In this document: one piece after another, positions 1-64,000 of the stretch | Position numbering within the stretch: the stretch's first letter is position 1 | How the letters are laid out: each line of letters begins with the position of its first letter | From: an uncultured Nitratireductor sp. | GTDB lineage: Bacteria > Pseudomonadota > Alphaproteobacteria > Rhizobiales > Rhizobiaceae | DNA: 64,000 nt | Assembly (NCBI RefSeq): GCF_913053745.1 | Contig: NZ_CAJXGF010000001.1 | Location: 58,881 to 122,880 of the forward strand | Direction of reading: 5' to 3' | Program-made: the position numbers and the translations under genes | Notes under the pieces: generated by a model | Told to the model about the DNA's origin: nothing | The model's input: the letters and a program-made list of their open reading frames with translations, nothing else | The model's database searches: none

Positions 1-212
1 TTTCCCTCTCGGCCAGCGCTTTCGCGACGCCGGCAGTCCTGGGCGGACGGCGTATCAAGGTCGTCTCGACGACGGTCTATGACGAATTCCTGAACACACT
101 CAACTGGCCGTTGGGTGCTGCCATCGCGATGCTGCTTCTGGTGTCGGTCCTGACCATCATGATCGCTTGGAACAAATTGGTGGAACGCCGCTATTCGGGG
201 GTCTTCGAATGA
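1..212 (+). CDS. ABC transporter permease, PotB-like, C-terminal end (partial)
   Basis: The frame is open from the window edge and ends at a TGA that overlaps the next ATG (ATGA). The visible 69 residues hold the end of an inner-membrane permease: a soluble stretch starting SASAFATPAVLGG, then one hydrophobic helix (AAIAMLLLVSVLTIMIAW) and a short basic cytoplasmic tail. The motif SAFATPAVLGG is usual near the last helices of PotB/type-I permeases of polyamine-like importers. It would pair with the downstream permease to form the channel for the substrate of this operon. The substrate-binding protein and ATPase must lie left of the window. Confidence 0.8.
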   Translation, partial: SLSASAFATPAVLGGRRIKVVSTTVYDEFLNTLNWPLGAAIAMLLLVSVLTIMIAWNKLVERRYSGVFE

Positions 213-1009
213 ACCGCAATGGCCTTTTCGCTCTCTGCTTCAACGCTCTGTTCGCGCTTTTCATGATGGGGCCGTTGATTGTCGTAATCGGAGTCTCCTT
301 CACACCGACCGGCTATCTGGAGTTTCCCCCAAGCGCAATTTCGTTTCGCTGGTTCAGGGCGATCCTCGACAATCCCGACTTCATCGACGCGGCATGGATC
401 AGCCTGGAGCTGGGATTGGCATCGGCGTCGCTTTCGACGGTTCTTGCCGTACCCGCTGCGCTCGCCATTGGGCGGGAACGTTTCCGTGGACGCGACGCAT
501 TGCAAGCGCTCTTCCTGTCCCCGCTCACCGTGCCGACCGTGGTTCTTGGTGTCGCTTTTCTGCGCTTTCTCAGTCTGTTCGACATCAATGGCACGTTTGT
601 CGGACTCGTTCTGTGTCATGCCGTAATCGTTACGCCCTTTGTCCTGCGTCTGGTGCTTGCCTCCGTAACGGGGGTCGACCGGTCCATCGAAATGGCCGCA
701 ACCTCGCTCGGCGCATCGCACTGGACGGTGTTTCGCCGTGTGACCCTGCCGCTTATTCTGCCGGGTGTGGTGGGTGGCTGGGTGCTGGCTTTCATCACCA
801 GTTTCGACGAATTGACTGTAACGGTGTTCATTGTGAACCCGTCGACGACCACGCTACCCGTACGGCTCTTCTCGCATATCACCCAGACGACAGATCCGCT
901 GGTCGCTTCCATCTCGACGATGGTGATCCTCCTGACGGTGTTGCTCATGCTCGCGGTCAACAGGCTCTACGGATTGGACAGGCTGCTGATCGGAGGAGAG
1001 GCGCGATGA
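209..1009 (+). CDS. ABC transporter permease, PotC-like
   Basis: 266 residues from the ATG at 209; the longer tracked ORF adds 14 residues that read back into the upstream gene, and the ATGA coupling favours this start. It is an inner-membrane protein with about six helices. The EAA-type loop near residues 160-185 (SIEMAATSLGASHWTVFRRVTLP) contacts the ATPase. FTPTGYLEFPP near residue 35 is typical of PotC/YdcV-type permeases for polyamines, opines and related compounds. It ends in ATGA overlap with the oxidase gene, so uptake and oxidation are translated as one unit. Family is clear, substrate unknown. Confidence 0.9.
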   Translation: MNRNGLFALCFNALFALFMMGPLIVVIGVSFTPTGYLEFPPSAISFRWFRAILDNPDFIDAAWISLELGLASASLSTVLAVPAALAIGRERFRGRDALQALFLSPLTVPTVVLGVAFLRFLSLFDINGTFVGLVLCHAVIVTPFVLRLVLASVTGVDRSIEMAATSLGASHWTVFRRVTLPLILPGVVGGWVLAFITSFDELTVTVFIVNPSTTTLPVRLFSHITQTTDPLVASISTMVILLTVLLMLAVNRLYGLDRLLIGGEAR

Positions 1010-2112
1010 ACTACGACACGATTGTTGTCGGCGGGGGTTTGGTCGGCGCCGCCCTTGCGCATGGTCTCGGCAGACTTGGCGAGAAGGTTCTGGTGCTGGA
1101 CGAAGGCGACGTGGCATTCCGGGCTTCACGAGGCAATTTCGGCCTTGTCTGGGTACAGTCCAAGGGCGAGGCCATGCCCGAATATGCGCGCTGGAGCCGC
1201 CACTCGGCTGATGTCTGGCCGGACTTCTCCCAGGAGCTCCAGGAGCTGACTGGCATCGACACAGCCTATCACAAGGCCGGCGGCGTTCATCTGTGTCTTT
1301 CGGAAGAAGCCTGGGTACGCCAGTCCGCCCTCATCAAGCGCATGCACAATGTGCACGGGTCCGATTACGGGGCGATCATGATCGAACGCGATGAGCTTGA
1401 GAAGATGATGCCCGGGATCGGCCCGGAGGTCGTGGGCGCGAGCTGGTCGCCGCATGACGGCCATGCAAGCCCGCTTTATCTTTTGAGAGCACTGCACGAA
1501 AGCATCGTGCGTTCCGGCGGCGCCTACCGCAATGAAGCCCGTGTCGAAACTCTTGCAAAGGATGGCGACGGCTACCGCCTGACCACTGGAGCCGGTGTCT
1601 TCACGGGCACCAAGGTCGTGCTCGCAGCGGGTCTCGGAAACCGCACGCTGGGGCCTCTCGCAGGATTGAACGTGCCGGTGTTCCCACAAAAAGGGCAAAT
1701 CCTGGTGACGGAGCGCACGGAGATGAAGTTCTCCATGCCCACTGTGTTCATACGCCAGACCGACGAGGGATCTTTCCTTCTCGGCGACAGCCACGAGGAT
1801 GCCGGTTTCGACCTGACCTCGCGTCCAGGCATCATGGCGGATATTGCGACACGGGCGATCCGTTCCTTCCCCTTCCTGAAAGACCTGCGGCTCGTGCGCT
1901 CCTGGGCTGCATTGCGCGTCATGAGCCCGGACGGGTTCCCCATCTACCAACAGTCCGAGAGTCACCCGGGCGTCTTCTCGGTCAATTGTCACTCGGGCGT
2001 CACGCTGGCTGGTGCGCACGCGCGCACGCTCGCCCCCATGATCGCCCGCGGTCGACTGGAAGATCCCATGTCTGCTTTTTCAACAGAGAGACTGCATGTT
2101 CAAGCGCAATAA
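1006..2112 (+). CDS. FAD-dependent oxidoreductase, DAO family, HcnC/OoxB-like subunit
   Basis: 368 residues. The N-terminal dinucleotide-binding motif VVGGGLVGAALAHGL (residues 7-21) with an acidic end at VLVLDEG marks the FAD site. The C-terminal part (SWAALRVMSPDGFPIYQQ, then NCHSGVTLAGAHA) is the substrate/FAD-closing region of D-amino-acid oxidase-like proteins. In HcnC, opine oxidase B and hydroxyproline dehydrogenase, such a subunit oxidises a C-N bond to an imine. The next two genes supply a 2Fe-2S ferredoxin-like subunit and a BFD-type FAD subunit, so a heterotrimer is inferred. It overlaps the permease by 4 nt and the next gene by 17 nt. The tracked ORF upstream of 1006 is out-of-frame read-through in the permease. 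Confidence 0.88.
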   Translation: MNYDTIVVGGGLVGAALAHGLGRLGEKVLVLDEGDVAFRASRGNFGLVWVQSKGEAMPEYARWSRHSADVWPDFSQELQELTGIDTAYHKAGGVHLCLSEEAWVRQSALIKRMHNVHGSDYGAIMIERDELEKMMPGIGPEVVGASWSPHDGHASPLYLLRALHESIVRSGGAYRNEARVETLAKDGDGYRLTTGAGVFTGTKVVLAAGLGNRTLGPLAGLNVPVFPQKGQILVTERTEMKFSMPTVFIRQTDEGSFLLGDSHEDAGFDLTSRPGIMADIATRAIRSFPFLKDLRLVRSWAALRVMSPDGFPIYQQSESHPGVFSVNCHSGVTLAGAHARTLAPMIARGRLEDPMSAFSTERLHVQAQ

Positions 2113-2395
2113 CGCCATCAAGTCCCCAAGGGTTTCTTTCACCTTCGAGGGCTGTTCCATAGATGCCGCTGCTGGCGACACGATCGCCTCTGCGCTCATG
2201 CTCGCGGGCGAAACCCACTTTCGCAATACGCCTGTTTCCCAGAGCGAGCGCGGCCCCTTCTGCCTGATGGGGGTGTGCTTTGAATGCCTTGTTGAAGTCG
2301 ACGGAATACCGAACCGCCAGGCCTGCATGGTGTCCGTGCGCGAAGGCATGAAAGTGCGCCGCCAGAAAGGCGCCATCGGAGTTGAAATCGAATGA
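2096..2395 (+). CDS. 2Fe-2S ferredoxin-like subunit, HcnA-like
   Basis: 99 residues. The cysteine pattern C-x4-C-x2-C then C 11 residues on (FCLMGVCFECLV...QACMV) is a plant-type [2Fe-2S] cluster. The beta-grasp start (VSFTFEGCSIDAAAGDTIASALMLAG) fits the small subunit of HcnABC-like and hydroxyproline-dehydrogenase-like enzymes, which passes electrons between the two FAD subunits. The start lies 17 nt inside the previous gene and the end overlaps the next ATG, so production is tightly coupled. Homologous in arrangement to 27753-28100 in this window. Confidence 0.88.
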   Translation: MFKRNNAIKSPRVSFTFEGCSIDAAAGDTIASALMLAGETHFRNTPVSQSERGPFCLMGVCFECLVEVDGIPNRQACMVSVREGMKVRRQKGAIGVEIE

Positions 2396-3777
2396 ACGCT
2401 TGTGACCTCGCCATTATCGGCGCCGGCCCCGCCGGCATGGCGGCAGCGACGGAGGCCGCAAATGCCGGCCTTTCCGTCATCCTTCTTGACGAACAGCCCG
2501 TTCCTGGCGGTCAGGTCTATCGTGCCATCGAAACGGTTCCGGAAGAGCGGCGGAAAATACTGGGACCGGATTATCAAAAGGGTATCGGAATCGCTGAGGC
2601 GTTTCGCGCCTGTAAGGCCACTTACATTCCCGAGGCGACTGTCTGGAACATCAATCCCGATCTGAGCATCGATTATTCGCGCAATGGCGGCTCCGCGCAG
2701 GTTTCCACACGACACCTCCTAATTGCGACAGGCGCGGTAGAGCGCCCCACGCCGATGCCCGGTTGGACCCTGCCCGGTGTTACGACAGCAGGTGCATTGC
2801 AAATCTTGCTCAAAGCCCACGGTGGCATCGGCGACGACGTGGTCCTCGTTGGAAGCGGGCCACTTCTCTATCTGCTTGCGCAACAGATGATCGTGGCGGG
2901 TGTCCCGCCGAAAGCCATTGTCGAAACTGTTGACAGGGAGCGTTACATCAAGGCGGCCCGACACCTTTGCAGCGCCCTCACCGCACTTCCTTATCTGCGC
3001 AAGGGTATGTCGATGATGCGACAGATCCGGCGTGCTGGTGTCCCGCGCTATTCCGGTGCTCACGATATCCGGATAGAGGGATCGCAACGCGCCGACGCCG
3101 TTCGTTTCTTTGCAAACGGCAGGGCACATCATATCGAAACATCCAGCGTAGCCCTGCATCAGGGGGTCGTTCCCAATCAACAGGCCACGCGCCTGCTTGG
3201 CTGCGATCACGTGTGGAATGAGAGCCAGCGTTGTTTCGTCCCCAAACTGGATGAATTCCTGGAAAGCAGCGTGGAGAACGTCTTCGTTGCGGGTGATGGA
3301 GCCGGTGTCGCGGGAGCGAAATCGGCGGAGATACGAGGAAGGCTCGTCGCCCTCCGGGTTGCCGGGAGACTCGGGAGCGACACGGACGCGGAAATTCGGG
3401 CTCTTCAGCGGCAGCTGAGACGCGATGAAGCCATTCGGCCCTTTCTCGAGACGCTGTATGCACCTTCAGACGAGGTCATGGTGCCTGGCGACGATGTTCT
3501 CGTTTGCCGCTGTGAGGAAGTAACGGCAGGAGCCATCCGGGAGGCTGTTGATCTCGGTGCCCCCGGCCCGAACCAGGTCAAGTCCTTTCTGCGCAGTGGC
3601 ATGGGTCCCTGCCAAGGTCGCATGTGCGGACTGACAGTCAGCACCATCATTGCGGAACGGCGCAGCGAGGATCCGGGCTCCATCGGCTATTATCGCCTGC
3701 GCCCCCCGCTGAAGCCACTCCTCCTTTCAGAACTGGCTCAGCTTGAACGAGAACCAACACGTGACGAACCGCTCTGA
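2392..3777 (+). CDS. NAD(P)/FAD-binding oxidoreductase with C-terminal BFD-type 2Fe-2S domain, HcnB/OoxA-like
   Basis: 461 residues. The N-terminus carries the FAD motif IIGAGPAGMAAATEAANAG and a pyridine-nucleotide-disulfide-oxidoreductase core (ATGAVERPTPMPGWTLPGV, then VFVAGDGAGVAGAKSAE). The C-terminus (residues about 368-425) has CRCEEVTAGAI and GMGPCQGRMCG, that is C-x-C and C-x4-C, a BFD-like [2Fe-2S] domain. This is the large subunit of HcnABC/opine-oxidase complexes, probably passing electrons to the respiratory chain. It is ATGA-coupled to the ferredoxin-like gene. The second copy of this module is at 28085-29452. Confidence 0.9.
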   Translation: MNACDLAIIGAGPAGMAAATEAANAGLSVILLDEQPVPGGQVYRAIETVPEERRKILGPDYQKGIGIAEAFRACKATYIPEATVWNINPDLSIDYSRNGGSAQVSTRHLLIATGAVERPTPMPGWTLPGVTTAGALQILLKAHGGIGDDVVLVGSGPLLYLLAQQMIVAGVPPKAIVETVDRERYIKAARHLCSALTALPYLRKGMSMMRQIRRAGVPRYSGAHDIRIEGSQRADAVRFFANGRAHHIETSSVALHQGVVPNQQATRLLGCDHVWNESQRCFVPKLDEFLESSVENVFVAGDGAGVAGAKSAEIRGRLVALRVAGRLGSDTDAEIRALQRQLRRDEAIRPFLETLYAPSDEVMVPGDDVLVCRCEEVTAGAIREAVDLGAPGPNQVKSFLRSGMGPCQGRMCGLTVSTIIAERRSEDPGSIGYYRLRPPLKPLLLSELAQLEREPTRDEPL

Positions 3778-3786
3778 GGCCGGACG

Positions 3787-4947
3787 ATGGTTGCAACATC
3801 TACCCGGCAAATGACAGCCGACCTCCTGGTGATTGGTGGTGGCATACACGGCTGCTCGGCAGCGCTGCATGCGGCGCTGCGCGGGCTCCGGGTTATCGTC
3901 TTTGAAAAGGACACCGTGGCACGGCACGCTTCCGGCGTGAATGCCGGGGGCGTACGGAAGCTCGGCAGGCACATCGCGGAAATTCCGCTTTCTCTGCATT
4001 CCATGTCCATATGGCGTCACATCGCCGACCTTGTCGACGATGATTGCGGCTTTCAGCCGGCACCGCAAATTAAGGTCGCAGAGACCGAAGCGGAGCTTGA
4101 AACATTGCGCCGGCGCGTCGCGGAGCTCAATGGTCTGGGCTACACCCATGAGCGGATTCTCGATCGGCAGACCATGCGCGAGCACCTGCCAGGTGTTGCC
4201 GAGCACTGTGTCGGTGCCATTGCGTCACTGGATGACGGATTTGCCCAGCCCTACCAGACCACCTTCGCCTTTCAGCGCAAGGCCCAGAAAACAGGCGTGC
4301 GCGTCCTGGAAAACACCCCGGTCGAGCGTGTGTTCAAATCAGGCAAGGACTGGAAGGTCAGTACAGGGGGGCAGGAGTTCACAGGACGTTTCGTGCTGAA
4401 TTGTGCAGGAGCTTGGGGAGGCGAAATTGCCCGGCAGATCGGCGACCATGCACCTGTCCGGGCCTATGCCCCCATGATGATTGTCACGGAACGACTGCGC
4501 CCGTTCTGTACCGCCGTCGTCGGAGCGACAGGACGTCCACTCTCCTTCAAGCAGATGCCGAATGGCACCGTCGTTATCGGCGGCGGCCGACCGGGGGTTC
4601 CCGAACCGGCAAGCAATCGAACGCATATGCAGATGGCTGAATTGCGCCATTCCGCGCAGACGGCGATGGATATTTTCCCCGTGATGCGCGCTGCACAGAT
4701 CGTCCGTTCATGGGCGGGAATCGAAGGGCTGATGCCGGATGGCATACCGATTATCGGTCCTGCGGCCCATGCGCAGGGTGCGTTCCACGCTTTCGGCTTC
4801 TCCGCTCATGGCTTTCAGCTTGGACCGGGTGTCGGCGACGTCATGGCCGAGCTGATCGCGACCGGCAGGACCCAGGCCCCGATCACTCCATTTTCAATCG
4901 AGCGCTTTCCACAAAATCCAACCAGAGCACATAAGGAACTCTCATGA
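3787..4947 (+). CDS. FAD-dependent oxidoreductase, DAO family, sarcosine-oxidase-beta-like
   Basis: 386 residues. FAD motif LVIGGGIHGCSAALHAALRG near residue 15, acidic end VIVFEKD, and a C-terminal segment (RSWAGIEGLMPDGIPIIGP, FGFSAHGFQLGPGVG) typical of sarcosine/glycine/N-methyl-amino-acid oxidase-like DAO proteins. It starts 9 nt after the BFD-type subunit and overlaps RidA by 4 nt. It is a second, different DAO protein in the same operon, so it may act on a product of the first oxidase or on another enantiomer. The exact substrate cannot be read from sequence. Confidence 0.87.
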   Translation: MVATSTRQMTADLLVIGGGIHGCSAALHAALRGLRVIVFEKDTVARHASGVNAGGVRKLGRHIAEIPLSLHSMSIWRHIADLVDDDCGFQPAPQIKVAETEAELETLRRRVAELNGLGYTHERILDRQTMREHLPGVAEHCVGAIASLDDGFAQPYQTTFAFQRKAQKTGVRVLENTPVERVFKSGKDWKVSTGGQEFTGRFVLNCAGAWGGEIARQIGDHAPVRAYAPMMIVTERLRPFCTAVVGATGRPLSFKQMPNGTVVIGGGRPGVPEPASNRTHMQMAELRHSAQTAMDIFPVMRAAQIVRSWAGIEGLMPDGIPIIGPAAHAQGAFHAFGFSAHGFQLGPGVGDVMAELIATGRTQAPITPFSIERFPQNPTRAHKELS

Positions 4948-5288
4948 TCAAGAGACACATCCAGACCCGCATCAACCACCGGGTCGTCGAACACAATGGC
5001 GTTTTGTATTTCGGAGGCCTCGTCGCCGATGACAAATCGCTCGACATGAAGGGCCAAACCGAACAGATCTGCGCAAAAATCGATGCACTGCTGGCGGAGG
5101 TCGGTTCATCGAAGGAGAACCTTCTCACGGCCATGATCTACATCTCGGACTTCTCGAAAAAGGAAGGTATGAATGCGGCCTGGCTGGAATGGATGCCCGC
5201 GGAACATTTGCCGACGAGAGCGACGATCGGCGTAGCTGAACTGGGCAAGGATACACTGATCGAAGTGGTTGTTTCCGCGGCGCGCTGA
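4944..5288 (+). CDS. RidA family reactive imine/enamine deaminase
   Basis: 114 residues, the normal RidA/YjgF length. The conserved arginine is present in LPTRATIGVAELGKDTLIEV, which binds the carboxylate of imino acids. RidA proteins hydrolyse the imine products of amino-acid oxidases to keto acids and ammonia. Its place as last gene of an oxidase operon, coupled by ATGA, fits that role directly. A hairpin follows 36 nt after the stop. Confidence 0.9.
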   Translation: MIKRHIQTRINHRVVEHNGVLYFGGLVADDKSLDMKGQTEQICAKIDALLAEVGSSKENLLTAMIYISDFSKKEGMNAAWLEWMPAEHLPTRATIGVAELGKDTLIEVVVSAAR

Positions 5289-5323
5289 AACAAATTGTTT
5301 CCCGGTTCCGACCTGAGAAAAAA

Positions 5324-5350
5324 CTTCCAGCCACAACCGTTGGCTGGAAG
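5324..5350. terminator. Perfect 10-bp hairpin after the ridA-like operon
   Basis: CTTCCAGCCA and TGGCTGGAAG are perfect inverted arms around a 7-nt loop. On the minus strand the stem is followed by six T residues, so it is a better intrinsic terminator for minus-strand transcripts. On the plus strand it may only protect the 3' end of the operon mRNA. Confidence 0.5.
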
Positions 5351-5780
5351 CTCTGAATTCCAGGGCCAGAAGGCGGCCAAGCGCTACTTGTTCGATGCAC
5401 GCGATTGGTTGACCGCCACCGGTTTCGGGATGCAGGTGTCTGCACGTCTGGACAATACCGAACCTGCCAGGCAAACAACCTCTTTCGCTCGGATTGATCG
5501 AGCAGATCGGCGGCTTGTATCCACGGGGCTTCCAACCGGCCCGATCGTCGGCAAACGCACGGCTGTGCGCCTCAGCACCGGTTAAAGTGCGCCGAAATCG
5601 GGAATAAAATCCCGTTGCGATAAAAGTCTCACCAGCCACCTTCCATTTTTCTCTTGTGGGAATTCCACGGCCATTCTTCTCCTTACATTCGAACGCCTTC
5701 GTTTTTCGCGAGCCGTTTCCGCGATTTGGCTATTCCCCGACAGGCAGCGATGGCACGCGCCATCCAAATCACGGGCACAA
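5351..5780. other. Stretch without recognisable gene
   Basis: Short ORFs on both strands show no recognisable motif or family resemblance and overlap one another in several frames. I see no intact gene here. It lies between the oxidase operon and a recombinase fossil, so decayed mobile DNA is likely, but I cannot align anything specific. Confidence 0.4.
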
Positions 5781-6140
5781 TCACGCCCGATCACGCCACT
5801 CCGGTTTGACGTTTGAGGTTTGTGGACGAGAACATTCTCGGTGCATCAGCGTGAATGACACAGAAGCCAACGGATCACTGATCAGGCACACACCTGTCGA
5901 ACAGCGCATGATTTTGCCAAGGCGTTGCAATCGGTCGGTTCTGCGGAGCCACTCGGCAGATCGTCGCGCCACAACCCTTGCGACCTCAGTCCGGACCGCC
6001 GGTCGCACGGATACGGCATCCAGCAGGATATCGAGTGTCAGAAAGACGAGATCGCTCAGTTGGGCGATCCGAACTCCAGTGAGGTTATACCTGACAGCGA
6101 TTTCATCGACGATGGAGCCTTGCCCGATTGCGTTCCAATA
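5781..6140 (-). pseudogene. Decayed C-terminal fragment of a large serine recombinase
   Basis: The minus frame is open from 6140 to the stop at 5781. Its first part reads SIVDEIAVRYNLTGVRIAQL and continues SDLVFLTLDILLDAV; a later part reads AEWLRRTDRLQ. This aligns without gaps, over about 35 residues, to TIDEIAARENLSRTRIVQLI in the recombinase fragment at 46543-47427, and the EWL segments also match. The segment is the helix-turn-helix-like tail of rhizobial large serine recombinases. No start codon, resolvase domain or zinc ribbon is present, so it is a fossil. Confidence 0.6.
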
Positions 6141-6168
6141 AGCTGGAAGCGGCGGCGAGTCGGAGGGC

Positions 6169-6255
6169 TTATGCGTTGACTATCTCGACCGGAAACCCGT
6201 AGGTCGCATGATGTTCGGCAATCCTCTCGATCATCTTTAGCTCTCTATCTTGCAT
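6169..6255 (-). other. Possible 28-codon sORF divergent from padR
   Basis: An ATG at 6255 opens a 28-residue frame (starting MQDRELKMIERIAEHH) ending at a TAA at 6169. Its start codon overlaps the palindrome proposed as the PadR operator. I do not recognise the peptide and see no clear Shine-Dalgarno sequence. It could be chance or the remains of a gene. Confidence 0.2.
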
Positions 6256-6273
6256 AACATGGTAGCTTGTTAT
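6254..6273. promoter_or_regulatory. Candidate PadR operator
   Basis: ATAACA-N8-TGTTAT is a perfect 6-bp inverted repeat with an 8-bp spacer, 27 bp before the padR ATG. PadR proteins bind inverted repeats of this spacing and usually repress themselves. An AT-rich stretch (TATATCTAT) follows and may be the -10 region. Confidence 0.5.
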
Positions 6274-6299
6274 ATCTATGCATTAGGTTCGGAGCTTCC

Positions 6300-6623
6300 A
6301 TGACTGACTCAATCCAAATCCAACTGCGCAAGGGCGCTCTCGACCTTTGCGTCCTGGCGGTGTTGTCGCGAGGGGAGAACTATGGCTACGAAATCGCGAG
6401 CACCCTGGTCTCCGCTGTCGGAATGGGGGAAGGCACGATCTACCCTTTGATGCGCCGGATGCAGAACGAAGGTCTGGTTGCCACGCGCCTCGTGGAATCC
6501 AGCAGCGGACCGCCCCGCAAATATTATCGGCTCACGCCGCTCGGTCGGACGGTTTTCGAGGCGTATCGTAGCGATTGGCGCACGTTTGCAGCGGCGGTCG
6601 ACAAACTTCTTGAGGATGTATGA
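6300..6623 (+). CDS. PadR family transcriptional regulator
   Basis: 107 residues from the ATG at 6300; the tracked ORF's earlier start lies in the promoter palindrome. The winged helix is clear: LRKGALDLCVLAVLSRGENYGYEIASTL, then GEGTIYPLMRRMQNEGLV as recognition helix and wing, with the usual PPRKYYRLTPLGR beta hairpin. It belongs to the short PadR-s2-like group. The gene overlaps the HAAS gene by 4 nt. In such modules PadR represses its own operon and is relieved by a membrane or cell-envelope signal. Confidence 0.9.
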   Translation: MTDSIQIQLRKGALDLCVLAVLSRGENYGYEIASTLVSAVGMGEGTIYPLMRRMQNEGLVATRLVESSSGPPRKYYRLTPLGRTVFEAYRSDWRTFAAAVDKLLEDV

Positions 6624-7195
6624 TGACCAGGGATGCATTTCTGCAGAAGCTGAAACGGGGGCTTACTGGCCTTGCACCCGAAGAGATCGAAGAGATTCTT
6701 GCCGATTATTCCGCCCATTTTGCCGAATCCGACGCCCATGGCCGCAGTGAGGTGGAAGTTGCCGCCGCTCTTGGCGACCCGGCAAGGATTGCCCGGGAAC
6801 TGCGCGCCGACATAGGACTACGGCGTTTGGAGACCCAATGGAGCCTTTCCAACCTTGCGGTCGCAACCATGGCGCTAGCCGGGCTTGCGCTTGTCGATCT
6901 CGTTGTCTTCCTGCCCTTGCTGGTCGTGGCAATCGTATTGGCAATGGCCTTTGCCATCGTGCTGATCGCCATCGGCGCGGTCGGCTTGAAGATTGTCTTC
7001 ATGGCTCTGTTCTTCGACCAGAGTCAGACGATGCCGGACTTATTTGGGCGCCTCTTCATCGGAATAGGATTTGTGAGCGGCTTCTTCGGAGGCGGCGCAT
7101 TGTTGTTGATGGGCGTGAGTGCCGGCATCCGTATGTTCGGCCACTATGCCCGATTGCATTTTCGTGCGGTCCAGCCGGCCCGGCACGACGTCTGA
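6620..7195 (+). CDS. HAAS-domain (DUF1700-like) membrane protein
   Basis: 191 residues. The N-terminal 65 residues (FLQKLKRGLTGLAPEEIEEIL, AALGDPARIARELRADI) match the HAAS signalling domain found next to PadR regulators. The rest holds about four hydrophobic helices (residues 78-100, 100-125, 145-170 and nearby), so it is an inner-membrane protein. HAAS proteins are thought to sense envelope conditions and act with the PadR partner encoded just upstream. Start at the first ATG (6620), overlapping the padR stop. Confidence 0.82.
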   Translation: MMTRDAFLQKLKRGLTGLAPEEIEEILADYSAHFAESDAHGRSEVEVAAALGDPARIARELRADIGLRRLETQWSLSNLAVATMALAGLALVDLVVFLPLLVVAIVLAMAFAIVLIAIGAVGLKIVFMALFFDQSQTMPDLFGRLFIGIGFVSGFFGGGALLLMGVSAGIRMFGHYARLHFRAVQPARHDV

Positions 7196-7231
7196 GGCTC
7201 GCGTCATTTTACGAACACGGAGAGTACCGAA

Positions 7232-8056
7232 ATGACTCGGAAATTGGCATTTGTGGCAACCGCGGGTTCTCTGGGAGCCGCAGTTTTTCTGACGCTCGGG
7301 ATCGCTCTTGCAGGATCGAACTGGAGCGATGCATCACGCTTGTTGGGTATGGGAGAATCGACCTGCGGGCCGACCAGCTCTGCCGGTCGGGAGATAACGC
7401 TCCCCTTGGCGGCGCATGACAGCTTCGCGATCCACATACCGGCCACGGTCCGCTATCAACCAGGAGGCAGGGCCGTAGCGGTTATCAGCGGTGATCCGGC
7501 ATTGCTCGATCATGTACGGCTGGAAGCCGGACAACTCCGCCTGGATTGCAATCCCGGCTGGTTTGCCTCCCGGCTCGACGTGAAACTTTCGGGACCGTCG
7601 ATCTCCAACTGGGAGCTGCGTGGCAACGGCGATCTGATCCTGTCGCAAATCAACCAGACGCAGCTCGCCTTGAGTATAAAGGGCAGCGGCAGTGCTTACG
7701 TCGAGGGAGCCGCCGATGCCGTCGAAGTCAAAATCTCGGGTTCGGGCGAGACGGAGTTGCGCGACCTGATCGCCAGGTCGGTACAGGTGGAAATTCATGG
7801 CAGCGGCAGCGTCGCCGCCAACGGAACAGCAGATGCGCTTGATGTGAACATTTCAGGTTCCGGCGAGGCCGAGTTGAAAGACCTGACCGCCAGAACTGTG
7901 CGGGTGAATATTCATGGCAGCGGTGATGCCAGGTTGACCGCGCAGGTCGACGCCGACGTTTTCGTGTCCGGAAGTGGCGATGTCGAATTGTCGGGCGGCC
8001 CCGTTATGCGTCGCTCCGAGATTAGAGGCAGCGGCAGCATTCAGCAGGTGCCCTGA
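7232..8056 (+). CDS. Exported GIN-domain (DUF2807) protein
   Basis: 274 residues. A signal peptide is visible at the N-terminus (KLAFVATAGSLGAAVFLTLGIALAG). The body has repeating strands with SGSG/HGSGS turns spaced about 36 residues apart (IKGSGSAYVEG, ISGSGETELRD, IHGSGSVAANG, ISGSGEAELKD, IHGSGDARLT, VSGSGDVELSG), the right-handed beta-helix of GIN domains. Such proteins often sit with PadR and HAAS genes and are probably envelope-exposed sensors or adhesin-like proteins. It lies 36 nt after the HAAS gene and is likely the last gene of the module. Confidence 0.82.
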   Translation: MTRKLAFVATAGSLGAAVFLTLGIALAGSNWSDASRLLGMGESTCGPTSSAGREITLPLAAHDSFAIHIPATVRYQPGGRAVAVISGDPALLDHVRLEAGQLRLDCNPGWFASRLDVKLSGPSISNWELRGNGDLILSQINQTQLALSIKGSGSAYVEGAADAVEVKISGSGETELRDLIARSVQVEIHGSGSVAANGTADALDVNISGSGEAELKDLTARTVRVNIHGSGDARLTAQVDADVFVSGSGDVELSGGPVMRRSEIRGSGSIQQVP

Positions 8057-8279
8057 CCGACGACGAGCGTCAAATTAAATATTCGAGAGCGAAGCGGGAG
8101 TAACTGGCTGCAGACGGCTCCATCGTCGCGGACCTCTGGTGGTTGATGCTCTCCACGTTATCAGAGTTCGTTCGCTCGGAAACCGAACCGCAAAGGAATC
8201 CTGTCGGACATGCAGGGCGGAACGCTTATCATACAAGAAGGCGCAATCTAGTTGATATTCAACGGGCTACCTACCGGCC

Positions 8280-9716
8280 TCAACGGGAATGGGAGGTGGC
8301 TTTCCTGAATGAACGACCGCGCATGACGATTATGCAAAGCGACGGAGCGGCCGCGACAGTGACAAACAGCCATCGCGCCGCATGCGCGGCATTCATATCT
8401 GCGGAGGACGAGCTCGCTCCGGCCAGATTGACAGCCAGGCCCGCGATGGCGGCGCCGAATGCCGTTGCGCACAGCTGCACTGTCATTATGGACGAAGCGG
8501 CGTTGTCGGCTTCGCCCGGAGGCGCGACGCGCAGGACCATCGCCGACAGATGCGGATATGCAAGACCGACGCCGGCCCCTCCGACGACTAGGGCAGCGCA
8601 GATGAAGGCCAGGGGCAGCCAATCGCCAGCAGGTCCAGCCACAGGCAGAACGGCCGCAAGGACGGCCATCGCAGCGAGAGAAAGTACCGGTCCCGCGCGC
8701 ACCGCAATATCGCGACGTTCGGCTTGAAATCCGGATGCGAAGATTGCCGCCGCGGTCCAGCCCGCCGACATGACAGCCGCGATGTAGCCGGCCTCGAGCG
8801 GGGAGCGACCATGCAGCTCTTGAAGAAACAATGGCAGGAAAATCTCCGTGCACGTCACTGTCACGGCAAGAAGTGCCGAGGTTGCATAGAGGCTTCCCAG
8901 CGCCCCCGGGAGCTTGAAAGTATCCGCGGGCAACAGCCTTTTCTTTGAGGCCCGCTCCACCACGACAAGAACAGCGATCAGAATGAGGGCGGCAAGCATG
9001 CCGGCAACGGTCGACGCAACGCCGTCGCCGACTCCGCCCCACGAGGCGGCGAACACGGCAAGCGTCAACAGTCCCAACTGAATGACGGGTAGCGGCTCCG
9101 CGATCTTTCGGTCGACATCGCGTCGCGGCAGAACGAAGAATGCGGCGATGGCAACCAGCCCCGCAAACGGCAGCAGGGCCAGAAACGCACCGCGCCACAA
9201 GCCAAGTTCCGCAAAGGCGCCGCCGACGGCCGGCCCCAACAGGGTGGCCATGCCCCACATACTGGACAGAAGCGCCAGTGCGCGTGGCCAGAGCGGTTCG
9301 GCATAGACCCTTCGAACCATCGCATAAGCCAAGGCCAACAGGATTCCCCCACCGAACCCCTGCACGAACCGGCCGACAAGCATGATCGGCATTGCGTTTG
9401 AACCCGCGCAGATCAAGCTGCCTGCCATGAAAATGACCGCGGCGATGCCGTAGCCTGCACGGGGTCCGGCCTGTGTCAGTACGGGTGAAGACAGCGCCGC
9501 TCCAAGGATTGATGCGATCACGAAAAGGGTCGTGTTCCAGGCATAATAGTCCAGCCCGCCAATCTCGCGCACCACCGAAGGCAGGATCGTCGTCGAAACA
9601 TAGAGGTTGACCGCGTGCAGGGCGACACCGCCGCTCAACGCGAGCGAACGCAGGAGATTTCCACCAGAGATCAAATCCGCCCATCCCGGGCGCGAGATTA
9701 CGCGCGTATCGGTCAT
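8280..9716 (-). CDS. MFS transporter, DHA2-like drug/metabolite exporter
   Basis: 478 residues with many hydrophobic helices and an N-terminal motif LHAVNLYVSTTILPSVVREIG usual in the first helix of DHA proton-coupled exporters; RFVQGFGGGILLALAYAMVRRV matches helix 4 and motif B. It overlaps the sigma-factor gene by 4 nt (ATGA), so it is in the same operon and probably in the ECF41 regulon. The substrate is unknown. A long overlapping frame (8248-9987) is a shadow. Confidence 0.88.
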   Translation of the reverse strand: MTDTRVISRPGWADLISGGNLLRSLALSGGVALHAVNLYVSTTILPSVVREIGGLDYYAWNTTLFVIASILGAALSSPVLTQAGPRAGYGIAAVIFMAGSLICAGSNAMPIMLVGRFVQGFGGGILLALAYAMVRRVYAEPLWPRALALLSSMWGMATLLGPAVGGAFAELGLWRGAFLALLPFAGLVAIAAFFVLPRRDVDRKIAEPLPVIQLGLLTLAVFAASWGGVGDGVASTVAGMLAALILIAVLVVVERASKKRLLPADTFKLPGALGSLYATSALLAVTVTCTEIFLPLFLQELHGRSPLEAGYIAAVMSAGWTAAAIFASGFQAERRDIAVRAGPVLSLAAMAVLAAVLPVAGPAGDWLPLAFICAALVVGGAGVGLAYPHLSAMVLRVAPPGEADNAASSIMTVQLCATAFGAAIAGLAVNLAGASSSSADMNAAHAARWLFVTVAAAPSLCIIVMRGRSFRKATSHSR

Positions 9717-10603
9717 TGTATCTTGCTTTCCGTATCACCGAGACGGGCCAGTTTGTCCGGATTGCGCATGATGTAGATGCCGATGAGTTCGCCCTGAGCG
9801 TCCCAGGCGAGGCCAACGGAGGCGACGATGTTCGGACCGTCAAAAACAAGGGCACCGCGGGTGCCGTTGATATCGACACGCTGCCACCTGTAGCCGGACC
9901 ACGACCGGTTGAGGGTTCCGCCAACAAAACCGAGCACGTTGGCCTTGCCCAACAGCGGATGCAGAAGCGCCAACGCCTTGCCGCCACCGTCCGCCCGCAA
10001 CTCGATGTCTTCCCTCATCAGGGCCGCAAGCTGCACGGTGCTTCCAGTCGCGATCGCCGCCTGGAAGGCTGCGAGCAGTTCATCCTGTCTTTTTCTCGGA
10101 ACGACCGCGCCCGGCTCCTCGCGTCCAATGCGTCCGCGTGCGCGCGAGACCAGTTTTCGACACGCGGCTTCCGTCACGTCCAGTGCCGCCGCCACATCTT
10201 CATAGGGCTGGTCGAATATCTCCCGCAGGAGATAGGCGGCCCGTTCCTTCGGCGCGAGCCGCTCCAGAACGAGCATGAAGGCAAGCGAGAGCGTTGACGA
10301 CAGCTCAGCCGCACCTTCCGGGGTATCCCCGGTCATCGTTTGTATCGGCTCCGGCAGCCACGCGCCGACATAATCGACCCGCGACCGGCGGGCGGATCGC
10401 AGCATGTCGATGCAGCGGCGTGTGCAAACGGCGGTTAACCAGCCGGCTGGATTCGATATGGTCCCGCGTTCGCATGCCTGCCATTTGAGATAGGTATCCT
10501 GAACCGCATCCTCGGCTTCTGCCAGCGAACCGAGAATGCGGTAAGCCAGCCCTGTCAGGAACGGACGACGGTCTTCGAACATCGTTGTCTCGGGCTGCTG
10601 CAT
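9713..10603 (-). CDS. ECF41-type RNA polymerase sigma factor with C-terminal SnoaL-like domain
   Basis: 296 residues. Sigma-2 lies at residues about 10-75 (ILGSLAEAEDAVQDTYLKW), sigma-4 at about 105-160 (ERAAYLLREIFDQPYEDVAAALDVTEAACRKLVSRAR), then a SnoaL-like C-terminal domain. All three signature motifs of the ECF41 group are visible: WLPEP (82-86) in the linker, DGGGK (205-209) and NPDKL (281-285). In ECF41 proteins the C-terminal domain replaces a separate anti-sigma factor and tunes activity. It starts 1 nt after the AhpD-like gene stop, and the exporter follows with ATGA overlap. The signal is unknown. Confidence 0.92.
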   Translation of the reverse strand: MQQPETTMFEDRRPFLTGLAYRILGSLAEAEDAVQDTYLKWQACERGTISNPAGWLTAVCTRRCIDMLRSARRSRVDYVGAWLPEPIQTMTGDTPEGAAELSSTLSLAFMLVLERLAPKERAAYLLREIFDQPYEDVAAALDVTEAACRKLVSRARGRIGREEPGAVVPRKRQDELLAAFQAAIATGSTVQLAALMREDIELRADGGGKALALLHPLLGKANVLGFVGGTLNRSWSGYRWQRVDINGTRGALVFDGPNIVASVGLAWDAQGELIGIYIMRNPDKLARLGDTESKIQ

Positions 10604-10604
10604 G

Positions 10605-11033
10605 TCAGTGGGCGGATATCTGGATGCGGTTCCACAGGTTGATCATCGCGACTGTCGCGGTCAACGCGCTGATCTCGGCTTCGCTGAAATGTTCGCGCAA
10701 CTCGGCGCGCAAGGGGCCGTAGTCGGTCTTGCGGTCAATCTGTGTGAGAGCCTCGGTCCAGGCGAGCGCCGCGCGTTCCTTCGGAGTGAAATCGCCGACA
10801 TGCGCCCACACCGTCAGGCGATCGAGGCGTTCGTTGGTTTCCCCGTCATCGCGCGCTTCTCTCGTATGCATCTTGACGCAATAGGCGCATGCGTTGATCT
10901 GCGACGCCCGCAATTGCACGAGATGGTGCAGCATCCGGTCGAGGCCATGCTCGTCGATCGCGCCGTGAACCTTCTCCAGCGTCGCGAAAACAGCGGGGAC
11001 GTTCTTGTAGTGGTTTACGGGATTGGTTGTCAT
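10605..11033 (-). CDS. Carboxymuconolactone decarboxylase/AhpD-like protein
   Basis: 142 residues from the ATG at 11033, chosen because GGAG lies 7 nt before it; the ATG at 11045 has no ribosome site. The motif CAYCVKMHTREAR (C-x2-C with a following His) is the redox centre of AhpD/CMD-family peroxidase-like proteins. These are the standard partners and targets of ECF41 sigma factors. It is first in the operon, directly behind a strong ECF41-like promoter. A role in peroxide or thiol redox is plausible, but the substrate is not known. Confidence 0.88.
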   Translation of the reverse strand: MTTNPVNHYKNVPAVFATLEKVHGAIDEHGLDRMLHHLVQLRASQINACAYCVKMHTREARDDGETNERLDRLTVWAHVGDFTPKERAALAWTEALTQIDRKTDYGPLRAELREHFSEAEISALTATVAMINLWNRIQISAH

Positions 11034-11064
11034 CGAAAGCTCCATCTGAACGTTGTATCACCGT

Positions 11065-11091
11065 GACGATCCAGCCCGCCGATTTGTGACC
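11065..11091 (-). promoter_or_regulatory. ECF41-type promoter for the CMD-sigma-MFS operon
   Basis: On the minus strand GGTCACA, then 16 nt, then CGTC. The known ECF41 consensus is TGTCACA with about 16 nt to CGTC, so only the first base differs. The -10 element lies about 30 nt before the start codon of the AhpD-like gene, leaving a short leader with the GGAG site. This points to autoregulation of the sigma factor. Confidence 0.75.
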
Positions 11092-11458
11092 TGCCCCGTA
11101 AAACACCTCTGGTGAGACTGCGGCTGCAGCCGAGACCGGAGCTCACCCTGTTTTTGGTGCGATGCGTCTGTGTTGCCAGCCGCCATCGTGCCGGTTCAAA
11201 TGGGGCGTCGATCAGCCCGGGTTTACCCCGTATTCCAGACCGGCCTTCTCGATGCCGATCAGGAAAATGGCCGACAATCGAGAATTTGTGGCGGAAGAAT
11301 TGTTTGATTGGTGTCCAGGCGCGTGGGAAAATTTCTTTCCTGAGCGGCCACGTCGAATCCTTCAAAGGCGGCATACACGACAATTTTTTGAACGCGACTG
11401 TCACCGCAGCCAGTTCCAGAGCTTCCGCGTGCTGTTCGACTGCAATTGCACCGCTTGC
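11092..11458. other. Intergenic stretch, nothing recognised
   Basis: Apart from the promoter at its left edge, the roughly 370 nt up to the marR stop hold only overlapping short ORFs without family resemblance. The segment is transcribed away from on the left and into on the right, so it may carry the marR 3' end and terminator, but no clear hairpin with a T-run was seen. Confidence 0.35.
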
Positions 11459-11950
11459 TCAAACTTCGCCATCTGCGGCGCTTGAACCCGTCGAGGGCTG
11501 GCTCAATGCCGGATCAAATTTCAGTGGCAGGTCACTTGCGGCGTTGAAAACAGCCGACAGTGCGCCAGAGCTTCGGTGCTTGCCTGAAACCTCATCCAAC
11601 GCTTTCTCGTAATCGGGCCGTGCCGCCTCCAAACGTGTGCGCCCCTTTTCGGTGAGTACAGTGTAGACGCCCCGCTTGTCATCCGGGCAAAGGTCTCGGA
11701 TGGTAAGGCCACCGCGCTCCAGACGCTCCACCATTCGCGATACAGAACTCTGGTTCAGTTGCAGGTAAGCAGCCAGTTCCTGCATTCGCAATTCGCTGTT
11801 TGCGGATCTGGAGAGGACTTCAAGCGCACGATAGTCCGACAAGCCAAAGCCGTGTTGTTCCTGGAGGAGCCTCCCCAGCTCGATTTCGACATTCGCCACG
11901 GCCTGGACCAACGCCAGCCAGGAATCACTTCTCTTGGACATCAGCAGCAT
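11459..11950 (-). CDS. MarR family transcriptional regulator
   Basis: 163 residues from the ATG at 11950; an ATG nine bases further in is also possible. The winged helix is clear: FGLSDYRALEVLSRSANSELRMQELAAYL, recognition helix NQSSVSRMVERLERGGLTI, and the wing DDKRGVYTVLTEKGR with the usual Asp-Arg-Gly pattern. It is the last gene after the SMR transporters and deaminase on the same strand and probably controls them. A strong palindrome lies just upstream (11971-12000). Confidence 0.88.
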   Translation of the reverse strand: MLLMSKRSDSWLALVQAVANVEIELGRLLQEQHGFGLSDYRALEVLSRSANSELRMQELAAYLQLNQSSVSRMVERLERGGLTIRDLCPDDKRGVYTVLTEKGRTRLEAARPDYEKALDEVSGKHRSSGALSAVFNAASDLPLKFDPALSQPSTGSSAADGEV

Positions 11951-11970
11951 TACCTCTAGTGAGAACAATC

Positions 11971-12000
11971 CTTGCCTTGGAACATGTATGTTCATGCAAG
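11971..12000. promoter_or_regulatory. Candidate MarR operator
   Basis: GAACAT-GT-ATGTTC (11980-11993) is a perfect 6-bp inverted repeat, and outside it CTTGC and GCAAG form a second pair of arms. It sits in the 75-nt gap between the deaminase stop and marR, so it may give marR its own autoregulated promoter. Confidence 0.5.
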
Positions 12001-12025
12001 AAATTAGACAAGTCGATATCCTTCA

Positions 12026-12511
12026 CTATGGGAAGCGAAGTTTGGCGCCGAATTCGAGAAATGGGTGCAACCTGCCGGGGACGGGAAACTTCTTGGCGGA
12101 AGGAGAACGCCAAGTTATCGGGTCTTGGGCAAAGACGCGGTATGAGTCGCGATAATCAAAGCCATGCGCGGCCGCCTCGTCGCGGTCGGCGGCGAATAAC
12201 ACATGCGAGATACCGGCGAAAAGCGCACTCATATAGCACATAGCGCAGGGCTCTCCCGAAGCCAGAAGGGTCGCGCCCCTCAGATCGGTTTTCCCATGCA
12301 TGCGGCAGGCATCACGTATCGCTTCGACTTCGGCATGCGCGGTCGGGTCGAGGAGCTCCCGGACGCGGTTGACGCCGCGACCGAGAACGATGCCACGCCG
12401 ATCGACGACGAGAGCGGTGAAGGGAATGCCACCTTCATGAACATGGTTCACGGAGAAGGCGACCGCCTCCTCCATGAGCCGTGCCAACCGAGCGGAAGGT
12501 TCGGCGACCAT
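12026..12511 (-). CDS. Nucleoside/guanine deaminase-like zinc enzyme (CMP/dCMP deaminase fold)
   Basis: 161 residues from the ATG at 12511, which overlaps the stop of the SMR gene (ATGA); the long upstream part of the tracked frame is a shadow of that gene. The zinc site is complete: HAEVEAI (His plus catalytic Glu) and PCAMC (two Cys). The layout fits bacterial guanine deaminase or tRNA-adenosine deaminase relatives. Coupling to paired small multidrug transporters suggests that it modifies an exported or imported nitrogen-rich compound, but this is inference. Confidence 0.82.
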   Translation of the reverse strand: MVAEPSARLARLMEEAVAFSVNHVHEGGIPFTALVVDRRGIVLGRGVNRVRELLDPTAHAEVEAIRDACRMHGKTDLRGATLLASGEPCAMCYMSALFAGISHVLFAADRDEAAAHGFDYRDSYRVFAQDPITWRSPSAKKFPVPGRLHPFLEFGAKLRFP

Positions 12512-12882
12512 CAGGCTTGCCCATGAAGCTTGGCGCTGTCGGCGAGCTTCAACCAGACGACACCCGCAATGATGACACCCAGCCAGAAGGCCTGGATCAG
12601 CGTCAACGGCTGATCGAGCAGGATGCTGCCCAGAACGGCCGCTCCGACCGAGCCGACACCGGCCCAAACGGCATAGCCGATTCCGACGTCGATGGTTCGC
12701 AGGGCGGCGCTGAGAAAGTAAAGCGTGAGCAGGAAGAAAACGACGGCGGCGGCCGACCAGCTCAGCACCGTAAATGCCTGGCTGCCCCCTACGCTGAGCG
12801 CGTAGCCGATTTCGAAAGCGCTGGCGAGAAGCAGCATGCCCCATGCAGCACCGCTGCTCTGGTGTTTTTGGATTGTGTCCAT
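12511..12882 (-). CDS. SMR family transporter, first of a pair (downstream gene)
   Basis: 123 residues with four hydrophobic helices. The membrane glutamate of helix 1 is in ASAFEIGYALSVGGSQAF and the helix-3 motif is GIGYAVWAGVGSVGAAVLG, both standard for small multidrug resistance proteins. It is longer than typical (about 105) by a short N-terminal extension. It lies 68 nt after a second, different SMR gene and overlaps the deaminase. Such side-by-side genes usually form a heterodimer of opposite membrane orientation, often of the Gdx/SugE guanidinium type. Confidence 0.88.
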   Translation of the reverse strand: MDTIQKHQSSGAAWGMLLLASAFEIGYALSVGGSQAFTVLSWSAAAVVFFLLTLYFLSAALRTIDVGIGYAVWAGVGSVGAAVLGSILLDQPLTLIQAFWLGVIIAGVVWLKLADSAKLHGQA

Positions 12883-12950
12883 TTGTTCAGTTCCCTTTGG
12901 TCAGGATGAAAATTGGAGGAATGGATGTATGCGTGTCACGTGTCGGTCTG

Positions 12951-13271
12951 TCATGCGGCACCGCTGAGACGCAGACCGACGACGCCCCCGATGACCAAGA
13001 GGATGCCCAGCGCCTTCTTCCAGCCCAGTTGCTGGCCGAAGAACAGCGCGCCGAGAATGACGATCCCGACGCCGGAGACGGAGGTCCAGATCGCGTATCC
13101 GACACCCACGTCGAAGGTGAGCAGCGCCAGGCTGAGGAAGAAGGTAGCGATGGTTCCGCTGACGAGCGTCGCGATCGTCCACCAGAAGCGGGTGAACCCC
13201 TTTGCATTGCCCGCACTGATTGCAACCGCGATCTCAAAGATCACGGCGATTCCGAGATAAAGCCAACTCAT
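12951..13271 (-). CDS. SMR family transporter, second of a pair (upstream gene)
   Basis: 106 residues from the ATG at 13271; the tracked frame before it is shadow. Four helices are visible, with the key glutamate in LGIAVIFEIAVAISAG, GFTR after helix 1, and GVGYAIWTSVSGVGIVILG in helix 3. The GFTR motif is like Gdx/SugE exporters. It is the first gene of the probable unit SMR-SMR-deaminase-marR. A heterodimer with the next gene is inferred from adjacency and sequence difference. Confidence 0.87.
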   Translation of the reverse strand: MSWLYLGIAVIFEIAVAISAGNAKGFTRFWWTIATLVSGTIATFFLSLALLTFDVGVGYAIWTSVSGVGIVILGALFFGQQLGWKKALGILLVIGGVVGLRLSGAA

Positions 13272-13350
13272 TGCAACTATCCTTTTTTGAGTGGTGAGTT
13301 CGTGAACGCACGTGCCGACCGTTCGGCGGTTTCGCCGGATCACACCGGCT

Positions 13351-13953
13351 CTAGTCGCCGCTAGCTCTTTCAAGCCGTTCGAGTGCCTGCAGCAGTTCGT
13401 CCCTTGACGGCGTGCCCCGAAAGACCTGTGCACCGACAATGATTGTAGGAACTGATGTGATCGCCATGTCTTCCCGCGCGTAGCGCAGCGCCTCGCGATG
13501 ACGTTCCAGATAAGCACCGGTTTCGAGCGCCTGACGCGCTTCGCCGGGATCGATCCCCGCCTTAGCCGCCAGTTCGATCAAGATTTCGGGATTCCCGATA
13601 TCGCGATCCTCCTGAAAGAAGGCGCGCAACACCTGCATGGAGTACGGATGGTCGAGCCCCCTATCCTGTGCCAGCGCCAACAGCTCAAATGCTTTTTCCG
13701 TCCGTGGCTGCGGCGAAATCGACGGAAGCTTGATTGGCACTCCAAGTCTTTCCGCCAGCGAATAAACCGATCTCTTCCAGATCGCGGGCAGATATGGATC
13801 TTCAGGCCGCAGCGTCGGCACAGGCTGAGGCCGCAACTCGAAGCCACGCCAGAATATACGAATGTTCCGGTTCCCTATGGCATCAGACAGAACCTGCTCC
13901 GCAAGCAGGCAGAACGGACAAACATAGTCCAAGTAGACAGTTACGGTTCTCAT
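13351..13953 (-). CDS. DsbA family thiol oxidoreductase, FrnE-like
   Basis: 200 residues from the ATG at 13953, preceded by GGAGG at 6 nt; the in-frame ATG at 13986 lacks a ribosome site. The thioredoxin-fold active site CPFC is at residues 12-15 (DYVCPFCLLAEQVL), followed by the helical insert of DsbA/2-hydroxychromene-2-carboxylate-isomerase relatives and the cis-Pro strand SVPTIIVG. No signal peptide is seen, so it is cytoplasmic, like FrnE or polyketide-type DsbA proteins. It lies 79 nt upstream of the SMR pair on the same strand and may belong with it. Confidence 0.85.
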   Translation of the reverse strand: MRTVTVYLDYVCPFCLLAEQVLSDAIGNRNIRIFWRGFELRPQPVPTLRPEDPYLPAIWKRSVYSLAERLGVPIKLPSISPQPRTEKAFELLALAQDRGLDHPYSMQVLRAFFQEDRDIGNPEILIELAAKAGIDPGEARQALETGAYLERHREALRYAREDMAITSVPTIIVGAQVFRGTPSRDELLQALERLERASGD

Positions 13954-13966
13954 CGGCGGCCTCCAT

Positions 13967-14032
13967 TTATATGCATGCACATGCACTTATATAGCGAGAG
14001 CAGCATTGTCAATATATGTGTATGTGCAAGCA
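13967..14032. repeat. Imperfect inverted repeat in the promoter region of the DsbA-like gene
   Basis: TGCATGCACATGCACTTATATA on one side and TATATGTGTATGTGCAAGCA on the other are imperfect inverted copies about 20 nt apart. The left arm contains the palindrome TGCATGCA and lies just upstream of the DsbA-like start. It may be an operator, with TATATA as -10 element. No regulator is assigned. Confidence 0.35.
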
Positions 14033-14791
14033 TTTATTTTTCCGCTGCGTGCACCGCAGGCGAGTTTGTCGGCCAAAGTTTGATATCGCCCGACATCGAA
14101 GCGATAAGCCTGTATTCAGTATCGAGGCGGCAGTCTCGCCCGTAAGCAGCAGCCGAACGGCGCCTATTGCACGCGCCTCCAACCGAGCGACATTTTGCCG
14201 AACCGGTCGCTTGCGCACGACGCCGCGCGTCGGCGGCCGGAGCCCCCTGCGACCGTAGGCAGAAGCTGACGATTACCCGCGTGGCTGCAAAGCTTCGCCT
14301 TTCGAGATGGAAGGTATTGCGGGCATCAACGCCATGGCTTCACAACTCGACGCATTTTTCGTGAACCTTTTCCTCTACCGCTGGGACCACGACCTCCACC
14401 CTGGCATAGGGGACGAAAGAATGTCGGAACCTCAGTCATCAATGCTCTCGCTTCAGCTCTTCAGATGGAGCGGAAACTGCACTCAAACTTCGAACTTCTA
14501 AAGTGATAGAATTTACATCATCTTGATCATGCTAAATGATCAGATTAATGCAATTTGGCTCCATCCGACGCGTCTCGGCATGCGCACCGCTGCCATCCGC
14601 TCCCGTCATTGTCACTGTCCGGTGGCGCGATCCGTTCTGGCTGAAACCGCGGAACAGCGACGTCTCAACGTGGCCGAGTTAAAAGACGGCGTGATGATTT
14701 AAGAGTATGTGCATAGCGAATCCGCTTTCGTTTCCATGTTGAAGCCAGTGGATCGCAAATCGTCAGGCTCGGCATCGGCCCTTTGCCGTGG
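14033..14791. other. Gene-poor stretch with one small palindrome
   Basis: About 760 nt without a gene I can support. Short frames on both strands (for example 14009-14218 minus) show no family features. An AT-rich patch around 14510-14560 contains the perfect palindrome TGATCAT-GCTAA-ATGATCA (14524-14542), which could be a protein-binding site or a chance feature of the drop in GC. Confidence 0.35.
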
Positions 14792-15733
14792 TCAAAGAGA
14801 AGCGGTCATTCCGCCATCGACAAAAATCATCGAACCGGTCAGATAGCTCATGTCCGGGGAAGCCATATTCAGGATCACTGCCGCAATCTCGCGGGGCGCC
14901 GCGACCCGCTGCAAGCCCGCAACATTGCTGCGGCTCCAAAGGCCGATCGCAGCGTTCCATGCGGCATCCGGCGCATCGATGAAACCGGCCTGCCGGCGGA
15001 TCATCTCCGTATCGGTCGCACCCGGACAAATACCGTTCACCCGGATGCCCCTGTCGGCATATTCCAACGCCGCAGTCTGCACGAGCCCGGCCAGCGCGCG
15101 CTTGCTGGCATTGTAGGCGCCAAGACCGGGTCGCGCCCCGACAATATTGACCGAGGCCGTCACGATGATCTGGGCCCCGCGATCGAGCATATGTGGAATC
15201 TGCGCCTTCATCGACAGGAAGACGCCACGCACATTCGTGCTTTGCAGGTCGTCCCAGTCGTCTGCTTCGATCTCGTGCAGCGGCTTGCTGAAACTGATGC
15301 CGGCATTGTTGAGCGCCAGGTCGATTCCGCCGAAACGCGCCACCGCGCGCCGGACGAAACTGTCGATCTCTTCTGCCTCGCGCACATCCGCCTTTATGTA
15401 GAGCGCTTCGCCACCTGTCTCGCGAATCGTCTTCTCCACTTCCGCTCCCAGCGCCTCGCGCCGTCCACAAAACACGACGCGCGCGCCCTCGGCCGCGAAG
15501 GCTTCCGCCGCCGCCCGTCCGATCCCTGACGTCGCGCCGGTGATCATGACCACCTGATCGGCAAAACGACGCCTGCCCTCGAAGACCGGCGAAGCTGGCG
15601 GACGCCCTACCCCGGCAAGGGCCATGCCTCCCGTAACCCCCATCGCCGCTCCCGCGAGGGAACCGGCTGCCGCCACGCCAAGCACACGCCGCCTTCCGGG
15701 ATTTGCCGGTTCTTCGTTTTCTTGTTCCATCAT
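14792..15733 (-). CDS. SDR family oxidoreductase with Tat-type signal
   Basis: 313 residues. The N-terminus (GRRRVLGVAAAGSLAGAAMGV, residues about 13-33) looks like a twin-arginine signal or a Tat anchor, which is unusual for this normally cytoplasmic family. The Rossmann part is complete: TGATSGIGRAA cofactor loop, NNAGIS, catalytic Ser in TASVN and YNASKRA (Tyr and Lys). It is a classical SDR, reducing or oxidising an alcohol/ketone with NAD(P). It lies 137 nt downstream of a LysR gene on the same strand. Folded export with bound NADP would explain the Tat signal. The second ATG is the better start. Confidence 0.85.
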   Translation of the reverse strand: MMEQENEEPANPGRRRVLGVAAAGSLAGAAMGVTGGMALAGVGRPPASPVFEGRRRFADQVVMITGATSGIGRAAAEAFAAEGARVVFCGRREALGAEVEKTIRETGGEALYIKADVREAEEIDSFVRRAVARFGGIDLALNNAGISFSKPLHEIEADDWDDLQSTNVRGVFLSMKAQIPHMLDRGAQIIVTASVNIVGARPGLGAYNASKRALAGLVQTAALEYADRGIRVNGICPGATDTEMIRRQAGFIDAPDAAWNAAIGLWSRSNVAGLQRVAAPREIAAVILNMASPDMSYLTGSMIFVDGGMTASL

Positions 15734-15870
15734 GCCGCGCCAACCGCCGTCTTCGGGATCACATTGAATTTGGAGAAGCTAGACTGCGGCGCATGCGAAC
15801 GACAATCCGGCTTGATCTGCACGAACCGTGAAGCAGCGCTTCACGATGGTTGCGCGTGCGATCCAATGGA

Positions 15871-16809
15871 TCAATGCGTCATACGGGCTTCCAGAGACGG
15901 ACGCTGCCTTATCATGTGTTCGACGAAGACTTTGAGTTTCGGCAGGCTCTGGGCGCGACCTGGATAATAAAGAAACAGGCCGGGGCTTTGCGGACAAAAC
16001 CTATCCAATACGGTTTCGAGATCCCCGCGTTTGAGACTTTCGCGCACCAGCGGCTCTGCCAGATAGGCGAGACCGAGACCGTTCGATGCCATCGATGGCA
16101 ACAGCGTCTCGTCGTTGAGTGTCAGCGGACCGGGCACCCCGATCTCGATCTCCCGGCCCTTATCGAGGAACTCCCAGCGATAGATCCCGCCCGAACTCTG
16201 CTGGCGATAGCGGAGTGCGCGGTGGTTGCCGAGATCGGCTGGTGTCAGGGGGCGGCCATGCTGTTCGAAATAGGAAGGCGCGCCCACGACACAATATCGG
16301 AACGGCGGCGTCAGCCTGACGCCGATCATGTCGGCGTGCACAAGCTCTCCAAGCCTTATGCCCGCATCGAAACCCTCCGAAACGATATCCACGAATCCGG
16401 AATCGGCCACGATCTCGATGTCTATGTCCGGATAGGCCGTGCAAAACGCCGGCAGCGCTGGTTCGAGCACAGACGCCATGACGGAGCGTGGCACGGTAAT
16501 GCGCAGCAGTCCGGAAGGCCGCGCGGCGAGAGAACGGGCCGCCTCGAATGCAGCGTCGAGGTTTTCCATGGCCGGCTTCGCCCGCTCGAGAAAGCGCTGG
16601 CCAGCTTCCGTCAGGCCGACGCTACGCGTCGAGCGCGAAACCAACGCCACGCCGACACGTGCTTCCAGCGACCGGACAGCCTGACTGACGGCGGAAGGAG
16701 ATACGCCGAGATCGCTCGCCGCCGCGCGGAAGCTCTGGCGCTCCACCACTCGCAGAAAAGCAGAGACACTATCGAGCCCACGGACCGGCTTTGTGAAGTT
16801 TTTCTTCAT
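15871..16809 (-). CDS. LysR family transcriptional regulator
   Basis: 312 residues. N-terminal helix-turn-helix: VSAFLRVVERQSFRAAASDLGVSPSAVSQAVRSLEARVGVALVSRSTRSVGLTE pattern, followed by the LysR effector domain (GLLRITVPRSVMASVLEPALPAF). It is like the CrgA/AaeR-type LysR proteins often found next to an SDR or oxidoreductase target. It is transcribed in the same direction as the SDR gene 137 nt downstream, so it may form an operon with it or control it. Confidence 0.9.
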   Translation of the reverse strand: MKKNFTKPVRGLDSVSAFLRVVERQSFRAAASDLGVSPSAVSQAVRSLEARVGVALVSRSTRSVGLTEAGQRFLERAKPAMENLDAAFEAARSLAARPSGLLRITVPRSVMASVLEPALPAFCTAYPDIDIEIVADSGFVDIVSEGFDAGIRLGELVHADMIGVRLTPPFRYCVVGAPSYFEQHGRPLTPADLGNHRALRYRQQSSGGIYRWEFLDKGREIEIGVPGPLTLNDETLLPSMASNGLGLAYLAEPLVRESLKRGDLETVLDRFCPQSPGLFLYYPGRAQSLPKLKVFVEHMIRQRPSLEARMTH

Positions 16810-17072
16810 TCGGCAAGGTGATTAGCACGGCGAGCGGGGGTCGTGAAGCAACTGACGCGACAACTGCCATAACGCTTCAGATACGCGCCTCAAGGCGTTG
16901 AAACCCGCTGCTTGATCCAGTGCTCCTTGGAAATGCAGGCATTCTCGCCCGCATTGAGCGAAACGCCACGGACAAGCTTGTCACAAGATCAACTTATAAG
17001 GAGGCTGGCCGAGAGCACTCGTGGCCGCCAACCGGACCGGCTCACAAACCAAGAGGGACATGCGATCGCCGG

Positions 17073-17999
17073 CTAAAGCCGAGACCGCACCAGCCACGCA
17101 ATGGCCAGATCTGCGGTTGCATGTCCCTGAAACACGAAAAGAGCCCTTTGGGCTTCCGATTCCCGGCCCGCGTGAACACCGCCAGCCAATTCCGACAGAT
17201 CGCAGTCGATTCCAATGCCCGGTTTCATATCGATACCGTGATGGAGACGACTGTCGGTCGCCACACAGTCAACGGCCGCAAATCCCTCCGAATGCCAGGA
17301 CCGTCCTATATCCACCGCTGCAACGAAAGCCCCCGGCGCAAGGTGGGAAGCGTCCAGAAATGGCTCGAAATCCGCGCTCGCGGGGACCGAGGTAACAACG
17401 ATGTCACTCTCCCGCAAGAGCTGTGCAGGATCGGGGTAGACCCTGCCTTCCAAGCCCAGCGTTTCTGCAGAATCCGCCAGACGCCGGGCAGATTGCTCCG
17501 ATCGGCTGTTGCAAAGTGCCACAGTCAGACTTGGAAAGAGATCGCACATCGCTTCCAAATGCATGCGCGCTTGTAGTCCGCAGCCGATGAAGCCAATCGT
17601 CCTGCTGTCTTTGCGGGCGAGAAACCACGCCGCCAGCGCAGACATGCCTGCCGTACGCAACCCCGTCATGGCGTTGGCCTCCATGACGGCAAGTGGAACG
17701 CCGGAATTGAAGTCGTTCAGCACGGCCAGCGCATGAATACCGGGCGAAGCATCCCCTGCAATACGGGGCGCGACACCAAGCCATTTCACGACAGCCAGCC
17801 CCAGTTCCTCGCAGGCCGCGCACATGGCCTGGAACTTGCGCCCCGGGGCGATGTCGAGAGACATCTTCGGCTGAACATGGACACGCCCTGCATGCTGGAG
17901 ACGATAGGCGTGCAAGAGGGCATTGCGAGCATCGCTCGGGGTCAGGCCGAGTCTGCGAATCTCTCCTTCATCGATGAAGACCGGCTCAACGTCGGTCAT
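17073..17999 (-). CDS. Ornithine cyclodeaminase/mu-crystallin family protein
   Basis: 308 residues from the ATG at 17999, which overlaps the upstream stop (ATGA). NAD motif IGFIGCGLQARMHLEAM at about residues 135-150; the substrate region has HVQPKMSLDI and KWLGVAP as in OCD/alanine-dehydrogenase-like proteins, and GLRTAGMSALAA. Members convert ornithine to proline or reduce imino acids with NAD(P)H. In octopine-type operons OCD follows opine oxidase, which the gene content here resembles. It is the last gene of the eight-gene minus-strand operon. The actual substrate may differ from ornithine. Confidence 0.85.
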   Translation of the reverse strand: MTDVEPVFIDEGEIRRLGLTPSDARNALLHAYRLQHAGRVHVQPKMSLDIAPGRKFQAMCAACEELGLAVVKWLGVAPRIAGDASPGIHALAVLNDFNSGVPLAVMEANAMTGLRTAGMSALAAWFLARKDSRTIGFIGCGLQARMHLEAMCDLFPSLTVALCNSRSEQSARRLADSAETLGLEGRVYPDPAQLLRESDIVVTSVPASADFEPFLDASHLAPGAFVAAVDIGRSWHSEGFAAVDCVATDSRLHHGIDMKPGIGIDCDLSELAGGVHAGRESEAQRALFVFQGHATADLAIAWLVRSRL

Positions 18000-19264
18000 C
18001 GGAAACGCTCCGCCCAGTAAGGTTTCGAATCGATGAGAGAATGCCTCCCCCCGCAAAGATCAGCGATAAGCCTGCCTGTCGCCGGCGCCATGGTGATGCC
18101 GCTGTGACCGTGTCCGAAACCGTAGATCACATCCGGTGAAAGCCGCGACGGACCGATGCAGGGAATACCGTCGGGTGTCGAGGGGCGATGCCCCATCCAT
18201 CGATCGACCACGCCCTCCTCGAATTGCCTCGAAAATTCGGGAAATGCCCGTTGCAGATGCTTCACTAGGATGTCTGCGCGTCGCCAGTCCGGCGCTGCCT
18301 CGCGGCCGGCAAGTTCCACCTGACCGGCAACGCGCAGACCCGCGCGCGTCCTTGTGAAAACCATCTTACCGTCCATCAACATGATTGGATGACGCGGGCC
18401 GCCCGCGGCTTCCGGCACCACCACATGGTAACCCCGCTCCGTTTCGAGCGGCACCCGATCGCCGCATTGCATCGTCAAGTCCCGCGCGTCTATGCCCGCT
18501 GTAAGGACCGCCCTGTTGGAACAGATCTCGCCGCTTTCGGTCTTCACCGCGCGCAACCGGTTTCCCTCGAGCCTGAAGCCGGTTGCACGCGCCCTTTGCA
18601 GAACGGCGCCCTGCCGAACGGCACCTTCGACCAGACCGGTGACGAATGCGCCAGGATCGGTAAGATTCGCGCCGGCACGAACATAAACGCCGAACCGGTG
18701 GTGCGCGCCCAATCCGGGCTCGAAGGCGCGCAGCGCCTCGTCTTCCAACTCTCGCCATTCGATGCCGTAATGCCGGCGCAAACGCCAGGCGAGGCCATCG
18801 GCCTCGAAGGCCTCCCGATCAGAATAAAGGAAGAGATGCCCATCGTGCTTGAGAAGGGAAACGAGGCCGTTTGCTTTCGCGACCGACCGGTAGCGCTGTA
18901 ACGCCCCGTGCGTCAGCGCGTGGCGGAAACTGGCCGTCCGTTCGACCTTCCCGACACTTGAACCGGCCAGAAGGAACCGAGTGAGCCATGGCGTCAGCGC
19001 AAAAAGATGAGACCGGCGAATGGCGAACGGACCAAGGGGATCCATGAGATAACCCGGCACTTGCCGCCACAAGCCCGGCACCGAAACCGGCAAAAGGGAA
19101 CTCTCCATGATCCATGCGCCATTGCCATAACTGGCGGCCTGCTTTCCACCTGGCTGGTCGACATCGAGAACGATCACATCGTGTCCGCTCTGAACCAGTT
19201 CCCATGCAGCAAAGGCGCCGACTATGCCAGCACCGATGACGACCACCTTCAACGCATCGCTCAC
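17996..19264 (-). CDS. DadA-like D-amino-acid dehydrogenase (FAD, DAO family)
   Basis: 422 residues from a GTG at 19264 that has GGGAGGA 5 nt before it; the tracked start at 19294 would overlap the upstream gene and lacks this site. FAD motif VVIGAGIVGAFAAWELVQSGHD at the N-terminus, acidic end VIVLDVD, then the DadA-like SYGNGAWI stretch and the C-terminal GFGHGHSGITMAPATGRLIADL. DadA-type enzymes oxidise D-amino acids (or related N-substituted ones) to keto or imino acids at the membrane. It is ATGA-coupled to the OCD-like gene, which may act on its product. Confidence 0.87.
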   Translation of the reverse strand: MSDALKVVVIGAGIVGAFAAWELVQSGHDVIVLDVDQPGGKQAASYGNGAWIMESSLLPVSVPGLWRQVPGYLMDPLGPFAIRRSHLFALTPWLTRFLLAGSSVGKVERTASFRHALTHGALQRYRSVAKANGLVSLLKHDGHLFLYSDREAFEADGLAWRLRRHYGIEWRELEDEALRAFEPGLGAHHRFGVYVRAGANLTDPGAFVTGLVEGAVRQGAVLQRARATGFRLEGNRLRAVKTESGEICSNRAVLTAGIDARDLTMQCGDRVPLETERGYHVVVPEAAGGPRHPIMLMDGKMVFTRTRAGLRVAGQVELAGREAAPDWRRADILVKHLQRAFPEFSRQFEEGVVDRWMGHRPSTPDGIPCIGPSRLSPDVIYGFGHGHSGITMAPATGRLIADLCGGRHSLIDSKPYWAERFR

Positions 19265-19277
19265 GACATCCTCCCGG

Positions 19278-20372
19278 TCAGGACGGCCGCACACTCAGCC
19301 TGTCGCGCAGAAGTGCCAAGTCCCGAAAGACCTCCTCCAGACGATCGACCTCGAATCCGCCGGCATGGGCGAAACCGACCCGTTCGAAGGCAGCCTTCAG
19401 CCGGCCCGTGAAATGGGCACGCTGCCCGTCCAGAACCATGCCGTTCTTCGCCTCGAACGCATGGTTCCACGAAATGGCCTCTTTCCGCGTGAGACCTTCA
19501 GGAAGGTCAAGATGCAGTTCTCCTGCCTCGAGCCGCACCGGGTACCCCCCCGGCAAACCGCCCGGTCCCGGCACATGTCCTGACCAGGGTCGGCCAGCCG
19601 CGTAAGCGCAGATCAAAGTCACACCCGAAGCCCCGGAGACTTCAATGGCCGGTTCGGGGGTCAGCTTGACCGTTGAAAACGCCTCGAACACGTCCTCAAC
19701 CTCCCGGTCATCCAGAAAGACACGCGGCGGCGTTGCCCCGTTTCTCCGCTCGCGCGTCAAGCGCCATGCGCCAAGGTTCTGGTAATGGGCAAGCACGCGC
19801 AGATGTTCCGATCCCGCCGCCCCGCGAGCGCCTGCAAAAACGTTGGAAAGGATTGCAACGTTTCCCGTGCCGCAAAGCACCTTGTGGCCCAGTGCCTGAA
19901 TCATCGCGTTCACCACGTCCGGAAAGCAGCAATTGATCAAAGCGCTCGTTGGGGAGTGTTCGCTGATCGCCTTGCCAACCCGGCTTGTCAGAAGCGCCTG
20001 GAAGATGGCGGTAGCACTCAACCCACCCTCGGCCACCAATGCTGTCCAGGCATTTCCTGAATCTGAAATCACCGAAGACGTCTGCACGGATGCCGCCTGG
20101 ACGGCGATTTTCGGCCGGGTCTTCAGGATCATCCGCTCCGCAGCACCCTCTTCAAGCAAATCCACCTCCATCGTTGAAAAGGAGGCAGGGCGAGAAAACA
20201 TCGACGCACGCGCATTGCCCGCGGTCCTCAACCAATCCAGCCTGTCGCGGTTGCGGCCGGCGATCACTACATTGATCGGCTCCTGTGCCGTCGAAGCAAT
20301 ATCCAAAGCGATGCGGCCCGCAAAGATTCCCGTTCCCGAAATCAGGACGTCAGTGTTGAATGTGTCGCTCAT
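19278..20372 (-). CDS. NAD(P)-binding dehydrogenase-like protein, saccharopine-dehydrogenase type
   Basis: 364 residues from the ATG at 20372, which overlaps the ligase stop. The N-terminus has a Rossmann glycine pattern (VLISGTGIFAGRIALDIA) followed by VVIAGRNRDRLDWL, where the Arg suggests NADP, and KTRPKIAVQAASVQTSS at the third strand, as in saccharopine-dehydrogenase NADP domains. The C-terminal half is not recognised. It sits between an acyl-CoA ligase and a DadA-like oxidase, so it probably acts on an amino-acid or opine-like intermediate. No closer assignment is possible by eye. Confidence 0.65.
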   Translation of the reverse strand: MSDTFNTDVLISGTGIFAGRIALDIASTAQEPINVVIAGRNRDRLDWLRTAGNARASMFSRPASFSTMEVDLLEEGAAERMILKTRPKIAVQAASVQTSSVISDSGNAWTALVAEGGLSATAIFQALLTSRVGKAISEHSPTSALINCCFPDVVNAMIQALGHKVLCGTGNVAILSNVFAGARGAAGSEHLRVLAHYQNLGAWRLTRERRNGATPPRVFLDDREVEDVFEAFSTVKLTPEPAIEVSGASGVTLICAYAAGRPWSGHVPGPGGLPGGYPVRLEAGELHLDLPEGLTRKEAISWNHAFEAKNGMVLDGQRAHFTGRLKAAFERVGFAHAGGFEVDRLEEVFRDLALLRDRLSVRPS

Positions 20373-21883
20373 CACGCACGCTCCGTCGCGGCCATCCGGT
20401 CCCAGCAATCATGGGTGGAGTTTGACAGTCTGTGCTTCATGATGCGCTGGCTGGGGGTGCGCTCGAACATCTTCACGAAAGCGATGTACCGCGGCACCTG
20501 AAACCCAGCCAGCCGTTGCTCCAACCAAGCGCCGAGGGCATCCGCATCCGCTGTCGCGCCCGGCTTGAGCTGCACAAACAGCTTGATGTCCTGTTCTCCT
20601 ACATCGGTCGCCACGCCGATCATGGCGCTGTCTTCCACGTCGGGATGTTGCCCGGCGACATGCTCGACCTCCCACGACGAGACGTTTTCACCCCGGCAAC
20701 GCACACTGTCGGATTTCCTGCCATGAAAGAAAAGGTTTCCGTCGTCGTCCCAGGAACCGATATCGCCGGTGCGAAACCCCTCTGGGCAAAGCGCTTTCGC
20801 CGTTGCCTCGGGATTGCGGAAATAGCCGGGAAAGATGGCGCCGGGAACGGACGTCGTGATGACGATCTCCCCACGTTCGTCGAGACTTTCCCGGCCGTCA
20901 TCGTCAAGCAGGCGCACGCTGAACCAAGGCATGGGCTTTCCGACAGAACCGACAAGGCCGGTATCGTTGTAAGTCGTCAGACTCGATGCCTCGGTCATGC
21001 CATAGCATTCCCTGACGTGAATGCCGAACCTCTGTTCGAACGCCCGCCAAACTTCCGTGGCGCATCCCCCTCCCCAGGCGATCCGCACATTGTGGCCTCT
21101 GTCGAGCGGCGATGGCGGTTGCTTGAGCAGAATCTGGATGACACCCCCGAGATGATGAATATGCGTGGAACCCGCAGCGCTGACATCCTGCCAGAAACGG
21201 CTTGCGCTGAAGCGGTTTCCCAGAGTGAGGGTAACGTCGCGAACCAGGGGCAGGAACAAGGTCTGCGCTCCTCCGATATGGTAGAAGGGCTCCCATACGT
21301 AATAGTCATCGCCAGCCCGTGGCGCAGAACACAAGGCGACTGCCTCTGCAGCGAGACGCAGCATGCGATGGGTCACGATCACGCCCTTCGCCGGACCCGT
21401 CGTCCCAGAGGTGTACATGATGGCCGCTGCATCGTCGGGCTGAGGGAGAGCCTCGTCGAACGTCGCGTCGCCGCTGGGCAGGTTCCGCTCGCGATTGATC
21501 AGAAGAGGCACGCCGCGTGCCGCACTGCAACCCGCGATTGGCTCGGCAAACTCCTCGTCTGCAACGATCAGGGATGGATCACTGTGACCAAGGATGTATT
21601 CCAGCCCTTCCCCCTTGAGGGCAACGTTGACCGGAACCCAGACATTGCCAGCGCGGGTGATTGCATAGATTGTCGCCATCGCGAACGGGCTGTTGCGCAT
21701 GGCAACCGCGATGCGGTCGCCGCGCTTGATACCCTTTTCGCGGATCGCCGTCGCCAGTTGAGCCGAAGCCCGTTCGAGATCGGCGAACGAGACCCCGATA
21801 CCCTCGTGCCGGGCGAATATCCTCTCCGGGCTGTCAGCCGCGTGCCGGCAAAGCAGGTCGATGAAACCTTCTGACATTTGCAT
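20372..21883 (-). CDS. AMP-dependent acyl-CoA synthetase/ligase, CaiC-like
   Basis: About 503 residues; ATG at 21883 or 21877 (both fit a weak AAGG site). The frame further upstream is a shadow of the permease. Ligase motifs are complete: phosphate loop MYTSGTTGPAKGV, RECYGMTEAS (A5), RTGDIGSWDDDGNLFFHGRKSD (A7/A8) and a C-terminal Lys region TPSQRIMKHRL. This enzyme activates a carboxylic acid to its CoA thioester via an acyl-adenylate. The closest group by feel is crotonobetaine/carnitine-CoA ligase CaiC, and an enoyl-CoA hydratase heads the same operon. The acid substrate is unknown. Confidence 0.87.
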   Translation of the reverse strand: MQMSEGFIDLLCRHAADSPERIFARHEGIGVSFADLERASAQLATAIREKGIKRGDRIAVAMRNSPFAMATIYAITRAGNVWVPVNVALKGEGLEYILGHSDPSLIVADEEFAEPIAGCSAARGVPLLINRERNLPSGDATFDEALPQPDDAAAIMYTSGTTGPAKGVIVTHRMLRLAAEAVALCSAPRAGDDYYVWEPFYHIGGAQTLFLPLVRDVTLTLGNRFSASRFWQDVSAAGSTHIHHLGGVIQILLKQPPSPLDRGHNVRIAWGGGCATEVWRAFEQRFGIHVRECYGMTEASSLTTYNDTGLVGSVGKPMPWFSVRLLDDDGRESLDERGEIVITTSVPGAIFPGYFRNPEATAKALCPEGFRTGDIGSWDDDGNLFFHGRKSDSVRCRGENVSSWEVEHVAGQHPDVEDSAMIGVATDVGEQDIKLFVQLKPGATADADALGAWLEQRLAGFQVPRYIAFVKMFERTPSQRIMKHRLSNSTHDCWDRMAATERA

Positions 21884-21945
21884 TCTCTTACCTTGGATAT
21901 TTTGAATAACCTCTTCCCCACTGTCCTGAAGCAACCGCCCGCGCC

Positions 21946-23685
21946 TCAACGGCGCAAACGGTCGGCAACGAGCAGGATCGCCGTGACGATGACAAGCACC
22001 ACCACGGAGACGGCAGCCAGGGTCGGATTGAGTTGCAGGATCATGTCGTCCCACATCTGCTTGGGAAGGGTGGATTTCAGCCCGCCGCTCACGAAGATGG
22101 CGATTGTTAGTTCGTCGAAGGACGTGACGAAGGCGAACAGGAATGCCGAAATGACCCCGCCGCGGATCAGAGGTACGGTAATCAGGCGCAGAACCTGGAA
22201 CCGCCCCGCGCCAAGCGATGCGGCCGCCTGATCGAGACGCCAATCATACCCTTTGAGCACCGCGGCGATCGCAACGAAAGTGAAGGGAATGGAGAGAACC
22301 GTGTGGCCGATCACGAGCCCCAGATTGGTCGCCACCAGCCCCATCTGCGCGAACAGGTAAAACAATCCGACTGCAATCACGATGCGCGGCACGATCATCG
22401 GCGCCAGCATGAAGGCGAACACCACCCCACCGAAGCGGGAACGCGAACGGGCAATGGCAAGGGCGGCCAATCCACCGATAGCTGTCGCCGCGATGGCGGT
22501 CGCGAAGGCGACCCCAAACGAGCGAACCGTCGCGGAAATCCATATCGGCGAATTGAAATAAAGGCTGAACCAGCGCGTGCTGTATCCCGGCGGCGGAAAC
22601 TCCAGGAAATCCGAGCTTGTAAAGGCGATGGGGATCACCATCAGCGTCGGCGCCACCAGGAAAAAAACGATCAGCGCGACATAGCCCGGCAGGATCTTCC
22701 CGCGGCCTCCTTGGGAAAACCGACCGGTTACCGCCGACGTAATCCACGCAAGCTTCTCAAGAAGGGCAAAGCCAAAACGACGTGTCCAGGCGGACGACGT
22801 TTTATCGGCCGTGCTGCTTCCCGCTGATAGCGATGCCAGGCCGAAAAGGTGATTATAGATCCAGCACGCGATGAGGGCCGACACCAGCAGCATGGTCGCG
22901 AGAACTCCGGCGAACGCCCAGTTCACCAATTCCTGCACCTGAATGATGATGAGCTGCGCGAGCATGGTCTGCTGTCGTCCCCCCAAAAAGGCCGGGACGA
23001 TAAAGAAGCCGAGCGATGTGATGAACGTAAGCAGGCCGCCTGCAGCCATTCCGGGAATGGACAGCGGAAAATAGACCATCCAGAAACGATGGGCACCATT
23101 GGCCCCCAGCGTGCCGGCCGCCTGGGACAACCGCGTATCTATTCCGCTCATCACGGGCATCATCGTGAGAACCGCGAGCGGCATCATCGCATGCACCATG
23201 CCGACGATCACTCCGAACTCATTGTACATGAGCGGCAGCGGACTGTCGGTGATCCCTGCACCGCCCAGAAGCCGGTTCAACACGCCCTGATTGCCAAGCA
23301 GCAGCATCCAGGCGAAAGCCTTGACCAGATAGCTCGTCCAGAACGGGACCAACACCAAAAGCAGCATCTGATTTCGTCGTTGCTCTTTGAGCTGGGAGAG
23401 CCAATAGGCAAGCGGATAACCGAGCAGCAGCGAAAAAAAGGCGGTCAAACCCGCGATCCGGAACGTGATTATGAGGATGCGCCAATATACCTCCGTATGG
23501 AGAAGGCGATCATAATGCTCGGCCGTCAGGCTGCCGGTATCTCCCTGAATGCTCAGGAAAAGAAGCCGACCCACGGGAATGAGGAAAAAAACGACCAGGA
23601 ACGCAATCGCTGGCGCGGCAAGCCACAATGCGTTGGCGCGCAGGCGAAAGGTTCGTGGCGAGGCGGAAAGGCCGGCCGCAGTCAT
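21946..23685 (-). CDS. ABC transporter permease, two PotB/PotC-type halves fused
   Basis: 579 residues, twice the usual length. Residues about 20-285 are PotB-like (AIAFLVVFFLIPVGRLLFLS; EAA-like loop near LSQAAGTLGANGAHRFWMVYFPL). Residues about 325-570 are PotC-like (FLEFPPPGYSTRWFSLYF; loop DQAAASLGAGRFQVLRLITVP). Both halves carry their own ATPase-docking loop, so a single chain replaces the usual heterodimer. About 12 helices are expected. It is ATGA-coupled to the ATPase upstream. Contrast the separate permeases at 1-1009. Fused permeases of this type are known in this transporter family but are less common. Confidence 0.88.
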   Translation of the reverse strand: MTAAGLSASPRTFRLRANALWLAAPAIAFLVVFFLIPVGRLLFLSIQGDTGSLTAEHYDRLLHTEVYWRILIITFRIAGLTAFFSLLLGYPLAYWLSQLKEQRRNQMLLLVLVPFWTSYLVKAFAWMLLLGNQGVLNRLLGGAGITDSPLPLMYNEFGVIVGMVHAMMPLAVLTMMPVMSGIDTRLSQAAGTLGANGAHRFWMVYFPLSIPGMAAGGLLTFITSLGFFIVPAFLGGRQQTMLAQLIIIQVQELVNWAFAGVLATMLLVSALIACWIYNHLFGLASLSAGSSTADKTSSAWTRRFGFALLEKLAWITSAVTGRFSQGGRGKILPGYVALIVFFLVAPTLMVIPIAFTSSDFLEFPPPGYSTRWFSLYFNSPIWISATVRSFGVAFATAIAATAIGGLAALAIARSRSRFGGVVFAFMLAPMIVPRIVIAVGLFYLFAQMGLVATNLGLVIGHTVLSIPFTFVAIAAVLKGYDWRLDQAAASLGAGRFQVLRLITVPLIRGGVISAFLFAFVTSFDELTIAIFVSGGLKSTLPKQMWDDMILQLNPTLAAVSVVVLVIVTAILLVADRLRR

Positions 23686-24770
23686 GAAACCACCACCGCA
23701 ACATCGATGGGCCAGTGATAGGTGAGAGAATCGCCAAGCGCTGGCAGCGTGGTCGCCGGGTCATGACGCACCGATACTGTTTCTCCGTCCTGCAAGGTCA
23801 ACACCAGACGAGTGTCCGACCCCACATAGATGATTTCGGTAACCGTTCCGGTGATGTCGTTTTCCCCGGCCCCCGCGGGACCCGGGCGCAATTGCTCTGG
23901 CCGCAGAACCAGCCCTGCCTTGCCGTTGACGAGCGGGCCGCAATTTTCTTGCCTCGCTTCAAAACTGCCATTGGAATTGGCCACGACAATGCGGCCGTCG
24001 CCTGCATCGGAAACCTTGCCGATGAAAAGGTTCGAAAGCCCGATGAAGCGAGCCGAAAAAATGCTCTTGGGCCGCGAATAGATTTCGCGCGGCGTGCCGA
24101 TCTGCTCGACACGTGCATGGTTCATAAGGCAGATCCGATCCGAAAGAACCAGCGCCTCCTCCTGATCGTGGGTCACATAGATAACGGTGGTTCCGAATTC
24201 CCGATGCAGCCGCTTGATTTCGAATTGCATGTGCTCGCGAAGGTTTTTATCGAGCGCGCCCAACGGCTCATCCATAAGGACGATCTGAGGGCGGTAAACA
24301 AAGCAGCGCGCAAGCGCCACGCGTTGCTGCTGACCGCCGGAAAGCTCGCGCGGAAAACGGTCGCCATACTGTTCGAGCTGCACCTTGGCCAAGGTTTCGC
24401 GAACGCGTTCGCGGACTTCGTTCGTCGGTGCGCCGCGCATTTTCAGCGGGAAAGCGATGTTCTCGCCAACCGTCATATGGGGAAAGAGAGCGTAGTGCTG
24501 GAACACCAGCCCCATGTCGCGCCGGTGCACAGGCGTCGCCGTCTCGTCGCGGCCGTCCACATGCAGCGTTCCCGTGGTCGGTTCTGTCAAACCCGAAATC
24601 ATCTGTAGCAGTGTCGTCTTGCCCGAGCCGGAGGGGCCAAGCAGCGTCACGAATTCTCCCGCGTTCACGGTCAACTCGGTCGGCTCCAGAGCGACCACTT
24701 CGCCATAGCGCTTCCCAAGCCCGCTTATCTTCAGCTTCGGCAACGCGTTCTTAGAGTCCACATGCACCAT
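23682..24770 (-). CDS. ABC transporter ATP-binding protein, PotA-like
   Basis: 362 residues. Walker A GPSGSGKTT (about 46-54), signature LSGGQQQRVALAR, Walker B IVLMDEPLGALD, H-loop VTHDQEEAL, then a C-terminal TOBE domain (residues about 280-355). This is the energy-coupling subunit of the polyamine/iron-type importer with the fused permease and the Tat-exported binding protein of this operon. The start at 24770 lies 97 nt after the binding-protein gene, a gap that holds two hairpins. Confidence 0.92.
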   Translation of the reverse strand: MVHVDSKNALPKLKISGLGKRYGEVVALEPTELTVNAGEFVTLLGPSGSGKTTLLQMISGLTEPTTGTLHVDGRDETATPVHRRDMGLVFQHYALFPHMTVGENIAFPLKMRGAPTNEVRERVRETLAKVQLEQYGDRFPRELSGGQQQRVALARCFVYRPQIVLMDEPLGALDKNLREHMQFEIKRLHREFGTTVIYVTHDQEEALVLSDRICLMNHARVEQIGTPREIYSRPKSIFSARFIGLSNLFIGKVSDAGDGRIVVANSNGSFEARQENCGPLVNGKAGLVLRPEQLRPGPAGAGENDITGTVTEIIYVGSDTRLVLTLQDGETVSVRHDPATTLPALGDSLTYHWPIDVAVVVS

Positions 24771-24794
24771 CGTTCATCCTGAATAGGTCAAAGC

Positions 24795-24846
24795 GCACGC
24801 CCGAGGTCGGGCGTGCCCGTGCGCAACCGGCTCGATGCAAGCCGGT
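24795..24846 (-). promoter_or_regulatory. Two intercistronic hairpins between binding-protein and ATPase genes
   Basis: GCACGCCCGA/TCGGGCGTGC is a perfect 10-bp inverted repeat (24795-24816) and ACCGGCT/AGCCGGT a 7-bp repeat with 7-nt loop (24826-24846). Neither has a T-run. Such hairpins after a binding-protein gene commonly stabilise its mRNA and make it more abundant than the membrane components. Confidence 0.5.
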
Positions 24847-24867
24847 CGCTCACCAGAGAAGCAATTG

Positions 24868-25929
24868 CTAGATCAGAAGCCAGGCGTTGAAACGCTCGGT
24901 AACGTCTGCGCGGTTCTCGCTCCACCAGTCTTCGCTCGCCAGCCGCATCTGCGAGATGTTGGCCGGCGCAGTCGGTAAGACCTTGGCGCGTTCCGCATCG
25001 ATGCTGTCATAGGCTTTCTGATTGGTCGGCCCATAGGCAAGCTCGCTTGTGTAGAGCGCCTGTTGTTCCGGTCGCGTGCAGAATTTGACAAACTCGCGCG
25101 CGGCATCAGCCTTCGGGTTTCCCTTGGGAATGCCCCAGCCCTCGACCGAATACAGTCCCTGATTCCAGACAAGTTCGGCAGGAGCACCACCATCAATGGC
25201 CGCCTGAAGACGCGCATTCCAGCCGGAAATCATGTCAACCTCGCCGCTCTGGAGCAGCTGGGTGGATTGTGCGCCGCCAGTCCACCAGACATCAATATGC
25301 GGTTTGATCTTGTCGAGACTGGCGAAAGCCCGATCGAGATCGAGCGGATACAGATCGTCCAGCGGCACACCGTCGGCCAGAAGCGCTTGTTCCAGCGTAT
25401 CGATAGGATTTTTACGCAGGGCGCGGCGGCCCGGGAACGCTTCGACATTCCAGAAATCCGTCCAGGACTTTGGTGCGTTCTCCTTGAGCTTGTCCGTGCG
25501 GTAGGCGAAGATCGTCGAATAGACATCCGTGCCGACGAAATTGGTGAACAGCGCTTCTTTCATCATGCCTGGAGCATCCGCCGCTTCCACGCCAGTCGGC
25601 TCGAGCAGATCCTGCTCCTCCAATATCATCCGTGCCGAAAGGGTAAGAGTGCACACATCCCAGATGAAGGTTCCCGTCTCGACGATCGACTTGAACTGCG
25701 CAGTGGGCTCCGCCTCCCGCGCCACATTGGCAATCGTCATTCCGGTTTCTTTCTCGAAAGGGGCGTAAAACGCCTTGCGGAAAGCCGGGCTGAACGGTCC
25801 GCCGGGATCGGCCACGGTAAGAGTCGTCGAACCGTAAGCCGGGCGCAGGATCGCCGGTGCAGCCAGTGCCGCGCCTGCTCCCAAAAGCACGGTACGGCGA
25901 GTCAAAGAGATGTTGTTTTGCTTTGTCAT
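24868..25929 (-). CDS. ABC transporter substrate-binding protein, PotD-like, Tat-exported
   Basis: 353 residues. The N-terminus SLTRRTVLLGAGAALAAPAIL is a twin-arginine signal, so it is exported folded to the periplasm. The mature part begins TLTVADPGGPFSPAFRKAFYAPFEKETGM, the start of bacterial extracellular solute-binding proteins of the spermidine/putrescine group, and contains DVCTLTLSARMILEEQDLLEP and WWTGGAQSTQLLQSGEVDMISGWNAR, typical of it. It delivers the substrate to the fused permease. The ligand may be a polyamine-like, opine-like or small carboxylate compound. Confidence 0.9.
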   Translation of the reverse strand: MTKQNNISLTRRTVLLGAGAALAAPAILRPAYGSTTLTVADPGGPFSPAFRKAFYAPFEKETGMTIANVAREAEPTAQFKSIVETGTFIWDVCTLTLSARMILEEQDLLEPTGVEAADAPGMMKEALFTNFVGTDVYSTIFAYRTDKLKENAPKSWTDFWNVEAFPGRRALRKNPIDTLEQALLADGVPLDDLYPLDLDRAFASLDKIKPHIDVWWTGGAQSTQLLQSGEVDMISGWNARLQAAIDGGAPAELVWNQGLYSVEGWGIPKGNPKADAAREFVKFCTRPEQQALYTSELAYGPTNQKAYDSIDAERAKVLPTAPANISQMRLASEDWWSENRADVTERFNAWLLI

Positions 25930-25959
25930 TTCGTTCCCCTTTTCTCCAGTTAAGCAGCT

Positions 25960-26730
25960 TTACGCGCTTTTGGCCCTGCGCTTCGCGAGAAAAGCCTCCA
26001 TCATGCGGGCCGGCTCTCCTGTCGCGTAGGCTTCACGCTGAATGCGAATGCCCGCGCTGAGCGCATCCTGCAGGCTCGCTTCCGTCATCTCGCGGAAACG
26101 CTGACGATCGAGCCGCATCGCGACAGGTGGCTTCGATGCCAGTTCCACCGCAAGCTTCATGGCTTCTTCGGCCACCTTGTCCTGCGGAACCAGCCGATTG
26201 ATGAGACCGATCCTTTCGGCTTCGTCCGCGTCCATCAGGCGGCCGGTAAGCGTCAGGTCGATCGTGCGCGCCATACCCAGCATTTCCCGCATGATCCACG
26301 GGCCGGTCGTGCTGGGAATTCCGGAGTTGATCTCCGGCTGTCCCATGCGCACACCGGCGTGTCCTATTCGCAGATCGCAGAGCAGGGCGACCTGAAACGC
26401 CGACCCCGCCGCAACGCCATTCAACGCAGCGATGATCGGTTTCGAAAGCCTGCGGAAGCGGTCATAAAGTTTTTCCCACTCGCCGATCCAGACCTCGGCA
26501 CGGTCCGCATCGAACGACTTTGTCTCGTTCAAGTCCTGTCCGGCACCAAAAGCGCGATCCCCCGCGCCAGTCAGGATGACGGCCCGGACCGCGTCATTGT
26601 CTTCGGCCTCCGCCAGGGCGTCCATCAGCTCTTCTCGCATGGTCGCGTTCCAGGCGTTCATCACCTGCGGTCGGTTCAGCGTGATCTTGAAGACGGAACC
26701 TTCGACCTCAGTGAGGATGAATTCACGCAT
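25960..26730 (-). CDS. Enoyl-CoA hydratase/isomerase family protein
   Basis: 256 residues, the normal crotonase length. Oxyanion-hole regions are seen at GAGDRAFGAGQDLNE and PIIAALNGVAAGSAFQVALLCDLRIG; MGQPEI holds one catalytic-type Glu, while the usual PGAGG turn is changed to SGIPSTTGPW, which may shift the reaction. It is the first gene of the eight-gene operon, 30 nt before the binding protein, and pairs with the acyl-CoA ligase in the same operon. An AT-rich palindrome lies just before the start and is proposed as the IclR site. Confidence 0.87.
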   Translation of the reverse strand: MREFILTEVEGSVFKITLNRPQVMNAWNATMREELMDALAEAEDNDAVRAVILTGAGDRAFGAGQDLNETKSFDADRAEVWIGEWEKLYDRFRRLSKPIIAALNGVAAGSAFQVALLCDLRIGHAGVRMGQPEINSGIPSTTGPWIMREMLGMARTIDLTLTGRLMDADEAERIGLINRLVPQDKVAEEAMKLAVELASKPPVAMRLDRQRFREMTEASLQDALSAGIRIQREAYATGEPARMMEAFLAKRRAKSA

Positions 26731-26753
26731 TTGCCACTCCAGCTATTTCTATG

Positions 26754-26768
26754 CAATAATTATTATTG
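26754..26768. promoter_or_regulatory. Candidate IclR operator before the minus-strand operon
   Basis: CAATAAT-T-ATTATTG is a perfect 7-bp inverted repeat, 24 nt before the hydratase start codon in the divergent region with iclR. Its complement plus one flanking base, CAATAATAATTATTGC, differs in one base from a site at 27725 before the second operon. Confidence 0.6.
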
Positions 26769-26897
26769 TATTTTGAACGTAACGTTTTCATTATGTCAAG
26801 CTCGCTTCCCGTTTTTTGCCGAATGGGCTAGAGGGCCTATCCGACATCTGCACCGCTTCCGGTCGTAATTCGACCTCTGGCAAAAGGACCCATTCCA

Positions 26898-27677
26898 GTG
26901 ACAAGCAGGGAAAAACCGTCGAAATCCGATCCGTTGATGGTGCGTTCCGTCGAGAAGGCCTTCCGCGTTCTCTCCGCATTCAATGCTGAGCGCTCAACCA
27001 TGAACCTGTCCCAGATCGCGGCGGAGACCGATCTGGACATGAGCGCAGCGCAACGCTTCACACACACGCTCGTGAAACTGGGATACCTCAACAAGAGCCC
27101 GGCCACACGGCAGTTCGAACTCAGCGTGAGGACGCTCGATCTTGGCTATCACTTCACGCGCGCCAACCGCCTTATGGAAAGAGCGCTGCCCTATCTGCAG
27201 CACCTGAGCAAGGAAACCGAGGAAACGGTCAATCTGACCATTCCGGATGACACTGAGGTGGTTTTCGTCTCACGTTTCCTCAGCCGACACGTGCTCAATA
27301 CCGATGTCATTTTGGGAACGAGGCTTCCCGCCTATTGCACAGCACCAGGGCTTGCCATCCTGTCACGGCTGCCCGCGAGTGAAGCGACAGCCATCATCGA
27401 GGCTTCGGATCTACGCCCGTTCACGCCGCACACCGTCTGGGACAAGACTGAGATTGAGGCGCGGGTCGCCGAGGCCAGCCAATCCGGCTTTGCTGTCGCG
27501 TGCGAGGAGATCTACCACGGCGACGGCTCCGTTGCCGCAGCCATTCTCGATACGGTCGGTCGCCCGATTGCGGCAATCAACATCGCGACTTCGCTGGCGC
27601 GCTACACCCACTCCGAACTCGTCGAGCGGTTCGCTCCACTTGTCGTTGCCGCTGCAAGGTCAATCTCCAAACTCTGA
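26898..27677 (+). CDS. IclR family transcriptional regulator
   Basis: 259 residues from a GTG at 26898; an ATG at 26937 (MVRSVEKAF) is an alternative and neither has a strong ribosome site. N-terminal winged helix: SVEKAFRVLSAFNAERSTMNLSQIAAETDLDMSAAQRFTHTLVKLGYL. C-terminal IclR effector domain: ERALPYLQHLSKETEETVNLTIPDDTEVVFVSR, PAYCTAPGLAILSRL, and GFAVACEEIYHGDGSVAAAILD. It lies between two catabolic operons and has matching palindromes on each side, so it probably controls both. Confidence 0.9.
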   Translation: MTSREKPSKSDPLMVRSVEKAFRVLSAFNAERSTMNLSQIAAETDLDMSAAQRFTHTLVKLGYLNKSPATRQFELSVRTLDLGYHFTRANRLMERALPYLQHLSKETEETVNLTIPDDTEVVFVSRFLSRHVLNTDVILGTRLPAYCTAPGLAILSRLPASEATAIIEASDLRPFTPHTVWDKTEIEARVAEASQSGFAVACEEIYHGDGSVAAAILDTVGRPIAAINIATSLARYTHSELVERFAPLVVAAARSISKL

Positions 27678-27724
27678 ACGCAGCCTGTTGACAATTCATC
27701 GATTGGATTCAATCATTTTCATAA

Positions 27725-27739
27725 CGATAATAATTATTG
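27725..27739. promoter_or_regulatory. Candidate IclR operator before the plus-strand oxidase operon
   Basis: CGATAATAATTATTG, 13 nt before the ATG of the 2Fe-2S gene, matches the hydratase-side palindrome in 14 of 15 positions (one changed base spoils the outer arm). The spacing just before the start fits repression by blocking RNA polymerase. Confidence 0.55.
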
Positions 27740-27752
27740 CTATTCAATAGAT

Positions 27753-28100
27753 ATGTCTTCCAGCGATCGAGCAAGCGCCAGTGAAGCCCAATTTGTAGCG
27801 GTGGGGCGTCGTATCGGTACACCCTTACGGTTTCGCATCGACGGGCACGTCATATCGGCCAATGCGGGAGAAAGCGTACTTTCCGCCGTGCTCCAGAACC
27901 GTCATGTGTTGCGGTACTCGGAATTTACCGAAGAGCCGCGTGCGGGATTCTGCCTGATGCGAGCCTGTCAGGATTGCTGGGTTTGGAGCGTCGAGGGAAA
28001 GCGCATTCGAGCGTGTTCGACACCGGCTTCCCCTGAGTTGGATCTCTTGACATCGCCTCCCGCGCGGCTGACGGGAAACAGACCTTGCGCCAAATCCTGA
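27753..28100 (+). CDS. 2Fe-2S ferredoxin-like subunit, HcnA-like
   Basis: 115 residues. Cysteine pattern C-x4-C-x2-C then C 12 residues on (GFCLMRACQDCWV...IRACSTP) for a plant-type [2Fe-2S] cluster, with the beta-grasp start FRIDGHVISANAGESVLSAVLQN. It is the small electron-transfer subunit of an HcnABC-like dehydrogenase whose two flavin subunits follow directly. The end overlaps the next gene's TTG start by 16 nt. It is the second such subunit in the window. Confidence 0.87.
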   Translation: MSSSDRASASEAQFVAVGRRIGTPLRFRIDGHVISANAGESVLSAVLQNRHVLRYSEFTEEPRAGFCLMRACQDCWVWSVEGKRIRACSTPASPELDLLTSPPARLTGNRPCAKS

Positions 28101-29452
28101 TCATAGGCGCAGGTCCGGCCGGAATGAGTGCCGCCGTCGCACTGGCGGAGGCGGGCGTTCGCCCCACCGTCATCGATGAGAACAGTCTCGCAGGCGGACA
28201 GGGTTTTCGGCAAACCAACGCTGACATCGAACTCGACACCCGTGCAATCTACGGGCACGAGTACAATAAACACCAGAACCTTCATTCCAGGTTTCGTGGA
28301 TGCCTCGACAAGATCGACTATCGTCCATCGACACTTGTCTGGGCCATTCATGGCGGCAAGGCGCATACACTCAATGCGGAAGGCTTCTCCGAAATTGCCT
28401 TTGATGGTCTTATCCTGGCCCCCGGCGCCACAGACCGGCTGATGCCCCTGCCCGGCTGGACGCTTCCCGGCGTTTTCTCGCTCGGCGCCGCCCAGGTCGC
28501 GCTTAAGGACCAGGGCTGTTTCATTGGTCGCCGGATCGTATTCGCCGGCAGTTCGCCGCTGCTCCTGCTGGCCGCCCTGCAATATCACAAGCTTGGCGCA
28601 CGACAGCTTTGCGTGCTCGATACGACCCCGCTGCGTCAAAAACTCCGTGCCGCGCCAGGCCTTCTTCAATCCAGTCGAACTTTCGTGCAGGGTCTCTCTT
28701 ATCTATGGTCGCTGAAAAAGCGCGGTGTGCCTGTCCATAGCGGTGTCAAACTGCAAGGAATTGAAGGGCAAGGCCGGGTGGCTGCGATACGATATGCTGA
28801 TGCATGGGGCAGGAAGCATCGTATCGCTTGCGACGCCGTTGCGCTCGGATATGGGCTGCGTGCCGAAACCCAGCTGCCGGAACTTGCAGGGGCGGAATTC
28901 CAGTTCGACCACGGCCTTCGCCAATGGCTGCCGAAGATCGACACAAGCGGGCGCGCCGGAGACTGCCTTTACATAGCCGGCGACGGCGCGGCGACTGGCG
29001 GCGCAGACGCCGCCATCGCCAGCGGCATGCTTGCCGCCACGGGATTGCTGGGCGATCTCGGCATGTCGCAGATCGGCAAGGATAGAAGGGACCTGCAACG
29101 GCAGGTCTGCAAATTGCGCAGGTTTCAGCATCATCTCGCAAAGGCTTTCCGCTGGCCCCATGAAACAGCACAGACCCTGCCCGACCATACAATCGTCTGT
29201 CGTTGCGAGAACGTAACGGCAGGTGACATACGCGCGGCAGCGAAGCAGGCGCTCGGCCCCATCGAGCTGAACCGCATGAAGGCCATCACCCGCTGCGGCA
29301 TGGGCCGCTGTCAGGGACGCTTCTGCAGCGCGGCGCTTGCCGAAATAACCGCCGCGGCATGTGGAAAACCTATCGATGCAGTCGGCCGACTGCGCGCTCA
29401 GGCGCCCGTCAAGCCAGTGCCATTGTCCACGTCGGAAACCACCGCCCGATGA
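28085..29452 (+). CDS. FAD/NAD(P)-binding oxidoreductase with C-terminal BFD-type 2Fe-2S domain, HcnB/OoxA-like
   Basis: 455 residues from a TTG at 28085. FAD motif LIIGAGPAGMSAAVALAEAG, core PGWTLPGVFSLGAAQVALKDQG, FAD-closing YIAGDGAATGGADAAIASG, and the C-terminal [2Fe-2S] domain with CRCENVTAGDI and CGMGRCQGRFCSAA. It is the same protein type as 2392-3777 but clearly diverged. It passes electrons from the DAO subunit downstream, to which it is ATGA-coupled. Confidence 0.88.
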   Translation: MRQILIIGAGPAGMSAAVALAEAGVRPTVIDENSLAGGQGFRQTNADIELDTRAIYGHEYNKHQNLHSRFRGCLDKIDYRPSTLVWAIHGGKAHTLNAEGFSEIAFDGLILAPGATDRLMPLPGWTLPGVFSLGAAQVALKDQGCFIGRRIVFAGSSPLLLLAALQYHKLGARQLCVLDTTPLRQKLRAAPGLLQSSRTFVQGLSYLWSLKKRGVPVHSGVKLQGIEGQGRVAAIRYADAWGRKHRIACDAVALGYGLRAETQLPELAGAEFQFDHGLRQWLPKIDTSGRAGDCLYIAGDGAATGGADAAIASGMLAATGLLGDLGMSQIGKDRRDLQRQVCKLRRFQHHLAKAFRWPHETAQTLPDHTIVCRCENVTAGDIRAAAKQALGPIELNRMKAITRCGMGRCQGRFCSAALAEITAAACGKPIDAVGRLRAQAPVKPVPLSTSETTAR

Positions 29453-30624
29453 CACAGGAAACGGAGACGATCATCATCGGCGGCGGTCTGATCGGCGCGT
29501 TCACTGCTTATTTTCTCGCGCGTGAGGGGCACCCGGTGACGGTGCTCGAGAAAGGCTTCGTGGGGGCACAATCCAGTGGAGCGAATTTCGGGAATCTGCG
29601 CCTTCAGGGGCGCGACCCTTATCAATATCCGCTTTCCCTGAGGGCACAGGCCATATGGGAAACATTCGAAGAAACCACCGGTGAGAGCTTCGAATACGAT
29701 CGCACCGGTCATCTCTACATCGCCAGGAACGAGCCGGAACTCGCCAAGCTGGAGCACCATGCGGAAATTGCGCGGGGACAAGGCCTGAATATCGAAATGC
29801 TGGCAACGAAAGCCTTGAAGAAGCGCTTCCCCTATCTCGCCGAGGACACGCTTGCCGCCACCTTTTGCGGCCGCGATGCAACCGCCAATCCGCGACTCGC
29901 CACGCCAGCCGTCATGCGCGTGGCACAACGGTTCGGCGCAAGAATCATCGAGCATTGCGAAACGCTTTCAACCCTCCACACCGGCTCACGTTTCGAGGTG
30001 GAAACCACAAAAGGATCGTTCGTATCGAGTTCGCTGGTCAATGCAGCAGGTGCCTGGGGCGGTGCGATCGCCGCACGTTTCGGCGAGCTGGTGCCGGTGT
30101 TTTCCGCAGGGCCGCCGCAATTCGTGACCGAGCCCTTTCCACATGTGATCCAACCCTCCATGCAAATGGTGAACGGCAGCGTCATCTTCCGTCAGATACC
30201 GAGGGGCAATGTCATTGTTGCAGGTTATCCGCGCACGGCGAGCGAAGCGGATGGCAATCACACATTCGTCCCTCCGGGCAAAACCCTTGCGGGAATGGAG
30301 GCCCTTGGAGCCGTCGTTCCTCTCCTGCGCGATGCGCACGTCATCCGCGTCTGGTCGGGCGTCGAGGGCTATTTGCCCGACATGCGCCCGATTATCGGGC
30401 CCAGCCGGAAACAAAACGGTCTTTTCCACGCCTTTGCCTGCTGCGGCCACGGGTTTCAGATCGCTCCAGGAATAGGCGCCGTGCTCAGCGAACTGATCCG
30501 AACCGGACACAGCGATACGCCAATTGAAGCTTACGATATCGAACGCTTTAGAAATCAGGTGCCCGACAACGAGAAATTCATTCGGGAGTTCGACATCCGC
30601 ACGGCAGGCCCCGCTGCCGGCTGA
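29449..30624 (+). CDS. FAD-dependent oxidoreductase, DAO family, HcnC-like subunit
   Basis: 391 residues from the ATG at 29449 that overlaps the previous stop; the longer tracked frame is shadow. FAD motif IIIGGGLIGAFTAYFLAREGH near residue 8, ALEKG-type acidic end (VLEKGFVG), GANFGNLRLQGRD after it, and the C-terminal RVWSGVEGYLPDMRPIIGP and FACCGHGFQIAPGIG. It is the catalytic C-N oxidising subunit of the second HcnABC-like complex. The operon ends here; no RidA gene follows, unlike the first cluster. Confidence 0.88.
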   Translation: MTQETETIIIGGGLIGAFTAYFLAREGHPVTVLEKGFVGAQSSGANFGNLRLQGRDPYQYPLSLRAQAIWETFEETTGESFEYDRTGHLYIARNEPELAKLEHHAEIARGQGLNIEMLATKALKKRFPYLAEDTLAATFCGRDATANPRLATPAVMRVAQRFGARIIEHCETLSTLHTGSRFEVETTKGSFVSSSLVNAAGAWGGAIAARFGELVPVFSAGPPQFVTEPFPHVIQPSMQMVNGSVIFRQIPRGNVIVAGYPRTASEADGNHTFVPPGKTLAGMEALGAVVPLLRDAHVIRVWSGVEGYLPDMRPIIGPSRKQNGLFHAFACCGHGFQIAPGIGAVLSELIRTGHSDTPIEAYDIERFRNQVPDNEKFIREFDIRTAGPAAG

Positions 30625-31775
30625 CACCCGATAGCGTTTTACAGCCAGGTGGAATCACCTGACTCTCGCGGAAAACGGAAAGGTTGAAAGTCCCTGTGCG
30701 TCCAGGCGAACGCACGGCGCCCTCGTGAATCACGGAGCAAGAGTTTCACTGACAATTTCAGGTCTTGGCGAGGCGATATCACGTTGCCGGCATACAAGTG
30801 CGTTGAGGTCCGCCCAACGCTGCTCACGAAGGGCTTCCATGACTTTCCGTCCCGTCATGATCTGGCGGCAGCGCCCGAGCGGCTCCGCCAACGACAAACG
30901 GCGCTGAACTGCCCTGCGCGACGGTTCAATCAAGCAGCGCGAGCACGACGCGAATTTCGGTCGGGACAGAATTCCGTCTCTTGGTTCAAACGTGGCAATC
31001 GGGGAAGACCCTGCCTCATCTGCGGAGTTCTTGATCTGTCCTCGGTGTAGAATCGCGAACGCAGAAATCTGTTTGATAATGCCGCGGACATGGATGACAG
31101 TCGCCTGTGCTTCGCGAACCGTGACCTGCCAAAGCGCTGCCCGACATCTTCTGCTTTCGAGTCTCTCAAAAAAGCAGCTCTTGAACGCAGCCAGAATATC
31201 ACGATTGAAAATCGATCTCGCAATGCCCGAGTGCTATCAGCCATGCGTGCGTCCTGAAGCGAATTCTTATCGAGCGCTCCGGAGCTCTAGAGATCTTTCA
31301 GTCGCTTTCGCTGCTTCTCTTGAGCGGGTTAACTCGCTTCCGGATACTCATTGCCGTGTGCCGAAATACTTCTCGCGCGCAATCGTCGGAGGAATCCCGG
31401 CCCTCCATATCGCCCTAGGGCGACGGTTTCCCTTGGAGCCGTAGACGCTTGGTCGCAACGAAACGATACCGCTCACAGACAATGCGCATGCATCGAACTT
31501 GTATGTCTTATTCGGTGTCGGTTGTTTGAGCGCTGCATCCGTAAGCGTTTCACCACCAAAAGGGAAAATACCGTCACAAGAACCGAACGGCTCGACGGTA
31601 TTCGCTGGAGCGTCGCAATCCGAGCCATCGGCATACCGCCAAACACATCGTTGGAGCGATTTGCATGCCCAGTCCGACACGGGCTGATCAAAACGGGATC
31701 AGTCTGGGAAATTCATTTATTCAATGAGTTAAGTCTGGCGCAGGCTTACTCGCACCAGCCTCTCTTGGAAAATCG
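30625..31775. other. Long stretch without recognisable gene, next to the guaA 3' end
   Basis: About 1.15 kb with only short, overlapping frames (30730-30933 minus, 30992-31444 plus, 31348-31680 minus) that show no family I recognise. Base composition is less GC-rich in places (around 31440-31720). The guaA 3' end is a known integration site of genomic islands, so this could be the worn end of an island, but I found no integrase and no repeat of the guaA end in the window. Confidence 0.4.
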
Positions 31776-33335
31776 CTATTCCCATTCGATGGTGCCGGGC
31801 GGTTTGGAGGTTACGTCGTAGACCACGCGATTAATGCCCTTCACCTCGTTGATGATGCGCGTCGCCGCGCGGCCGAGGAACTCCATATCGTAATGGTAGA
31901 AATCGGCCGTCATCCCGTCGACCGATGTCACCGCGCGCAGCGCACAGACGAATTCATAGGTGCGTCCGTCGCCCATAACACCCACGGTCTGCACCGGCAG
32001 AAGCACGGCGAAGGCCTGCCAGATCGCGTCGTAGAGACCGGCCTTGCGGATTTCGTCCAGATAGATCGCATCGGCCGAGCGCAAGATTTCCAGCTTCTCG
32101 CGGGTTACACCACCGGGACAGCGAATGGCCAGGCCCGGTCCCGGGAAAGGGTGGCGGCCAATGAAGCTCTCGGGCAGGCCGAGTTCCTTGCCCAGCACGC
32201 GCACCTCGTCCTTGAACAGTTCGCGCAGCGGTTCCACCAGGCTCATATTCATGCGCTCGGGCAGACCGCCCACATTGTGGTGCGACTTGATCGTGACCGA
32301 AGGGCCGCCGGTGAACGAGACGCTTTCGATGACGTCTGGATAGAGCGTGCCCTGCACCAGGAAGTCCGCGCCGCCGAGTTTCATGGCCTCTTCCTCGAAC
32401 ACTTCGATGAACAGGCGGCCGATGGTCTTGCGCTTCTTTTCCGGGTCGCTCTCACCTTCCAAGGCGCCGACGAAACGATCGGAGGCATCCACCAGAATGA
32501 GCGGCAGATTGTAATGCTCGCGGAACATAGCGACCACTTTGGACGCCTCGTTCTTTCGCATCAGCCCGTGGTCGACCAGAATGCAGGTGAGCTGATCGCC
32601 GACGGCTTCATGCGTAAGCAGTGCGGCAACGGAGGAATCGACACCGCCGGAAAGCGCGCAGATAACCTTGCCATCGCCCACCTGCTTGCGGATCGCCTCG
32701 ATGGCCTGCTCACGATAGGCGGCCATCGTCCAGTCACCGCGAAGACCCGCGATCTTGTGCACGAAGTTGGAGAGCAGTTTCGCACCGTCCGGCGTGTGCA
32801 CCACCTCGGGATGGAACTGCACGCCGTAATATTTGCGCTCGTCGTCGGCAATGGCCGCGAAGGGAGCCCCTGTCGATGTACCCACCACGCGGAAACCGGA
32901 CGGTATCGCCGTCACCCGGTCGCCATGGCTCATCCACACCTGGTGGCGCGTGCCCCTGGCCCAGACATCATCGAACAGCGGACAATCGTCTTCGATCTCG
33001 AGAAAGGCACGGCCGAATTCGCGATGGTCGGACCCCTCCACCTTGCCGCCGAGCTGGGCGCACATGGTCTGCTCACCGTAGCAGATTCCGAGCACCGGCA
33101 AACCGGAATCGAAGATCGCCTGCGGCGCGCGCGGGCTGCCGATATCGACTGTGGAGGCCGGGCTTCCGGACAGGATGACCGCCTTGGGCGCAAGGCGTAC
33201 GAACGCCTCGTCGGCCGACTGGAACGGAGCGATTTCGCAATAGACTCCGGCCTCGCGCACCCGCCGCGCAATGAGCTGCGTGACCTGGCTGCCGAAATCA
33301 ACGATGAGAACTGTGTCGGGATTGGATATCGTCAT
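31776..33335 (-). CDS. guaA: GMP synthase (glutamine-hydrolysing)
   Basis: 519 residues, the normal length. The glutamine amidotransferase domain (1-200) has the nucleophile Cys in [10 protein letters not shown] and the His-Glu pair in [15 protein letters not shown]. The ATP-pyrophosphatase domain has the PP-loop [14 protein letters not shown], then the dimerisation domain with [12 protein letters not shown] and the end GTIEWE. It converts XMP to GMP with glutamine and ATP, the step after guaB, which is also in this window. The 528-aa plus-strand ORF over it is a shadow. Confidence 0.97.
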
Positions 33336-33373
33336 GATGAGCCTTTAATGAAACCCCTGCCGCTTCGCAACCT

Positions 33374-33853
33374 CTATCCCTCCCGATCTCCCCGGATATC
33401 GTCATTGGCCGACGACGCCAGCGCCGCGAGTGCGGATTTGAGTGCGGCCAGCCCTTCCGGCCCGAGCAGATTGCGATAGCGTTCCTCGAGCTCGAGCTTG
33501 ATGCGGTTGGCTTCCTGGAGGGCCGAACGCCCCTTCTGTGTGTGGGCAACGATTCGCGCACGCTTGTCGCGCGGATCCGACATCCGGCGAAGAACGCCCT
33601 CCCCCTCCAACCCGTCGATCAATTGCTGAACCGCCTGCTTGGAGATCCCCATCCGTTCGATCAACACCGATTGCGGCGTGCCCCGGCGTCCCACATGCCC
33701 CAGAAGCGAGGCGCGTGCATCGGTCATCCAACCATGCCCGGCCGCGCGCATCGCCTCGACGAAGGCGGCCCGCCAGGCGCTATTGGCTTGCGAGAGGCGC
33801 CATCCCACATGATCGGGCCAATCCTCATCTTTTTTGTCAAGACTCTTGACCAT
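33374..33853 (-). CDS. MarR family transcriptional regulator
   Basis: 159 residues from the ATG at 33853. Winged helix: MTDARASLLGHVGRRGTPQSVLIERMGISKQAVQQLIDGLEGEGVLRRMSDPRDKRARIV pattern, with the usual wing Asp-x-Arg residues. The first codons (MVKSLD) spell a 15-bp palindrome identical in its arms to one in the divergent promoter, so it probably represses itself and the divergent small gene. It lies 38 nt upstream of guaA on the same strand and could also affect guaA transcription. Confidence 0.9.
   Translation of the reverse strand: MVKSLDKKDEDWPDHVGWRLSQANSAWRAAFVEAMRAAGHGWMTDARASLLGHVGRRGTPQSVLIERMGISKQAVQQLIDGLEGEGVLRRMSDPRDKRARIVAHTQKGRSALQEANRIKLELEERYRNLLGPEGLAALKSALAALASSANDDIRGDREG
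33836..33850. promoter_or_regulatory. Candidate MarR operator overlapping the marR start
   Basis: GTCAAG-ACT-CTTGAC: perfect 6-bp arms with a 3-bp centre, inside codons 2-6 of the regulator gene. The arms are identical to the site at 33874. Confidence 0.65.
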
Positions 33854-33873
33854 TCTGTCGTCGCGCCTTATTC

Positions 33874-33888
33874 GTCAAGATACTTGAC
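33874..33888. promoter_or_regulatory. Candidate MarR operator in the divergent promoter
   Basis: GTCAAG-ATA-CTTGAC, same arms and spacing as the site at 33836, 38 bp apart centre to centre (close to 3.6 helix turns). A TATATAA box begins directly after it and points to the right. Confidence 0.65.
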
Positions 33889-33942
33889 TATATAACCGCC
33901 ATGGCATCGATGCAAATCGGCGCCGAAACGCTGGAGCATGTG

Positions 33943-34260
33943 ATGACCATCCTCACCAAAGAGAACCTGCAGTTTTTGATTCCGGGAACAACGCATATTC
34001 TTGAGCGCAACGGAGAAGATGCCTTCGTCTATCTTGGACGGGACGGGAGGGGACATATGCTGCTGGACACCGGCGAGACCCGTTCGGGTTCATGGCGCCT
34101 TCTCGACGATGGCTACGCAACGCATTGGGACGGCGGTCAGGAAGGCGATTGGATGCTGGACGCCACTGCCGAGGGCGTGTTTTACATCTCGCGCAATGGA
34201 AAGCAGCGCCTCAAGCTGCGCGGCATTCTGTTCGGCAATGCGAAAAACCTGCCGCAATAG
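33943..34260 (+). CDS. Small protein of unknown function, divergent from marR
   Basis: 105 residues from the ATG at 33943, which has GGAG 6 nt before it. The ATG at 33901 (119 residues) has no ribosome site but would lie about 7 nt after a TATATAA box, so a leaderless start is possible. The protein is soluble, rich in Gly, Asp and aromatic residues (FVYLGRDGRGHMLLDTGETRSGSWRLLDDGYATHWDGG), suggesting a small beta-rich fold. I do not recognise the family. Divergence from the MarR gene with shared palindromes suggests it is the regulator's target. Confidence 0.75.
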   Translation: MTILTKENLQFLIPGTTHILERNGEDAFVYLGRDGRGHMLLDTGETRSGSWRLLDDGYATHWDGGQEGDWMLDATAEGVFYISRNGKQRLKLRGILFGNAKNLPQ

Positions 34261-34264
34261 AGGA

Positions 34265-34912
34265 TCACCCGACGAGCAGACCATCCGCGATCGCCCGCTC
34301 CAGGCGATCCACCGTATCGGCGAGCTTCTTGTCGATCACATGCAGATAATCCGTCCAGTCCGTCACGCGCTGAAGCTCCGCCGCACCGTCCGAAATGCCG
34401 CGCAGCGCCACGAGGTCCAGACCGAAGCGCTGGCAGGCGCGCAAAACCGCAAAGGTTTCCATGTCCACCATGTCGGCGTCGATGCCGTCATAGGCAACGC
34501 CCGACACGATGTTGCCGCCGGTTGAAAGCGTCGCCTCGCGGATGCCGGGAATGCGATGCCGCAAGGGCATGATCGCCGGCAGGTCGAGAAACGGCGTCAC
34601 CCCCTTTTCGAAGCCGAGCGGCGAGGCGTCCATGTCGCGGTAGGACACCGCCGTCGCCTGATAGATTCCCGTCTGCTCGAGCGTCCGGCTCCCCGCCGAA
34701 CCGAGCGAGACGAGGAGATCGGGCAAATGCCCTTCGGCATCGAGAAGGGCCAGCTCCGCTCCAAGAACGACACCGGCCTCAACCGGGCCGACGCCGGTCA
34801 TCAACGGCGTGAAACGCTTTTGCAATTGCGGCCCGTACTCGGCCTCCGCCGCCATGACGAAAAGGACGCGCTTTCCGGCCAGGACGGCCGGCTCCACCGG
34901 TGCCCGCGTCAT
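34265..34912 (-). CDS. 5'-methylthioadenosine/S-adenosylhomocysteine nucleosidase-like protein
   Basis: 215 residues from the ATG at 34912 (ATGA overlap with the thioesterase stop); the tracked frame upstream is shadow. Nucleoside phosphorylase-type core: GKRVLFVMAAEAEYGPQL, TGVGPVEAGVVLGAELALL, LVSLGSAGSRTLEQ, and VDMETFAVLRACQRFGLDLVALRGISDGA, where the Glu in DMET binds the ribose and Asp in SDGA acts on the base. MTA/SAH nucleosidases cleave the glycosidic bond in methyl-cycle salvage. The exact substrate preference is not readable. Confidence 0.88.
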   Translation of the reverse strand: MTRAPVEPAVLAGKRVLFVMAAEAEYGPQLQKRFTPLMTGVGPVEAGVVLGAELALLDAEGHLPDLLVSLGSAGSRTLEQTGIYQATAVSYRDMDASPLGFEKGVTPFLDLPAIMPLRHRIPGIREATLSTGGNIVSGVAYDGIDADMVDMETFAVLRACQRFGLDLVALRGISDGAAELQRVTDWTDYLHVIDKKLADTVDRLERAIADGLLVG

Positions 34913-35361
34913 CCTTCCAATCCTTCGCGCCCGACAATGGTCATCATGGTTCCGGTCATGGTGGCGATCAATTTTGCATCTCCCTCGGACGAGTATCCAT
35001 AGGCCTGGCCGTCGGCGACAATGATGGTGCGGCCGGGCTTGGTAACGGTACCGCGAAACAGAAAGCGCTCCCCACGCCCCGGCGCAAGCAGATTGACCTT
35101 GAATTCGATGGTCAGCACTGCCGCATCCTCGGGCATGAGCGAAAAGGCGGCATAACCGCAAGCCGAATCGAGCGCAGTGGAAATCACACCGGCATGGAGA
35201 AAACCGTGCTGCTGGGTCAGCGCTTCCGCATAAGGCATCTCGATCTCGACGATACCCGGGGTTACGAGCGTCAGCTCGGCGCCGATGGTCCGCATCATTT
35301 TCTGGCGGGCGAAGCTGGCACGCACCCGCGCCTCGACATCCACTGGATTGGCCTCAATCAT
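34909..35361 (-). CDS. PaaI family hotdog thioesterase
   Basis: 150 residues, one hotdog domain. The active-site region HGFLHAGVISTALDSACGYAAFSL matches the PaaI/YbdB signature (HG-x-x-D-type), and VNLLAPGRGERFLFRGTVTKPGRTIIVADGQAY is the central sheet. It hydrolyses acyl- or aryl-CoA thioesters. It is ATGA-coupled to the nucleosidase gene. Substrate unknown. Confidence 0.87.
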   Translation of the reverse strand: MIEANPVDVEARVRASFARQKMMRTIGAELTLVTPGIVEIEMPYAEALTQQHGFLHAGVISTALDSACGYAAFSLMPEDAAVLTIEFKVNLLAPGRGERFLFRGTVTKPGRTIIVADGQAYGYSSEGDAKLIATMTGTMMTIVGREGLEG

Positions 35362-35397
35362 TGCCGGATAAACCTCCTTGGCCGTAGCTCCCGCCCA

Positions 35398-36684
35398 TCA
35401 GCACCGTTCTAGCGCGGCAAAATGGAAGCCGTCCGTTGCCGTGCGGCTGGGCGAAAGAGCAATGCCGGTCGTCTTGTCGATCCTTGCTCTCGCTCCCCGG
35501 CCGGGGAAGTGGCGCTCCCACAGCGCATCATGGTCCACCGGGCGGAATTCCGGATTGGCTTCGATGAAGGCCCTCACCTGATCGTCGTTTTCCTCGGCAA
35601 AGACGGAACAGGTGATATAGGCAAGCCGCCCGCCCGGGCGCACGAAGCGTGCCGCCTTGGCGAGAATGTCGGACTGCTCGGCCTGACGCTGTTCAAGCTG
35701 TTTCTCGCCGAGCCGCCATTTGGCGTCGGGTCTGCGCCGCCATGTGCCGGCTCCGGTGCAGGGCGCATCGACGACGACCAGATCGAACCGGGCCTCATCC
35801 GGGGCGAGCGCATTTTCGTCTGCCACCGCCTGAACATTGCGGCAGCCGGCCCGCTTCAAGCGGTCGAAGATAGGAGCGAGTCGTTGCTTGTCCGCGTCGA
35901 AGGCACGAATCTGACCGGTGTTCTCCATCATCGCCGACATTGCGAGCGATTTGCCGCCAGCTCCCGCGCAAAAATCGAGCACCTGCATTCCCGGGACTGC
36001 TTCCGCAAGTGTGGCGACGATCTGCGAGCCTTCGTCCTGCACTTCGAACCAGCCTTTCTGGAAGGCGGGTTCGGCCTGGACGTTGGGGTGTCGCCCCTGC
36101 CCCTCGATGGCGGCGATCCTCAACCCCTGCGGGGCCAGTTCGCAGGGGCGCGCGCCGGCACGCGCCAGCGCGCGCGCCACCTTGTCGCGCGTCGCCTTGA
36201 GCGTGTTGGTGCGCATGTCGAGCGGCGGTCGGTTGGCAAGGGCCGCAGCCTCGCCCACCCAGCCGTCGCCCCAGGCGCGCTTCAAAAGCGGTTCGCACCA
36301 TGGCGGGCACTCGGCCCGCACTCCATCGGGCGCCGCATCCAGCGGATGTGCCTGAAGACAGGCGGCTTCATCGTCGGAAAGCGGGGGTGGAGCGAAATTG
36401 TCCTCCGCCAAGGCCTCGTTCAGGACCTGCGATGTGTATCCGCCTTCGATCATCAGCGCGCCGAAAGCGAGTGCGCGCGGGCTTTCCTCCTGAAAAATCC
36501 AGGTTGCCGAGCGCCTGCGGCGCAGCGCATCGTAGACGATGTTGCCGATTGCCGCGCGATCCTTGGATCCGGCGAAGCGATGGGATAGACCCCAATCTCT
36601 GAGCGCGTCCGCCGCCGGCCGATAGCGCCGGTCGATGTCTTCCAGAATCTCGATTGCCGCTGCCAGCCGTCCGCCAAGTCGCAT
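35398..36684 (-). CDS. RsmB/NOP family rRNA (cytosine-5) methyltransferase
   Basis: 428 residues from the ATG at 36684; the 34 extra residues of the tracked frame lie in the intergenic hairpin region. An N-terminal NusB-like helical part (to about residue 140) is followed by the SAM domain: VLDFCAGAGGKSLAMSA (motif I), AFDADKQRLAPIFDR, the DAPCTGAGTWRRRPDAKW loop with the release Cys, and AYITCSVFAEEND with the catalytic Cys. It methylates cytosine C5 in rRNA (or tRNA). The exact site is not assigned. Confidence 0.88.
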   Translation of the reverse strand: MRLGGRLAAAIEILEDIDRRYRPAADALRDWGLSHRFAGSKDRAAIGNIVYDALRRRRSATWIFQEESPRALAFGALMIEGGYTSQVLNEALAEDNFAPPPLSDDEAACLQAHPLDAAPDGVRAECPPWCEPLLKRAWGDGWVGEAAALANRPPLDMRTNTLKATRDKVARALARAGARPCELAPQGLRIAAIEGQGRHPNVQAEPAFQKGWFEVQDEGSQIVATLAEAVPGMQVLDFCAGAGGKSLAMSAMMENTGQIRAFDADKQRLAPIFDRLKRAGCRNVQAVADENALAPDEARFDLVVVDAPCTGAGTWRRRPDAKWRLGEKQLEQRQAEQSDILAKAARFVRPGGRLAYITCSVFAEENDDQVRAFIEANPEFRPVDHDALWERHFPGRGARARIDKTTGIALSPSRTATDGFHFAALERC

Positions 36685-36752
36685 GTGAATCCTTCGCCGG
36701 TTACCCGAATGGCGCACAGCTAGCCGGAACCGGGCGTTTGCACAAGCGAAAC

Positions 36753-36774
36753 GGGCGTGGATCGCTCCACGCCC
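36753..36774 (-). terminator. Hairpin terminator of katA
   Basis: GGGCGTGGA-TCGC-TCCACGCCC: perfect 9-bp stem and 4-nt loop, 29 nt after the katA stop in the minus direction, followed by GTTTCG. The short T-run makes it a moderate intrinsic terminator. Confidence 0.6.
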
Positions 36775-36802
36775 GCCACTTATCAAAGCCTTTCGGAACA
36801 GC

Positions 36803-38308
36803 CTATTCGGCCGCGTGCTGCGGCGTCTTGCCGGTCACCGGCACTGCATTGGCCTCGTAGCCGTGAGCTTCCTTCAGCGCCTTTCGCACACCGTTCCCGT
36901 AGTCGGCGTGCACCTTGTCGAAATGCGCCAGTTGCCGCTCGATGATTTCACCTGGAACGCCGCCCATGGCTGCAGCGATGTTGGAGAAGAGCCGGTTCTT
37001 CTGGCCTTCGTCGAAGAGGTTGAACAGTGCGCGCGGCTGAGCGTAATCGTCGTTGCCGATACGATGGTTGTAACGGTCCGCATCGCCGGAAATCTTGAGC
37101 GGCGGCTCCTTCGCGGCAGTGTCCTCCACGGGACCATCGAACGAGTTCGGCTCATAATAGGCGTCGGGGTTGCCCGTCTTGATGCCACCGAACGTGTTCA
37201 TCTCGCCATCGCGGTGATAGTGATGAACAGGACATTTCGGCTGATTGACCGGAATGGTCTCGTAATGCGTGCCCAACCGGTAACGGTGCGCATCCGCATA
37301 GGAGAAGACGCGCGCCTGCAACATCTTGTCCGGCGAATGACCTATACCGGGAACGATGTTGGAGGGTGAGAAGGCCGCGTTCTCGATCTCGGTGAAATAG
37401 TTGTCCGGATTGCGGTTCAACTCCATCACGCCGATATCGATCGGCGGATACTCCGCATGCGGCCACACCTTCGTCAGATCGAACGGATTGTAGGAGGTTT
37501 TCTCCGCATCCGCCTCAGGCATGATCTGCACCTGCACCTTCCACTTCGGGAACTCGCCGCGCTCTATCGTGCCGTAGAGCTCTTCCTGGTAGCTCTCGCG
37601 GGTCTTGCCCACCACCTCCTCGGCTTCTGCATTGGTGTGATGTTTGTGGCCCTGCACGGTCTTGAAGTGAAATTTGACCCAGAAGCGCTCGCCCTTGTCG
37701 TTCCAGAGCGAATAGGTGTGTGAGCCGTAGCCGTTCATATACATCGGCGCGACCGGCAGGCCGCGATCGGACATGAGAATGGTGACCTGATGCAGGCTTT
37801 CGGGCGACAGCGACCAGAAATCCCACATGGCCGTCGGCGAACGCATATTGGTGCGCGGATGGCGCTTCTGTGTGTGGATGAAATCCGGAAACTTGAGCGG
37901 ATCCCGGACGAAGAAAACCGGTGTGTTGTTGCCCACCAGATCCCAGTTGCCGTCCTCGGTGTAGAATTTCAGTGCGAAACCGCGCACGTCGCGCTCGGCG
38001 TCGGCCGCGCCTTGCTCTCCGGCAACGGTGGAGAAGCGCGCGAGCATCGGCGTCTCCGCGCCCGGCTGCAACGCCTTGGCGATGGTATATTTCGAAATAT
38101 CGCCGGTAATCTTGAGCACGCCGTGCGCGCCCCACCCTTTTGCGTGAACCACACGCTCGGGAATGCGTTCGCGGTTCTGGTGCGCAAGCTTCTCGATGAG
38201 CTGATAGTCCTGAAGAAGAACCGGTCCCTTCTCACCCGCAGTCACGGAATTCTGGTTGTCGCTGACGGGGGCGCCAGCGGACGTGGTCATCGTGCGTTTG
38301 TCTGCCAT
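36803..38308 (-). CDS. katA: Catalase, small-subunit haem (clade 3)
   Basis: 501 residues. Active-site His in [17 protein letters not shown], the distal Asn in [20 protein letters not shown], haem-ligating Tyr in [18 protein letters not shown], and the KatA-type end with YGNGVRKAL. It destroys hydrogen peroxide in the cytoplasm. The oxyR-like gene is divergent, 141 bp away, the usual arrangement for peroxide-induced katA in this group. Confidence 0.95.
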
Positions 38309-38449
38309 GAAAGATACTCCCTTGCTTGCTCTCCGGGGCTTGCCCGGTTGCCGGTCTGAACCGCGGCGTGGCTTGGAACAATTCTAAGGTAGTCACGCCA
38401 CTCGATAAATTCCAATTGTCTTTCATATTCGATGCGATAACTTTGGCTT
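38309..38449. promoter_or_regulatory. katA-oxyR divergent regulatory region
   Basis: The 141-bp region holds AT-rich inverted half-sites such as ATAACTTTGGCTTAT close to the oxyR start and TCGATAAATTCCAATTG further in, with LysR-like T-N11-A spacing. OxyR probably binds here to repress itself and switch on katA. The exact boxes are guesses by eye. Confidence 0.4.
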
Positions 38450-39361
38450 ATGATACGACTGACCATCAGACAGATGCAGTATTTCGAGCGGCTCGCCGAA
38501 ACGCTTCATTTCGGACGTGCGGCCTTGAGTTGTGGCGTCACCCAGCCGGCATTGTCGTCCCAGATTTCCGAAATGGAAGCGCAGCTTGGCTTCAAACTGT
38601 TCGAGCGCGGCAGCGGAGCCGTTCGCCTCACCGCGGAGGCTCAGACACTTTTGCCCCGTGTCGTGCGTATCCTTGCGGAGGTTCGCGCGCTTGAAGGCGA
38701 GGCGCAGCGAGAACGCAAGGCGCTTGAAGGCCGCTTCCGCCTCGGGGTGATTCCCACCATCGCCCCCTATCTTCTGCCCGAACTTTTGCCGCTTTTGAAA
38801 CAGCGCTTCCCGCAATTGCGGCTGGAGGTGCGTGAGGCCGTGACCGATGCGCTGGCTGAAGACACCGCAACCGGGCGCCTCGACGCGATGATCGTTGCCG
38901 AACCGATGGACGACAGCCGGCTTGCCCAGGAAACCCTGTTCGCGGATCCATTCTTCCTGGCGGTTCCAAGCGGGGATGCCGAACGCCTCGCTCCGCCCGT
39001 GGCGCAGGAGAGCATGGCGCTGGAGCGGCTGATGCTCCTGGAAGACGGTCATTGCATGCGCGGCCAGGCGCTCGAAATCTGTGGCCGGGTCAAACCGGTG
39101 ACGATGGAGACCTTCGGCGCAACGAGCCTGACGACGCTTTTGCATATGGTGTCGCATGGGATGGGCGTCACCCTCATACCGCAAATGGCGCGCGCCTCGG
39201 CAAAGCGACTGCCGTCCGTCAGCGTGCTGCCGTTTCTCGACCCCAGCCCTTCCCGCAACATATGCCTCGCCGGCCGCAAGTCCAACCCGCGCAATGCCGA
39301 TTTTGCGGCCCTGCGCGAAACGATCTTGCAAGCGCATGAAAACCTGCTCGCTCGCGCCTGA
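38450..39361 (+). CDS. oxyR: Peroxide-sensing LysR-type regulator OxyR
   Basis: 303 residues. LysR helix-turn-helix: LTIRQMQYFERLAETLHFGRAALSCGVTQPALSSQISEME pattern. The regulatory domain carries LLEDGHCMRGQALEICG, the two redox cysteines of OxyR spaced as in the family (C-x3-QAL-x2-C). Hydrogen peroxide forms the disulfide and activates it. Divergent position to katA supports the name. Confidence 0.92.
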   Translation: MIRLTIRQMQYFERLAETLHFGRAALSCGVTQPALSSQISEMEAQLGFKLFERGSGAVRLTAEAQTLLPRVVRILAEVRALEGEAQRERKALEGRFRLGVIPTIAPYLLPELLPLLKQRFPQLRLEVREAVTDALAEDTATGRLDAMIVAEPMDDSRLAQETLFADPFFLAVPSGDAERLAPPVAQESMALERLMLLEDGHCMRGQALEICGRVKPVTMETFGATSLTTLLHMVSHGMGVTLIPQMARASAKRLPSVSVLPFLDPSPSRNICLAGRKSNPRNADFAALRETILQAHENLLARA

Positions 39362-39376
39362 CCCCTTGGTGGAGAT

Positions 39377-39796
39377 TTAGCCGCCGATCAGGAGATTGAT
39401 GGCAAGCAGCACCCACATAACGCCCAGAGCCAGAAAACCCAGTGTGAAAATCGGCTGGCGATAGCGGATGCGGTTCGAGGTGACATGCACATAGGTATGG
39501 GCATAACGCGACAGGGCGAAGATCCAGGCAAGCCACACTGCCGCCTGTCCCACGCCGCCCGTCGCAAACAGCGCAAGGCAAGCGGCGTGGAAGAGCACCG
39601 GCAATTCGAACTGGTTGGCGAGATTGTTGCGCACAAACAGGCTTTCGGCCGGCTCGTCCTGGTTCTCCCTGAACTGGGAAACTCTCGCGCTACCGCTCGC
39701 AACAGCCCTCTTCCGCCGCATGGCGATCAAGACATATACCCCGTAAACGAGTGCCACATGCGCGATCATCGGCCAGAAAATAACGTTTTGGGACAT
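39377..39796 (-). CDS. MAPEG family membrane protein
   Basis: 139 residues from the ATG at 39796, with GGGAGG about 8 nt before it; the tracked start at 39814 has no such site. Four hydrophobic helices and the MAPEG pattern ESLFVRNNLANQFELPVLFHAACLALF in helix 2, with RYAHTYVHVTSNRIRYR after helix 3. Relatives are membrane glutathione transferases and peroxidases, but bacterial members are mostly uncharacterised. It is convergent with oxyR, 15 nt apart. Confidence 0.85.
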   Translation of the reverse strand: MSQNVIFWPMIAHVALVYGVYVLIAMRRKRAVASGSARVSQFRENQDEPAESLFVRNNLANQFELPVLFHAACLALFATGGVGQAAVWLAWIFALSRYAHTYVHVTSNRIRYRQPIFTLGFLALGVMWVLLAINLLIGG

Positions 39797-39893
39797 GGCC
39801 GGCGCCTCCCTCATAGTCTCTGAATCCTGATTTCCCCATCAGCGATGAAAAACGGACGCTTTGCAAGGGTGCCCCTATCGCAAGGATGAAATC

Positions 39894-40574
39894 ATGAAAG
39901 CCTACGTCGCTGAATGTTTCGGCACGTTCTGCCTGGTGTTTTTGGGTTGTGCGAGCGTGATTGCCGGAGGATACGGCAATCTCCTGCCGCTTGGCGGTCT
40001 CGGAATCGCGATATCGTTCGGCGTCGCGATGGTTGCCATGGCCTATGCCATCGGTCCCGTTTCCGGCGCGCATCTCAACCCGGCCGTCACGGCCGGCGTT
40101 TTCTTGTCCGGGCGAATGCCGGCAAAAGACGTTGTGCCCTATATGGTCGCTCAAATAACTGGCGCCGTTATCGCGGCCGCGGCGCTCTGGAGCCTCGCGC
40201 GCGGTGCGAGTGCCGTCGCGCCGGTCTCCCGCGCCGCAAATGGTTGGGATGCTGCGGGCCTCTACCCCATGCCCACCGCATTTGCCTTCGAGGCTCTCGG
40301 CACTTTCATCTTCGTGATTGTGATCCTTGGCGTGACGGCGAAGAAGCACCGCACGCCGTTGGCCGGTGTGGTCATCGGGCTAACGCTTACGGCGATACAC
40401 CTGTGTCTGATTCCGGTCACCGGCACATCGGTCAATCCTGCCCGCTCGATCGGCCCCGCTCTTTTTTCAGGCGCGCGCGAAATGAACCAGCTCTGGCTCT
40501 TTATCGTCGCACCCCTCGCCGGCGCTTCCCTCGCCGGCCTTGTCGCCAGGACCGCTCTTCTGGAACGAACCTGA
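39894..40574 (+). CDS. aqpZ: Aquaporin Z
   Basis: 226 residues from the ATG at 39894 (AAGGA site at 7 nt); the longer tracked start lacks one. Six helices and both pore loops are complete: GAHLNPAVTAG and GTSVNPARSIGPA, with the Arg of the selectivity filter after the second NPA and a His in helix 5 (AIHLCLIP), as in water-selective AqpZ. It is a tetrameric inner-membrane water channel. Confidence 0.93.
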   Translation: MKAYVAECFGTFCLVFLGCASVIAGGYGNLLPLGGLGIAISFGVAMVAMAYAIGPVSGAHLNPAVTAGVFLSGRMPAKDVVPYMVAQITGAVIAAAALWSLARGASAVAPVSRAANGWDAAGLYPMPTAFAFEALGTFIFVIVILGVTAKKHRTPLAGVVIGLTLTAIHLCLIPVTGTSVNPARSIGPALFSGAREMNQLWLFIVAPLAGASLAGLVARTALLERT

Positions 40575-40584
40575 GGCAAAGAAA

Positions 40585-40602
40585 AAGGGCCTGACGGCCC
40601 TT
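40585..40602. terminator. Bidirectional terminator between aqpZ and guaB
   Basis: AAGGGCC-TGAC-GGCCCTT: perfect 7-bp stem and 4-nt loop between the convergent genes. In the minus direction it is followed by TTTCTTT, a good terminator for guaB; in the plus direction by CTTC, weaker for aqpZ. Confidence 0.75.
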
Positions 40603-40631
40603 CTTCGGAACACAGCGATGCGCGCTTTCTC

Positions 40632-42134
40632 TCAGGCGCCGCCCGGATAGTTGGGGCTCTCACGGGTGATCGACACATCGTGAGCGTGGCTCTCGCGAAG
40701 ACCGGCGCCGGAAATGCGCACAAAGGTGGCCTTGTCGCGGAACTCTCCAAGGTTGGCCGCGCCCACATAGCCCATGGCTGCCTTGAGGCCGCCGGCAAGC
40801 TGGTGCAGCACACCGCCCGCCGGTCCCTTGTAAGGCACCTGCCCTTCGATGCCCTCGGGCACGAGCTTCAGCGTGTCGCGCACTTCAGCCTGGAAATAAC
40901 GGTCCGCCGATCCGCGCGCCATCGCACCGACCGATCCCATGCCGCGATAGGCTTTAAAGGAGCGTCCCTGGTGCAGATACACCTCGCCCGGACTTTCGTC
41001 CGTGCCGGCGAGCAGCGAGCCAACCATCGCGGCGGATGCGCCTGCGGCCAGCGCCTTGGCGAGATCGCCGGAAAACTTGATGCCGCCGTCGGCGATCAGA
41101 GAGACACCCGCCTTGTCCGCGACCTCCACCGCCGACATGATCGCCGAAAGCTGCGGCACACCCACGCCGGCAACGATGCGGGTGGTGCAGATGGAGCCCG
41201 GTCCGATGCCGATCTTGACGCCATCCGCGCCCGCATCGATCAGCGCCTTGGTGCCGTCCGCGGTCGCCACATTGCCGGCCACGATGCGCACGGTGCTGGA
41301 AAGTTTCTTGGCGCGCGCCACCGCGTCGAGCACACGCTGCGAATGCCCGTGCGCTGTATCGATCACCAGAAGATCGACGCCGGCATCGATGAGACGTTCG
41401 GCACGTTCGAAACCGTCGTCGCCGACACTGGTCGCCGCAGCGGCGCGAAGACGCCCCTGCGCATCCTTGGAAGCGTGGGGGTTGAGTTGCGACTTCTCAA
41501 TGTCCTTGACCGTGATCAGGCCGACGCAATTGCCCGCGTCGTCGACAACCAGAAGCTTCTCGATACGGTGTTGATGAAGAAGTCGCTTGGCTTCATCCTG
41601 TGCCACACCGTCCTTCACCGTAACCAGACCCTGATGTGTCATCAGTTCGCGCACATGCTGGTCGGGGTCGGAAGCGAAACGCACATCGCGATTGGTGAGG
41701 ATGCCGGCAAGACGTCCGGTCGTGTGACCGCCGGCGCCGCCATTCTCCACCACCGGAATGCCTGAAATGCCGTGCGCCCGCATCAGCGCCTGCGCCTCGG
41801 CCAGCGTCGCGTCCGGACCGATCGTGATCGGGTTCACCACCATGCCGGATTCGAACTTTTTCACCTGGCGCACTTCCTCGGCCTGCTCGGCCGGCGACAG
41901 GTTGCGATGGATGACGCCGATGCCGCCGGCCTGTGCCATGGCAATGGCAAGCCGCGCTTCCGTCACCGTATCCATTGCCGCCGAGAGGATCGGGATGTTG
42001 AGATCGATGTCGCCGGCAATGCGCGTGCGCACATCCGTCTGGCCGGGCATCACTTCGGAATGGCCGGGCTGCAGGAGGACGTCGTCGAAAGTAAGCGCCT
42101 CGGCGCCGGTTGCTGTCTCGATGATTTTTGCCAT
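40632..42134 (-). CDS. guaB: IMP dehydrogenase
   Basis: 500 residues from the ATG at 42134; the 104 extra residues of the tracked frame lie in the leader. Barrel domain with [15 protein letters not shown] at the start, the catalytic loop [20 protein letters not shown] with its Cys, and the flap [10 protein letters not shown]. Two CBS domains are inserted at about residues 95-205 ([40 protein letters not shown]). It oxidises IMP to XMP with NAD and is the first committed step to GMP. Confidence 0.96.
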
Positions 42135-42433
42135 GGCCGACCCTTTGGAATGAGAGGACGCGCGACCCCACCACGAAATGGCACGGCCCCGCTTGTTTGA
42201 TTCCCTTTCAGGATTGGCGCTGGCTGGTACCACGTCAGCGCCAGCTTGAAAAGGTGGTGCATTCCATGCGCGACGATTGTTTCGTCCACACGACATGACA
42301 GCACCAACACCAGCCCGCCTCTGCCACAGGACAAACCCGCCTGCCCGTGCTAAAGCCCGCATGCTGATCCGGCCTGTCCACTCCTCCCTCCCCGCACCTC
42401 CAGCACGGCAGACCGGCACAGGAACAAGAAGCC
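42135..42433. promoter_or_regulatory. Divergent region between guaB and an MFS gene
   Basis: About 300 nt. It holds the inverted repeat TGGCGCTG/CAGCGCCA (42215-42222 and 42236-42243), which would form a hairpin in the guaB leader about 80 nt before the start codon. No riboswitch class is recognised. Confidence 0.35.
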
Positions 42434-43852
42434 TTGAACCGCACATTGCCGCTCATACTCGCCGTCGCGCTCTTCATGGAGCAGATGGACTCGACCGTCA
42501 TCGCCACCTCCCTGCCGGCCATCGCCGCCGACATCGGCACAAGCCCCGTTACCCTGAAACTGGCGCTGACGAGCTATCTCGTCTCCCTGGCCATTTTCAT
42601 CCCCGTCAGTGGCTTTATGGCGGATCGCTACGGCGCCAAACGCGTGTTTCGCATCGCCATCGGCGTCTTCGTGATCGGCTCCATCGCCTGCGCCTTCTCC
42701 AATTCGCTCGGCGCGTTCGTGCTTTCCCGTTTCCTGCAAGGCATGGGCGGCGCGATGATGACGCCCGTCGGCCGACTGGTTCTCGTGCGCGCCGTGCCGC
42801 GCGAACAGCTTGTCACGGCAATGGCCTGGCTTGCCGCCCCGGCCCTGATCGGACCCATCGCCGGTCCACCGCTTGGCGGCTTCATCACCACCTATTTTTC
42901 CTGGCACTGGATTTTTCTCATCAACGTGCCCATCGGCCTGTTGGGCATTGTCATTTCAGGCCGCGTAATGCCCGATTTTGCCAAAGAGGAAACCGGCCGG
43001 CTGGACCTGTCGGGCTTCCTGCTGTGCAGCGTCGCCGCATCCGGCCTGGTGTTCGGCCTGTCGGTCATCAGCCTGCCTGCATTGCCGCCTGTCGTCGGCA
43101 TCTGCACGGTGTTTGTCGGCCTCGTCGCAACGGGGCTCTATGTACGTCATTCCCGCCGCGCGCCACGGCCCATCCTCAACCTCAACCTTTTTGCCAACCG
43201 TGCCTTCCGCTCGGCGATCATCGGCGGCTCGCTGTTTCGCATAGGCGTCGGCGCCGTCCCGTTCCTGCTGCCACTCATGTTTCAGGTCGTGTTCGGCCTG
43301 ACGCCGTTCCAGTCGGGTCTTTTGACCTTCGCTTCGGCCTTCGGCGCCATCGCCATGAAATTCATCGCCAGCACCGCATTGCGGCTCGGCGGTTTTCGTG
43401 TCGTCCTGGTTGCCGCATCCCTGCTTGGCGCGGCAAGCATTGCCGTCAACGCCTTCTTCACGCCGTTCACGCCGCATGGGGTGATCATTGCCGTGCTTGT
43501 CGCCTCGGGCCTGCTGCGCTCGTTGTTCTTCACCTCGGCCAATGCCCTCGTGTTCGCGGAGCTCAGCGACCGTGAGGCAAGTCAGGCGTCCACCATGTCG
43601 GCCGCAACGCAACAGGTCAGCATCGCGCTCGGCGTCGCCGTCGGCGGAGGCATCCTCGAAGCCACCGCGTTCATCACCGGCAACGAGCTTGGCATCGACG
43701 CCTTTGTCAATGCCTTCCTCATCGTCGCGGGCCTCTCGGCGCTGGCAGCCGTCCCCTTCCTCACCCTGCCGCCGGAAGCCGGAAGCCGGGTCTCCGGTCA
43801 CAGGCAGCGCAAGGCGGGCACACTTGCAGAACCCGCCCCGGCGGGCGAGTAA
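42434..43852 (+). CDS. MFS transporter, DHA2 family (EmrB/QacA-like)
   Basis: 472 residues from a TTG at 42434 with AGGA 10 nt before it. Helix 1 has the DHA2 pattern VALFMEQMDSTVIATSLPAIAADIG, motif A is SGFMADRYGAKRVF, and helix 5 motif C is PALIGPIAGPPLGGFI. About 14 helices are expected. It exports drugs or metabolites with proton antiport. Substrate unknown. It is convergent with rlmE. Confidence 0.9.
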   Translation: MNRTLPLILAVALFMEQMDSTVIATSLPAIAADIGTSPVTLKLALTSYLVSLAIFIPVSGFMADRYGAKRVFRIAIGVFVIGSIACAFSNSLGAFVLSRFLQGMGGAMMTPVGRLVLVRAVPREQLVTAMAWLAAPALIGPIAGPPLGGFITTYFSWHWIFLINVPIGLLGIVISGRVMPDFAKEETGRLDLSGFLLCSVAASGLVFGLSVISLPALPPVVGICTVFVGLVATGLYVRHSRRAPRPILNLNLFANRAFRSAIIGGSLFRIGVGAVPFLLPLMFQVVFGLTPFQSGLLTFASAFGAIAMKFIASTALRLGGFRVVLVAASLLGAASIAVNAFFTPFTPHGVIIAVLVASGLLRSLFFTSANALVFAELSDREASQASTMSAATQQVSIALGVAVGGGILEATAFITGNELGIDAFVNAFLIVAGLSALAAVPFLTLPPEAGSRVSGHRQRKAGTLAEPAPAGE

Positions 43853-43871
43853 GGCGACCGTTTCAAGGCTC

Positions 43872-44594
43872 TTACCCGTCGTCCTGGGAAACGTTTTCCG
43901 TGCGGCCCTTGAAACCCTTGGCGAGCAGATAGAGCTCGACCGATTCAGCGCGCGAGGCCTGCGGCTTCACGTGATGGATCGTCTTGAAATTTCGCTTCAG
44001 CAGATCGAGCAGACCGGCTTCTGCCCCCCCCTGAAAGGTTTTCGCCAGAAAATGCCCGCCGGGCTTGAGCACCGAAAGGGCGAAATCCGCTGCCGTCTCG
44101 CACAGATGCATGGTGCGCAAATGATCGGTCCGGCGATGCCCGGTGGTTGGCGCGGCCATGTCCGAAATCACCAGGTCCGGTGCCTCGCCGAGCGTCTCGA
44201 GAAGGCGCTCGGGCGCATCGTCGTCGAGAAAGTCCATTTCCAGCACCACTGCACCCGGCACCGGGTCCATCCCAAGATAATCGATGCCGACGACCAGGGG
44301 GTTCTCGGGCGTCGATTTCACCCGTTCCGCCGCCACCTGGCACCAGCCGCCGGGAGCCGCACCCAGATCGATCACCCGCGCGCCGGGAGACAGAAGCTTG
44401 TGACGATCGTCGATCTCGGCCAGCTTGTAGGCGGCGCGCGAACGCATGCCCTCGGCCTGCGCCTTGTGCACATACGGATCGTTGAGGTGCCGTTCGAGCC
44501 AGCGGCGCGACGAATTTTTCAGCTTGCTCTTCTTCTTGACGCGTGTCTTCAGCGCGCGCGCGCCGCCCTTGCTCGTTGCCGGTTTCTTGCTCAT
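43872..44594 (-). CDS. rlmE: 23S rRNA (uridine-2'-O-)-methyltransferase RlmE (FtsJ)
   Basis: 240 residues from the ATG at 44594 (ATGA overlap with the ppx stop); the tracked upstream part is shadow. Basic N-terminal tail, then [18 protein letters not shown] with the first catalytic Lys, SAM motif [33 protein letters not shown] with the catalytic Asp, KTFQGG with Lys, and [12 protein letters not shown] with Glu, the K-D-K-E set of RrmJ. It methylates U2552-type uridine of 23S rRNA. Slightly longer than E. coli RrmJ because of the basic tail. Confidence 0.94.
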
Positions 44595-46102
44595 ACACCC
44601 CGTCCCGTCCGCCGCCGGCGACGCCAGGCGCCGTCGGCGGCCATCATTTCGTTCAACATGCCTTCGCGCAGGCCGCGGTCTGCCACGCGCAACCGCTGCG
44701 AAGGCCAACGGCGGCGTATGGCTTCCAGAATCGCGCAGCCGCCCAATACCAAATCGGCCCTGTCCGCGCCGATACAGGGGTTGGCTTTGCGCTGCTCGAA
44801 ATCCCAGGAAAGCAATGTATCGATCATGCGGTCCACATTGTCCCGCTCCATCCAAAGTCCGTCGACCTGTCGGCGGTCGTAGCGCGCCAGACCGAGATGA
44901 ACGCCGGCAAGCGTCGTCACCGTTCCCGACGTGCCGATGAGGTGAAAGCGCCCATTGGCGGCGATTTTAGAAAGCCGGCCGCCATCATCGAATCGGTCGA
45001 GCATCTCGCTCACCGCGTCCACCATGGCCGAAAAACTTTCACGGGTTACATGATGGCCACCGAAGCGCTCGGCAAGGGACACCACCCCCACCGGCAAAGA
45101 GGTCCAGGCAACGATATGATCCGCCAGCCGCGGCGTGCGATGACGGGAGATGTCCACCAGCGCGATCTCCGACGACCCGCCACCTATATCGAACAGAACG
45201 ACGCCCTCGGTACCGCGCTCCACCAGCGTGCTGCAGCCGGCAACCGCGAGCCGTGCCTCCGTCTGCCTGTCGATGATCTCCAGCGTCAATCCGGTTTCGC
45301 GTTTCACGCGCTCGATGAAGGCCGCGCCGTTCTGGGCTGAGCGACAGGCTTCCGTCGCGATCAGCCGCATGCGCTTAGGCTTTCGGTGCCCCAGCTTGTC
45401 GGCACAGACCCCGAGCGCGGCAACGGCCCGATCCATCGCCGCGTCGCTCAGCCGACCTTCAAGCGAAAGCCCCTCGCCCAGGCGAACGATCCGAGAAAAC
45501 GCGTCGACCACGCGAAAATGCCCCGGACGCGTGGGCACCGCCACCAGAAGCCGACAATTGTTGGTGCCCAGATCGAGCGCGGCATAGGATGCCCGCTGGC
45601 TCTCCTGCGGCGCTTCGCGACGACGCGCCTGCTGCGGCCGTTGCGGTTTCGTCGCGTCCTGTTGCGCCACCGCCTCCTGCGCGCCTGCGGCCTCGTCCAC
45701 CGCTCCGCGCACGAAAGCCCGGCGCTTGCGCCGTTTTCTGCGCTTTCGTTTGCGCGCAGGTCCGTCCTGAGATGATGATTCTTCCCGTGGCGCGGGATCA
45801 TCCGGGAATGCCCCCGCTTCCGGCCGCAAAGAAGCTCCCGCGGAAGAAGCGGATGCTTCACCCGTGCGGGCAGAGGGTCCGGCCGACCGATCGTCGAAGC
45901 CGAGGGTAGTTCCCCCATCCGACGCGGCATCCCGGACGACCTTCTCTACCGGCGAAACCTCGCCGTGGTCGTGGTTTTCCACCGCTGTTCCTTCGCCGCC
46001 GCGCAAGCCTTTTTTGGGCGCAGCAGGCGGCTCATCTCGTTTAGTTGGCTCCAGAGTAACAGCCCATGTCGGTTTCACCAAGAGCGGTATTGCCGGAAAC
46101 AC
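44591..46102 (-). CDS. Ppx/GppA family phosphatase with long charged N-terminal extension
   Basis: 503 residues from a GTG at 46102 without visible ribosome site; a later start is possible. The catalytic part begins only near residue 170: [16 protein letters not shown] (phosphate 1), [28 protein letters not shown] (phosphate 2) and [13 protein letters not shown]. These hydrolyse exopolyphosphate and/or pppGpp. The first 170 residues are low-complexity, with a lysine/arginine run ([11 protein letters not shown]), like extensions in alphaproteobacterial homologues; they may bind RNA or polyphosphate, or be partly untranslated. ATGA-coupled to rlmE. Confidence 0.88.
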
Positions 46103-46216
46103 GACGATCGTGTGCCATCGATAAAATTGCCGTTGCCCGAATTGAATCCGCGTCCGGCCTTGACTATAAGACTCATATCGCTAAATAGCGTGGCGAACGC
46201 GGCCTGCGCCGCCTGC

Positions 46217-46290
46217 TGGGGAATAGGTTAACGGTAGACCCACGGACTCTGACTCCGTTAGTCCTGGTTCGAATCCAGGTTCCCCAGCCA
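46217..46290 (+). tRNA. tRNA-Gln (anticodon CUG)
   Basis: The 74-nt cloverleaf folds fully: acceptor TGGGGAA/TTCCCCA, D arm GGTT...GACC, anticodon stem ACGGA/TCCGT with loop CTCTGAC (anticodon CTG at positions 34-36, reading CAG), T arm CCTGG-TTCGAAT-CCAGG, discriminator G and encoded CCA. The acceptor and T stems are perfect. Confidence 0.96.
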
Positions 46291-46542
46291 TTCCTTTCCA
46301 AACATTGATAGGCACCGCTTTCTCGCGCAATTTTGCGCGACATTTCAGCGGCTTGCGTGGCCGTCGGGCAGACGGAGACGGTGTTCCCGGTCCAGATCAA
46401 GGCTGGAATGGCCCGCAGTCTCACCAGACTCATTGGACGCTGAGAGTTTGCTAGCGGGTGCATCAAGGAACCATCGGTCGAGCCGGTGCATCGGAGACAC
46501 CAGAAGCTTATTCACGCACCGCCGTATTGATGATGGCGTTTT

Positions 46543-47427
46543 TCAGAGTGCAGCGATGAGGCGACGTTGCGCCCGCCAGTCGATGGGCAGGTCGTTGCGC
46601 TGCAGCCATTCCGATGTCAGCCCGACCGGTTGTTCACCCCAAATGATGGACTGCAGGACAGCGGGTGCGAGGAAAGCGAGATCGATCAATTGCACGATGC
46701 GTGTTCTGGAGAGGTTTTCTCTCGCCGCGATCTCATCGATCGTGAAGCCTTCCTTGACCGCATCATGATACCGATGCGCGCGTGCAATGTTGCGGATCAG
46801 AACCTGATCGACAGCTTTTTGCTCGGTATGTGCAACCACCAGCTTCATCTCGACACCGCGCTTGCGGAACTGGAAGGCGGTGGCAAAACACAGCCTTTCA
46901 GCATTGAGCCTGTCGGCCGGAACATTCAAAATCGCAGCCACAGCATCTGCCTGCAACACGATCTTTATCTCCCCTGGAGTTACCCTCGCCTGCTCGATGC
47001 CATCTAGGATCAGCGCCAACTCCTGGCGGGAAGTTCCTGTTGCATCATCGCAGTCGAGTATCCTCAGAATCCGGGCGATCTCGTCTGTGGACGGCTGCTG
47101 CAACAGATCGGCCACAACATGTTTCCGCAGATGCGCAAGAACGACCTTGCCGAGTTGGTCTTCCAGTGCCTTGGCCGGCAGCCGCCAGCCATTGGACACG
47201 CTTTCGGCAGTTTGCCCCTTGCCCGAGATCAGCCGGCTCGAGACATAGTAGCGATATCGTCTTCCCTTCTTCTCGGCATGGCTCGCCGTCAAGCGATCGC
47301 CGGTCTCATCACGAAGTTTGCCGGCGAGAAGCGATGTGTTCGGCATGCTTCCCGAGCGGTTTCTTTTTCGTGAGGCCTCAGCACGCGGTCGAAACTGAAC
47401 CTCTGATCGATCTGGGTGTTTAGTCAC
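46543..47427 (-). pseudogene. Large serine recombinase, C-terminal fragment
   Basis: 294 residues open frame, but the resolvase catalytic domain is missing. Residues about 32-65 (SLLAGKLRDETGDRLTASHAEKKGRRYRYYVSSRLI) are the recombinase zinc-ribbon/joining region of rhizobial serine recombinases, though the ribbon cysteines are not seen. The end (FTIDEIAARENLSRTRIVQLIDLAFLAPAVLQSII...DWRAQRRL) is their usual helix-turn-helix tail. The first 30 residues (EVQFRPRAEASRKRNRSGSM) do not fit the family. It lies 250 nt from tRNA-Gln, so it is probably what remains of an integrated element. A diverged relative lies at 5781-6140. Confidence 0.75.
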
Positions 47428-47523
47428 AAGGCTCGTTGCCGAGGTTCTTCACGCAGCGCCTGAGATAGCCATTGAACTGTTCGACCCTGCGTAGCGGTGA
47501 ACCCAGGCGTGGGCTTCCTGGTG

Positions 47524-50202
47524 TCAGTTTAGAGGCACTGAGAAGCCGACGCGCCAGCCGTAACTGTCATTGGTCGAGCCAATTCCGTCGTATTGCGCCG
47601 AAAGGTCCAACTGGGCGCCGCTTGGCACGCGCCAGCCGAGGCCCGCCTTGAGATTGCCCGACAATCCGCGCGAATTGGCGGCGTATGAGCCGGCTGAAAA
47701 GGCGCCCTCGTCACCGAAAGCAAAGACGAGACCCGCTTCGACCCAGGGTGACACGACGTTGCCATCTTCGAAATCAAACGCATAGGCAAGGCGCGGTGTG
47801 AAATCGACCCGACCCTGGGCAATGGTCTGTGCAGGTATCGCCACGGAGAGACTATCAGTGTAGGCGTGCTGGTGTTCCGAGATATATTCGACAGCAAGTT
47901 TCGGACTGACCGTCAGGCTGTCGATCTTGAACTCGCCGATCAGCGCGCCATACGCCATCCAGCGTGTCGTGTCGAAGTGGTCGGTATAGGTCCCGAAGGG
48001 TGAAATCGTGTTGCGCGACCGGCCCCATGATGCGCCGAGGTCGATATAGAAATTGTCGTCCAGCCGGAAGGTGCCATAGGGACCGACCATCCAGCCGACG
48101 CCGCTCACCATGCCGGATGTCGCGGCAAAATACTGGTCCATCCAGTCGACTTCCAGCTTGACGCCGATGAGCGCATCGGGCGTTGCAAGGTAATCGATAC
48201 CGGCATGGACAATGCCGAAATTGCCGTTCTGGCTTGTATTGTCGCTGAACAGGGCAAAGCTGCCCTGCGACCAGATGTCCCATTTGCCGATATCAGGAAT
48301 GTTGATGCCCTGGTCGGAGCGCTTGTCGAAGAAGGAACGCATCTCCCGGGCGCTGGCGCTATAGGCAAACCGTTGGTCGCTCATCCGCATGCTGAGGGGC
48401 GAAGGAAACCAGGGTAATAGACCGAACATTTCCAGGCCCGCCGATCCGTCGCCCGGTGTACCGCCGCTCAGCCGGTCCAGGCGGCGCCCCACATCGGGCT
48501 GGTTGTTGAGGATCATGGCGTTTCTGGCTCCGAGATAATCGGCGATCATCTGACTGGTGACACTACGCGTTTCGATCAATTCAAATCTGCAGATAACGCT
48601 CTCCCCGGCGGCGAGCATCACTGTTGCGGTGCGGATCTCGATATCACCGGACGAATTGCCGTCATCACAACTGACCGACACCAAGCCATATCCGGCTGCA
48701 GTCATATCCTGCGCGGCAATGGCGTGGGTTCCGGGGGGAACACCCGTGACCGTGCGCTGGGCCGTACCGGAAACCGTTGACAGCGAAAAATTGAGAGGCC
48801 CGGTCGGAGAGGTAAAACCAACCGTAGTATCAGTGCCGGTGATGTTCTGCACGATTGTGATTTCGGCACTGGCAACGCCATCGCCAGAAAGGGCGAAGTC
48901 GAACGGCGCCTCGTCGGCGTCATCGTTGGCGATCGACAGGGTGGCGCCCCGCGTCCCCAGCGCCGAAGGATCGAACTGGACCGTCACGCTCGTGGTGCCG
49001 CCGGACGCGACACTCGCCGCCGGCTGCGCGGTGATGGCGAAGTCGGCGGCATGGGCCCCCGAGAGGCTGGCCGCATTGCTGCCCAGCGTCAGCGTGTCGG
49101 TCCCCGAATTGGCGATGGTGAAGGTGCGGCTGACAGTGCCGCCGCCGACATCGCTCGCGCCGAAGTCTGTGTGGTCGGCAGCGTCCGGCGAACCGTCCCC
49201 ATCGGCGATGTCGGTGCCGTTGCCGGAGACCGCGATCTCGGGCGCACCGGTGCCCGTGCCCTGGATGGCGAAGTCGAACGGCGCCTCGTCGGCGTCATCG
49301 TTGGCGATCGACAGGGTGGCGCCCCGCGTCCCCAGCGCCGAAGGATCGAACTGGACCGTCACGCTCGTGGTGCCGCCGGACGCGACACTCGCCGCCGGCT
49401 GCGCGGTGATGGCGAAGTCGGCGGCATGGGCCCCCGAGAGGCTGGCCGCATTGCTGCCCAGCGTCAGCGTGTCGGTCCCCGAATTGGCGATGGTGAAGGT
49501 GCGGCTGACAGTGCCGCCGCCGACATCGCTCGCGCCGAAGTCTGTGTGATCGGCAGCGTCCGGCGAAGCGTCCCCGTCGGCGATGTCGGTGCCGTTGCCG
49601 GAGACCGCGATCTCGGGCGCGCCGGTGCAGTCCGGGTCGGTCGTCATGTCGATCATCTTATAGCCGGACACTCCGTTTCCCGGGGCCGATACGTTCGACC
49701 CATTGTAGGGTGCCTGGCTCGTGGACCAGATGCTACCCGTATCCCAGCTGTCGTAGAGACCAAAATACATATCGGTGCCGTTCGCCAGATAGCTCACATG
49801 TACGGAAGAGGTGTTGGTCTGCTGTGGCAACTGCCCGGTCGGCACGTTTGTCGCGGAGGCGGCAAACCCCGCCGAAGTGTCTGAATCGTCCCACACAATG
49901 AGCTGTAGCGTACGGCCGGGATTGGCATCATTGTTATAGGCCGTCCACTGGATTCGTACCTGTGTCCCAGTATTGTTGGCATAAGGGCCTGCGATGCAGG
50001 CGCCGTCGGACTGGAAGGACAGGCTGACGGAGGGATCGCTCCAGCCGGCTTGCGCGCCCCCCACCATTGCGCCCAGGCCGAGGGCAGTCAGCGCCAGCAG
50101 GCGCGATGCGGCCAGGGGTGCACGCATTGCGGGGGCAAGAAACTCTAACGCTCCGGAAAACGGCTTCGTGCCGCCCGGTTTCACAATCTCGCGATTTTTC
50201 AT
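47524..50202 (-). CDS. Autotransporter with choice-of-anchor-D repeats
   Basis: 892 residues. An extended signal region ends near residue 52 (LLALTALGLGAMVGGAQA). Residues about 55-195 are an unassigned beta-rich domain (VQIRIQWTAYNND-like, MYFGLYDSWDTG). Two almost identical 125-residue repeats follow (from about 195 to 440; TGAPEIAVSGNGTDIADGD...), each a choice-of-anchor-D/ASPM-like immunoglobulin fold. A short linker domain comes next, then a C-terminal 12-strand autotransporter barrel (about 630-892) ending SVPLN. It would be inserted in the outer membrane with the repeats outside. LysR gene is divergent. Confidence 0.85.
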   Translation of the reverse strand: MKNREIVKPGGTKPFSGALEFLAPAMRAPLAASRLLALTALGLGAMVGGAQAGWSDPSVSLSFQSDGACIAGPYANNTGTQVRIQWTAYNNDANPGRTLQLIVWDDSDTSAGFAASATNVPTGQLPQQTNTSSVHVSYLANGTDMYFGLYDSWDTGSIWSTSQAPYNGSNVSAPGNGVSGYKMIDMTTDPDCTGAPEIAVSGNGTDIADGDASPDAADHTDFGASDVGGGTVSRTFTIANSGTDTLTLGSNAASLSGAHAADFAITAQPAASVASGGTTSVTVQFDPSALGTRGATLSIANDDADEAPFDFAIQGTGTGAPEIAVSGNGTDIADGDGSPDAADHTDFGASDVGGGTVSRTFTIANSGTDTLTLGSNAASLSGAHAADFAITAQPAASVASGGTTSVTVQFDPSALGTRGATLSIANDDADEAPFDFALSGDGVASAEITIVQNITGTDTTVGFTSPTGPLNFSLSTVSGTAQRTVTGVPPGTHAIAAQDMTAAGYGLVSVSCDDGNSSGDIEIRTATVMLAAGESVICRFELIETRSVTSQMIADYLGARNAMILNNQPDVGRRLDRLSGGTPGDGSAGLEMFGLLPWFPSPLSMRMSDQRFAYSASAREMRSFFDKRSDQGINIPDIGKWDIWSQGSFALFSDNTSQNGNFGIVHAGIDYLATPDALIGVKLEVDWMDQYFAATSGMVSGVGWMVGPYGTFRLDDNFYIDLGASWGRSRNTISPFGTYTDHFDTTRWMAYGALIGEFKIDSLTVSPKLAVEYISEHQHAYTDSLSVAIPAQTIAQGRVDFTPRLAYAFDFEDGNVVSPWVEAGLVFAFGDEGAFSAGSYAANSRGLSGNLKAGLGWRVPSGAQLDLSAQYDGIGSTNDSYGWRVGFSVPLN
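48892..49618 (-). repeat. 375-bp tandem duplication inside the autotransporter gene
   Basis: Bases 48892-49243 and 49267-49618 are the same sequence with only four substitutions that I can count, and the period is 375 bp (125 codons, in frame). The surrounding protein shows no third copy. This is a recent in-frame duplication of one extracellular domain. Confidence 0.92.
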
Positions 50203-50377
50203 ATTCCTACTTGCCCATGCTCCCGCTCCGGCCGTCCAGCACCAGACCGCCGCTATCCGAGCTTCGGCAAGGCGCGTGACGCTGCGCGCAATCCTTTACA
50301 AACTTGGAAATCATCGATAGCCAAATAATCCGAATGCAATATATTCATACTGGGAATAATTTGGTGCGGGTGATCGA

Positions 50378-51310
50378 ATGTCCGGGCTGAAAAATCTGGA
50401 TCTCAACTTGCTGGTGGTCTTCGAGGCGGTCTATTCGGCCGGCAATATTTCCCAGGCAGCCCGGCGGCTGGGAATGAGCCAGCCGACGATTTCGAACGCA
50501 TTGCGACGCCTCCGCGACGGTCTGGACGATCCGCTCTTCGTGCGTGCGGGACGCGGCGTGCACCCGACCCCGCGGGCGATACAGATGATCGGGCCGGTGC
50601 GCGAGGCGCTGCAGATGATCGAGAGCGGGGTCGCCCCGGACGTTCACTTCGATCCTGCAACGTCGACCCGTCATTTCCGCGTGGTGGTGCTGGACGCGAT
50701 GGAGCCCATCGTCATGCCGCACGTGATTCGCCAGATACAGGCCTACAGGTCGGTAACAATCGAAAATCTGGCAGTCGTGGACACGCCGATGAGCGACCGG
50801 CTGAACGACGGTTCTCTCGATCTGGTGATCGCCAATTTTCTGGCGGAAAGCCGGGACACGCATTGCGAAGCCCTGGCCCCGGTTCACCTGTCGGTGGTCG
50901 CGCGTAACGACCACCCGGCGATCAGTGGAGAGTTTTCGCTCGATCACTTCCAGACGCTCGGGCATGTCGCGCTGGTGCCGCGCGTGCAGGCGCTGTCGCG
51001 GATGCTGGAAGTGCTGCGCAGGCTCGATATCCAGCGGCACGTGGCCTATTCGGTGACCAAGTTCTGGTCCTTCCCGCACATCCTGATGACGACGGATCTG
51101 GTAGCGATCCTGCCGACGGCATTCGCGAAAGTGATTTCGCGCAACCATCCGCTGGCGCTGTACGATCTGCCCTTCGCCTATCCCGAGGAACAGATCTACA
51201 TGACCTGGAAAACCAGCCGCACCAACGATCCCGGCCACCGTTGGCTGCGCGAGGAGATCGCCAGCGCGGTCAGGCAGGCTGCGGCGCAGGCTCCGGAACC
51301 TGCGCAATAG
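50378..51310 (+). CDS. LysR family transcriptional regulator, NodD/SyrM-like subgroup
   Basis: 310 residues. N-terminal helix-turn-helix: LDLNLLVVFEAVYSAGNISQAARRLGMSQPTISNALRRLRDGLDDPLFVRAGRGVHPT pattern, the form seen in the PbpR/SyrM/NodD side of the family. The effector domain is complete. It is divergent from the autotransporter (176-bp gap) and its end overlaps the MFS gene end by 41 bp, convergent. Either neighbour may be its target. Confidence 0.88.
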   Translation: MSGLKNLDLNLLVVFEAVYSAGNISQAARRLGMSQPTISNALRRLRDGLDDPLFVRAGRGVHPTPRAIQMIGPVREALQMIESGVAPDVHFDPATSTRHFRVVVLDAMEPIVMPHVIRQIQAYRSVTIENLAVVDTPMSDRLNDGSLDLVIANFLAESRDTHCEALAPVHLSVVARNDHPAISGEFSLDHFQTLGHVALVPRVQALSRMLEVLRRLDIQRHVAYSVTKFWSFPHILMTTDLVAILPTAFAKVISRNHPLALYDLPFAYPEEQIYMTWKTSRTNDPGHRWLREEIASAVRQAAAQAPEPAQ

Positions 51311-52526
51311 TACGCATTGCCCGCCAGTAGTGCCAAGCGCCCCAGACGCCAGCAATCTGGACGAGGAGGATGGCGTAGGCCAGCGAGCGAGCGCCCTGGC
51401 CGGCAAACAGCATGTCGCTGGCCAGGCCGATGACGGTCGGCCCGACGCCGACGCCCACGATATTGAAGGCGCACATGTAAATCGCCGTCGCCATGGGACG
51501 CATATGCGGCTCGACGCGCGCATGGAGGAAAGCATAGGTCGGCCCCCAGAACACGGCGGCGAGGCTGCCCGACACCGCCAGACAGGCGAGCGCCGGCCCG
51601 GCCGACGGAAACAGGAGGAAACCGATGGAGAAGGGCTTGGCGATCAGGATCGCCGCGATGACGACGCCGAGGCGCCAGCTCGGATTGTCCGCGCCTAGCC
51701 GGTCGGCGATCGCGCCGCCGGCCCATGTGCCGAGTCCGCCGAGGACGCCGACGCCGAGCGCCAGATAGATGCCGGTCTGCGACTGGCTCAGCCCGTGTGC
51801 GCGCATGATGAAGGCGGCGTTCCAGGCGAGTGCGCCGAAGGTGACGATGCCGGTGACGGCCAGTCCGCACAGGGCGTGGAACAGTCCCCGATCGTTCCGG
51901 ATGGTTCGCCATGTGATGAGGAAAAGCGATCCGCGCCTGACCGCCGTGGTTTTGTCTGTCCGCTGCGGTTCCGCCACCGTGAAACGCAGCAGGAGCGCCA
52001 GCAGCAATCCCGGCAGGCCGGCGATCACGAAGGCCCATCGCCAGCCGAACGCCTGACCCGCGATGCCGCCGACCAGAAAGGCGAGCAACACGCCGATATT
52101 GGCGCCAGCCGCGAAGGTCGCCATCGCTGACGTCCGCCTTTCGGGCGGATAGAGGTCGGAAATCATCGAATGGGCAGGGGACACGGCGCCCGCCTCGCCG
52201 ATCCCGACGCCGAGACGGGCCATCGCCAGTTGCGCGAAATTCTGTGCAAGGGCCATCGCAATCGTGAGCGAACTCCAAATGGCGGTGGCGGCGGATACAA
52301 TGTTGCGACGGTTTCCGCGCGCAGCCAGTGCGGCGACCGGAAATCCGAACAGGACGTAGACGACGACGAATACAGGACCGGACAGCAGGCCGAGTTGCGT
52401 GTCCGTCAGCGCAAATTCTGTGCCGATCTGATCGAGCGTGATGGCCAGGATGTTGCGGTCAAGCTGATTAACTGCAAACACTGCAGTCAGCACACCGAGT
52501 GCATAGGCGTTGGATTTCCCCCGCAT
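51270..52526 (-). CDS. MFS transporter, Spinster/sugar-acid-like
   Basis: 418 residues with about 12 helices. LTAVFAVNQLDRNILAITLDQIGTEFALTDTQLGLLSGPVFVVVYVLFGFPVAALAARGNRRNIV is the usual start and motif A of Spns-like MFS proteins; RLGVGIGEAGAVSPAHSMISDLYPPERR follows in helix 4-5. Such proteins import aromatic or sugar acids or lipids. It overlaps the LysR gene tail-to-tail over 41 bp. Substrate unknown. Confidence 0.87.
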   Translation of the reverse strand: MRGKSNAYALGVLTAVFAVNQLDRNILAITLDQIGTEFALTDTQLGLLSGPVFVVVYVLFGFPVAALAARGNRRNIVSAATAIWSSLTIAMALAQNFAQLAMARLGVGIGEAGAVSPAHSMISDLYPPERRTSAMATFAAGANIGVLLAFLVGGIAGQAFGWRWAFVIAGLPGLLLALLLRFTVAEPQRTDKTTAVRRGSLFLITWRTIRNDRGLFHALCGLAVTGIVTFGALAWNAAFIMRAHGLSQSQTGIYLALGVGVLGGLGTWAGGAIADRLGADNPSWRLGVVIAAILIAKPFSIGFLLFPSAGPALACLAVSGSLAAVFWGPTYAFLHARVEPHMRPMATAIYMCAFNIVGVGVGPTVIGLASDMLFAGQGARSLAYAILLVQIAGVWGAWHYWRAMRTIAQVPEPAPQPA

Positions 52527-52783
52527 CGTCCCCCCTGTCCGCCGACCGTGGTCGAATCCTACACCGCCGCTCTCAACTGACCTGCAACGAGTAATTTCCT
52601 CCAGTTGGGATAGAGCCTCGACCGTTTGTTACGCCATAAGGCGCGGTTTGATCAACCGGCGGAGGTAAGGACCCCTCATCTGACGGTCGAACTTGTGCCA
52701 AATCCTAAAATTGATCACGGAATAAACGAAACGACTGATCGTTGCATGTCCTATCCGAAAGCAGACTGAATAGCCCTAGTATT

Positions 52784-53008
52784 CTAGACGACCTCGGCCC
52801 TCATTTCCTGCTGCCGTTCGAAGTCGACGGGTGACAGCATCCCGTTCCTGACATGCTTGCGTTTCGGGTTGTAGAACATCTCGATGTAGTCGAACACATC
52901 CTGCCTGGCTTCGACGCGGTCCTGGTGATCTACGACCGCAGCCACGTGCAAGTCCTTGTGGGTATCGACGCCGACGACGACGTGAGATGCTTCTGAGTGT
53001 TCGGCCAT
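52784..53008 (-). pseudogene. Chimeric ORF: IS110 transposase N-terminus fused to IS3 OrfB C-terminus
   Basis: 74 residues. Residues 10-32 (VVVGVDTHKDLHVAAVV...) are the start of a DEDD IS110-family transposase with its first catalytic Asp. From about residue 34 (ARQDVFDYIEMFYNPKRKH...SPVDFERQQ) it is the C-terminus of an IS3-family OrfB. The junction near 52910 is in frame by chance of a deletion. It cannot be an active transposase. Confidence 0.9.
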
Positions 53009-53293
53009 CCTATGATCCTTTCCTGCGGCACGTGAACGAGCATCGCTCAGAAGAATGCAGGGACAGGACAGTCACGAGACCGGATGGTCAGGCCCTTCTT
53101 GGGTCACGGCGCACCTTTGAGACAAGCTCGCCGCAGGGCGTTCCCGGATGATCGACAGGTCCAGGGAAAGACACGTGTCAGGTCGATCGGAGTGAGAGGC
53201 AGATCACACCGGAAAGCCATGCGGCACCAACCCAGCGAATGGTCGATCGGTGTTTGAGTCAAACCACCCGAGAACTGGCACCAATCGTATGAC
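53009..53293 (-). other. Left-end noncoding region of an IS110-family element
   Basis: The 285 nt between the IS3 orfB break (near 53293) and the IS110-type ATG carry no ORF. In IS110-group elements this noncoding end encodes the bridge RNA that guides recombination, typically within 200-300 nt before the transposase. A bridge-RNA fossil could be here. No fold was computed, and the exact element end is uncertain by a few bases. Confidence 0.45.
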
Positions 53294-53873
53294 TATCCGA
53301 GTGGATCAGTACCTTGTGCTTCGGCTTCCGTCTCCACACCTCCATGTGCAGGGCCTGCAGGACCACGTCCGTCGTCTGCCGGCTCTGTATCGACCAGCCG
53401 ACGACGCGGCGGGAGTAGAGGTCGATCACGACCGCCAGATAGGCAAAGCCTTCCAGCGTCCGGATATAGGTAATGTCCGTGCCCCAGATCCGATCCGGCG
53501 CGTCCACGTCGAACTGCCGGTCCAATGTATTGTCGACGACCAGTGACGGCTTGCCGCCATAGCTTCCCGGCCGGCGCTTGCAGCCGATCTGAGCCTTGAT
53601 GCCTGTCAAACCGGCGAGACGTGCAACGCGGTTCGGGCAACACGTCTCACCCTGGTCCAGCAGATCATCGTGAAGCTTGCGATAGCCATACATCTTGCCG
53701 CTTTCCTTCCAGGCCTTCTTGATCAGTTCGGTCTGGCGGACGTCTTCCTTCGCCCGCTTGCTCAGCGGGTTCTTCAGCCAGGCGTAGAAGCCGCTTGGAT
53801 GGATGCGCAGGCAACGACACATCGTCCGCACCGAGAACAGTTGACGATGCTCGGCAACGAACGCGTATCTCAC
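53259..53873 (-). pseudogene. IS3-family transposase OrfB, truncated
   Basis: GTG start overlapping the family-frame stop of orfA. N-terminal HTH_21-like region (YGYRKLHDDLLDQGETCCPNRVARLAGL), then the rve integrase core with the first Asp (IWGTDITYIRT) and second Asp (VLIHSDS). Family members continue HSDQGSQF to the DDE glutamate; here the frame changes into the IS110 sequence after HSD, so the catalytic Glu is missing. Inactive. Confidence 0.9.
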
Positions 53874-54138
53874 TTTGCATCCTTGGCGAAATACGCGGTG
53901 GCTTTTTTAGGATGTCGCGCTCCTCGGTGACCCTTGCCAGTTCGCGCTTCAACCGTCTGATCTCGGCGTCCATGTCATCACCGCCTGGTGGCTGTGAGAA
54001 CTTCTTCTTCCATGCGTAGAGCGAATGCGGACTGACGCCCAGTCGCTTCGAGACCTCCGCGACCGGATGGCCTCGCTCGGTGGTCTGCGCCACCGCGTCC
54101 CGTTTGAACTCATCGCTGAAATTGGCTTTGCCCATCAT
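53870..54138 (-). pseudogene. IS3-family transposase OrfA, frameshifted
   Basis: Residues 1-75 are a normal OrfA: helix-turn-helix FKRDAVAQTTERGHPVAEVSKRLGVSPHSLYAWKKKF and a leucine-zipper-like tail ending ERDILKK. After AAAAAAG the frame is one base short of the family ending (ATAYFAKDAK, whose stop is at 53870), so the tracked ORF runs on to 53665 with unrelated residues. A one-base deletion is more likely than programmed slippage, since the resulting frame is not that of orfB. Confidence 0.8.
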
Positions 54139-54274
54139 GGCCTCCTTGCCTCAAAATTAGGAAAGAAGGCGTCTACGAATCTAGGGGCTATTCACTTACT
54201 GAAGCACACCGGAAGATGGACACAGGCGAGAGGGAGCTTATCCATCGAAGCGGTCATGGATGCTGCACAGATCG

Positions 54275-55201
54275 TCAAAACCGCACGGCCAGATTGGCGC
54301 CGAACCCGTGATCCTGGGCATCGCGTGCGATCTGCCCGGAATAGGAAACGCCGAGCGTGGCGTTGTCCGTCATGTCGAGTTCGAGCCCGGCTTCGATGAT
54401 GGCGGCATCCTTGGCGATCGGCACGCCGGCGATCGTGAAGGTGTCGCCACCAGCAAAGGCGTGCGTGGATAGCGGTACCGTGTCGCCGAAGGCCTGGCGC
54501 CAAACGAGCGTGCTATGCGCCGTAGCACTCATGCCGCGGAGGTCAAAATCCCTCGAGGCGTGAACGCCGAGCGTCGCAAAGGTGGTGGCCGTGGTCCGGT
54601 CGGCCGCCAACAGCGCGGCCGCGCCGCCTTCCTCGGCAAAAGCGTTCGTGCGCAGGCTTACATGCGCAAGGCCGGCGAAGGGTTCGACGGTCGTGGCAGC
54701 GGTTTCGATGCGGTAACCTGCCTCACCGAAAGCCTGGAAGGTAGCTGCGGTATAGTCGGCCGACAGGTTGTCGGCGAAACCGGAAAAAGCGGCCGCGCGA
54801 TTCGTCTCGATGGCATGCCAAGTATAGGCGAGCCCGCCAGACAGACGCAGCGCATCCCACCGACCGCCGCCGTAAAGGCCAAGGTGGACATTGTCGCTCG
54901 AGCCAGAAGCGGCCCGTTCGTCGACATCGAAGGCGCTATGCCCGTAGCCGGCGACAAGCCCCAGCCGGATGTTTTGGGTGATCGCGCCGTCGATGCCCGT
55001 CAGAAAACCGCCGGACGCGCGGTCGAGCTTTGCCGCATTGCCGTCGCCGTCCGTCTCGCCCCAAGTACCATAGATCTCGCCCCAGGCGACCGGGCCGATG
55101 CTTTCCGGCGCCGTCGGGCGCGGGCGGCTCTGGATTTGGAAAGTTCTCGCATACCAATCGTATGCATGTCTGCTGGATTGCAGGGAAGTGCAGATTTGCA
55201 A
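54275..55201 (-). pseudogene. Autotransporter beta-barrel fragment without passenger or signal
   Basis: 308 residues. From about residue 35 it is a typical autotransporter barrel (VAWGEIYGTWGETDGDGNAAKLDRASGGFLTGIDGAI...) and ends DHGFGANLAVRF, with the C-terminal Phe needed for barrel assembly. There is no signal peptide and no passenger domain; the first 25 residues read through unrelated DNA. It lies 80 bp from the IS3 element, so the gene was probably cut by a rearrangement linked to it. Confidence 0.8.
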
Positions 55202-55465
55202 TTTCCAGAACCCGTGACACTTTTTTGGTGCAGAATGTCCGGTTTATGGTCGCTCAATCAAGCCAATGAATGGCCGACAAAGGGTCGTAAGTTGTCATTC
55301 GGCTACAGCTGGGCGACCGGCCGTTATGGCCGTTTGTTTAGTTCAAAGCGGTTGGTCCGCTTCCGGCTCCCGGACTTCCTGACTGATTCTTGCTTGAGTA
55401 GCCAAGCTAAGGGCACCGAAAAGTTATCACGCTGGGTGCACAGTGATGATCTGAATGGCCGGATT

Positions 55466-56101
55466 TCAGACAGCTTTGCGTAGCAGCCCGGTCAGAACAT
55501 CGCGCCCGACTTCCCCGCCGCGTTGCAGTGCTTCGGCAACGCCATCGCGGCTCTCGCTGGACCGGGTTTGCTCCATTTTCGAGATACCGATCAGAGCTAT
55601 GATGTGAATGCGGAAGCCTACTATTCTTGGCATCATGCGGGCAATGTCCGCCTCTGAAATCCTATCGAGTTGCCATGCGCCGCCGATGCGGCGCTCGGAC
55701 AGGCGAACGATGTCTTCCATCAAAACGCGCATGTCCGCGGCACCGACCGGTTCTAACTCTCCGCGCAGATGCACTGCCTGATAGATCCAGGTCGGTACGT
55801 CCTCGTCTTCCACATACCAGCTTGGCGAGACATAAGCCGACGGGCCGTTGAACACCGCAAGGATCGGCCCCGGTTTCATGACGTCTTCAGCTTGCGGATT
55901 GATCCGCGCGATGTGGCCGATGACAGTGCTGCAATCGGGCGCATCGCTTTCGAAGAAAAGAGGGGTTTGTGTTGCTTCCATGGTCTCACGGCGAGCGGTT
56001 ATGATCGTCGCAAGCGGATACGCGCGCACAAGATTTCGTGTCTCCGCTTCACCTGCTCGATAAAGAGGCGGCACGTAGGGCCGCTCCACCTTTCTGTTCA
56101 T
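55466..56101 (-). CDS. FMN-binding negative transcriptional regulator, PaiB-like
   Basis: 211 residues from the ATG at 56101, with AAGGA 6 nt before it and ATGA overlap with the ABC gene. PaiB features: YVPPLYRAGEAETRNLVRAYPLATIIT at the start, GHIARINPQ, then VFNGPSAYVSPSWYVEDEDVPTWIYQAVHLRGEL of the split-barrel flavin fold. PaiB proteins bind FMN or haem and were described as negative regulators of sporulation and protease genes in Bacillus. Here it is the last gene of an ABC ATPase operon and may act on peptide-related genes or as an enzyme. Confidence 0.88.
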   Translation of the reverse strand: MNRKVERPYVPPLYRAGEAETRNLVRAYPLATIITARRETMEATQTPLFFESDAPDCSTVIGHIARINPQAEDVMKPGPILAVFNGPSAYVSPSWYVEDEDVPTWIYQAVHLRGELEPVGAADMRVLMEDIVRLSERRIGGAWQLDRISEADIARMMPRIVGFRIHIIALIGISKMEQTRSSESRDGVAEALQRGGEVGRDVLTGLLRKAV

Positions 56102-57885
56102 TTCCATTCCTTTTGCGCAGTCGCGCCGTGCAGCGCGACATAGTGGCCGGGCGCTGCCTCCGTAAGATGATAGGGAGCCTCGGCGCCAGTGGCATCGTAA
56201 TAGGGAAGGTTCTCCATCGTGGCATCGCAAACGCCGTTGCCCGACGCGAGCCGCACACCTTCCTGCACGCGTTCCAGCCGCGGTGAAGCCGACAGCAATT
56301 GCCGCGTGTAAGGATGGCGTGGGACATCGAAGAGTGCGGCGGTTTCGGCCTGCTCCATGATACGCCCTTTATTCAGAACATAGAGGCGGGCACAAAGCTG
56401 CTCGACGATGTGCAGGTCGTGGCTGATAAAAAGGCAGGCGAAGCCGAACTCGCTCTGGAGTTGTTTGAAGAGCGCCAGTATCTGAGCCTGGATCGTGACG
56501 TCGAGCGCCGAGACGGGTTCGTCTGCGATGACGAGGTCAGGCTTGCTGATAAGGGCGCGGGCGATGGCCACACGCTGACGCTGGCCGCCGGACAGGGCGT
56601 GTGGAAAGCGCTGCGCCATTTCGCGTGGCAGCCCCACCGCCTCCAGCATCTCTTCGGCTTTTGCCTGTTTGGCCGTTTCGGACATGGTTTTGTCCTGCCG
56701 CAGCCCCTCGCGGACGATGCGCCCGATCCGCATGCGCGGATTGAGCGAGGAATAGGGATCCTGAAATACGAAACGGATGCGGCGGCGAAGCCGGCGTTCC
56801 AGCGCAGGCGAGCAGCTATCGAGATCCTGACCGTCGAAGACGATCCGGCCGGCGGCTTTGGAGACCAGCTTGCCGACGGCGCGTCCTATGGTGCTTTTCC
56901 CGCTGCCGCTCTCGCCCACGAGCCCCACAAACTCGCCGGGTTGCACCGTCAAGGAGACATCACGGACCGCATGGGTTGTGGTGTCGGCCAGCAGGCCGAA
57001 GAAGCGCTTTTCCCTGAACTCCACCCGCAAATCTTCGACGGCAAGCAGGGGTGGGCCTTCCTCACCCTTGACCGGGCTGGGCTCCCCAAGCTGCGTGGCT
57101 GCAAGAAGTTTGCACGTATAGTCGTGCTCGGGGCGTGCAAGCACCGATTGCGTGGTGCCGGCCTCAACGAGGATGCCCTTTTCCATGACCGCGATCCGGG
57201 CCGCATAGGCGGCCACAACCGCCAGATCATGCGAGATCAGTATGACTGCCGTGCCATTTGCACGGGCGACCTCGGCCATGATGTCGAGAACCTCCTTCTG
57301 CACGACGGCATCAAGCGCGGTGGTCGGCTCATCGGCGATCAGCAGCGCCGGTTTCAGCATCATCACCGAGGCGATCATGATCCGCTGCCGCATTCCGCCG
57401 GAGAACTCATGCGGGTAGCGCTTCAGAAGCGCTTCCGGGTTTCGCAGCTTCACCTGCCGCAGCATCTCCAGCGCGCGTTCACGGATCTGCGCCTCGGACA
57501 GGTCCGTATGCTCCCGCATCGCCTCATACATCTGCTCACCGATCCGCATGCTCGGATTGAGCGAGGAAAGGGGCTCCTGAAAAATCAGCCCGACCTGCCT
57601 GCCGCGCATCAGCCGCAGCTCTTCCTGAGATTTCGGAGCCGTCACTTCATGCTGCTGGAACAGAATGCGTCCACGGGTCACTTTTCCGCCACCCGGCAAA
57701 AGGCCCATGATCGCCCGTCCGAGCATGCTCTTGCCGCTGCCGCTCTCGCCGGCGACCACCGTAATCGACGGCTCGTCGTCGTTGATGGTCAGCGACATGC
57801 CTTCCAGCGCGACATTCGTGGCGCTGTTCCAAACGCCCTTTCGGTATTCCTTGGATATATTCCGGGCTTCCAGAAGCGCAGCCAT
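56098..57885 (-). CDS. Dipeptide/oligopeptide-type ABC transporter ATPase, two nucleotide-binding domains fused
   Basis: 595 residues from the ATG at 57885. Domain 1 (about 1-255): Walker A GESGSGKSM, signature FSGGMRQRIMIAS, Walker B LLIADEPTTALD. Domain 2 (about 295-540): Walker A GESGSGKST, signature LSGGQRQRVAIAR, Walker B LVIADEPVSALD, then an oligopeptide-HPY-like tail (VPRHPYTRQLLSASP). This is a DppD-DppF fusion of the GsiA type. It lies 8 nt after another ATPase gene, giving three nucleotide-binding domains but no permease or binding protein nearby. Confidence 0.88.
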   Translation of the reverse strand: MAALLEARNISKEYRKGVWNSATNVALEGMSLTINDDEPSITVVAGESGSGKSMLGRAIMGLLPGGGKVTRGRILFQQHEVTAPKSQEELRLMRGRQVGLIFQEPLSSLNPSMRIGEQMYEAMREHTDLSEAQIRERALEMLRQVKLRNPEALLKRYPHEFSGGMRQRIMIASVMMLKPALLIADEPTTALDAVVQKEVLDIMAEVARANGTAVILISHDLAVVAAYAARIAVMEKGILVEAGTTQSVLARPEHDYTCKLLAATQLGEPSPVKGEEGPPLLAVEDLRVEFREKRFFGLLADTTTHAVRDVSLTVQPGEFVGLVGESGSGKSTIGRAVGKLVSKAAGRIVFDGQDLDSCSPALERRLRRRIRFVFQDPYSSLNPRMRIGRIVREGLRQDKTMSETAKQAKAEEMLEAVGLPREMAQRFPHALSGGQRQRVAIARALISKPDLVIADEPVSALDVTIQAQILALFKQLQSEFGFACLFISHDLHIVEQLCARLYVLNKGRIMEQAETAALFDVPRHPYTRQLLSASPRLERVQEGVRLASGNGVCDATMENLPYYDATGAEAPYHLTEAAPGHYVALHGATAQKEWK

Positions 57886-57893
57886 CGGTATCC

Positions 57894-58850
57894 TCAGTAA
57901 AGGTGGCAAGACACCCAGCGCCCCGGCCGCACTTCCACCAGCGTCGGTTCGATGGTGGTGCATTGGGGCATGGCGCTCGGGCAGCGAGGATTGAATGGAC
58001 AGCCGGGGGGCAGCCGCCGAAGCGACGGCGCGATGCCCGGAATGCCCTTGAAATTCCCCTTCGTCTCGAGAGACGGCAGGCTCGAAATAAGAAGGCGCGA
58101 ATACGGGTGCAGCGGTTCCTGAAAGAGGTCCGCTACCGGCGCGACCTCGACGAGGCGGCCGGCATACATGACACCGATCCGGTCGACGAACTGAGCCATC
58201 AGGCCCATGTCGTGGCCGACCAGGATCAGAGAGGCGCCGAGCATCTTCTGAACGGAGGCCAGCGTCTCCATGACCTGGCGCTGGGTGACGACGTCGAGGG
58301 CGCTGGTCGGCTCATCGGCGACGATGATCTTCGGCTTCAGCGTGATCGCCATGGCTATGCAGACGCGCTGCTTCATGCCGCCGCTGAGTTCGTGCGGAAA
58401 CTTGTCGGCAACTTCGCGCTTGAGCCCGACGCGCTCGAGTGCGTCGCCGACGCGGCGACGCGCTTCGGCCTTCGAGGTGCTCTTGTCGTGCGCGCGAATG
58501 ACGTCGGCCATCTGCTCGTTGATGCGAATGACCGGATTGAGCGAGTTCATGGCGCCCTGCGGGATGAGCGCAATCTCGGAGAAACGCTTGCTGCGCAGTT
58601 CGTCCTCGGAAAGCCGGACGAGGTCAGTGCCGTCGAGCATGACGGAGCCGCTTTCGATCCGCGCTGGCGGCTTGGTCAGTTGCAGGATGGCGAAAGCGGC
58701 GGTGGTTTTGCCGCTGCCGGACTCGCCGACAAGGCCGAAGCGCTCGCTCTCGTGCACCGTGAAGCTGACGCCATCGACGGCCTTAATCGGGCCGACCGGG
58801 GTATGGTAATGGACGCGAAGATCGCGCACGGTAAGGGCGTCGGCGGTCAA
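57894..58850 (-). CDS. Dipeptide/oligopeptide-type ABC transporter ATP-binding protein (DppD-like)
   Basis: 318 residues from a TTG at 58850, with GGAG 6 nt before it; the longer tracked frame to 59093 has no family resemblance upstream. Walker A GESGSGKTT, signature LSGGMKQRVCIAM, Walker B IIVADEPTSALD, and the C-terminal oligo-HPY domain with the cysteine-rich FeS-like motif PGCPFNPRCPSAMPQC. It energises a peptide-type importer. No permease or substrate-binding gene is next to it, so the operon head seems lost or lies elsewhere. Confidence 0.85.
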   Translation of the reverse strand: MTADALTVRDLRVHYHTPVGPIKAVDGVSFTVHESERFGLVGESGSGKTTAAFAILQLTKPPARIESGSVMLDGTDLVRLSEDELRSKRFSEIALIPQGAMNSLNPVIRINEQMADVIRAHDKSTSKAEARRRVGDALERVGLKREVADKFPHELSGGMKQRVCIAMAITLKPKIIVADEPTSALDVVTQRQVMETLASVQKMLGASLILVGHDMGLMAQFVDRIGVMYAGRLVEVAPVADLFQEPLHPYSRLLISSLPSLETKGNFKGIPGIAPSLRRLPPGCPFNPRCPSAMPQCTTIEPTLVEVRPGRWVSCHLY

Positions 58851-59599
58851 CGGGCGCTCCGGTCGATTTGAGATCTGACGGGAGCGCCAGGCTGCGTCGG
58901 TTCCGACGGAGGAGCCGTGCGCCGCATGTGCACTGCAACGAATGCTCCGGCCGCCTTGCTGCAAGGCGAAATCGCGACTATGCCGCTTGCGCGATCGGTC
59001 TGGCCGAAGTCGGACAGCGCCGCACATGGGGCAAACCGCGTCGAGTGCGCCAGTGCCACCACAATTCCTCCCCAACACCGTTTTGCAAAGCACCCTCGGC
59101 GCTTGTGCGGCGGCGTCATCTTTTCTTCAGCACCGGCTCGGGCCGGATTGGAAGGCCGACGTTCGTCGGCATTTTCGTTTCGATTCCTGTGGCCGCATCT
59201 CTCCCATGCGACCGACGATCTGACGACGCGAAGAAGCACCACGACGCCTGATCGACCGAAGGAAGGCTAACCGAAGCTGACGTCCCGTTCAATAGGCAGA
59301 AGAGCGTTCCATATACTGAACGGCCGAATTTGGGTTCGCGAGCGTCGTTGACAGCGCGCCAAGCCGTAACTATCGTTCATTTAACGAGACGCCGTTCGGT
59401 ATGTTGAACGATAAAAAAATACTGGGGGAGCAGGCGTTCATGCATTCGGCTAGGGAAATCTGTCAGTCGGCCTCATTGGCAGACGCCAGTTTGGTAGGCG
59501 TATCTCCGCTTACCGTCGGCGATGCCCTTCATGCGGAAACTGGCTTCCGGGTTTTTCAAATAACCTCACGGTTGCTTCGCATGGGGCGGTCGTAGCGTC
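58851..59599. other. Stretch without recognised gene, containing a 9-bp inverted repeat
   Basis: About 750 nt. Frames here (58868-59251, 58917-59270, 59401-59595) are not recognised. TATCGTTCA (59371-59379) and TGAACGATA (59405-59413) are perfect inverted arms 25 bp apart in an AT-richer patch, about 190 nt before the oxidoreductase operon; an operator or promoter region is likely. The 64-codon frame 59401-59595 starts inside the right arm and may be chance. Confidence 0.4.
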
Positions 59600-60856
59600 A
59601 TGGCAAAGCTTCCGGTCTGTCTCGTCGGCTGCGGTGGCATGGGCAATCGCCACGTTGCGGGTTTCGTTGCGCTGGAGCGCAGCGGTCTTTCAAATGTCGA
59701 GCTGGTCGCCGTCTGCGATATCCGCGAGGATAACGCCAAGCGCGCCGCAGACGATGCCGAGCGGCTGCTCGGCAGACGTCCGACCATTCACACGTCGATC
59801 GACGCGGCGCTGGCTGATCCGGCGATCGAGGCGTTCGACATCGTTACCGAAGCGTGGACTCATATTGCCGTGGCGATGCCGATCCTGGCAGCCGGCAAGC
59901 ATGTGCTTTGCGAGAAGCCGCTTGCGCTCACGGTGAAATCATGCCGGCTGCTGATCGATGCAGCGAAGCGCAGCGGGGCGGTGCTTGCGACGGCAGAGAA
60001 CTACCGGCGCGATCCGCCAAGCCGCCTGGCGCGGGCCATCATCGATGCCGGCCTGCTTGGCCACGTCCACCTAATGCACCAGTTCCTGGTCGGCGGCAGC
60101 GATCGCATCATCATCACACCCTGGCGCCACATGAAGGACAAGGGCAGCATCGGCCTCGACATGGGCTGCCACCTCACTGACATCATGCAGTTCTATCTCG
60201 GTGAGATCGAAAGCGTGCACGGCACCGGCCTGATCGCGGAGCCGACGCGCTATCGCCGGGAAGTGCCGGAGAAGGACCTGCCGTCCTACTGGGCGCGGCT
60301 CCGCGAGATGCCCGAGTCGGTCGAGGCGACCGGCGAGGACTCGATGATCGCGACCTACAAGATGAAGTCCGGCGTTCTGGCCGAGATCACCTATATCCCT
60401 TCGGGTCCCGGGCGTCGCTGGGTGCAGCGTACGGTTCACGGCCGCAAGGGCTCGCTGGAGGCGCCGCGTGACCGCACGGGCGACAAAGTCATCCTGCATC
60501 GCGAGTCCGGATCGATCTCCGGCGACGAGCTGCTCGCCGAGCTTCCCGACTTCCATCTCGACGAACTCACGTCGCGTCTCTTCGACGACAAGGTCGCCTA
60601 TACGCTCGATTTCAACGACAGCGACGCGGCGCTGATCGCGATCGAGATCCACGACTTCGCCAATGCAGTGCTCAATGGCGGCCGGCCGGAAGTCGACGGC
60701 CATCTCGGGCTGACGGCGGTGGCAGCGGTGCTCGCGGTCTACGAAAGCGGCGTCGCCGGCCGTCCGGTGACCATGGACGAAATCCTCTCCGGCAAGGTGT
60801 CGGCCTATCAGGACAGCATCGACGCCGGGATCGCGCAGGCCGCGAAGGTCGCCTGA
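59600..60856 (+). CDS. Gfo/Idh/MocA family oxidoreductase
   Basis: 418 residues. N-terminal Rossmann motif VCLVGCGGMGNRHVAGF, then VAVCDIREDNAKRAADDAERL, and the family signature AGKHVLCEKPLALTVKSCRLLIDAA with the catalytic-type Lys in EKP. The C-terminal sheet domain includes KGSIGLDMGCHLTDIMQFYLG, with conserved Asp/His. These enzymes oxidise or reduce sugars, inositols and sugar acids with NAD(P). First gene of a cluster with a VOC protein, an enolase-superfamily dehydratase and an aldehyde dehydrogenase. Confidence 0.9.
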   Translation: MAKLPVCLVGCGGMGNRHVAGFVALERSGLSNVELVAVCDIREDNAKRAADDAERLLGRRPTIHTSIDAALADPAIEAFDIVTEAWTHIAVAMPILAAGKHVLCEKPLALTVKSCRLLIDAAKRSGAVLATAENYRRDPPSRLARAIIDAGLLGHVHLMHQFLVGGSDRIIITPWRHMKDKGSIGLDMGCHLTDIMQFYLGEIESVHGTGLIAEPTRYRREVPEKDLPSYWARLREMPESVEATGEDSMIATYKMKSGVLAEITYIPSGPGRRWVQRTVHGRKGSLEAPRDRTGDKVILHRESGSISGDELLAELPDFHLDELTSRLFDDKVAYTLDFNDSDAALIAIEIHDFANAVLNGGRPEVDGHLGLTAVAAVLAVYESGVAGRPVTMDEILSGKVSAYQDSIDAGIAQAAKVA

Positions 60857-60900
60857 GCCATGATCGGCCGGCGGAACGCATACGCATAGGGAGACGCGGG

Positions 60901-61416
60901 ATGGCGGACGCAATCCAGACGCTGGTCCAGCAGCATGGCATCAAGCAAATCGCCCTGGTCGTGCGCGACCTCGATGCATCGGTGCGCGCCTACTGGGACC
61001 TGCTCCGCGTCGGCCCGTGGACGAGCTACACTCTGACACCGGATGTGCTGAAGACTCTGCGCTATCGCGACGGGCCCGGGGATTTCAGCTTCCGCCATGC
61101 GCTCGCCAACAAGGACGGCGTCAGCCTCGAACTGATCCAGCCGCTCTCGGGCAAGAACATTTTCAGCGAGCACCTTGAACAGCATGGCGAGGGTCTGCAC
61201 CACGTCGGAATCTACGTGCCCGACCAGCCGAAGGCGATGGCCGAGCTCGAGGCGGCCGGCTTCCGACACCTGCAGAGCGCGACCGGCTTCGGCGCCAATG
61301 GCGACGGCGCCTTCGCCTTCTTCGAGACCGACCATCCGGTGTGCACCATCGTTGAGGGCATAGGGGCGCCGGCCGTCCGCCGCAAACCGAGCTTCGTCTA
61401 CCCGGAAGAAGCCTGA
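60901..61416 (+). CDS. VOC superfamily protein (glyoxalase/epimerase-like)
   Basis: 171 residues. Two beta-alpha-beta-beta-beta modules are readable, with metal-ligand candidates His in IKQIALVVRDLDASVRAYWD-type start (replaced by Gln), Glu in GVSLELIQPLSG, His in GEGLHHVGIYVPD and Glu near CTIVEG. It resembles methylmalonyl-CoA-epimerase/lyase-type VOC proteins. Reaction unknown; position between a Gfo/Idh/MocA dehydrogenase and a dehydratase suggests epimerisation or lyase action on a sugar-acid intermediate. Confidence 0.85.
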   Translation: MADAIQTLVQQHGIKQIALVVRDLDASVRAYWDLLRVGPWTSYTLTPDVLKTLRYRDGPGDFSFRHALANKDGVSLELIQPLSGKNIFSEHLEQHGEGLHHVGIYVPDQPKAMAELEAAGFRHLQSATGFGANGDGAFAFFETDHPVCTIVEGIGAPAVRRKPSFVYPEEA

Positions 61417-61433
61417 GAAAAGGACGGACGCCC

Positions 61434-62558
61434 GTGCGCATCGAGAACGTCGAGACATTCATCGCCCATAACTGGATGTTCGTCCGCATCACGACGGACA
61501 GCGGCCTGCAGGGCATCGGGGAGTCGACCTTTTTCGGTCACCCTGAAGCGGCGGCCGCGGTGGCGCGCGACTTCGGCAAGGCGCTCGTCGGGGAAGACCC
61601 GATGCGCGTCGAGTATCATTGGCTGCGGCTTTACCGCGCCGGCTCGATGCGCGGCATGAGCATCACCGGCGCCCTGTCGGCGATCGACCAGGCGCTGTGG
61701 GACATTCGCGGCAAGCATTTCGAGGCGCCGGTCTGGCAGCTGCTCGGCGGCAAGGTGCGCGACCGCGTGCGGGCGATGTTCGTGCTGGGCTACGGGCCAC
61801 TCGACGAGATCATCAGGGATGCCAAGGCGGCGGCCGCGGAAGGCTACAGCGCAGTCAAGGTGCTGCTCTTTCAGAAGGAGCATCACCTGATGCGCCATGG
61901 CGCGCGTCTCAAGGATCTGGTCGAGCGCGCCCATGCCATCCGCGAGGCGATCGGCTGGGAGATCGACATCGGCATCGAGCTCCATCGCAACATGGTGCCC
62001 GGCGAGGCGATTGCGCTGATCCGCGAACTCGAAGCCATCCGCCCGCTTTTCATCGAAGACCCGATCGTGCCGGACAGCGTGCTCGCCTTCGGCGAGGTCG
62101 CCGAGAAGGTGCTGGTGCCGATGGCGGCGGGCGAGCGCACGACGACGATTTGGGAGTGGCGCGAATATGTGGAGGCCGCCGGAATCCATCACCTCCGCGC
62201 CGATGTCGGGGTATGCGGCGGCATCACCCACATGAAGAAGATCTGCGCGCTGGCCGAGGCGCATCACCAGGGCATCATCCCGCATTCGGTGCCGAACGGT
62301 CCGGTCGCGGTCGCCGCACACGTCCAGCTCGGCGTCTGCGTGCCGAACTGGGAGGTGCAGGAGCACCGGCCGCAGGACCGGCCGCCGTTCACGAAGGCGG
62401 TCAAGAAAATCATCCCGATCGTCAACGGCTTCTTCGAGCCGCCCGAGGCGCCCGGCCTCGGCGTCGAGCTCGACGAGGAGGGTCTTAAGGATATTCCGCG
62501 GGTCGACCGCAAGTCCGAAACCTGGCAGCGCGAGGATGGGTCGATTGCATTTCGCTGA
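61434..62558 (+). CDS. Mandelate racemase/enolase superfamily dehydratase, galactonate-dehydratase-like
   Basis: 374 residues from a GTG at 61434, 17 nt after the VOC gene. The capping domain comes first (FVRITTDSGLQGIGESTFFGH), then the barrel: Lys in YSAVKVLLF, metal ligands in DIGIELH, FIEDPI and AAGERTTT, and the acid/base His in GIIPHSVPNGPVA. The layout is like D-galactonate/gluconate dehydratases, which turn aldonic acids into 2-keto-3-deoxy acids. The aldehyde dehydrogenase that follows would act later in the same path. Confidence 0.87.
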   Translation: MRIENVETFIAHNWMFVRITTDSGLQGIGESTFFGHPEAAAAVARDFGKALVGEDPMRVEYHWLRLYRAGSMRGMSITGALSAIDQALWDIRGKHFEAPVWQLLGGKVRDRVRAMFVLGYGPLDEIIRDAKAAAAEGYSAVKVLLFQKEHHLMRHGARLKDLVERAHAIREAIGWEIDIGIELHRNMVPGEAIALIRELEAIRPLFIEDPIVPDSVLAFGEVAEKVLVPMAAGERTTTIWEWREYVEAAGIHHLRADVGVCGGITHMKKICALAEAHHQGIIPHSVPNGPVAVAAHVQLGVCVPNWEVQEHRPQDRPPFTKAVKKIIPIVNGFFEPPEAPGLGVELDEEGLKDIPRVDRKSETWQREDGSIAFR

Positions 62559-62591
62559 GATGAGCCGGTTCGCGGCAGGCACCGAAGTCTG

Positions 62592-63299
62592 ATGTTCGTT
62601 TCGATCAACCCGGCGACCGGCAAGACCATCGAGAGCCATGTTCTGCATGGCGGCGACGAGGTGGAGCGCCGCCTCGAGGCGGTCTGGTCCGGCTGGCAAG
62701 CGTGGCGCGACACCAAAATGGCGACGCGCACGGCGTTCCTGACGAACCTCGCCGGGCTGCTCGACGAACGGGCCGAAAGGTACGGCAGGCTCATCTCGAC
62801 CGAGATGGGAAAGGCGCTCAGCGAATCCGTCGCCGAGGTGCGGAAATGCGCGACCACGGCGCGGCACTACGCCGAGCACGGGCCAGGCTACCTCGCGCCG
62901 CAGATCGTATCGACCGAAGCGCGGGCGAGCAGTGTCCAGTTCGAGCCCTTAGGGGCGGTGCTTGCCGTCATGCCGTGGAATTTCCCGTTCTGGCAGGTGA
63001 TGCGCTTCTTCGTGCCGGCGTCGCTTGCCGGCAACACCGCGATCGTCAAGCATGCCGAGAACGTGCAGGGCTGTGCGGAGGCGATCGAGGAGGTCGTCGC
63101 CGAAGCGGCCGACGGGGCGCCGTTGTTGAGGAATCTGATCGTCGGCGTCGAAACGGTTGGCAAGGTGATCGCCGACAAGCGCATCCGCGCGGTCACGTTG
63201 ACGGGCAGTCCGCGCGCCGGCCGTGCGGTGGCCGCCGCCGCGCTGCTGCTGGCCTTCGTCCTCACCATGGAATGGCGGCGTCGGTCCCAAACCACGTAG
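62592..63299 (+). pseudogene. Aldehyde dehydrogenase, truncated (SSADH-like N-terminal half)
   Basis: 235 residues, about half the family's 455-500. The N-terminal NAD-binding part is normal: INPATGKTIESH, EMGKALSESVAEVRKC, AVMPWNFPFWQVMRFFVPASLAGNTAIVKHAENVQG, and VTLTGSPRAGRAVAAAA. After that the family sequence (ELGGSDPF and the catalytic Cys) is missing and unrelated residues (LLLAFVLTMEWRRRS) end the frame. The break is near 63243. It is of the NAD(P)-dependent succinate-/ketoglutarate-semialdehyde type. Confidence 0.88.
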
Positions 63300-63318
63300 C
63301 CCCTAAGCCTCATAGCCC

Positions 63319-63702
63319 CTAAGCCACGTAACCCAGGTAGCAAAGCCAGAGGCCGAGCAAGGTGGCGAAGACCGCGCTGGCGAGCAGCAGGGAGCTCTTG
63401 GCAAACTGCGCGGACAGGCGAGCGCCCGCCTGCGGGAACACCAGCAGGACGATGCCCTTGATCAGCCCCAGCCAGCCGAAGAGGGTCAAGACGACCCGCC
63501 AGTCGGCGACCCAGAGATTGTGGAACTGCAGGACCGCGACACCGAACGTCAAGGCGATGGCGCCTGAGATGTAGTACAGCATGCCGCCGGGCCGCAGGTT
63601 TCGCAGCATGTCCCGGTAGTAGCCCTGGTTCAGCAGCAGGCCGATCCCCGCCGCCAGATACAGCGGGCCGATGAGCCGTGCCAAGAGAATGGAGACGTCC
63701 AT
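63319..63702 (-). CDS. Small four-helix membrane protein of unknown function
   Basis: 127 residues from the ATG at 63702; the tracked start at 63792 adds a hydrophilic, Pro/Gly-rich stretch and is less likely. Four hydrophobic helices: LIGPLYLAAGIGLLL, MLYYISGAIALTFGVAVL, VVLTLFGWLGLIKGIVLLVF, SLLLASAVFATLLGLWLCYL. NQGYYRDMLRNL joins helices 1 and 2. I do not recognise the family. Its end lies directly after the aldehyde dehydrogenase break. Confidence 0.75.
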   Translation of the reverse strand: MDVSILLARLIGPLYLAAGIGLLLNQGYYRDMLRNLRPGGMLYYISGAIALTFGVAVLQFHNLWVADWRVVLTLFGWLGLIKGIVLLVFPQAGARLSAQFAKSSLLLASAVFATLLGLWLCYLGYVA

Positions 63703-63819
63703 TGTCACGTCGCTTCTCGGTGGTTTGCCGGTTCCGCCGAGGTCGTCGGCGGAGGGTGTCGCCCGTAGCATGCCGCGTTGCGGCTGCGACAATCAACGCT
63801 GTTCCTCCGCCGCAGGCCT

Positions 63820-64000
63820 TCAGGCTGTCGGCTTCAGGGGCAGATGGATCTCGGTGATGTTCTCCGCCGCCGGCACCTCGCGCGGGTTGGTCAGGTAGTC
63901 CTCGTAGCAGGCGGCATCGCCGGGCTCGCGGCCGCTCTCAGGCAGCCAGGTGCCGTAGAACCAGCGGTAGGCGCCGTGCAGTTCGGCATAGGCGCCCTTG
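63820..64000 (-). CDS. GyrI-like effector-binding domain protein, C-terminal end (partial)
   Basis: The minus frame is open to the right window edge and ends in TGA at 63820. The visible 59 residues (GAYAELHGAYRWFYGTWLPESGREPGDAACYEDYLTNPRE..., then TEIHLPL) are the end of a GyrI-like/AraC-type effector-binding domain, with the usual WLPESG and E-x-Y-L-N/D-x-P motifs. It may be a stand-alone GyrI protein or the end of an AraC-family regulator. Confidence 0.8.
   Translation of the reverse strand, partial: KGAYAELHGAYRWFYGTWLPESGREPGDAACYEDYLTNPREVPAAENITEIHLPLKPTA

Follow-up and report, generated by a model that had tools for sequence, protein, structure and literature searches.

A predicted three-box operator on both sides of an IclR-family regulator gene between two divergent catabolic operons

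Three-box sites of IclR-family regulators and the present locus

Binding sites made of three boxes have been predicted for 32 orthologous groups of IclR-family regulators, comprising 199 regulators, by Suvorova and Gelfand (2021, PMC8222616), whose survey spans 181 orthologous groups, and three boxes of alternating direction are also known from PcaU, PobR and HmgR (PMC8222616). PcaU of Acinetobacter recognises a palindrome together with an external third half-site that is needed for binding (cited in PMC8222616). PheR of Sphingobium, an IclR-family repressor, protects positions -21 to +23 and is freed from its site by the substrate (PMC13273656).

The locus described here lies in a window of 64 kb, the whole stretch of DNA that was analysed, and has an iclR gene between a hydratase operon and an HcnABC-like operon. 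The genes and the two predicted operators are as follows.

17073..18056, minus strand: ornithine cyclodeaminase/mu-crystallin family protein (Pfam OCD_Mu_crystall)
17996..19294, minus strand: DadA-like FAD amino-acid dehydrogenase (NCBIfam)
19278..20372, minus strand: uncharacterised 364-aa protein with a dehydrogenase-like Rossmann fold (structure model)
20372..22243, minus strand: acyl-CoA ligase (AMP-binding), listed start TTG (Pfam AMP-binding from residue 133)
21946..23685, minus strand: ABC permease, PotB and PotC fused (Pfam/NCBIfam)
23682..24770, minus strand: ABC ATP-binding protein, PotA-like (Pfam/NCBIfam)
24868..25929, minus strand: ABC substrate-binding protein, polyamine/opine-like (Pfam SBP_bac_8)
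25960..26730, minus strand: enoyl-CoA hydratase/isomerase, first gene of operon 1 (Pfam ECH_1)
26744..26768, minus strand: predicted operator 1 (op1), CAATA-ATAAT-TATTG-CATAG-AAATA, boxes A/B/C (sequence; de novo motif in orthologues)
26898..27677, plus strand: iclR, 259-aa IclR-family regulator, the proposed binder (Pfam HTH_IclR and IclR_C)
27725..27749, plus strand: predicted operator 2 (op2), CGATA-ATAAT-TATTG-CTATT-CAATA, boxes A/B/C (sequence; op1-trained matrix)
27753..28100, plus strand: HcnA-like 2Fe-2S subunit (Pfam Fer2_4)
28085..29452, plus strand: HcnB-like FAD/BFD subunit (Pfam Pyr_redox_2 and Fer2_BFD)
29359..30624, plus strand: HcnC-like DAO subunit (Pfam DAO)

The locus resembles the three-box class of PMC8222616 in having an IclR-family regulator linked to the sites, three alternating boxes, and a site centre that precedes the start codon by about 25-32 bp, within the published range, but the boxes here are TATYG/CRATA and there TTYCR/YGRAA. 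Boxes B and C (TATYGCANTGCRATA), the most constant pair, are symmetric around one base as in the group 1 sites of that survey and hold most of WTTYCRYW3RYGRAAW; boxes A and B are arranged as in its group 2 sites, but with a spacing 1-2 bp longer than the consensus and another sequence. The sites of PcaU and PobR share the palindrome with an external half-site and the same spacing of the TYG core around the B-C centre, whereas the PcaU site, TTTGTTCGATWATCGMACAMA, is richer in G+C, both proteins serve aromatic pathways, and the site here falls over the predicted transcription start. In this last respect the likeness is to PheR, whose footprint over the transcription start can be set beside the span of about -6 to +19 predicted for op1; its core is GCAACG, however, and one operon and no three-box register are described for it (PMC13273656). 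Three-box IclR sites are thus already known, and what the sequences add here is a further example with its own box sequence.

ORFs and Pfam/NCBIfam matches confirm the eleven genes, and the order, that the first-pass annotation had given from the raw sequence. The longest reading frame of the acyl-CoA ligase (20372-22243) shares about 300 bp with the permease gene, and orthologues are annotated at about 510 aa; translation probably begins near 21.9 kb, at a codon downstream of the listed TTG. Translation of HcnC may likewise begin slightly downstream of the listed ATG. Feruloyl-CoA synthetase is among the best single-enzyme PDB relatives of the ligase, which does not settle the substrate. The 364-aa protein has no Pfam or NCBIfam match, a PDB sequence search returned spurious antibody matches only, and it is kept beside the CoA ligase in 42 related loci (50-89% identity). 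Its structure model, a confident one (pLDDT 88.8), has a lactate/malate-dehydrogenase-like Rossmann part, the similarity to lactate dehydrogenases being partial, and makes it a candidate for a new dehydrogenase family.

A scan of GTDB genomes gave 57 loci, 56 with IclR orthologues at 50-95% identity and one (L108, 23%) with only a distant relative; about 60 IclR orthologues were compared overall. The order ligase-transporter-hydratase / iclR / HcnABC is found in about 45 of the 57, in Nitratireductor, Brucella/Ochrobactrum, Bosea, Chelatococcus, Microvirga, Salipiger and others. The DadA and cyclodeaminase genes of Chelatococcus, Microvirga and others stand after HcnC and not after the ligase, such movement of genes between the two operons being expected if both form one pathway. 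A search of the available literature library found no paper on this gene set.

Architecture and conservation of the element

The first-pass annotation had pointed to two near-identical AT-rich palindromes, one before each operon, which it judged unlikely to match by chance.

26754..26768, no strand: palindrome in op1, equal to box A, spacer and box B (sequence; mismatch scan)
27725..27739, no strand: second site, in op2, equal to box A, spacer and box B (sequence; mismatch scan)

Both the positions and the near-identity hold: CAATAATTATTATTG at 26754-26768 has two 7-bp arms flanking a central T, CGATAATAATTATTG stands at 27725-27739, and when each site is read toward its own operon (ACAATAATAATTATTGC for op1 on the minus strand, ACGATAATAATTATTGC for op2 on the plus strand) the two have the same orientation and 16 of 17 bases in common. 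A search allowing up to three mismatches finds no third match in the 64-kb window, where 0.11 matches are expected and two were reached in 1 of 100 shuffles, and AYAATAATWATTATTG with 0-1 mismatch occurs in the 4.63-Mb genome at these two places only, the next matches having two mismatches.

De novo motif discovery was run on the stretch between hydratase and iclR in 51 orthologous loci, a set without the window and its closest relative, and gave a three-box pattern longer than the 15 bp first noticed. As the aligned sequences have it, the conserved element is a 25-bp operator-like unit, CRATA-N5-TATYG-N5-CRATA, and not a simple palindrome; its boxes A, B and C alternate in direction with a 10-bp repeat, and each of the two sites points at its own operon. 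Box C of op1 in the window is AAATA, one departure (A for C), op2 has none, and the end of op2 is 3 bp from the HcnA start codon. Among aligned op1 sites the boxes carry 1.4-1.6 bits per base, the spacers 0.5 and 0.9 and the flanks 0.24-0.30; among op2 sites box A is weaker (0.76), B and C being as strong as in op1. The palindrome is real, but it amounts to two thirds of the element (boxes A and B), its central 5 bp form a spacer that varies, and each site is followed on its 3' side by a third box. The first-pass annotation had also proposed that loss of the palindrome where both operons are kept would speak against its role; this is seen in Bosea, yet the three boxes remain there, so that the proposed sign would have misfired. 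Since Bosea and others lose the 15-mer and keep the three boxes, the 15-bp palindrome was rejected as the unit of conservation.

A 33-bp matrix was built from 34 op1 training sites, a set that took in neither the window nor its two closest relatives. This matrix ranked op1 and op2 first in the window, at 36.8 and 33.0 bits, the best score in 100 random 64-kb sequences being 12.9. In the iclR-HcnA gap, no part of its training data, the matrix found op2 at 15 bits or more in 39 of 43 loci, where shuffles expect 0.065, and in the loci fetched after training it found op1 in five of five (L159-L163) and op2 in four of four (L159, L160, L162, L163). The four loci in which the matrix scan found no op2 are L094 and L106, where HcnA lies within about 35 bp of iclR, and L085 and L097, where there is room for it. 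Box A of op2 is poor in Bosea, and in Azospirillum the operator is 80-110 bp before the aligned hydratase start. The search of the genome and of orthologous loci that the first-pass annotation had called for thus finds the sites kept before the hydratase operon and before HcnA across several families.

Where gene order is rearranged, the predicted operator stays with the hydratase operon and not with iclR. About 7 kb separates iclR from the beginning of the hydratase operon in two loci of Burkholderiales (L102, L103), and there the best site immediately precedes the hydratase, the sites before the separated iclR being weak; in L099 the hydratase is downstream of iclR on the same strand, and the site is still before the hydratase.

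A scan of 398 genomes of the family with the strict pattern gave 28 matches. This locus accounts for nine of them, spread over 5 genomes; in all, 19 genomes have an orthologue, and none of these 19 has a match elsewhere. Three more adjoin other IclR genes at 37-46% identity; part of the remaining 16 is background, since a reversed control pattern gave about 11. The genome of the window itself has two perfect matches only, and the pattern scan found no convincing further regulon member there: one-mismatch matches are C3, C16 and C232, and those with two mismatches are background-like. At the pJP4 IclR (49% identical, L157) the matrix found no three-box site.

Several sites were seen beyond the two described. 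More distant IclR genes in L113 (46%) and L123 (40%) have a perfect three-box site adjoining, with an acyl-CoA ligase homologue on the other side in L113. L095 has two strong operator-like sites, at 5363 (minus strand) and 5517 (plus strand), about 1.5 kb beyond HcnC and facing apart, which probably mark another divergent pair of regulon genes. In L040-L044, from other Rhizobiaceae with an IclR 59-60% identical, at least four alternating boxes stand in a row beside iclR with the 10-bp repeat.

The regulator and residue 48 of its recognition helix

The nearest NCBIfam model to the window IclR is that of PcaR/PcaU/PobR (TIGR02431), at 209 bits and below its cut-off of 284.75; against BhcR (NF045644) it scores 149.8 bits, below the cut-off of 350. 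The recognition helix reads D[MVLI]S-A-A-Q-R-F in the orthologues and T-R-A-G-A-R-R in PcaR-type paralogues, before which GTTCGCAATACGAAC stands.

Residue 48 varies together with the base flanking the boxes. With Lys or Arg there, 29 of 39 boxes are CRATAC; with a hydrophobic residue, 0 of 183. Suvorova and Gelfand report that Lys at their position 28 likewise prefers G/C (PMC8222616), and from the alignment their position 28 would correspond to residue 48 here. On the tree the link comes down to about four changes with two well-supported independent contrasts and is not significant when descent is allowed for. The raw count is strong, but it was not accepted as proof of contact, and the link is treated as supporting and not decisive because the tree holds only about four changes. 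Paralogous IclR genes of the same genus (L010-L016, L019, L020; 35-38% identical), which have Lys or Arg at residue 48, are preceded by a palindrome like GTATCGCTRWGCGATAC, in which the B-C pair stands by itself and gains a G/C.

A wider reading may be entertained tentatively, and we think it rather unlikely as it stands: this IclR clade would read an extendable row of like half-sites spaced by the 10-bp repeat, three in the window and at least four in some relatives (L040-L044), and not a palindrome; residue 48 would set specificity, a hydrophobic residue going with CRATA[A/G] and Lys or Arg with CRATAC; and the pathway controlled would be an undescribed CoA-ester pathway for an amino-containing acid.

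Promoter position, proposed regulation and alternatives

The predicted promoter elements of the two operons in the window are as follows.

26794..26799, minus strand: -35 TTGACA of the hydratase operon promoter, 31 bp before box A (promoter scan)
26770..26775, minus strand: predicted -10 (CAAAAT), directly before box A (consensus scan)
27688..27693, plus strand: -35 TTGACA of the HcnABC operon promoter (promoter scan)
27711..27716, plus strand: predicted -10 (AATCAT), weak (consensus scan)

The op1 promoter, TTGACA-18-CAAAAT from 26799 to 26770, matches the consensus at 10 of 12 positions, and its position puts the predicted start near 26763, inside the operator. The -35 is conserved: TTGACA with at most one mismatch is found 30-32 bp before box A of op1 in 46 of 53 loci, and before box A of op2 at 31-32 bp in 24 of 38 loci and at 36-37 bp in 8, the window being one of these 8. 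From the end of box C to the start codon the median distance is 20 bp for the hydratase and 13 bp for HcnA. A promoter-like match for iclR overlaps op1.

We consider it likely that op1 and op2 are operators of the IclR encoded between them, acting as a repressor that a pathway metabolite would lift. The three half-sites, every 10 bp and alternating in direction, would all face the same side of the DNA because of the 10-bp repeat. The operator would start just after the -10 and cover the predicted transcription start, and without inducer a pair of IclR dimers (a tetramer) on the boxes would block RNA polymerase at both operons. The inducer may be a compound that the pathway takes up or makes, either a substrate or its CoA ester, and would bind the C-terminal domain of IclR and free it from the DNA, switching on uptake and breakdown together; the parts of such a pathway would be the ABC uptake system, the CoA ligase, the hydratase and the amino-acid dehydrogenases. 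Repression is favoured because the boxes follow the -10 and cover the predicted start, where a bound protein should block the polymerase, and occlusion of this kind is suggested by likeness to the PheR footprint of -21 to +23 (PMC13273656).

The main rival is that IclR is an inducer-dependent activator at the same boxes, as are PcaU, PobR and the PcaR of P. putida. The nearest NCBIfam model, its cut-off not reached, is of a subfamily that includes activators, and PcaU and PobR use three-box sites too (PMC8222616); but the boxes come after a well-conserved -35 and a predicted -10, over the predicted start and 13-20 bp before the start codon, and the near-consensus TTGACA suggests a promoter without need of an activator, which leaves activation improbable. 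It is much less probable still that the boxes serve some other transcription factor, with iclR no more than a neighbour. Many regulators do use AT-rich inverted repeats, but the motif adjoins IclR genes, including three more distant ones found by pattern alone, its geometry is that of the published IclR three-box class, and residue 48 varies with the base flanking the boxes, albeit through few independent changes. Almost no weight can be given to chance, in AT-rich promoter DNA, as the source of the matching sites: although the intergenic stretches holding them have 46-49% GC against about 60% and scores as high as 31 bits sometimes arise in random sequence of this composition, the element is conserved across families in an exact 10-bp register and the comparative tests (39 of 43 loci against 0.065 expected, and nine of nine blind sites) rule it out.

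Repression by the IclR encoded between the operons thus stays the preferred reading, and the eleven genes are best read as the one regulon that had been suggested for them, the sites being tied by comparative genomics to this IclR clade as well as to the two operons. What began as a hunch about raw sequence is now a precise, testable predicted operator for an IclR clade and its conserved gene set. Knowing the box sequences exactly, together with the position of the promoter and the prediction for a single residue, would allow a cheap test of how IclR proteins beyond PcaU use three half-sites. The predicted regulon also brings together a CoA ligase, a hydratase, a transporter, amino-acid oxidases and an uncharacterised dehydrogenase-like protein.
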